Shown piece by piece: positions 1 through 23,842 of a DNA stretch of 23,842 bases. The position numbers and the translations under genes are program-made. Below the pieces are notes generated by a model. It was not told the DNA's origin. It saw nothing but the letters and a program-made list of their open reading frames with translations, and made no database searches. The stretch is taken from positions 1 through 23,842 of the IMG/VR virus record IMGVR_UViG_3300009091_000063; one strand, written 5' to 3'. Positions within the stretch are counted from its first letter, which is position 1. Each line of letters opens with the position of its first letter. The stretch comes from a virus.

Positions 1-1808
1 CAGCAATCGCCGCAACAATAGTTAACGCTTCCACCGGTAATGGTCTCTTCATAGACCAAAATGGTAATGGTATTGGTCTAAATATAGATAGTGAATCTAC
101 CAGTATAAATGTATTAGATATTCAAGCAGATGCTCTTAGTACGGGATACGCTGCCAGATTCTATTCAAATTCTACCCATACCGGTGTAAGAAATTTAGTA
201 ACCATTATAAATGATAATACATTGGCAGAGAATGCATGTCCCCTTTACATCCAACAAGATGCCGCAAAGGTAGCGTTCTATATAGATCAAAATGCAAACG
301 GTGAATCAATCTATATAGATACCGAAGCCACAACATTATCTGCATTAAGGATATTTGCAGATCAACTTTATACAGGAACAACAACTGCTTCCGTACTATC
401 AGTATCCAACAATTTTGCCGGTATCACAACCGGTACAATGGGTTATTTTGCACAAGACAGCGCAACCGCAACTGGAAAAGTTCTTCATTTATATAACGAT
501 GGATCTGGAGATAGCTTATACATAGATCAAAATGGAAATGGTATAGCAATCAATATAGACACTGCTGCTACTACAGTCAGTGGATTCAATCTTCTTGGAT
601 CCGGGGTTCATACCGGGACATTAACAAATTCCCTTGTAAATATTTATACAACAGCAGCAAGTGTGACTGGAACATTGGTATACTTATCCCATCAAGGAAC
701 CACACCTACCGGGCAAGTATTACAAATACATAATGATGGTACAGGAAATAGCATATATGTAGATGTGGACGGAAATGCAAAAGCTGTCAGCGTCAATACT
801 GTTGCAACAACTGCAGGTGGTATAGCAATACTCAGCACTGGTGTAATTACAGGAACTGGGACATCTTCTCTTCTTTCCTCGTATAATAATACCGCCACTA
901 GCTCAAGCGGGACAATAGCTTATTTATCCCACGAGGGAACAACACCCACGGGTATTGTATTAGATGTTCATAATGATGGTACCGGCAACGGTGTATTCAT
1001 TAACCAAGATGGTAATGGGGTAGCTTTAAATATAGACAACGACGGTACTTCCAACAGCCTCACTATCCAAGGCACAACCGCTACAGATGTTACTGTATCC
1101 AAAGCCGGTACTCTTTCAGTTGCAGTTGGTGCAGTATTCAACGATAGTGGTTCGTCTACTGGTGATGTGGTTATAGAAGGAGATACCAATACAACTCTCT
1201 TCACAGCAGATGTTTCTGCAGATGCAATCATCATAGGTGACGGCGGCACAACCAACTATCGTAAGATAGATACGGTTGGTGCACAAACCATGGAAGGTTC
1301 GGCACAACCCCTCGCAGAGTTACAGTATATGATGGGCACTGAGGGGTTCGGGGTTAGAATACCCGCAACCTCTGGCACTAATATGACGACCTATGGAGAC
1401 GCCAATGGTGAAATTGGTACATGTCAGTTCGCGGATGGATCGACACAATATGTGGATATCTCTTTCAAGATGCCGGGCAACTATGAACAGAATACAAATG
1501 TGTATGTTGATCTTGTATGGATGGCAAATGCTACAACTGGCAACTGTTATTGGGGTGCTGCATATTCAGCGGTAGCCAACGATGAAGCAGTAAATCCAGC
1601 ACTCTCAGCATTTACTACTGGTCAATTCTTAACATCGGGTACAGCATATTATAAGAATACGCATAGAATTACTTTGATAACACCGACAATTGATCCCGAA
1701 GACTTTATGACTATTAGGGTTGAGAGAGTTGGTGGAGATGCATTAGACACGATGGGTGTAGCAGTAGATCTTCTTGCAGTAAATGTTCAGTTCGGAGTGA
1801 ACTCATAA
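1..1808 (+). CDS. Beta-solenoid repeat virion protein (5' end outside window)
   Basis: The frame is open from base 3 through the left edge, so the ATG at 222 is internal and the true start lies upstream; 601 residues are visible. Degenerate repeats centred on IDQNGNG or INQDGNG (near bases 48, 276, 516 and 984) alternate with segments such as SHQGTTPTG and HNDGTGN, a periodic pattern expected of a right-handed beta-solenoid fibre shaft. After about base 1290 the repeats stop and a non-repetitive region of about 170 residues follows, probably a globular tip or trimerisation domain. The gene ends TAATG, overlapping the next start by one base, so translation is probably coupled. It is a paralogue of the gene at 3848. 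The role (tail fibre, head fibre or adhesin) is inferred from repeat architecture and context; no enzymatic motif is visible. Confidence 0.8.
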   Translation, partial: AIAATIVNASTGNGLFIDQNGNGIGLNIDSESTSINVLDIQADALSTGYAARFYSNSTHTGVRNLVTIINDNTLAENACPLYIQQDAAKVAFYIDQNANGESIYIDTEATTLSALRIFADQLYTGTTTASVLSVSNNFAGITTGTMGYFAQDSATATGKVLHLYNDGSGDSLYIDQNGNGIAINIDTAATTVSGFNLLGSGVHTGTLTNSLVNIYTTAASVTGTLVYLSHQGTTPTGQVLQIHNDGTGNSIYVDVDGNAKAVSVNTVATTAGGIAILSTGVITGTGTSSLLSSYNNTATSSSGTIAYLSHEGTTPTGIVLDVHNDGTGNGVFINQDGNGVALNIDNDGTSNSLTIQGTTATDVTVSKAGTLSVAVGAVFNDSGSSTGDVVIEGDTNTTLFTADVSADAIIIGDGGTTNYRKIDTVGAQTMEGSAQPLAELQYMMGTEGFGVRIPATSGTNMTTYGDANGEIGTCQFADGSTQYVDISFKMPGNYEQNTNVYVDLVWMANATTGNCYWGAAYSAVANDEAVNPALSAFTTGQFLTSGTAYYKNTHRITLITPTIDPEDFMTIRVERVGGDALDTMGVAVDLLAVNVQFGVNS

Positions 1809-2515
1809 TGCCATCTGGAACAAGTATTGGATTTCCCAAAAAGGTTCCCCCACCAATGGATCAATCTTGTGTATTATATTATAAGATGGACGAGGCTTCT
1901 GGTGATATAAAAGACTGGTCTGTAAACAATAATACGGGTAAAGCAACCGATTTAACATATTCCCAAACTGGTAAGTTTGGTACTGCCTGTTTATTCAATG
2001 GGACCACTTCTTTCGTTGATGGAGGAAATGGTGCAAGTCTAAATTTTGAAAGAACTGACCCATTTACAATTTCGATATGGGCTTCTCTAATCAGTCTGAC
2101 TGGTAGTGATGATGATTTAATATCCAAAATGGATGCCAACAGCCCATTTAGGGGATATACATTAACACTTGCTACTGGTGGAGTATTGATATTTTATTTA
2201 ATAAATTCTTATTCCAGCAATTGTATAAAAGTAACCTTTGATGGCACCTATCTCGATAGTGTGATGAGAAATTATGTGGTTGTTTATGATGGCAGCAGTG
2301 ATGCACATAATATAAAATGTTATGTTAATGGTGTTAATACATCCTTTGTCGTTGGTTATGATAGTTTATCTGGAACAACCCAAACTGCTGTTAATCTCAA
2401 TATTGGAAGACGACAAAATAGCAGATATTTAAATGCCACCATTGATGAAGTCCGTATCTATAATCGTGCTCTTACAGCATCCGAAGTAAAACAATTATAT
2501 ATGGCGGGAAGATAA
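1808..2515 (+). CDS. LamG/concanavalin-like virion adhesin, copy 1
   Basis: A 235-residue protein consisting almost wholly of one LamG-type jelly roll (about residues 18-230). Family signatures are YYKMDEASGDIKDWS near the N-terminus, FNGTTSFV, a central strand followed by CYVNGV, and the closing strand DEVRIYNRALTASEVKQLY. Such domains bind carbohydrate and are common in phage adhesins. The start shares one base with the TAA of the upstream gene. The N-terminal cap IGFPKKVPPPMDQSC and the C-terminal cap recur in the next two genes, so this is the first of three tandem paralogues. No signal peptide is visible, as expected for a virion protein assembled in the cytoplasm. Carbohydrate binding is inferred from the fold. 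Confidence 0.85.
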   Translation: MPSGTSIGFPKKVPPPMDQSCVLYYKMDEASGDIKDWSVNNNTGKATDLTYSQTGKFGTACLFNGTTSFVDGGNGASLNFERTDPFTISIWASLISLTGSDDDLISKMDANSPFRGYTLTLATGGVLIFYLINSYSSNCIKVTFDGTYLDSVMRNYVVVYDGSSDAHNIKCYVNGVNTSFVVGYDSLSGTTQTAVNLNIGRRQNSRYLNATIDEVRIYNRALTASEVKQLYMAGR

Positions 2516-2516
2516 T

Positions 2517-3197
2517 ATGACTGACATAGGTTTTCCAAAAAAGATACCGATGCCCATCGACCAATCATGTATTTTTTATGCCAAGTTAGACGAGGCTTCG
2601 GGTAATATTTATGATTATTCTAGTAATCAGTTTGTGGGTACTGCTACCGATTTAACTTATTCTCAAACCGGTAAGTTTGGAACAGCATGTAGTTTTAATG
2701 GGACATCAAGCAGAGTGGTCTTTGCCGATACTACAAACTTGGGGGAAGTTGGGGATCATACATATATGGTATGGACCAAATCTACTGGTACCCCAAATTC
2801 AACTAAATATATATTTTGTCACTATAACTGGACATTCAAATGGTTTTCAAGTACATCTGTAGGATTTTCGGTTGGTCGTATGAATAATGGTTCTGGTCCT
2901 TTTTATCAACTCACCATGACACTAACCACAGAACAACAAGCTGATTGGTTGCATCTTGTTGGTGTTTATCAGCCCTCCATACAACGCACATATTTTTATG
3001 TCAATGGGGAACGTGTTGGTGAAGCTGATATAGACGTTAGTGTTATATATGCAGATTATGGTAACTTTAATCTTCAACTTGCTGATTCTAGTCATGGGGC
3101 AGCAACATATTATCAGGGATTGATTGAAGATGCCCGCGTCTATAATCGCGCATTATCAGCATCGGAAATTAAACAACATTACATGAGAGGAAGATAA
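2517..3197 (+). CDS. LamG/concanavalin-like virion adhesin, copy 2
   Basis: A 226-residue paralogue of the preceding gene, one base after its stop. The cap IGFPKKIPMPIDQSC and the LamG opening (FYAKLDEASGNIYDYS, FNGTSSRVVF) are retained. The core diverges (YMVWTKSTGTP, LVGVYQPSIQRTYFYVNG), and the closing strand reads EDARVYNRALSASEIKQHYMRGR-stop. The first 60 codons are close to copy 1 at DNA level while the middle is not, suggesting duplication followed by divergence of the ligand-binding part. The ribosome binding site GGGAAGATA lies in the last codons of copy 1. Confidence 0.85.
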   Translation: MTDIGFPKKIPMPIDQSCIFYAKLDEASGNIYDYSSNQFVGTATDLTYSQTGKFGTACSFNGTSSRVVFADTTNLGEVGDHTYMVWTKSTGTPNSTKYIFCHYNWTFKWFSSTSVGFSVGRMNNGSGPFYQLTMTLTTEQQADWLHLVGVYQPSIQRTYFYVNGERVGEADIDVSVIYADYGNFNLQLADSSHGAATYYQGLIEDARVYNRALSASEIKQHYMRGR

Positions 3198-3198
3198 T

Positions 3199-3846
3199 AT
3201 GCGGATAGGTTTTCCTAAGAAAACACCAGCCCCAATAGATCAATCATGTGTTCTTTATTATAAGATGGATGAAGCCTCTGGAAATATAAAGGATTGGAGT
3301 GGTGGTGGAAATACCGGAATTGTTGCTGGCAGTCCCGTATATTCCCAATCTGGAATTTTTACAAATTCTATTGATTTAAATGATGGTGGATATGTAAGTT
3401 CGACCAGTACAAGTATAACTGCTGATGGTACTATAATTTTATGGGTGTACCCGGATACTATGGCAAGTGGGGAGAGAATTATGCAAAAAGGAACAGGTGC
3501 TAGACCATCTATATCGTTTGATGGTACTTTGAATTTTCAATTCTTAGCCTATAATGGAACCGCGTTCTCTACGGCTACTTCAACTTTTCCTGCAAGCGCG
3601 GGGACATGGTATCATCTGGCATGTACCTGGAAAGAAGATGATGTAGTTGCTATATATATAAATGGAAAGTTTGAGGACGATGATCCGATAACTGGGACAA
3701 TTCAAGCACAGGAAAATCCATTTGTGTTTGGACGAAGGGGTACAATAAATGATTCATTTTTCGATGGAAAAATGGAAGAAATAAGAATATACAATAGAGT
3801 ATTATCAGCATCAGAAATTAAAGAACATTACATGAGAGGAAGATAA
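3199..3846 (+). CDS. LamG/concanavalin-like virion adhesin, copy 3
   Basis: A 215-residue third tandem LamG protein. It has the cap IGFPKKTPAPIDQSC, the opening YYKMDEASGNIKDWS, a core containing TIILWVYPD and TWYHLACTW, then IYINGKFEDD and the closing EEIRIYNRVLSASEIKEHY ending MRGR-stop. The WYHLACTW strand is the most typical LamG sequence of the three. The start follows the stop of copy 2 after one base, with GAGGA in the terminal codons of copy 2 as ribosome binding site. Function is inferred as surface glycan binding on the virion; which particle part carries it cannot be told from sequence. Confidence 0.85.
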   Translation: MRIGFPKKTPAPIDQSCVLYYKMDEASGNIKDWSGGGNTGIVAGSPVYSQSGIFTNSIDLNDGGYVSSTSTSITADGTIILWVYPDTMASGERIMQKGTGARPSISFDGTLNFQFLAYNGTAFSTATSTFPASAGTWYHLACTWKEDDVVAIYINGKFEDDDPITGTIQAQENPFVFGRRGTINDSFFDGKMEEIRIYNRVLSASEIKEHYMRGR

Positions 3847-3847
3847 C

Positions 3848-6061
3848 ATGGGTTATGATTTTTCAGGAACAAATCACATATTTGCAGCAACCGATAAAGT
3901 TGGCATAGGAGCAACTCCATCAGCTAAACTTGACATAGTTACAACTGATGCTGAAAACGTTGTTGGTCTTGAGGTGGTCCAGGGGGACACAGCATCTGCA
4001 ATAGCGACGAGTATTACCAATGCGGGTACGGGTGATGGATTATTCATAGACCAGAATGGTAATGGTATAGGAATTAATATAGATACTGAAGCAACAACTG
4101 TTAATGGAATAAATGTTGAAGCAGATACTCTTACTACAGGTTATGCTGCCAGATTCTATTCCAATAGTGCAGATGCTACTGCACGAAGAGTTGTCTCGAT
4201 AAGCAATGATAATACAGCCGCTGCTGGAGCATTGGCTCTATACATTTTACAAGACGCGGCAGCTACTGCTTTATATATAGATCACAATGCAGATGCTCTC
4301 GCAATAGATATAGAAGCTTCTGCAACAACTACAGGAATCATTTCAGCTGCATGTATCGGAGCTTCTGCTGCAGGATCTGTAGCATATCTTTCTCATCAGG
4401 GAACTACACCTACTGGGATAGTATTAAGTCTACATAATGATGGCACCGGCGATGGCATATTTGTCAATCAAGATGGAAATGGTGTCGGTCTCCATATAGA
4501 CAATGATGGAACAGCAAATAGTATAACAGTAGAAGGAACTACTGCAACCGACCTCACTTTATCTAAAGCGGGTAATCTTCATGTGGGTGGATCAATTGGT
4601 GTTACTGGTACTAGAATTTCAGCAGGGTTCTTCACAGATCTTACTGTTACAAATGCTATTAGTGGAAGTGTTACCGGTAATGCGACAACCCTAACAGTTG
4701 CAGATGAAAGTGCAGATACTACATGCTTCCCAGTTTTTGTAACAGCAGCTACTGGTGATCTTGGCATCAAAACCGATTCAACATTAACATACGATGCTTC
4801 TACAGGTCTATTGGGTGCAATGGCATTATCCATCACAGCTACAGACGCGGCCAACATCACAGCCCTTACAGTAACACAAGAGGATACTGGAGCCGCGGTT
4901 GCTGCAACCATAGTTAATGCTGGTACCGGTAATGGTCTATTCATAGATCAAAATGGAAATGGTCAAGCTATACGCATAGATTCTGAATCAACTAACGTCA
5001 GTGCTGTATATATAGAGGCAGATGCTCTTACTACTGGACATGGTTTATCTATATATTCTAATTCTGCAAGTACCAGTTCTAGAAATATTCTATATGTTAC
5101 AAATGATAATACATTAGCTACCGGGACTTATGGGATAGAAATCAAACAAGATTCGACTGGGGATGGATTATATATAGGACAGAATGGGAACGGTAAAGCT
5201 TTAGAGATAAGTACTAGTGCAACAAGTGCCGATGGTATGAAAATAACAGCAAGTTCCCTTACAACCGGAACTGGTTTATATGTATATTCTAATTCTGCAG
5301 ATACTGGTACTAGAAATCTTTTATCTGTTGTAAATGATAACACCGCAGCTACTGGTGCCACTGGTATTAACATCCAACAAGATGCTGCACAAAGATCGGT
5401 TTTCATAGACCAAAATGGCAATGGTGTAGCATTACATATAGACAATGATGGTACAGCTAATAGTATAACAGTGGAAGGTACAACAGCTACAGATTTTACT
5501 GTTAGTAAAGCGGGAAATGTTAATATTGCGGGAAGTTGCACAGCTGGCAGTTATGTTGGAATCCCAACATCTGTATATCTTCCAGCAGAAGCAGCATATT
5601 TACCAGCAACTAATCCAGCAGTCTACAATGAAGTGGCTGGATCCACAACATATGCGGGATGGTCATATTTAGCATTCGACGATACCACTGCTCAGACAGC
5701 AGTATGGCGTATACCGGTACCAGATTATAATGGTGGGAATATAATAGTTACTGCATATTCAAAACCAGCCACAACTCCTGCCGGGGACGTTACCCTACAA
5801 TACCATATCTATACAATTGGCGTAACCAATAACGAAGAATTTGATACGGCGGTACTTACAGATACTACTGTAAATATTTCCCATTCATTGGGAACGGGAA
5901 CTCTCAATACCGAGGTTGCCACGGCAAGCGCAACCATAGATCCAGCAAATGTGGCTGCTGATGATATAATGTGCATTGCCCTCGTGAGAGATGTTGCATC
6001 TGATGATCTTGTTGGTAATGGCCAACTTCTTGGAATACTTATAGAATATACTAGAGCGTGA
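3848..6061 (+). CDS. Long beta-solenoid repeat virion protein
   Basis: 737 residues, paralogous to the gene at the left edge. Residues 16-30 (TDKVGIGATPSAKLDI) match the VGIG-type motif common at the start of phage fibre and surface repeat proteins. Solenoid repeats with a GLFIDQNGNG-like turn begin near residues 63, 203, 362, 438 and 516, each followed by an acidic IDxE strand and a YSNSAxTxxR strand. A different segment at about residues 280-325 (VADESADTTCFPVFVTAATG) interrupts the array. Residues from about 575 to the end form a non-repetitive domain rich in beta strands, likely a globular tip. It starts one base after LamG copy 3 with GAGGA as ribosome binding site. Probably a trimeric fibre; no endopeptidase or depolymerase motif was seen. 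Confidence 0.8.
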   Translation: MGYDFSGTNHIFAATDKVGIGATPSAKLDIVTTDAENVVGLEVVQGDTASAIATSITNAGTGDGLFIDQNGNGIGINIDTEATTVNGINVEADTLTTGYAARFYSNSADATARRVVSISNDNTAAAGALALYILQDAAATALYIDHNADALAIDIEASATTTGIISAACIGASAAGSVAYLSHQGTTPTGIVLSLHNDGTGDGIFVNQDGNGVGLHIDNDGTANSITVEGTTATDLTLSKAGNLHVGGSIGVTGTRISAGFFTDLTVTNAISGSVTGNATTLTVADESADTTCFPVFVTAATGDLGIKTDSTLTYDASTGLLGAMALSITATDAANITALTVTQEDTGAAVAATIVNAGTGNGLFIDQNGNGQAIRIDSESTNVSAVYIEADALTTGHGLSIYSNSASTSSRNILYVTNDNTLATGTYGIEIKQDSTGDGLYIGQNGNGKALEISTSATSADGMKITASSLTTGTGLYVYSNSADTGTRNLLSVVNDNTAATGATGINIQQDAAQRSVFIDQNGNGVALHIDNDGTANSITVEGTTATDFTVSKAGNVNIAGSCTAGSYVGIPTSVYLPAEAAYLPATNPAVYNEVAGSTTYAGWSYLAFDDTTAQTAVWRIPVPDYNGGNIIVTAYSKPATTPAGDVTLQYHIYTIGVTNNEEFDTAVLTDTTVNISHSLGTGTLNTEVATASATIDPANVAADDIMCIALVRDVASDDLVGNGQLLGILIEYTRA

Positions 6062-6066
6062 TTTAA

Positions 6067-6894
6067 ATGGTAGATAGTCCTTATGCTACTGGTGGAACCA
6101 TCTCAAGGAATGGTAATAAATATGTACACACATTCACAACAAGTGGAACATTTACTGTTACAGGACCACGTCTTATATCAGTCGAATGTCTTGTGGTTGC
6201 TGGCGGTGGTGGTGGCGGCTTAGGTGGTAATGGTGAACCCGGTGGAGGAGGAGGGGCGGGAGGATTACTCTATGATGCAGCATTGCCCGTATCTGGAAAA
6301 GCATATACTGTCACCGTGGGTGGGGGCGGAAAAACTGATGTATCCGGTTCAAATAGTGTATTTTCAACTCTAACAGCAATTGGGGGCGGGAGAGGGGACA
6401 ATGGATTATCTGGAAATACGGCAGCAACCGGTGGTTCTGGTGGTGGAGGTGGTGGTTATATTAACTATAATGCAGCAGCAGGAACCGCGGGACAGGGAAA
6501 TGCGGGTGGTGCGGGATCCAATACACCGGCACAAGGAGGAGGCGGCGGCGGTGCAGGCGCAGTTGGAGAAGCAGCATATGCAACGGGGTATGGAGGAGAT
6601 GGTGGAACGGGTGTCAATTATAGTATAAGTGGAAGCTCGGTTTGTTATGCAGGCGGAGGAGGAGGTGGGGGGTGGTCGTCGGGGGACAGAGGTTACGGAA
6701 CATGTGGTGGAGGAAATGGTGGAAAACGAGGAGATGGTGCAAGTGGAACCGAACCAGGATTTCCAGGAACCGATGGTACCGGTGGCGGCGGAGGAGGCGG
6801 TGTATATAATACTGCAGGGGGAACCGGTGGTTCTGGTATAGTTATTATAAGCTATTCTCCTCCAAGAAAAGGAAGAAATATTATTTATTATTGA
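6067..6894 (+). CDS. Polyglycine-rich adhesin-like protein
   Basis: 275 residues. An N-terminal beta region (residues 1-45: YVHTFTTSGTFTVTG, then VECLVVAGGGGGG) opens a glycine-rich core with many runs of four to seven glycines, and the protein closes with GGSGIVIISYSPP. This matches the glycine-rich domain family of phage and bacterial surface proteins. Polyglycine-II sandwiches form the receptor-binding tip of some phage adhesins (phage S16 is a known case); the same role here is inference. Local GC content is raised by the GGN codons. It lies five bases after the solenoid gene and six bases before the next gene. Confidence 0.75.
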   Translation: MVDSPYATGGTISRNGNKYVHTFTTSGTFTVTGPRLISVECLVVAGGGGGGLGGNGEPGGGGGAGGLLYDAALPVSGKAYTVTVGGGGKTDVSGSNSVFSTLTAIGGGRGDNGLSGNTAATGGSGGGGGGYINYNAAAGTAGQGNAGGAGSNTPAQGGGGGGAGAVGEAAYATGYGGDGGTGVNYSISGSSVCYAGGGGGGGWSSGDRGYGTCGGGNGGKRGDGASGTEPGFPGTDGTGGGGGGGVYNTAGGTGGSGIVIISYSPPRKGRNIIYY

Positions 6895-6900
6895 GGAATT

Positions 6901-7455
6901 ATGAGTTTAGTAGTACATAAAACAACGTTCGAGGTAATAGAACTTGCAAATACTCCAGATTATATGGATGGAAATTGGTTAATTAATCCAATTCTTCCCA
7001 ACTGTGAAAAGAAATTTTGGGTATTGGAAGGGGAATTATTTAGAGAAATGTCTCTGGTAGAAAAAGAGGAATTGGCTTATAGCACAGAATCTACTATCTA
7101 TTTGATAGATATAAAAAAACTTCTTACAAAACAGAACGCACATGCGTATGAGAATGATCCCAACGCCATTATAAATCCTATAATGCTATTGAATGTTCCT
7201 CTTAAATATACAAAAGTGGTTGATGGGACAGTAGTTGAAATGACACAAGTGGAGAAAGATGTTGTTGATTTACCATTCTTAGAAAGACTTAATTCAAAAT
7301 TAGTTATACAAGATACGTTTACAACTGCTATCGATGATCTACAACAAATTCAAAATGTATCTTCTCCCACTAATGCACAAATTGTTGCAGCAGTAAAACG
7401 TATGGCCCAAATAGAAGAACAGTTGTTAAGGTTTATTTATAGAAATTTTATTTAA
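6901..7455 (+). CDS. Unrecognised virion-region protein with duplicated EM..EK motif
   Basis: 184 residues; I do not recognise a named family. Two similar segments occur: FWVLEGELFREMSLVEKEEL near residue 40 and YTKVVDGTVVEMTQVEKDVV near residue 105. The pattern of an aromatic residue, a short VxxG turn, EM and EK is often seen in small phage tail and baseplate-associated proteins. The C-terminal 60 residues are predicted helical (AIDDLQQIQNV, AVKRMAQIEEQLLRFIY), possibly a coiled-coil or docking helix. The start has GAGGAATT as ribosome binding site, made from the stop region of the polyglycine gene. Placement suggests a structural or fibre-assembly role, but no function can be given. Confidence 0.7.
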   Translation: MSLVVHKTTFEVIELANTPDYMDGNWLINPILPNCEKKFWVLEGELFREMSLVEKEELAYSTESTIYLIDIKKLLTKQNAHAYENDPNAIINPIMLLNVPLKYTKVVDGTVVEMTQVEKDVVDLPFLERLNSKLVIQDTFTTAIDDLQQIQNVSSPTNAQIVAAVKRMAQIEEQLLRFIYRNFI

Positions 7456-7469
7456 ATAGATGGGAAATC

Positions 7470-8732
7470 ATGGCCTTTGGATCATTTACTTATGGGGCAG
7501 TAGAGTATGGCGGAAGCCATGTGCCTTTAATGACTATGGATCTTACTGATACCCATACTGAAGTAGAAACTCTTACCAAGGAAGTGGATAAACCTTTATA
7601 TGATTATGAAGGTATATCGGAGATGAATGATTCGTCTTTAATTGTATATTATAAAATGGACGAAATATCCGGAGATTTATATGATTCATCTGGAAATAAT
7701 AATACAGCAACAACTGCAAATCTTACATATGGACAAAGTGGTGTGATAGGCAAATCTTGTTCTTTCAGTGGTAACGCAACTTCTTATGCAATAAAAAATC
7801 CGGTTTCAACTTTTCCAACCACCACACTCACCGCATGTTGCTGGTTAAAAAGTACTAAAGCTGGAGCTGGAATAATATCATATGCAATATCAACCGAACT
7901 CAATAATGAATTTTTACTTATAGATGTTACAGACTTAGACATCTATATACACAATCTTACAGTATCAGTAGGAATAAATGTTGGGGATGGTAATTGGCAT
8001 CATCTTGCGGTTACTTGGCAATCATCAAACGGTTCAGCATTATTTTATGTTGATGGTAATTATGTTACAGGAAAAACAATTGCAACTGGTGTTAGTATAA
8101 TTGGTGGCGGCTCGCTAGTTCTTGCACAAGATCAGGATAGTGCCGGAGGAGGTTTTACCAACGCACAGGCATTCTCGGGAAATTTGGACGAGGTTAGAAT
8201 ATATAATAGAGTTTTAAATGCAATAGAAATTAAACGTGTTTATCAAAATTCAATGGATTTCATTACCAAAGAAGCAGATAAAAGAATTTCCGATACAGAA
8301 TTATCAGTAGAAGTTATAACTAAAGAAACCTCAAGGGATTTATCGGATACAGAATTATCAGTAGAAGTTATAACTAAAGAAATAGATAAAAGAATATCAG
8401 ATACAGAACAATCGGTAGAAGTTATAACCAAAAGCACTGATAAGAGGCTGACAGATACAGAACAATCAGTAGAAATCTATTCAAGATTATTCAATGCATT
8501 TAGAACGTTCACTGATACTCTTATTGGCGTTGCAACAGTTACAAAATCAACCATCAAACGTATTTCCGATACACTGTTGGGCAAAGAAGTATTTGCTTAT
8601 AGTCAGTATATCTCGCGATGTACAATTGAGGTTCTAGATGACTATACATCCACAATTGAAATCGTGGATGAATACACATCTACGATTGAATATTTAAATG
8701 AATACACTTCGGAAATAGAATATATATATTAA
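7470..8732 (+). CDS. LamG domain nested in an 18-residue repeat array
   Basis: 420 residues. Residues about 55-260 form a LamG domain (VYYKMDEISGDLYDSS, WHHLAVTWQ, FYVDGNYV, DEVRIYNRVLNAIEIKRVY). After it come tandem 18-residue repeats of the form TELSVEVITKEIDKRISD. A matching orphan copy (TDTHTEVETLTKEVDKPL) precedes the LamG domain near residues 26-43, so the domain appears inserted into a repeat array. The last 35 residues hold three shorter repeats ending EYTSTIE or similar. This LamG domain is related to those at 1808-3846 but lacks their GFPKK and MRGR caps. A virion adhesin or spacer role is inferred. The ribosome binding site is GATGGGAAA. Confidence 0.8.
   Translation: MAFGSFTYGAVEYGGSHVPLMTMDLTDTHTEVETLTKEVDKPLYDYEGISEMNDSSLIVYYKMDEISGDLYDSSGNNNTATTANLTYGQSGVIGKSCSFSGNATSYAIKNPVSTFPTTTLTACCWLKSTKAGAGIISYAISTELNNEFLLIDVTDLDIYIHNLTVSVGINVGDGNWHHLAVTWQSSNGSALFYVDGNYVTGKTIATGVSIIGGGSLVLAQDQDSAGGGFTNAQAFSGNLDEVRIYNRVLNAIEIKRVYQNSMDFITKEADKRISDTELSVEVITKETSRDLSDTELSVEVITKEIDKRISDTEQSVEVITKSTDKRLTDTEQSVEIYSRLFNAFRTFTDTLIGVATVTKSTIKRISDTLLGKEVFAYSQYISRCTIEVLDDYTSTIEIVDEYTSTIEYLNEYTSEIEYIY
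8262..8477 (+). repeat. 54-bp (18-residue) tandem coding repeats
   Basis: About four in-frame units of 54 bases inside the LamG repeat gene. The 36 bases at 8292-8327 are identical to 8346-8381, exactly 54 bases apart; the third and fourth units are more diverged. A partial orphan unit lies upstream near 7546-7599, before the LamG domain. Confidence 0.85.
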
Positions 8733-8744
8733 TGAGGAATTATT

Positions 8745-9041
8745 GTGAACACAATTGAAAGAGGCAAAACTAAAAAAATTCAAGTCACCTTCTATGATGA
8801 AGATAGTGATCTTGTTGATCCTACCACCCCAACAATAACTATCACATTTCAAGATGGTACAGCGGTGATAACAGCTGCTGCATTAACAAAAGTCACAACA
8901 GGTGTTTATATATATAGATGGGCAACTACATCCAGCAGCTCTATCGGTATATATAACATCGAAGTTAATGCAACATTTGGAACACAATCATTTGTTAATA
9001 GAGATCAGATTTACGTTACTGATATAATAAGTGGAGATTAG
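8745..9041 (+). CDS. Small beta-sandwich virion protein
   Basis: 98 residues starting at GTG, with GAGG seven bases upstream, which fixes the start. The sequence alternates short beta strands (KKIQVTFYDEDSDLV, TPTITITFQDG, GVYIYRWATT, GIYNIEVNATFG) and resembles the small Ig-like or BppU-like domain proteins placed near phage neck and baseplate genes. No catalytic residues are apparent. It sits between the adhesin block and the connector genes, so it could be a capsid decoration or a neck-associated protein. Product identity is uncertain; that it is a gene is well supported by start, spacing and frame. Confidence 0.7.
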   Translation: MNTIERGKTKKIQVTFYDEDSDLVDPTTPTITITFQDGTAVITAAALTKVTTGVYIYRWATTSSSSIGIYNIEVNATFGTQSFVNRDQIYVTDIISGD

Positions 9042-9042
9042 T

Positions 9043-9561
9043 ATGGCACCAGAACCCCTAAGAGCAGAAGTAAATGCACTCGTATTGGCAAATTTAGGCA
9101 ACCCAACATTCAGTACAACTACCAGTAATTATACTGTATATGGAATGCCCCTATCTATTACGTCACTAGGTTTGCAAATTGAAGTAGCTTATGATTATGT
9201 ATATGAATTACTGGGAGCGGCAGCTTTAACCGAATCTAGTAATTATAATAAGATCAAATTATTCATGGCAGATTTTGCAACTCTTAGGGTATTGGGAACC
9301 CTTGAAGGGCAAGTTATAACCAAACATTTTAATTATTCATCTGGCGGACTTAATGTTCAGAAACCCGCTGTTGGTCAAATGGCTGCAATGGTTGAGCATT
9401 ATAAAGCAGAAGTTTCTAAGTGGAGAAAGATGTTGCTCACCAGAGCAATCGTAGATACTGGAACCTATTCAGTACCCTCGGATCTGGAAATTTCTATACC
9501 AAATGCAAAAGAAGAAGATTCGGATGTAAAGGTTGTAACATATGATTCCGCGAGTTTGTAG
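9043..9561 (+). CDS. Head-tail connector (adaptor) candidate
   Basis: 172 residues from ATG 9043. GGAG at 9033-9036 supports this start; an in-frame GTG at 9031 would overlap the upstream gene and lacks a better site. The protein is mainly helical (RAEVNALVLANLGN, QIEVAYDYVYELLGAA, YNKIKLFMADFATLRVL, AAMVEHYKAEVSKWRKMLL), the composition typical of gp6/gp15-type connectors that dock on the portal ring. It is the first gene of a canonical neck series (connector, stopper, gp10-like, terminator), which is the main support for the assignment. Sequence alone does not identify the family with certainty. Confidence 0.6.
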   Translation: MAPEPLRAEVNALVLANLGNPTFSTTTSNYTVYGMPLSITSLGLQIEVAYDYVYELLGAAALTESSNYNKIKLFMADFATLRVLGTLEGQVITKHFNYSSGGLNVQKPAVGQMAAMVEHYKAEVSKWRKMLLTRAIVDTGTYSVPSDLEISIPNAKEEDSDVKVVTYDSASL

Positions 9562-9572
9562 TTATGGAATAA

Positions 9573-9633
9573 AAGAGGTCTGTCCGAAAGAACAGACTTC
9601 TTATGAGACATGTAACATTTGCATACATGTCTC
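9573..9633 (+). other. Two tandem RNA hairpins between connector and stopper genes
   Basis: The only sizeable gap among the structural genes (9562-9672) holds two adjacent inverted repeats. The first pairs 9573-9583 with 9592-9602 (11 bp, one G-U pair, 8-nt loop). The second pairs 9605-9614 with 9624-9633 (10 bp, perfect, 9-nt loop). No U-tract follows either, so a standard intrinsic terminator is unlikely; an RNA-processing or mRNA-stability element, or a weak attenuator separating expression levels, are alternatives. Confidence 0.65.
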
Positions 9634-9672
9634 TATTCATAAATTATTGGAACAAATGGTAGGTACTAAAAA

Positions 9673-10047
9673 ATGAGCCTTGAAGCACCCACAGAGGATT
9701 TTGTCGAAATCTTGGATCAGATTGGACAATCAATTACGATACGTGCCATCACTAGAACAATTGATGCCACAAATGGAAACATCACCGCAGTATCCACTGC
9801 GGATACAACCACGACCGCAGTTGTACAGGAAGTTAGTTATAAAGAAAAAATCTTTCTACAAATGGGTCTAGTTGATATTGGTGATATAATGTTCTTCGTG
9901 GGTCCTTCTACATCCATTACTATATATGATCAAATAATTTGGAACGCCACTACATACAAAATTAGAAAGATTTTGATGCCACCGAGAATCGGTGGACTTA
10001 GCGGATTATTATATAAACAAATTTTAACAATACGCGATTCAACATGA
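9673..10047 (+). CDS. Head closure / stopper-like protein
   Basis: 124 residues, mostly beta. Features are the N-terminal ITIRAITRTIDATNGNIT strand pair, a central KEKIFLQMGLVDIGDIMFFV segment, and WNATTYKIRKILMPP near the C-terminus. This layout, a small beta-barrel whose late strand reads xxYxIxxI, is that of SPP1 gp16-like head-tail stopper proteins that seal the connector after DNA packaging. The position between the connector and gp10-like genes agrees. The ribosome binding site (AGGT, eight bases upstream) is weak. The last bases overlap the next ATG (ATGA). Confidence 0.6.
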   Translation: MSLEAPTEDFVEILDQIGQSITIRAITRTIDATNGNITAVSTADTTTTAVVQEVSYKEKIFLQMGLVDIGDIMFFVGPSTSITIYDQIIWNATTYKIRKILMPPRIGGLSGLLYKQILTIRDST

Positions 10048-10607
10048 GTGATTTGGAATTAGAAATCAGAGGATCGGTACAAAAAATATCTGGACCTGGG
10101 TCCCGCGCTATTAACAAAATAATGCAGGAACAGGCTTTACCCGTTATAATGGACATTATAACTGACGATGTGCATGCCAAAGCAATGGACTATGCATCGG
10201 GTATAGAGTCACCTGCACAAAAGGTTCCTCGACAGGCGACTCACCCCATCGGTCAAAGTGATTCTGGATATTCTCCCACTGGAGAATTGTCGGAATCCAT
10301 AAAAATAATTCATAAAGATCCAACTAAGAAGGGAATTTATAGATCAGTTATAGCAGCATTATTGGAATATGCAAGCTGGGTTGAGTTTGGTACAGGCATC
10401 TTTGGTCCACGAGGAGAACCAATTGTTCCAAAAGGAAGAGGTAAAAATGCTGTCATGGTGTTTGAAGCCAATGGTAAAACAGTATTTGCTAAAATGATAC
10501 TTGGTCAACCCCCACAACCATTTATGAGAGGAGCTATGTGGTATATTATAGATAACTTTTCCCAGACAAGATCAAAAATACAAAGTAAGTTTAGGAGTAT
10601 GAAATGA
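10044..10607 (+). CDS. HK97 gp10-like neck/tail completion protein
   Basis: 187 residues. The segment YASWVEFGTGIFGPRGEP followed by a second block GQPPQPFMRGAMW near the C-terminus is the signature of the HK97 gp10-like family, proteins that join tail to head in siphoviruses. Residues 1-60 are helical, as in the family. The length is slightly above the usual 110-160 residues because of a longer N-terminal and middle part (ATHPIGQSDSGYSPTGELSES). Start and stop both overlap their neighbours (ATGA at each end), so the neck genes are translationally coupled. Confidence in the family is high. Confidence 0.85.
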   Translation: MSDLELEIRGSVQKISGPGSRAINKIMQEQALPVIMDIITDDVHAKAMDYASGIESPAQKVPRQATHPIGQSDSGYSPTGELSESIKIIHKDPTKKGIYRSVIAALLEYASWVEFGTGIFGPRGEPIVPKGRGKNAVMVFEANGKTVFAKMILGQPPQPFMRGAMWYIIDNFSQTRSKIQSKFRSMK

Positions 10608-11080
10608 CAGACGAACCCGAAGTAATGGTAAGAGATCTTTTAAGGGCCCGCCTTAGTGATCCAAATTCAGCAAGTAGGGTAGCAGGTACACCATTTATTG
10701 TATCACGATGGCCATACCAAACAAATTTAACTACAAATCATTTTCCCCGCATTTCAATAGTTAAACAATTTGAAAATGAAAAACCCTGGGGAATTGGATC
10801 TTCAGATTTCTGGGGAACATACAGATTACAAATAGATGTGTGGTGTAAACAGGATCAGGTATGCACAATCGACGCAACTCCTTATGAAGGAATCGAACTT
10901 GTAACCAAATTAATGCGTGATGCTGAAGAAGAAATTCGCGCACATTGGGTAGTCGATTTGGCACATACCCAAAAACTTATAGTATTGGTATCTTATAATA
11001 CTTATACACCAAAGATCGAATATGATTACGCCCTGTGGCGTCAAACAGCAGACATTACATTCAGTAATATTAGGAATTAA
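10604..11080 (+). CDS. Tail terminator-like protein
   Basis: 158 residues. It starts with a helical segment (EVMVRDLLRARLSD), then strands and RISIVKQFENEKPWGIGS, RLQIDVWCKQD, and a helix (GIELVTKLMRDAEEEIRAHW) followed by a final strand run ending in WRQTADITFSN. This alpha/beta order is that of gpU and gp17-like tail terminators, which cap the tail tube. The gene lies between the gp10-like gene and the tube gene, exactly where a terminator belongs. The assignment rests on order and fold pattern rather than an exact motif. Confidence 0.65.
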   Translation: MTDEPEVMVRDLLRARLSDPNSASRVAGTPFIVSRWPYQTNLTTNHFPRISIVKQFENEKPWGIGSSDFWGTYRLQIDVWCKQDQVCTIDATPYEGIELVTKLMRDAEEEIRAHWVVDLAHTQKLIVLVSYNTYTPKIEYDYALWRQTADITFSNIRN

Positions 11081-11089
11081 GGTGAAATC

Positions 11090-12088
11090 ATGGCAAGTGG
11101 AGCACTCGCAGCAATTGCGGTAAGAAAAGAAGCAACATATAAAACAAATCCCGCGACATTTAACGGAACATCCGATGGTATTTTTGGACACGGGACAAAA
11201 TTATCGTCTATATCAAAAGCAAATAATGTAGAGAGAATCTACGGTATCGGTAGCAGACAACAGCAAGTTAACCTTGAGAAACAATTTGTCGGTTCATTCT
11301 CAGTAGAGTATGTACTCTCAAATCCCTGGGTATTCGTACCCTTCTTTGGGAAGTCGGCAACAACTGGAGGTCCTGTATATACACATACAATGACCGAGCA
11401 GAATGATTTACCGAGTTATTCAGTACAAAATGGTATTGAACTTGGAGCAACCGATGCAAGACAAGTCTTTCTTGGTTGTGTAAATAACTCAAAGAGTTTA
11501 ACATGCAACGTTGGCGATCCTGTGATGGTTAGAGATGATTATGTATACGCAACTGAATTATTCTCAACCGATACTTATGTAGCACAACAGGCCGAAGACT
11601 TCAGCGTATATAGTTTTGCATTCGGAACTCTCGGCTTACCGGATGGAACAACAGTAGCTAATGTACAGAACTGTGAAATTTCCATGGCTAATAACTCGGA
11701 CATTATATATGGTATTGGCTCAAGGGTTGGTTCAACACATGTAGATAAGCAGAGAGAGTACTCGATAAGAGCATCTGTATATCTTACTAATCCAGCAGTG
11801 TTCTGGAGAGCATTCTATACTGGTGGCGCAACATCACCATTCAGCGGAACAGCCCCGGGAACACATACAGAAATTCCAACAATGACTTTAACACTCGACA
11901 ATGGTGGAGCAAGTACTGCCCAAAGGCAGATTAAACTGGCATTCACCGGTGTGATGATGGATAGCTATTCATCTTCGCAAGATCCCACTGCACCCATAAT
12001 GGAGGACGCGACATTCTTTGCACGCAGCCTTACTGTAACGGCTATCGATGCAACGACAACAACTCCTGCAGCATGGTATACAGAATAA
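11090..12088 (+). CDS. Major tail tube protein
   Basis: 332 residues. The N-terminus MASGALAAIAVRKEATYKT, then VERIYGIGSRQ, FVGSFSVEYVLSNPWVFVPFFG and a second half with IIYGIGSRVGSTHVDKQREYSIRASVYLTNPAVFW, show an internal duplication: the YGIGSR block and the following SxxxxLTNPxxFW-like block occur twice (about residues 49 and 204). This is typical of the larger phage tail tube proteins with two tube domains per chain. AAGGTGAAATC supplies the ribosome binding site. The protein polymerises into the tail tube around the tape measure. Its place just before the chaperone and tape measure genes confirms the role. Confidence 0.85.
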   Translation: MASGALAAIAVRKEATYKTNPATFNGTSDGIFGHGTKLSSISKANNVERIYGIGSRQQQVNLEKQFVGSFSVEYVLSNPWVFVPFFGKSATTGGPVYTHTMTEQNDLPSYSVQNGIELGATDARQVFLGCVNNSKSLTCNVGDPVMVRDDYVYATELFSTDTYVAQQAEDFSVYSFAFGTLGLPDGTTVANVQNCEISMANNSDIIYGIGSRVGSTHVDKQREYSIRASVYLTNPAVFWRAFYTGGATSPFSGTAPGTHTEIPTMTLTLDNGGASTAQRQIKLAFTGVMMDSYSSSQDPTAPIMEDATFFARSLTVTAIDATTTTPAAWYTE

Positions 12089-12109
12089 ATATAAATGGAG
12101 GAACCAAAA

Positions 12110-12433
12110 ATGGTATTGAAAACTAAACCACTAGACGTCTCAAAATTTTATGATGGCGTCCATACGACTATAACTATAAGAAAATTTAATGCGGGAGATC
12201 TCGCAGAAATAAGAGACTCTGTACAAGTCAACATGATCGGGGATATGCAATCAGCTAAACCCCAGATGGGTCAACTGTTTCTGTTAACCCTTCTCAAAGG
12301 TATTCATGAAGCACCATTTCTTTCTGCAGGAAAGAAGTTGGACATGACAACCGTGAAGGAAATTGATGGAGAACTTGCTGACTTCTTAGCAGCAGAAATA
12401 AATAGTTATAACAACATCTCCCCAAACTTATAA
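12110..12433 (+). CDS. Tail assembly chaperone, short form (gpG analogue)
   Basis: 107 residues from ATG 12110. GGAGG at 12097-12101 is eight bases upstream of this ATG and lies inside the alternative start at 12095, which therefore is probably not used. The sequence (TITIRKFNAGDLAEIRDSVQVN, then helical GQLFLLTLLKGIHEAPF) fits the short tail assembly chaperones encoded between tube and tape measure genes. The last codons contain an in-register slippery heptamer, and a second frame continues downstream. The protein binds tape measure protein during tail assembly but is absent from the mature virion in known systems; here that is inferred from synteny. Confidence 0.8.
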   Translation: MVLKTKPLDVSKFYDGVHTTITIRKFNAGDLAEIRDSVQVNMIGDMQSAKPQMGQLFLLTLLKGIHEAPFLSAGKKLDMTTVKEIDGELADFLAAEINSYNNISPNL

Positions 12434-12612
12434 CATCATTTGAGAATGCGTGTCGAAACGGGACACGCAATCCCCATTTTCAAATGAAGATGAAACGATA
12501 TGCGTTAATGTACTGTGGCATTCCGCCCAGTGAAATAGATAAAATGAGTGTGGAAGACTTTGAATTATTTGCAGTCTTCTTTAGTGTAATGAGACAAAAT
12601 AGTATTGGATGA
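12110..12612 (+). CDS. Tail assembly chaperone, -1 frameshift fusion (gpG-T analogue)
   Basis: Predicted product of a programmed -1 shift at 12421-12427. Decoding to AAC at 12425-12427 and slipping back one base gives 106 residues from the zero frame plus 61 from the -1 frame (12427-12609, stop TGA 12610-12612), 167 in all. The -1 frame is open from 12412. Its end reads MKRYALMYCGIPPSEIDKMS and VEDFELFAVFFSVMRQ, the kind of short helical segment found in the T part of lambda-type G-T proteins, which recruits tube subunits to the tape measure. An ATG at 12484 would give a 42-residue free-standing product, but it lies inside the hairpin stem and has no good ribosome binding site, so the fusion is favoured. 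Confidence 0.75.
12421..12486 (+). promoter_or_regulatory. Programmed -1 frameshift signal: slippery site plus hairpin
   Basis: CCCAAAC at 12421-12427 is of the X XXY YYZ type and is split C CCA AAC in the zero frame. A 9-nt spacer (12428-12436) precedes a stem pairing 12437-12448 with 12475-12486 (12 bp, one G-U). Inside it a second stem pairs 12449-12454 with 12462-12467 around a 7-nt loop, leaving a 7-nt bulge at 12468-12474. The zero-frame stop TAA lies in the spacer at 12431. Confidence 0.8.
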
Positions 12613-12618
12613 TAACAT

Positions 12619-13914
12619 ATGGCAGAAAAACTCACCCTAGAAGTAGATATAATTCCTAATATGAGTGCCGTCGATGCGGAACTTAAAAAACCTAGATCAA
12701 TGCTTGGTGATATACAATCCAGTTTAAAAACTGCCAAGTCTCCAGGTGGTGGGGGCAAAGACAAACCCGCTACCGAAGGGAGCTTTTTAAAAGGGCTGGG
12801 AATATGGGGAATTATTGCCGGCCTTTTAATGAGCTTAAAACCAGTACAGATGTTGTTAAAAATTATATCCGCAATTTTAACAATGACATTATACCCCCTC
12901 ATCAAATTTGTACTGATGATCTTAAAACCTGTTATAGTGTTCTTATTTAAGACCTTAATTCTCCTTTATAAATTCCTAACAAAATCGGATACTAAAAAGG
13001 ATATAGCCAAGTTAGATCCATCTGGACAAATGTTGAAACGATTCGAAGGTCTCGATGAACAAGGACAGCAACTTGTAAATCTGGGTCAACAGATTGGAAA
13101 GTTATTTGGTGTTGATTTAATAGGATCGGGAAAAGCACTTGGTGACTTTCTTCGTTCTCTTCCAGCACGATGGGATATTTTTGTAAGAGCTGTTGGAGAA
13201 TTTTGGAGCAACGCGGTAACCCAGGCAGGGGAAGCATGGGATGGCTTCATGAATTATCTGGGCAATCTAAAAACATCCTTTGATCAAACCATGCAACCCC
13301 TCTGGGCTTTTATAGGGGCATTGCCCGGATCTTTCAAAGAAACTATAAAACCCCTCCTTGACTATTGGGCTGCATTACCATCATCATTTAAGGAAACCAT
13401 ACAACCACTATTGGATTTCCTCACAAAGGCCAAACAACAACTTGATGATTCAATTAGACCTTGGATAGATTATATCAAAACTATCCCCGGGATGATGAGC
13501 GAGAAATTGGCTGATTGGGCCAAATGGGCAGTGAATTTACCCACATGGATGTTAGACCAATTAAAAGGATTGGTTGGAATCGGTAAAAAGATCTTCGATA
13601 CAATTATAGCTGCTGTCAAAGATGTCATTAGACAATATTTACCAAGCGCTGGAAGTGGAAGTTCCACATCTAAAAGAGCATCTGGTGGTCCAGTAAGTGG
13701 GGGAGGAACCTATCTCGTGGGAGAAAAAGGTCCAGAATTGTTTACCCCGGGCGGTGCTGGTTCGATAACGCCCAACAATAGACTTGGCGGAGGAACCACC
13801 AACATTACCATAAATGTGCAGGGTAATGTGGATAGTCAAGCAACTATAAACAAAATTGTAGAAGCTGTAAATAGAGCACAATATCAAAACTCGAAGAAAG
13901 TTGGAGCATGGTAA
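12619..13914 (+). CDS. Tape measure protein (short)
   Basis: 431 residues. The N-terminus (EKLTLEVDIIPNMSAVDAEL) is followed by a hydrophobic region of several segments at about residues 55-115 (GIWGIIAGLLMSL, LLKIISAILTMTLYPL, FVLMILKPVIVFLFK, ILLYKFL), then amphipathic helical stretches with repeated LPSSFKETIxPLLD units. The C-terminus carries GEKGPELFTPGGAGSITPNN, a hallmark of tape measure proteins, and INVQGNVDSQATINKIVEAV. It sets tail length and may form a membrane channel at infection. It is short for the family, implying a short tail (roughly 65 nm at the usual 0.15 nm per residue). It follows the chaperone gene by six bases. Confidence 0.9.
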   Translation: MAEKLTLEVDIIPNMSAVDAELKKPRSMLGDIQSSLKTAKSPGGGGKDKPATEGSFLKGLGIWGIIAGLLMSLKPVQMLLKIISAILTMTLYPLIKFVLMILKPVIVFLFKTLILLYKFLTKSDTKKDIAKLDPSGQMLKRFEGLDEQGQQLVNLGQQIGKLFGVDLIGSGKALGDFLRSLPARWDIFVRAVGEFWSNAVTQAGEAWDGFMNYLGNLKTSFDQTMQPLWAFIGALPGSFKETIKPLLDYWAALPSSFKETIQPLLDFLTKAKQQLDDSIRPWIDYIKTIPGMMSEKLADWAKWAVNLPTWMLDQLKGLVGIGKKIFDTIIAAVKDVIRQYLPSAGSGSSTSKRASGGPVSGGGTYLVGEKGPELFTPGGAGSITPNNRLGGGTTNITINVQGNVDSQATINKIVEAVNRAQYQNSKKVGAW

Positions 13915-13915
13915 T

Positions 13916-14371
13916 ATGGGAATTGTAATACAGACATCAACTGCTGGATCCGCATTTGCGGATTATTACACATTGGATAACTGTCAGAGTCTTAGAATTT
14001 CAAAAAATTCGGGAGTAACACAGTTCTCTTTACCAATGTTAGAAACTAGTGATGACACGACCAATCGAGTTAATACAGACAAGTGTGAATTGTTGAGATT
14101 GAGTGGGACAGAAGTTACACTAACTATTCAATTTTGGGTACCACTTTCAGATGTCATCACTGTTCTTGCACTGGCTAGTAATAGGGCTGGTGGTGCAGCA
14201 AAAGTAAAGATATCAGATTGGACAACGGTTGATCCCACAGTAACCGATGTAGAGTTCGTGGGTTTGTTTGGATCAGTAGATCTCTCCCAAGAAGGGGGAA
14301 CTACAAGCAGAATGATGTGCACGCTAACCTTCTTCGAAGGCGACAACGTGTTTAAGAATGATGATATATAA
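13916..14371 (+). CDS. Distal tail / baseplate-associated protein, unrecognised family
   Basis: 151 residues from ATG 13916, one base after the tape measure stop, with GGAG at 13903-13906 inside the tape measure gene; an in-frame TTG at 13901 is a less likely start. The protein is mostly beta: FADYYTLDNCQSLRISKN, LLRLSGTEVTLTIQFWVP, VEFVGLFGSVDLSQEGG, SRMMCTLTFFEGDN. Genes directly after the tape measure usually encode distal tail (Dit-like) proteins, so this could be a small Dit equivalent, but no Dit motif is visible and its size is below that of typical Dit proteins. Confidence 0.65.
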   Translation: MGIVIQTSTAGSAFADYYTLDNCQSLRISKNSGVTQFSLPMLETSDDTTNRVNTDKCELLRLSGTEVTLTIQFWVPLSDVITVLALASNRAGGAAKVKISDWTTVDPTVTDVEFVGLFGSVDLSQEGGTTSRMMCTLTFFEGDNVFKNDDI

Positions 14372-14383
14372 GGAGGAACTATT

Positions 14384-14767
14384 ATGGCATGGGACGATAC
14401 AAAGGCAACAAGTGATTTATTAACAGCATCGGAATGGAATGCACATGTTACTGATCAAAAATTTGGAAAAACAATAAGCACATTGACGCCAAGTGCTAGT
14501 ATAACTTTAACACCGACCGCCAGCACAATTTTCACATTAACTCCCGATCAGAGTGCAGATATAGCTGCATCAAGTGTTCCAAGTGGACAAGTTATTTATC
14601 TTATAGTAACTACTTCGGGTACAAGTTCATATACATTAACCTTTACAACCAATTTTAAAACAACCGGTACATTAGCTACGGGGACAGTTAGTGGAAAAGT
14701 CTTTGTAATGACTTTTGTATCCAATGGAACAAATTTTAATGAAGTATCAAGAACAGCCGCGATGTAA
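14384..14767 (+). CDS. Small tail-associated beta protein with WN.HV.D motif
   Basis: 127 residues with a strong ribosome binding site (AAGGAGGAACT). The N-terminus AWDDTKATSDLLTASEWNAHVTDQ contains the 'LLTAS-x-WN-x-HV-x-D' pattern found at the start of many siphophage tail and fibre proteins. The rest is threonine- and serine-rich beta (TLTPSASITLTPTASTIFTL, GTSSYTLTFTTNF, GKVFVMTFVSNGTNFNEVSR), probably a jelly-roll or beta-barrel decoration. It lies between the post-tape-measure gene and the hub gene, so attachment to the tail tip is likely. No named family can be assigned. Confidence 0.65.
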   Translation: MAWDDTKATSDLLTASEWNAHVTDQKFGKTISTLTPSASITLTPTASTIFTLTPDQSADIAASSVPSGQVIYLIVTTSGTSSYTLTFTTNFKTTGTLATGTVSGKVFVMTFVSNGTNFNEVSRTAAM

Positions 14768-14769
14768 AT

Positions 14770-16596
14770 ATGACATCATATTTCCCATTAACTTTTCCAG
14801 TTGCTTTTTCCAACCCCATCTTTACATTTTATTATATTAAAGATGGCACACAATCCACTCTAAACCCATTCATTGCGGATGTGGAGATGGAAAAAGAATT
14901 GGAGAAGGTTGTAGATAGCGTAAAAATAAATATCTCAAGAAGCATTTTGAATACTTCTTGGTTTGATGATTTCACTCCAGACGTGGAGATCGCTATTTTT
15001 TATGGGGATACGAGCATCTTCAGGGGACGTGTTAAGGAAAAGAGATTGCGGGATTTCTATGAGATAACAGTTTTCTCAGCATCTGAAGAAATGTCCAGAT
15101 CTTTTGCCAATAGAATCTATTATACAAAAGCCCCTGAAGAAATAATGGCTTCAGTTGTGGATGAAAATACCCATCTACATATAAATAAAATTGCTGGGAC
15201 CACTGAAAGACCCCAATATACGAAAACCCAAAACTATACAATTACCAGTAGCTGGGTTTCTTATCATAAGGTTACTAATACATATGGACCAGTTCTAAAC
15301 GAAGTTATAAGAATATCAGTAGAAGCGAAGAAAACAACTGGTGCAACTGTATATGTACAACTCAAATTAAATGGAGTTAATATTGGTACCGAGCAAAGTA
15401 CATCTTCCGCAACATTCGTCGAGTTATCACAAGATCTAACAGTAACATTTGAAGAGGGGGATTATATAGAAGTCTTTGCAAAAACAGATGCCTCTGCAGG
15501 AGAAATTCAGAATTTCAAAATCAAATATGATTTCGATATCCAACCAAGTGGAATTACGTTGGACAGATTTGTTGCATTCGATTATGTATCTTCAATAGTT
15601 GGAAAACTTACACAGCTCTTAGATTGGCAAGCATATACTGATGCTGAAGCAAACATCTTCTTCCAACCAAGAGGCTCAAGTTTAAGCAGTAGAGAAATAT
15701 ATAGATATACTGGAAAATCCAATGCACGGTTGGGTAAATGGGAATATGATAATCAAAATCTTTGCAATTATGTTATTTTTAAGGGCGGAGATGTTAAATA
15801 TAATACCCTGGAATATTTTACAGGAGATGCATCAACAACAGAATTTACCTTAGCTAATCGTCCTATACAAGTTAAGGTGTCTATAACCGCCGATGGTGGT
15901 AAAACATGGACTGAACAAACAAAAACAGATTATGATGTAGATATAGAAGCTAAAACAGTGACATTTGTTAGTCCTCCTGCCGCCGCAGCAGATAATATTC
16001 TCGTCGAATATACCTATTCTTATCCGATTTATATTGAACGTGGTGATAATGCTTCCATAGCTACATACGGATCATTTAAAAAACATATATGGGCTCGTTG
16101 GATAAAGACGGGTGAAGATGCCCGGGCATATGTCTTGGACTATCTCAGTGCATATTCACAACCACTCACTCGTAATGTGGTGACAGTACCGATGTCTTGG
16201 ATAGTGGATTTAACCATTGGTGAAAATATTCGGATACAGGATGAGATTGAAGGAATAAATGATGTATTCACAATTCAAAAGATAAAGATGAATTATCTTG
16301 GAGGCAAAGTAGATCTTTATTGTGGTTCTTATATACCCCATATGATAATATGGCAATCACAAGTCCAGGATAGAATCAAAGAACTTGACCAAGCATTGAT
16401 AACCACAGAATTTTTACAACTAACAATCCAATCTCCCGATGGTCCACCATTAACCGAATCATTAACTCTTACTGAAACTCTAACAGAAGCAAGTCTAAGT
16501 TATATAAATCTTAATGCCGAAACAAATGATTCAAAATTTGACGAGGGTCGGGGAGATGTAAATGATAGTAGGTTTGATCTCTCTGCTTTTACGTGA
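14770..16596 (+). CDS. Baseplate hub / tail-tip protein with inserted beta-sandwich domains
   Basis: 608 residues. Residues 1-130 (FIADVEMEKELEKVVDSVKI, FTPDVEIAIFYGDTSIFRGRVKEK, DFYEITVFSASEEMSRSF) have the hub pattern of phage tail proteins related to T4 gp27 and siphophage Tal. A beta-sandwich insertion follows at about 150-255 (EVIRISVEAKKTTGATVYVQ, ITVTFEEGD-like strands). Another lies near 345-420 (FTGDASTTEFTLANRP to NILVEYTYSYPIYIE). The hub fold resumes (ARAYVLDYLSAYSQPLTRNV, TIGENIRIQD). The C-terminus is a low-complexity LTESLTLTETLTEA stretch. It probably closes the tail tip. There is no clear ribosome binding site; no lysozyme or peptidase domain is seen. Confidence 0.75.
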   Translation: MTSYFPLTFPVAFSNPIFTFYYIKDGTQSTLNPFIADVEMEKELEKVVDSVKINISRSILNTSWFDDFTPDVEIAIFYGDTSIFRGRVKEKRLRDFYEITVFSASEEMSRSFANRIYYTKAPEEIMASVVDENTHLHINKIAGTTERPQYTKTQNYTITSSWVSYHKVTNTYGPVLNEVIRISVEAKKTTGATVYVQLKLNGVNIGTEQSTSSATFVELSQDLTVTFEEGDYIEVFAKTDASAGEIQNFKIKYDFDIQPSGITLDRFVAFDYVSSIVGKLTQLLDWQAYTDAEANIFFQPRGSSLSSREIYRYTGKSNARLGKWEYDNQNLCNYVIFKGGDVKYNTLEYFTGDASTTEFTLANRPIQVKVSITADGGKTWTEQTKTDYDVDIEAKTVTFVSPPAAAADNILVEYTYSYPIYIERGDNASIATYGSFKKHIWARWIKTGEDARAYVLDYLSAYSQPLTRNVVTVPMSWIVDLTIGENIRIQDEIEGINDVFTIQKIKMNYLGGKVDLYCGSYIPHMIIWQSQVQDRIKELDQALITTEFLQLTIQSPDGPPLTESLTLTETLTEASLSYINLNAETNDSKFDEGRGDVNDSRFDLSAFT

Positions 16597-16601
16597 TACT
16601 T

Positions 16602-17072
16602 ATGAAAGAAAGTGCAAAATTTTATAATACCTTTAGAATTTATCTAAGGGATGCCAAGACAAACGAACTTGTGCAATATGAGGAAGGACAGAATTTGGTT
16701 ACTACCGCAGGTCTTCAGTGGGTATTGGATAGAATGGCCGGACCAACTGGTGAGATTTATAATGCAATGTCTTATTTAGCGGTGGGAGACAAAGTTGGTC
16801 CAACAGCTGCAGCATTAACTGATGTAGCATTGGAACAAGAATTGGCCAGAACTCCCAATACCTACTCAAGGGCTGCAACAACTGGAACATTTTCCGGATT
16901 CTTTAACGTTGCAGAAGCAAATGGTACAATAACAGAAGTAGGATTCTTTGGGGGATATACAAGTGAAACTGCAGATAGTGGTACTCTTTTCAACAGAAAA
17001 GTTCTTAGTACTCCAATAACAAAAACAGTTGACTATACATTAACTATAGATTTGGATGTTGCTGTAGCATGA
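16602..17072 (+). CDS. Tail-associated protein (possible fibre-attachment)
   Basis: 156 residues from ATG 16602; a GTG at 16593 overlapping the hub stop would add three residues, and neither start has a strong ribosome binding site. The sequence FYNTFRIYLRDAKTNELV, LVTTAGLQWVLDRMAGPTG, YLAVGDKVGPTAAALTDVAL and ITEVGFFGG resembles small phage tail proteins with an 'xxAVGxGxTxPxxxDxxLxxE' core that precede fibre genes and are thought to form the fibre or collar attachment. It is followed after seven bases by the collar paralogues. The family resemblance is from memory of the pattern, not from a search. Confidence 0.7.
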   Translation: MKESAKFYNTFRIYLRDAKTNELVQYEEGQNLVTTAGLQWVLDRMAGPTGEIYNAMSYLAVGDKVGPTAAALTDVALEQELARTPNTYSRAATTGTFSGFFNVAEANGTITEVGFFGGYTSETADSGTLFNRKVLSTPITKTVDYTLTIDLDVAVA

Positions 17073-17079
17073 GGATATA

Positions 17080-17805
17080 ATGGCACCAACAGTAGAAAGG
17101 TATCCAATCGCGGACCAAACAAATAAAGCCGCTGATTGGCATGATACAAATTATCGGCTAAGTGAGGATTATATTGCAAGTGGTTTCGCACCAACCGATA
17201 GTGGGGGATTGGTGGTCAGTATTGCAAACGGCGTCGCATACTGTAACGGGGTTAGACATAGTCTTACTGGGGGAGGTTTCTCCCTTACTATGACAGACGA
17301 TGCCACGAATTATATATTTTATGATCCAACCACATTAGATTTTCATGTAGATACCAATGATTCTAGGCCAACTAATGGTGTCAGAATTGCAGTAGTTGTA
17401 ACTGTGGCAGCTGATATCACAACATTGACAGATGTCAGAGAATTACAATTTGGCATTCCTTCAGGTCTTATAGCCATCTGGTCAGGAACTATTGCCAACA
17501 TTCCCAGCGGTTGGGTACTATGCAATGGTTCCAACGGGACTCCTGACTTAAGAGATAGAATGGTTACTGGTGTTGGAACCACATATGTAGTGGGAGATAC
17601 TGGTGGAGAAGCCACCCACACTTTAACAATTCCTGAATTACCAGCCCATACACATACATATAATAAATATACCTACACTGGTTCGGGATGGGATAATGGT
17701 AATAACTTTGAAGATGTTCTCAGTACAACTGGTTCAACTGGTGGGGGCCAATCTCACAATAACATGCCACCATATTATGCATTAGCATTTATAATGAAAC
17801 TCTAG
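17080..17805 (+). CDS. Phage tail-collar domain protein, copy 1
   Basis: 241 residues. Residues 1-125 form a conserved beta-rich N-terminal module (MAPTVERYPIAD, SGFAPTDSGGLVVSIANGVA, NYIFYDPTTLDFHVDTNDSR) that probably docks on the tail. Residues about 128-241 are a tail-collar domain: GLIAIWSGTIANIPSGWVLC, NGTPDLRDRMVTGVG, then ELPAHTHTY and the ending HNNMPPYYALAFIMKL. The HTH pair and closing PPYYAL are hallmarks of the family, whose trimers coordinate metal at fibre tips in known cases. The ribosome binding site is GAGGAT. It is the first of three tandem paralogues and probably takes part in host recognition. Confidence 0.9.
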   Translation: MAPTVERYPIADQTNKAADWHDTNYRLSEDYIASGFAPTDSGGLVVSIANGVAYCNGVRHSLTGGGFSLTMTDDATNYIFYDPTTLDFHVDTNDSRPTNGVRIAVVVTVAADITTLTDVRELQFGIPSGLIAIWSGTIANIPSGWVLCNGSNGTPDLRDRMVTGVGTTYVVGDTGGEATHTLTIPELPAHTHTYNKYTYTGSGWDNGNNFEDVLSTTGSTGGGQSHNNMPPYYALAFIMKL

Positions 17806-17814
17806 GAGATAAAA

Positions 17815-18549
17815 ATGGCACCAAGCGTAACCAAATTCCCAGTAGCAAATGAAGCTGTAGCAGCAGCTACTTGGCAATCCGTGATTAATGAAATGGGTGG
17901 AAACTTTGTATCTTCTGGATTAGCACCATCTGATGGCGGTGGACTAACACTCAACATATCCGATGGAGTGGTCTTCTGTGGTGGTATAAAACACGAATTA
18001 ACTGGAGGACCATTTGCCAATACCATGACAAATGCAACCACAAATTATGTATTCTTTGATCCAGCTACCCAGGATTTTCACATCGATACCGATAACTCAA
18101 GACCCACAAATGCAGTAAGAATAGCTACAGTAACAACTGCTGGAAGCGATATAACCAATCCGACATCATTGGATACTAGGGAAGGACAAGTTGGACTTCC
18201 TGTGGGAATTATAACTATTTGGTCGGGATCGACGGCCTCCATTCCATTTGGCTGGCAACTATGTAATGGGACAAATGGTACTCCCGATTTAAGAGACAAA
18301 TTTGTCGTAGGTGCTGGTTCAACCTATTCTGTAGGAGATACTGGTGGAGAAGCTACACATGTCTTAACCACTGCAGAAATGCCGGCACACACACATACAT
18401 ATTATCTGCATCAAGCAGCTGCCACCAACTACGCTATTTTTCAAAATAACTATGCTGAATCAAGTGCAACCACTGGTTCAACTGGTGGAGACACGGCTCA
18501 CGAAAATAGACCGCCCTATTATGCACTGGCATATATCATGAGGATGTAA
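17815..18549 (+). CDS. Phage tail-collar domain protein, copy 2
   Basis: 244 residues, closely related to copy 1 throughout (MAPSVTKFPVANEA, SGLAPSDGGGLTLNISDGVV, FFDPATQDFHIDTDNSRPTN). The collar domain has IITIWSGSTASIPFGWQLC, GTPDLRDKFVVGAG, EMPAHTHTYY and ENRPPYYALAYIMRM. The part between the HTH motif and the end (about residues 197-230), likely exposed at the tip, differs most from copy 1, as expected for a host-range segment. AGGAGATAAAA precedes the start. Confidence 0.9.
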   Translation: MAPSVTKFPVANEAVAAATWQSVINEMGGNFVSSGLAPSDGGGLTLNISDGVVFCGGIKHELTGGPFANTMTNATTNYVFFDPATQDFHIDTDNSRPTNAVRIATVTTAGSDITNPTSLDTREGQVGLPVGIITIWSGSTASIPFGWQLCNGTNGTPDLRDKFVVGAGSTYSVGDTGGEATHVLTTAEMPAHTHTYYLHQAAATNYAIFQNNYAESSATTGSTGGDTAHENRPPYYALAYIMRM

Positions 18550-18550
18550 C

Positions 18551-19312
18551 ATGACCGTACCTACAGTAAGTCAATATCCAGTTGCTGGTGGAACCAACAC
18601 CGCTGCCAATTTTAAAACAATGGTTTCGGAACATGGTGGAAACTTCGTAGCTAGTGGAATGACCTCCACAAATGGCGGGGGATTAACACTTAGTATAGCC
18701 ACGGGTGTAGTTTATATTGCAGGACTTAGATATAATCTTGGAGCATCTAGTGCTACAATGACCGATGGTAAGACAAATTATGTTTTCTTTGATGCCGCTA
18801 CAGATGATTATCATGTAGATCAAGATAATTCAGCACCCACAAATTCAGTCCGTTTGGCAACAGTAGTTGCTTCTGGGGGAGCAATCACTACTATCACGGA
18901 CAGAAGAAGCAGTTATTATATTGTACCGAGTGGTACAATTATGATTTGGTATTCAAGTACTGGAAGTATCCCATTTGGGTGGCAAATATGTGACGGTACT
19001 AACAGTACTCCTGATCTAAGAAATAGTTTTGTTATTGGGGGCAAACAGGATGATGGTGGGGTAGTCAAGACAAATGTAACTGGAAGCTTGACAGCAACCG
19101 GTGGTGCTACAACAGTAACTCTTACTGTAGATCAAATTCCAGCACATACGCATTCTGCCTACATCCATACTAGAACAGATACTGGTACCAGTATAGTCGA
19201 CTTAACAAGTACTGCTGGTTGGGCTTCATATAATACCAGTTCTACTGGTGGTGGAGGATCACATACAAATATGCCCCCCTATCATGCATTGTGTTATATA
19301 ATGAAAATTTAG
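18551..19312 (+). CDS. Phage tail-collar domain protein, copy 3
   Basis: 253 residues; the most diverged of the trio. The N-terminal module is kept (VSQYPVAGGTNTAANFKTMV, GGGLTLSIATGVVYIAG, FFDAATDDYHVDQDNSAPTN). The collar domain has TIMIWYSSTGSIPFGWQIC, STPDLRNSFVIGGKQDDGG, QIPAHTHSAY and HTNMPPYHALCYIMKI. The segment after STPDLRN carries an extra stretch (TNVTGSLTATGGATTVTLT) absent from copies 1 and 2. GAGGA in the end of copy 2 gives the ribosome binding site; the start lies one base after its stop. Three non-identical copies could give mixed fibres or a reservoir for recombination. Confidence 0.88.
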   Translation: MTVPTVSQYPVAGGTNTAANFKTMVSEHGGNFVASGMTSTNGGGLTLSIATGVVYIAGLRYNLGASSATMTDGKTNYVFFDAATDDYHVDQDNSAPTNSVRLATVVASGGAITTITDRRSSYYIVPSGTIMIWYSSTGSIPFGWQICDGTNSTPDLRNSFVIGGKQDDGGVVKTNVTGSLTATGGATTVTLTVDQIPAHTHSAYIHTRTDTGTSIVDLTSTAGWASYNTSSTGGGGSHTNMPPYHALCYIMKI

Positions 19313-19323
19313 GAGTGGGCAAT

Positions 19324-19473
19324 ATGTGCCTTAAAGATGAGATACAAAAATTAAGAAATCAAATAAAAAGGGAAGGAATTAGAAACGCGCTACAACATGA
19401 GGCAATTATAAATTTTACTGAAACATTATCAGAGGAAGATTATGGACCAAAACGAAAACACGGAAAGCATTGA
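19324..19473 (+). CDS. Small charged helical protein
   Basis: 49 residues from ATG 19324, with AGGAG at 19311-19315 fixing the start; the in-frame ATG at 19291 lies inside the collar gene. The sequence is highly charged and predicted helical (CLKDEIQKLRNQIKREGIRN) with a basic tail (KRKHGKH). It overlaps the next gene by 32 bases in another frame. The function is unknown. Its place between tail fibres and the XhlA-like gene suggests either a small tail-related protein or part of a late lysis-associated pair. Confidence 0.6.
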   Translation: MCLKDEIQKLRNQIKREGIRNALQHEAIINFTETLSEEDYGPKRKHGKH

Positions 19474-19714
19474 ATTACTGCAGAGAGATTTTGCACACTT
19501 CATGGAAATAAATGAAGTTAAACACGACCACATAATAGAAAAACTAGACGAACTTAATTCAAGAATTTTAAATAAACACGCTCAGTGTGATAAAAGATTC
19601 GTAGAAATAGAAACAGGTCAAAAAAGTTTACAGGAATGGAGAGTATATACAATAGCACTCATCTCATTCCTTGGACTGATTGTCCCTTATGTGTTACCTA
19701 AGCTGTTCCCTTAG
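19442..19714 (+). CDS. XhlA-like coiled-coil membrane protein
   Basis: 90 residues. Residues 8-65 are charged and heptad-like (IEKLDELNSRILNKHAQCDKR region), followed by one hydrophobic segment at about 69-88 (YTIALISFLGLIVPYVLPKL). A cytoplasmic coiled-coil with a C-terminal membrane anchor and this length match the haemolysin XhlA family, which acts with a holin in host lysis in some Gram-positive phages. GAGGAAGATT supplies the ribosome binding site inside the upstream gene. It is the last plus-strand gene and overlaps the minus-strand holin candidate by 17 bases at their 3' ends. The family assignment is by architecture only. Confidence 0.55.
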   Translation: MDQNENTESIELLQRDFAHFMEINEVKHDHIIEKLDELNSRILNKHAQCDKRFVEIETGQKSLQEWRVYTIALISFLGLIVPYVLPKLFP

Positions 19715-19720
19715 TTAACA
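19692..19720. terminator. Hairpin across the convergent gene ends
   Basis: 19692-19702 pairs with 19710-19720 (11 positions, one mismatch) around a 7-nt loop. The structure covers both stop codons where the plus-strand late genes meet the minus-strand operon. No U-tract follows on either strand, so factor-independent termination is doubtful; it could still slow converging transcription. Confidence 0.35.
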
Positions 19721-19931
19721 GATCGTAAACCCTGTTTAATCCCTCAACGATAGCCGAAGCTAGTATCACTGTCATTATAAGTGTTATCACGTCCATCGTG
19801 AAAAACATTGCCAGCTTCTGCCAGAAAGTTATTGGATTAAATGCTGCATGCATTGCTGGCCATACATAACTAATATATCCGATACCAGCTAATACAAGGG
19901 TAAATACTCCTTTTATATTATCTTTCGTCAT
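19698..19931 (-). CDS. Two-helix membrane protein, holin candidate
   Basis: 77 residues with two hydrophobic segments at about 8-30 (VFTLVLAGIGYISYVWPAM) and 42-65 (MFFTMDVITLIMTVILASA), a short charged N-terminus and a basic C-terminal tail. Size and two-helix topology are those of class II phage holins, which make the membrane lesion that times lysis. It is preceded by a near-perfect ribosome binding site. No endolysin is present in the window, so a lysis role remains inference; another small phage membrane protein is possible. It lies on the strand opposite the XhlA-like gene, which is odd for a holin/XhlA pair. Confidence 0.6.
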   Translation of the reverse strand: MTKDNIKGVFTLVLAGIGYISYVWPAMHAAFNPITFWQKLAMFFTMDVITLIMTVILASAIVEGLNRVYDLLTKGTA

Positions 19932-20034
19932 AAGTCACCTCCTTTTTTTTATCAAATTCTACAAACGGTATAGTGGATTCGCCGGTTTTTTTCCAGGCGG
20001 TATATTTCTGATTTATAAAATTATATATATTCAT
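19918..20034 (-). CDS. Small ORF, 38 residues
   Basis: An ATG at 20034 is preceded by AAGGAG at ten bases and opens 38 codons (MNIYNFINQKYTAWKKTGES, then TIPFVEF and a charged end). Its stop lies 14 bases inside the holin candidate gene. It fills the otherwise empty space between the endonuclease and holin candidate. No family is recognised. The good ribosome binding site and fit in the operon favour a real gene, but it could be a leader that couples translation to the downstream membrane protein. Confidence 0.45.
   Translation of the reverse strand: MNIYNFINQKYTAWKKTGESTIPFVEFDKKKEVTYDER
19935..19945 (-). promoter_or_regulatory. Near-complete Shine-Dalgarno for the holin candidate
   Basis: On the minus strand the bases read AAAGGAGGTGA, complementary to most of the 16S 3' end, with GGAGG ending six bases before the ATG at 19931. 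It is the strongest translation signal in the window and lies inside the 3' part of the upstream 38-residue ORF. Confidence 0.8.
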
Positions 20035-20038
20035 AGTT

Positions 20039-20464
20039 TCATCTCTCCTTATTCAAACGATGTATTTCTATTAGATAATTTTCTCGCTCGTTGAGTTGTT
20101 CTTGTGTTAAAGAATTTCCTTTGGGAACTTTTCTCTTTCTTAAAAATTCCAACATGATGTCACATTGTTTTCTTTTCAATTTTAAATATGTTTGTATTGA
20201 TGAAAGAAATTCCTCCATATCTGATATATTGGGTTTCCAATTATAAAGAGGATTTTTGTGTTGGGACACATCAATTGTAATACATCCCCCATATATATCT
20301 TTAAAATATTGGATTATTTCTTTATTAATACTTGATATATGTATATCTGGATAATGAATTGGGTTTATATTTCCCATATTTTTTGATGGTTTTCTTCTAT
20401 AAATAGTTATACAACCATCTGCATCCAAATATCCAGCTGTATATATCAAATCTTCTTCCATCAT
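20039..20464 (-). CDS. LAGLIDADG homing endonuclease
   Basis: 141 residues with one LAGLIDADG motif, YTAGYLDADGCITI at residues 8-21 (catalytic acid probably Asp16). The late conserved helix YLKLKRKQCDIMLEFLRKRK is typical of single-motif, homodimeric members. These enzymes cut a long DNA site and spread their own gene by repair. The start overlaps the NrdD stop as ATGA, so it is translated by coupling from nrdD. There is no sign of an intron or intein around it, so it is free-standing. Its target is probably near its own insertion point in nrdD or the flanking gene, which is inference. Confidence 0.88.
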   Translation of the reverse strand: MMEEDLIYTAGYLDADGCITIYRRKPSKNMGNINPIHYPDIHISSINKEIIQYFKDIYGGCITIDVSQHKNPLYNWKPNISDMEEFLSSIQTYLKLKRKQCDIMLEFLRKRKVPKGNSLTQEQLNERENYLIEIHRLNKER

Positions 20465-22272
20465 TCTACCACCACATTTCCATTTTCATCTAAATGGTAT
20501 GGTATATATTTTATATCGCTTGGTTTCATTTGTTTAAAAAATATCTTTTGATTAAATTCTTCCCGTTTTCCAATATTCCAACGATCAACACTTCTATAAT
20601 ACCCAACCACACGACTATAGATTTCAGCCTTGTCGCAACATGGCTTCTTTCCATAATGTTTTCCATGTACTGGACATGCACCATAAGACGGTGACCATGT
20701 AATATAAGGTAATGTTTGATGAGTACAAACCCCCCTAACCAAATCTTTAAGACCTTTTACACCAACAGCTGAATCATCTCCCATATCTATATGGAAAACA
20801 GTTCCTCCTGTATAATGACGTTGCAACTGTTCCTGATGTCGCAATGCATCTAGAATACCAATCTCTATATTGGTGGGGATTAACGATGAGCCAGTATAAT
20901 AAGGTGCTTTATCAGTACCTTGTGTAAAGATTTCGGGCAACTTTTCTGCATCCAATCTTGCCAGAGAATGCGAACATCCCTCACCAGGAGTTGCTTCAAA
21001 GTTAAAGAGATGTCCAGTTTCTTGTTGGAATTCGAGAACTCTTTGTGCAATATGTTTCAATACCTTTTCACACCAATCAACATTTGTAAGAATATCTTCT
21101 TTACAAAAGTTGACAGAACATTCATTTAGACCATTTATTCCCATGGTAAGGAAATAGGTCTTGGCAAGTTTGGCACCAACATAGGCATTGGTCATTGGGA
21201 ATAGCCCAAGTTTAGTACCCTTGTTGATACATTCCTTCTTCATCAATAGATATTCTTTCCCATCTTCCAACATCTTATCCAAGATAGCATAGAACTTCTT
21301 ATCATCACCATTGGATAAATAACCAATCCTTGGCATGTTTACTGTAAATACAGCAAGACTACCTGTATTGGCACCAAAGTTCCATATTCCTCCAGACACT
21401 CTCTGAACTTCTTTCAGGTTTAGCCTAAGTCGACAACACATCGATAGTGCATCTTCTTCGCTTATTGTTGAATTTATATAATTTGCGAAGTATGGTGTTC
21501 CCCATTTCTGGGCAAGAGTAAATATCTTATCAGCTATTTCTGAATCCCAGTCAAAGGATTTACTAATATTATAGGTCGGTAATGGGAAGGTGAACGGTTT
21601 CCCATCACCAGGACCTTCTATCATTATATCAAGGAAAGCATGGTTAATCATTTCAACTTCATCTTGGAAGTCTGCAAATGAATCACCTGTTGTTATTGGA
21701 ACTCCTCCAATAATGGGTGTCAATTCCTTATAATATTTACTGGGTTTTATCCCAAAAGTAAGGTTGATGAAAGGTGTTTGGAAACTAGGTCTCATCGGAA
21801 AAGAGAATGACCATATCATTTCCTGGACTTCTTGTTTTACCTCATCATAGGTTAGTTTATCTGCCGCCACGATGGGTGCCAGTAAAATATCAATATCTCT
21901 CCAAGCCTGGGCTCCTGCAAACTCACCCGTCATAATATACGTCATATTGACAATATGATCTAGAGCGGTAGAGAAATGCTTTGCTGGCCTGGAACTCACT
22001 CCTGAAGGGTTATATAAGCCTTTCTGAAGCAATCCTAAGGTGTCGTTACCATTACAATAACGTCCATAAGTACCTGCTTCAAGATTATGGATATGATAAC
22101 TTCCATCTATATGTTTCTTTCCAATTCTCCCATACTTAGCAAGAGCATCTTTTGCAAGGATTGTTCCCGCAATATGAGACTGTAGACCAGAAAATGATCT
22201 ATTATGGTTGGCATTACCCTTAATACGCCAAGTCTTTTCTTCTACATATTCTTTTACTAATTCTATTCCCAT
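20461..22272 (-). CDS. nrdD: Anaerobic (class III) ribonucleoside-triphosphate reductase
   Basis: 603 residues. It reduces ribonucleotides to deoxyribonucleotides with a glycyl radical, feeding phage DNA synthesis without oxygen. Visible landmarks are IHNLEAGTYGRYCNGNDTLG (Cys73), MCCRLRLNLKEV (Cys279/280), GGIWNFGANTGSLAVFTVNM, GINGLNECSVNFC, and SRVVGYYRSV with the radical Gly557. A zinc-type region holds Cys533, His536 and Cys545/546. The N-terminal ATP-cone regulatory domain of many cellular enzymes is absent; the protein begins at the catalytic domain. No intron or intein interrupts the frame. An activase (NrdG) is required and not seen, so it is beyond the right edge or supplied by the host. 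The ribosome binding site is AGGGGGA. Confidence 0.95.
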   Translation of the reverse strand: MGIELVKEYVEEKTWRIKGNANHNRSFSGLQSHIAGTILAKDALAKYGRIGKKHIDGSYHIHNLEAGTYGRYCNGNDTLGLLQKGLYNPSGVSSRPAKHFSTALDHIVNMTYIMTGEFAGAQAWRDIDILLAPIVAADKLTYDEVKQEVQEMIWSFSFPMRPSFQTPFINLTFGIKPSKYYKELTPIIGGVPITTGDSFADFQDEVEMINHAFLDIMIEGPGDGKPFTFPLPTYNISKSFDWDSEIADKIFTLAQKWGTPYFANYINSTISEEDALSMCCRLRLNLKEVQRVSGGIWNFGANTGSLAVFTVNMPRIGYLSNGDDKKFYAILDKMLEDGKEYLLMKKECINKGTKLGLFPMTNAYVGAKLAKTYFLTMGINGLNECSVNFCKEDILTNVDWCEKVLKHIAQRVLEFQQETGHLFNFEATPGEGCSHSLARLDAEKLPEIFTQGTDKAPYYTGSSLIPTNIEIGILDALRHQEQLQRHYTGGTVFHIDMGDDSAVGVKGLKDLVRGVCTHQTLPYITWSPSYGACPVHGKHYGKKPCCDKAEIYSRVVGYYRSVDRWNIGKREEFNQKIFFKQMKPSDIKYIPYHLDENGNVVVE

Positions 22273-22280
22273 GCTTCCCC

Positions 22281-22457
22281 CTATTTTTTAGCATATGTTT
22301 TAACTAAGGATCTAACCAATACTGTATCTTCTACGCTATATAAATACTCTTTTGGTACAGCATTTACAATCAATTGTCCCAACCTAAGGTCAGGATTCTG
22401 CAACCAATATTCTTCCAGCTTATGAATAATTGCTGGGATTCTATTTGGATTTCTCAT
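22281..22457 (-). CDS. Small conserved protein, 'MRxPxRI...PDLRLGQLI' type
   Basis: 58 residues from ATG 22457, with GAGGAG six bases upstream. The sequence MRNPNRIPAIIHKLEEYWLQ and NPDLRLGQLIVNAV belongs to a widespread small-protein type in phages and bacteria beginning MRDPxRIxxI and containing PDLRLGQLI; no function is known to me. The C-terminus YSVEDTVLVRSLVKTYAKK is a short helix. Its start overlaps the stop of the preceding gene (ATGA), and its stop lies eight bases before the NrdD start, so it is part of the nrdD operon. Confidence 0.75.
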   Translation of the reverse strand: MRNPNRIPAIIHKLEEYWLQNPDLRLGQLIVNAVPKEYLYSVEDTVLVRSLVKTYAKK

Positions 22458-22606
22458 AATTTCTCCTCATCATTTAAAATAAGTTCGTTTATTTGGTCAA
22501 ATCTTTCAATCGCACCATCGCCACTCTTTACAATGTCGTCTGGTTTGATTCCTAGTTTTTTCATACGGGCTCTAAAGAACCTCCAAAAACAATCATCCGA
22601 ACTCAT
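22454..22606 (-). CDS. Small hypothetical protein, 50 residues
   Basis: ATG 22606 is preceded by AGGAG. The product is 50 residues (SSDDCFWRFFRARMKKLGIK, then a charged helical half DQINELILNDEEKL). The stop overlaps the next start by ATGA, showing translational coupling. No family is recognised. Aromatic residues cluster near the N-terminus (FWRFF). Operon position suggests a minor accessory role in nucleotide metabolism or host takeover, without direct support. Confidence 0.6.
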   Translation of the reverse strand: MSSDDCFWRFFRARMKKLGIKPDDIVKSGDGAIERFDQINELILNDEEKL

Positions 22607-22614
22607 AATTTCTC

Positions 22615-23181
22615 CTAGTGTATTTTAAACACTACATCCTGTTGGGTGAGATAGCATATTAAACAATTGTCACAATTGCCACTACACTCAATAGCCGTTT
22701 TTGGTATTCGTTTATCAGTACCATCATCCAACCATGCTTTGGGTAAGGATGAATCTGGTATAGGTTGCCCGGGCCACATTGAAAACCTCAGTTTCAGATT
22801 GTCCGGTTTATCTGAATAATCCAAACCAAACATTTTAGTATTTGCCATAAACTGAGTATGGTCTAGTATTCTACACAAACTTAACATTGCATTTACATGA
22901 TCTTGGTTTAAAAAATCTCCAGCAACATGTATCCTAAAATATTTAGATTTATGTTTCTCTATATATTTTCCAATGAGTATGCTTGCTTCCCATGGATCTT
23001 TTCTAAATGCTTTGGAGTTTATTCCCCACGCATTCCTGACCCCGGGATACTGTCTATAAGCTTTCATTGCATAGCACTTATCCTTACAGTAAGAACAGTT
23101 ACCGCAATCTTTGATCGGTATTAAAGAAATGTTGGGTATCTTCCCGATCTTGGAGTTACCCGGTGATATTTTTATTTCCAT
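22615..23181 (-). CDS. GP88-like cysteine-rich protein
   Basis: 188 residues. The N-terminal part holds DCGNCSYCKDKCYAMKAY (Cys26, 29, 32, 36), then RNAWGINSKAF and YFRIHVAGDFLNQDHV, which match the phage GP88-like family: a cysteine cluster ending CYA and an RxHxxGDF strand. A second cluster, CSGNCDNCLICY (Cys166, 170, 173, 176), lies near the C-terminus. Eight clustered cysteines suggest binding of iron-sulphur or zinc. The family function is unknown. It does not have the CX3CX2C radical-SAM motif, so it is not the missing NrdD activase by sequence. The start overlaps the upstream zinc-finger gene. Confidence 0.8.
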   Translation of the reverse strand: MEIKISPGNSKIGKIPNISLIPIKDCGNCSYCKDKCYAMKAYRQYPGVRNAWGINSKAFRKDPWEASILIGKYIEKHKSKYFRIHVAGDFLNQDHVNAMLSLCRILDHTQFMANTKMFGLDYSDKPDNLKLRFSMWPGQPIPDSSLPKAWLDDGTDKRIPKTAIECSGNCDNCLICYLTQQDVVFKIH

Positions 23182-23354
23182 TTTCCTTCATCCACCATAC
23201 GTTGCACATATGCAAACACACAAGTACGATGATAGGCATCTGGATAATAAGGTTTGTCACTACCCATCAATAATACATTATCATGATCCTCGTCTGTTAA
23301 AACTTTTTTGCATATACGACATGTTCTGGATTTCTTCCATCCTTTTGGGGGCAT
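23172..23354 (-). CDS. Small CxxC...HxxC zinc-finger protein
   Basis: 60 residues from ATG 23354, one base after the upstream stop, with GGGAG seven bases before it; the in-frame ATG at 23372 is inside the upstream gene. Cys12-Arg-Ile-Cys15 and His42-Arg-Thr-Cys45 form a four-ligand zinc site. The N-terminus is basic (MPPKGWKKSRTC), the C-terminus helical (CVFAYVQRMVDEGKW). Similar small fingers bind nucleic acid or protein partners; no specific role can be read here. Confidence 0.7.
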   Translation of the reverse strand: MPPKGWKKSRTCRICKKVLTDEDHDNVLLMGSDKPYYPDAYHRTCVFAYVQRMVDEGKWK

Positions 23355-23355
23355 A

Positions 23356-23842
23356 TTATACTCCCACAACAATTCTCATCGTTGAAGTCCTCTCTTCTAC
23401 CGATCCAGTTAATACCGGACATGGTATCTTATGTTGTGCCAAAAGAGACATAATTAATGAATCAAGTTCTATTGCTTCTGCTTTAGTTTGATATCTAGTA
23501 CCATCTTTAAGATATTCCTTCTCTCTAGCACAAATAAAAATATGGTCATATCGAGTTATATCTGTAAGAAAGTTCTCATACATCTTCAAGATGAGATAGT
23601 TATCTCGCGGTTTCTGTGCATTCATTAAAACATATACATAAGACAGTAAGGTGGGACTATCTGTCACCATGTACTGTATAGTACTTGGCAAACAGTCTTC
23701 CTTTCGTTTCTGTTCTTCGTATATCCAAAATTGTGCCCAAGGATTATCTATAGGCACTTGTTTTTTATTAATGGCCTCTCTAACCCATTCTTGAATCTGT
23801 TCAATTGGGACAGAATTTTCCTTTAACTTGGAAAAGAAGTGG
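23356..23842 (-). CDS. P-loop NTPase / nucleotide kinase-like protein (5' end outside window)
   Basis: The frame runs open to the right edge, with 161 residues visible; the GTG at 23757 is internal (HFFSKLKEN and EQIQEWVREAINKK precede it). The pattern PWAQFWIYEEQKRKE, then YMVTDSPTLLSYVYVLMN, YDHIFICAREKEYLKDGTRY and AIELDSLIMSLLAQHKIP matches the C-terminal two thirds of AAA_28-type P-loop kinases: DSP as Walker B or lid region, DGxR as the substrate-binding arginine segment. The P-loop itself would be outside the window. Such phage proteins are often predicted to phosphorylate nucleotides, which suits the nrdD operon. Confidence 0.7.
   Translation of the reverse strand, partial: HFFSKLKENSVPIEQIQEWVREAINKKQVPIDNPWAQFWIYEEQKRKEDCLPSTIQYMVTDSPTLLSYVYVLMNAQKPRDNYLILKMYENFLTDITRYDHIFICAREKEYLKDGTRYQTKAEAIELDSLIMSLLAQHKIPCPVLTGSVEERTSTMRIVVGV

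Follow-up and report, generated by a model that had tools for sequence, protein, structure and literature searches.

The tail chaperone gene in the virus record IMGVR_UViG_3300009091_000063 (IMG/VR) very probably encodes two tail assembly chaperones of the G/GT type, which would be made from one start codon by means of a -1 ribosomal slip on the heptamer C_CCA_AAC, assisted by a downstream hairpin. The window, i.e. the whole stretch of DNA that was analysed, comprises this entire single metagenomic record of 23,842 nucleotides. We infer the slippage from the position of the gene, the predicted fold and homology of the zero-frame product, and the conservation of the -1 extension across many relatives. 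Most ribosomes would stop at the zero-frame TAA and release a G-like protein of 107 residues. A minority, paused by the hairpin, would shift back by one base at C_CCA_AAC, which would yield a GT-like fusion protein of 167 residues. The roles of the two parts can be proposed from phage lambda: G would coat the tape measure protein, and T would recruit subunits of the tail tube.

Organization of the chaperone locus

The genes are arranged in the order tail tube, chaperone, tape measure, as is expected for a chaperone of the G/GT type (Table 1). The start codon of the zero-frame ORF is preceded by the motif GGAGG at a distance of 8 nt, whereas an alternative ATG at 12095 has no comparable leader.

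Table 1. Coordinates of the putative frameshift locus and its neighbouring genes in the window.
Feature	Position	Strand	Remarks
Tail tube (major tail) protein gene	11090..12088	+	upstream neighbour; Pfam Phage_tube_2, E 3.4e-11
Zero-frame tail assembly chaperone (G-like), 107 codons	12110..12433	+	ATG 12110, Shine-Dalgarno GGAGG; assigned by predicted fold and homology
Slippery heptamer C_CCA_AAC, zero-frame register	12421..12427	+	
9-nt spacer including the zero-frame stop TAA (12431-12433)	12428..12436	+	
Putative stimulatory hairpin, 18 bp, 7-nt bulge (3' side), 7-nt loop	12437..12486	+	MFE -19.9 kcal/mol
-1 frame extension (T-like), 61 codons and stop	12427..12612	+	equivalents in relatives; shift inferred
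Tape measure protein gene	12619..13914	+	downstream neighbour; PHROG 1538 tail length tape measure, E 2.7e-12

Identity of the zero-frame product

The zero-frame product is a tail assembly chaperone, judging from its predicted fold and its homology to other viral proteins. The AF2 model (pLDDT 81) shows the tail chaperone fold, and its best two distinct PDB matches in Foldseek were the HK97 tail assembly chaperone gp13 (2OB9, probability 1.00) and YqbN of B. subtilis (3KLU, probability 0.99), with E-values of 0.01-0.05. The likeness to these two proteins is one of predicted fold only, with 12% and 7% identical amino acids, respectively. Among viral models, the zero-frame model resembles annotated tail assembly chaperones, including that of HCTV-1. 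Furthermore, more than 50 viral relatives have homologous zero-frame ORFs (single-comparison E-value of 6e-12 against the profile of the A-run group described below). An earlier note on this DNA had already assigned the gene to the tail chaperones, and predicted fold, homology and gene position bear this out.

Slippery heptamer and downstream hairpin

The heptamer ends 6 bases before the end of the 107-codon ORF and conforms in register to the canonical -1 frameshift pattern X_XXY_YYZ; the zero-frame codons CCA (12422-12424) and AAC (12425-12427) are followed by TTA and the stop codon TAA. Open from 12412 to 12612, the -1 frame would extend the 106 residues read from ATG 12110 by 61 beyond AAC. 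Heptamer and register, the stop codon within the spacer, the length of extension and fusion (the latter computed from ATG 12110), as well as the 9-nt spacer and the bulged 18-bp hairpin, were all found as the earlier note had described them.

In the genes on the plus strand of the window, 29 in-register XXXYYYZ heptamers occur among 6268 positions, and only those at 12421 and 7443 lead beyond the zero-frame stop. The latter (A_AAT_TTT in register, 7443-7455) is located at the end of an ORF at 6901-7455. It is followed by an ORF with a LamG/pentaxin domain (7470-8732), which is open in the -1 frame, possibly by chance.

The hairpin is closed by the pair C12437-G12486 and starts 9 nt past the heptamer, within the 5-9 nt of a canonical -1 frameshift signal. 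Folds of 50 nt with -19.9 kcal/mol or stronger were found in only 7 of 11,896 windows (0.06%), and a fold this strong at spacers of 5-9 nt was found at 0.09% of random sites. In comparison to dinucleotide shuffles, a 60-nt stretch that begins 5 nt after the heptamer gave a z-score of about -4.2, and 100 nt including the heptamer gave -2.2. When the protein of the -1 frame was fixed and the codons were redrawn according to their usage in the window, an equally strong fold arose in 1 of 5000 synonymous recodings. Since shuffles, recodings and other sites agree in this respect, the hairpin is unlikely to be a by-product of coding.

Putative frameshift signals in related viruses

Two profile searches of IMG/VR, along with a degenerate DNA pattern, yielded about 130 further loci, many of them overlapping. 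Searches of IMG/VR with single proteins (chaperone, tape measure and tail tube as queries) gave no matches, and a profile of two sequences matched HCTV-1 only. In nearly every relative an extension of 60-100 residues in the -1 frame, often without a usable start codon, precedes the tape measure gene. Where G and T meet, a slippery sequence lies in register in more than 50 distinct related loci that possess such an extension.

Two clades were distinguished by their signals. The first (29 distinct tail-tube sequences) carries the heptamer C_CCT_TTA in register in the overlap with the -1 extension, in all loci that reach past the junction. The second (54 distinct tail-tube sequences) mostly has A9-A10 at the junction, again with the extension in the -1 frame. 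Among 51 distinct cases, the run consists of 9 or 10 A in 46, of 7 in four and of 11 in one. Within 442 kb of this clade, 49 of 54 runs of at least 9 A are located in the chaperone gene, and a fiftieth lies in the displaced chaperone gene of locus L077. In L077 and L147 an extra ORF is present between the tail tube and chaperone genes, and in L077 the chaperone gene with its A10 run follows this ORF. The A9-A10 homopolymer at the junction (L074-L149) is conserved over about 50 distinct viral loci and is rare elsewhere in them.

In the closest large relative (L026, 5210-5231), the extension after an A10 run is in the +1 frame, unlike in the other members. This either reflects an error in the homopolymer or points to transcriptional slippage; a +1 extension after A10 could be reached by polymerase slippage, but not by a -1 ribosomal shift.

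The combination of CCCAAAC and this hairpin was found in the window only, among the related loci, and when the branch of the window was targeted in a further scan, all contigs recovered belonged to the A-run clade. The T domain of the window matched those of the relatives weakly (HMMER 0.02; hhalign P 0.0016 for one comparison). Downstream folds in the relatives had mean z-scores of -0.5 (C_CCT_TTA group) and -0.3 (A-run group), which sets the window apart as the one with a strong hairpin. In this comparison of hairpin folds, most relatives apparently manage without such a structure.

The earlier note had proposed that conservation of both frames without conservation of heptamer and stem would refute frameshifting. 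Both frames are indeed conserved, and heptamer and stem are not. Yet other slippery sequences stand in register at the G/T junction of the relatives, so that the shift appears to be conserved and only its signal replaced. The comparison of sequences thus still supports -1 frameshifting of the lambda G/GT type.

Alternative explanations

The T part might instead be a separate protein with its own start codon. According to the earlier note, ATG 12484 would be the only possible start and is hidden in the stem; the codon is indeed situated in the stem, but the claim that it is the only one was wrong, because the first half of the -1 ORF contains two further in-frame ATG codons at 12490 and 12508. 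A block of separate initiation by the stem, which the note also proposed, is not needed to explain the gene. An ATG is also present in the first third of 16 of the 77 distinct extensions counted. However, none of the three codons in the window has a usable Shine-Dalgarno sequence, unlike ATG 12110, and in most relatives an ATG occurs far into the T domain or is absent. Several -1 ORFs of the relatives lack ATG altogether, and those of L021, L024 and L148 lack ATG, GTG and TTG. Owing to the missing leaders in the window and the missing start codons in the relatives, independent initiation of T was rejected as very improbable.

Still less probable is a -1 shift in the window by means other than heptamer and hairpin, for example by transcriptional slippage. 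The A9-A10 runs at the junction in the sister clade would fit such a process, as bacterial transcriptional slippage is known at runs of this length. At the junction of the window, however, no homopolymer exceeds 4 bases, and the strong hairpin is positioned as for ribosomal shifting. Finally, as the sequence stems from a single metagenomic record, one ORF could have been split by an indel, either through a sequencing error or in a decayed gene. More than 50 distinct relatives break into the -1 frame in the same way and have in-register slippery sequences, which excludes an indel error in practice; the probability left to this explanation is negligible. Ribosomal slippage on C_CCA_AAC with the hairpin is therefore by far the preferred reading.

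Host and further features of the window

A long MCM helicase gene was detected in four records of the C_CCT_TTA group, and in one A-run record there is a match to Hjc, an archaeal resolvase family. These findings and the kinship to HCTV suggest that the lineage infects archaea, and the virus of the window is probably archaeal itself. None of the related records tried encodes PCNA, and scans of genome collections gave no matches and hence neither a cellular host nor a provirus.

Two sets of three tandem paralogues, both likely host-binding parts, are encoded at 1808-3846 and 17080-19312. One set consists of small proteins of LamG-like appearance, which share the N-terminal motif IGFPKK..DQSC; the proteins of the other set have a similar layout, the first of them with a tail-collar domain. 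On the minus strand at 20039-22272, an anaerobic ribonucleotide reductase gene (NRDD, E 6.7e-133) is directly followed by an ORF for a LAGLIDADG endonuclease, which overlaps its end by 4 bases.

Possible turnover of the frameshift signal

In the tail-tube tree, the four signals need three changes, which is the least possible; the tree comes from a quick search, and the placement of long branches, including that of the window as a lone long branch beside the A-run group, is unsure. A tentative explanation, which we consider possible rather than probable, is that one tail lineage of mostly likely archaeal viruses has kept the recoding from G to GT while the mechanism was swapped among its members. 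The window would then use a ribosomal slip with a hairpin, the C_CCT_TTA clade a slip without an evident hairpin, and the remaining clade its A9-A10 runs. These runs may work by transcriptional slippage; ribosomal slippage would explain them as well. The loci, from viruses with a haloarchaeal relative, offer dozens of candidate sites for the shift and fall into four signals by tail-tube phylogeny. With this set it becomes testable how a required shift survives the replacement of its signal.

Comparison with known systems

Phage lambda uses the slip heptamer G_GGA_AAG. Layout and logic of the lambda gpG/gpGT -1 frameshift are shared with the window (PMC5009743); no sequence similarity is claimed. 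In haloarchaeal viruses, -1 frameshifting in the same gene has been published for HCTV-1, -2 and -5 and HVTV-1, and +1 frameshifting for HSTV-2; the -1 cases were inferred (PMC5009743, PMC8211752). According to a 2021 review, -1 frameshifting has been studied by experiment in a single archaeal case (PMC8211752). Tail-chaperone frameshifting is long known, including the published haloarchaeal cases, and the interesting part is the exchange of the signal along one tail lineage.

The nearest annotated relative is the chaperone of HCTV-16 (gp126/127), whose gene comes directly after that of the tail tube and is annotated as 'tail assembly chaperone, putative programmed translational -1 frameshift'; the tail tube proteins of HCTV-16 and the window share 30% identity. 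HCTV-1 and HCTV-16 (Druskaviridae) have the slip heptamer GGGAAAC, in contrast to CCCAAAC in the window. The HCTV zero-frame protein is longer (189 aa, in comparison to 107 codons), its downstream fold is no stronger than shuffles (z -0.3), and two further small genes precede the tape measure gene, all unlike the window. Like the window, both viruses encode the chaperone between the tail tube and the tape measure region, with a -1 shift close to where the zero frame ends and a matching predicted fold.
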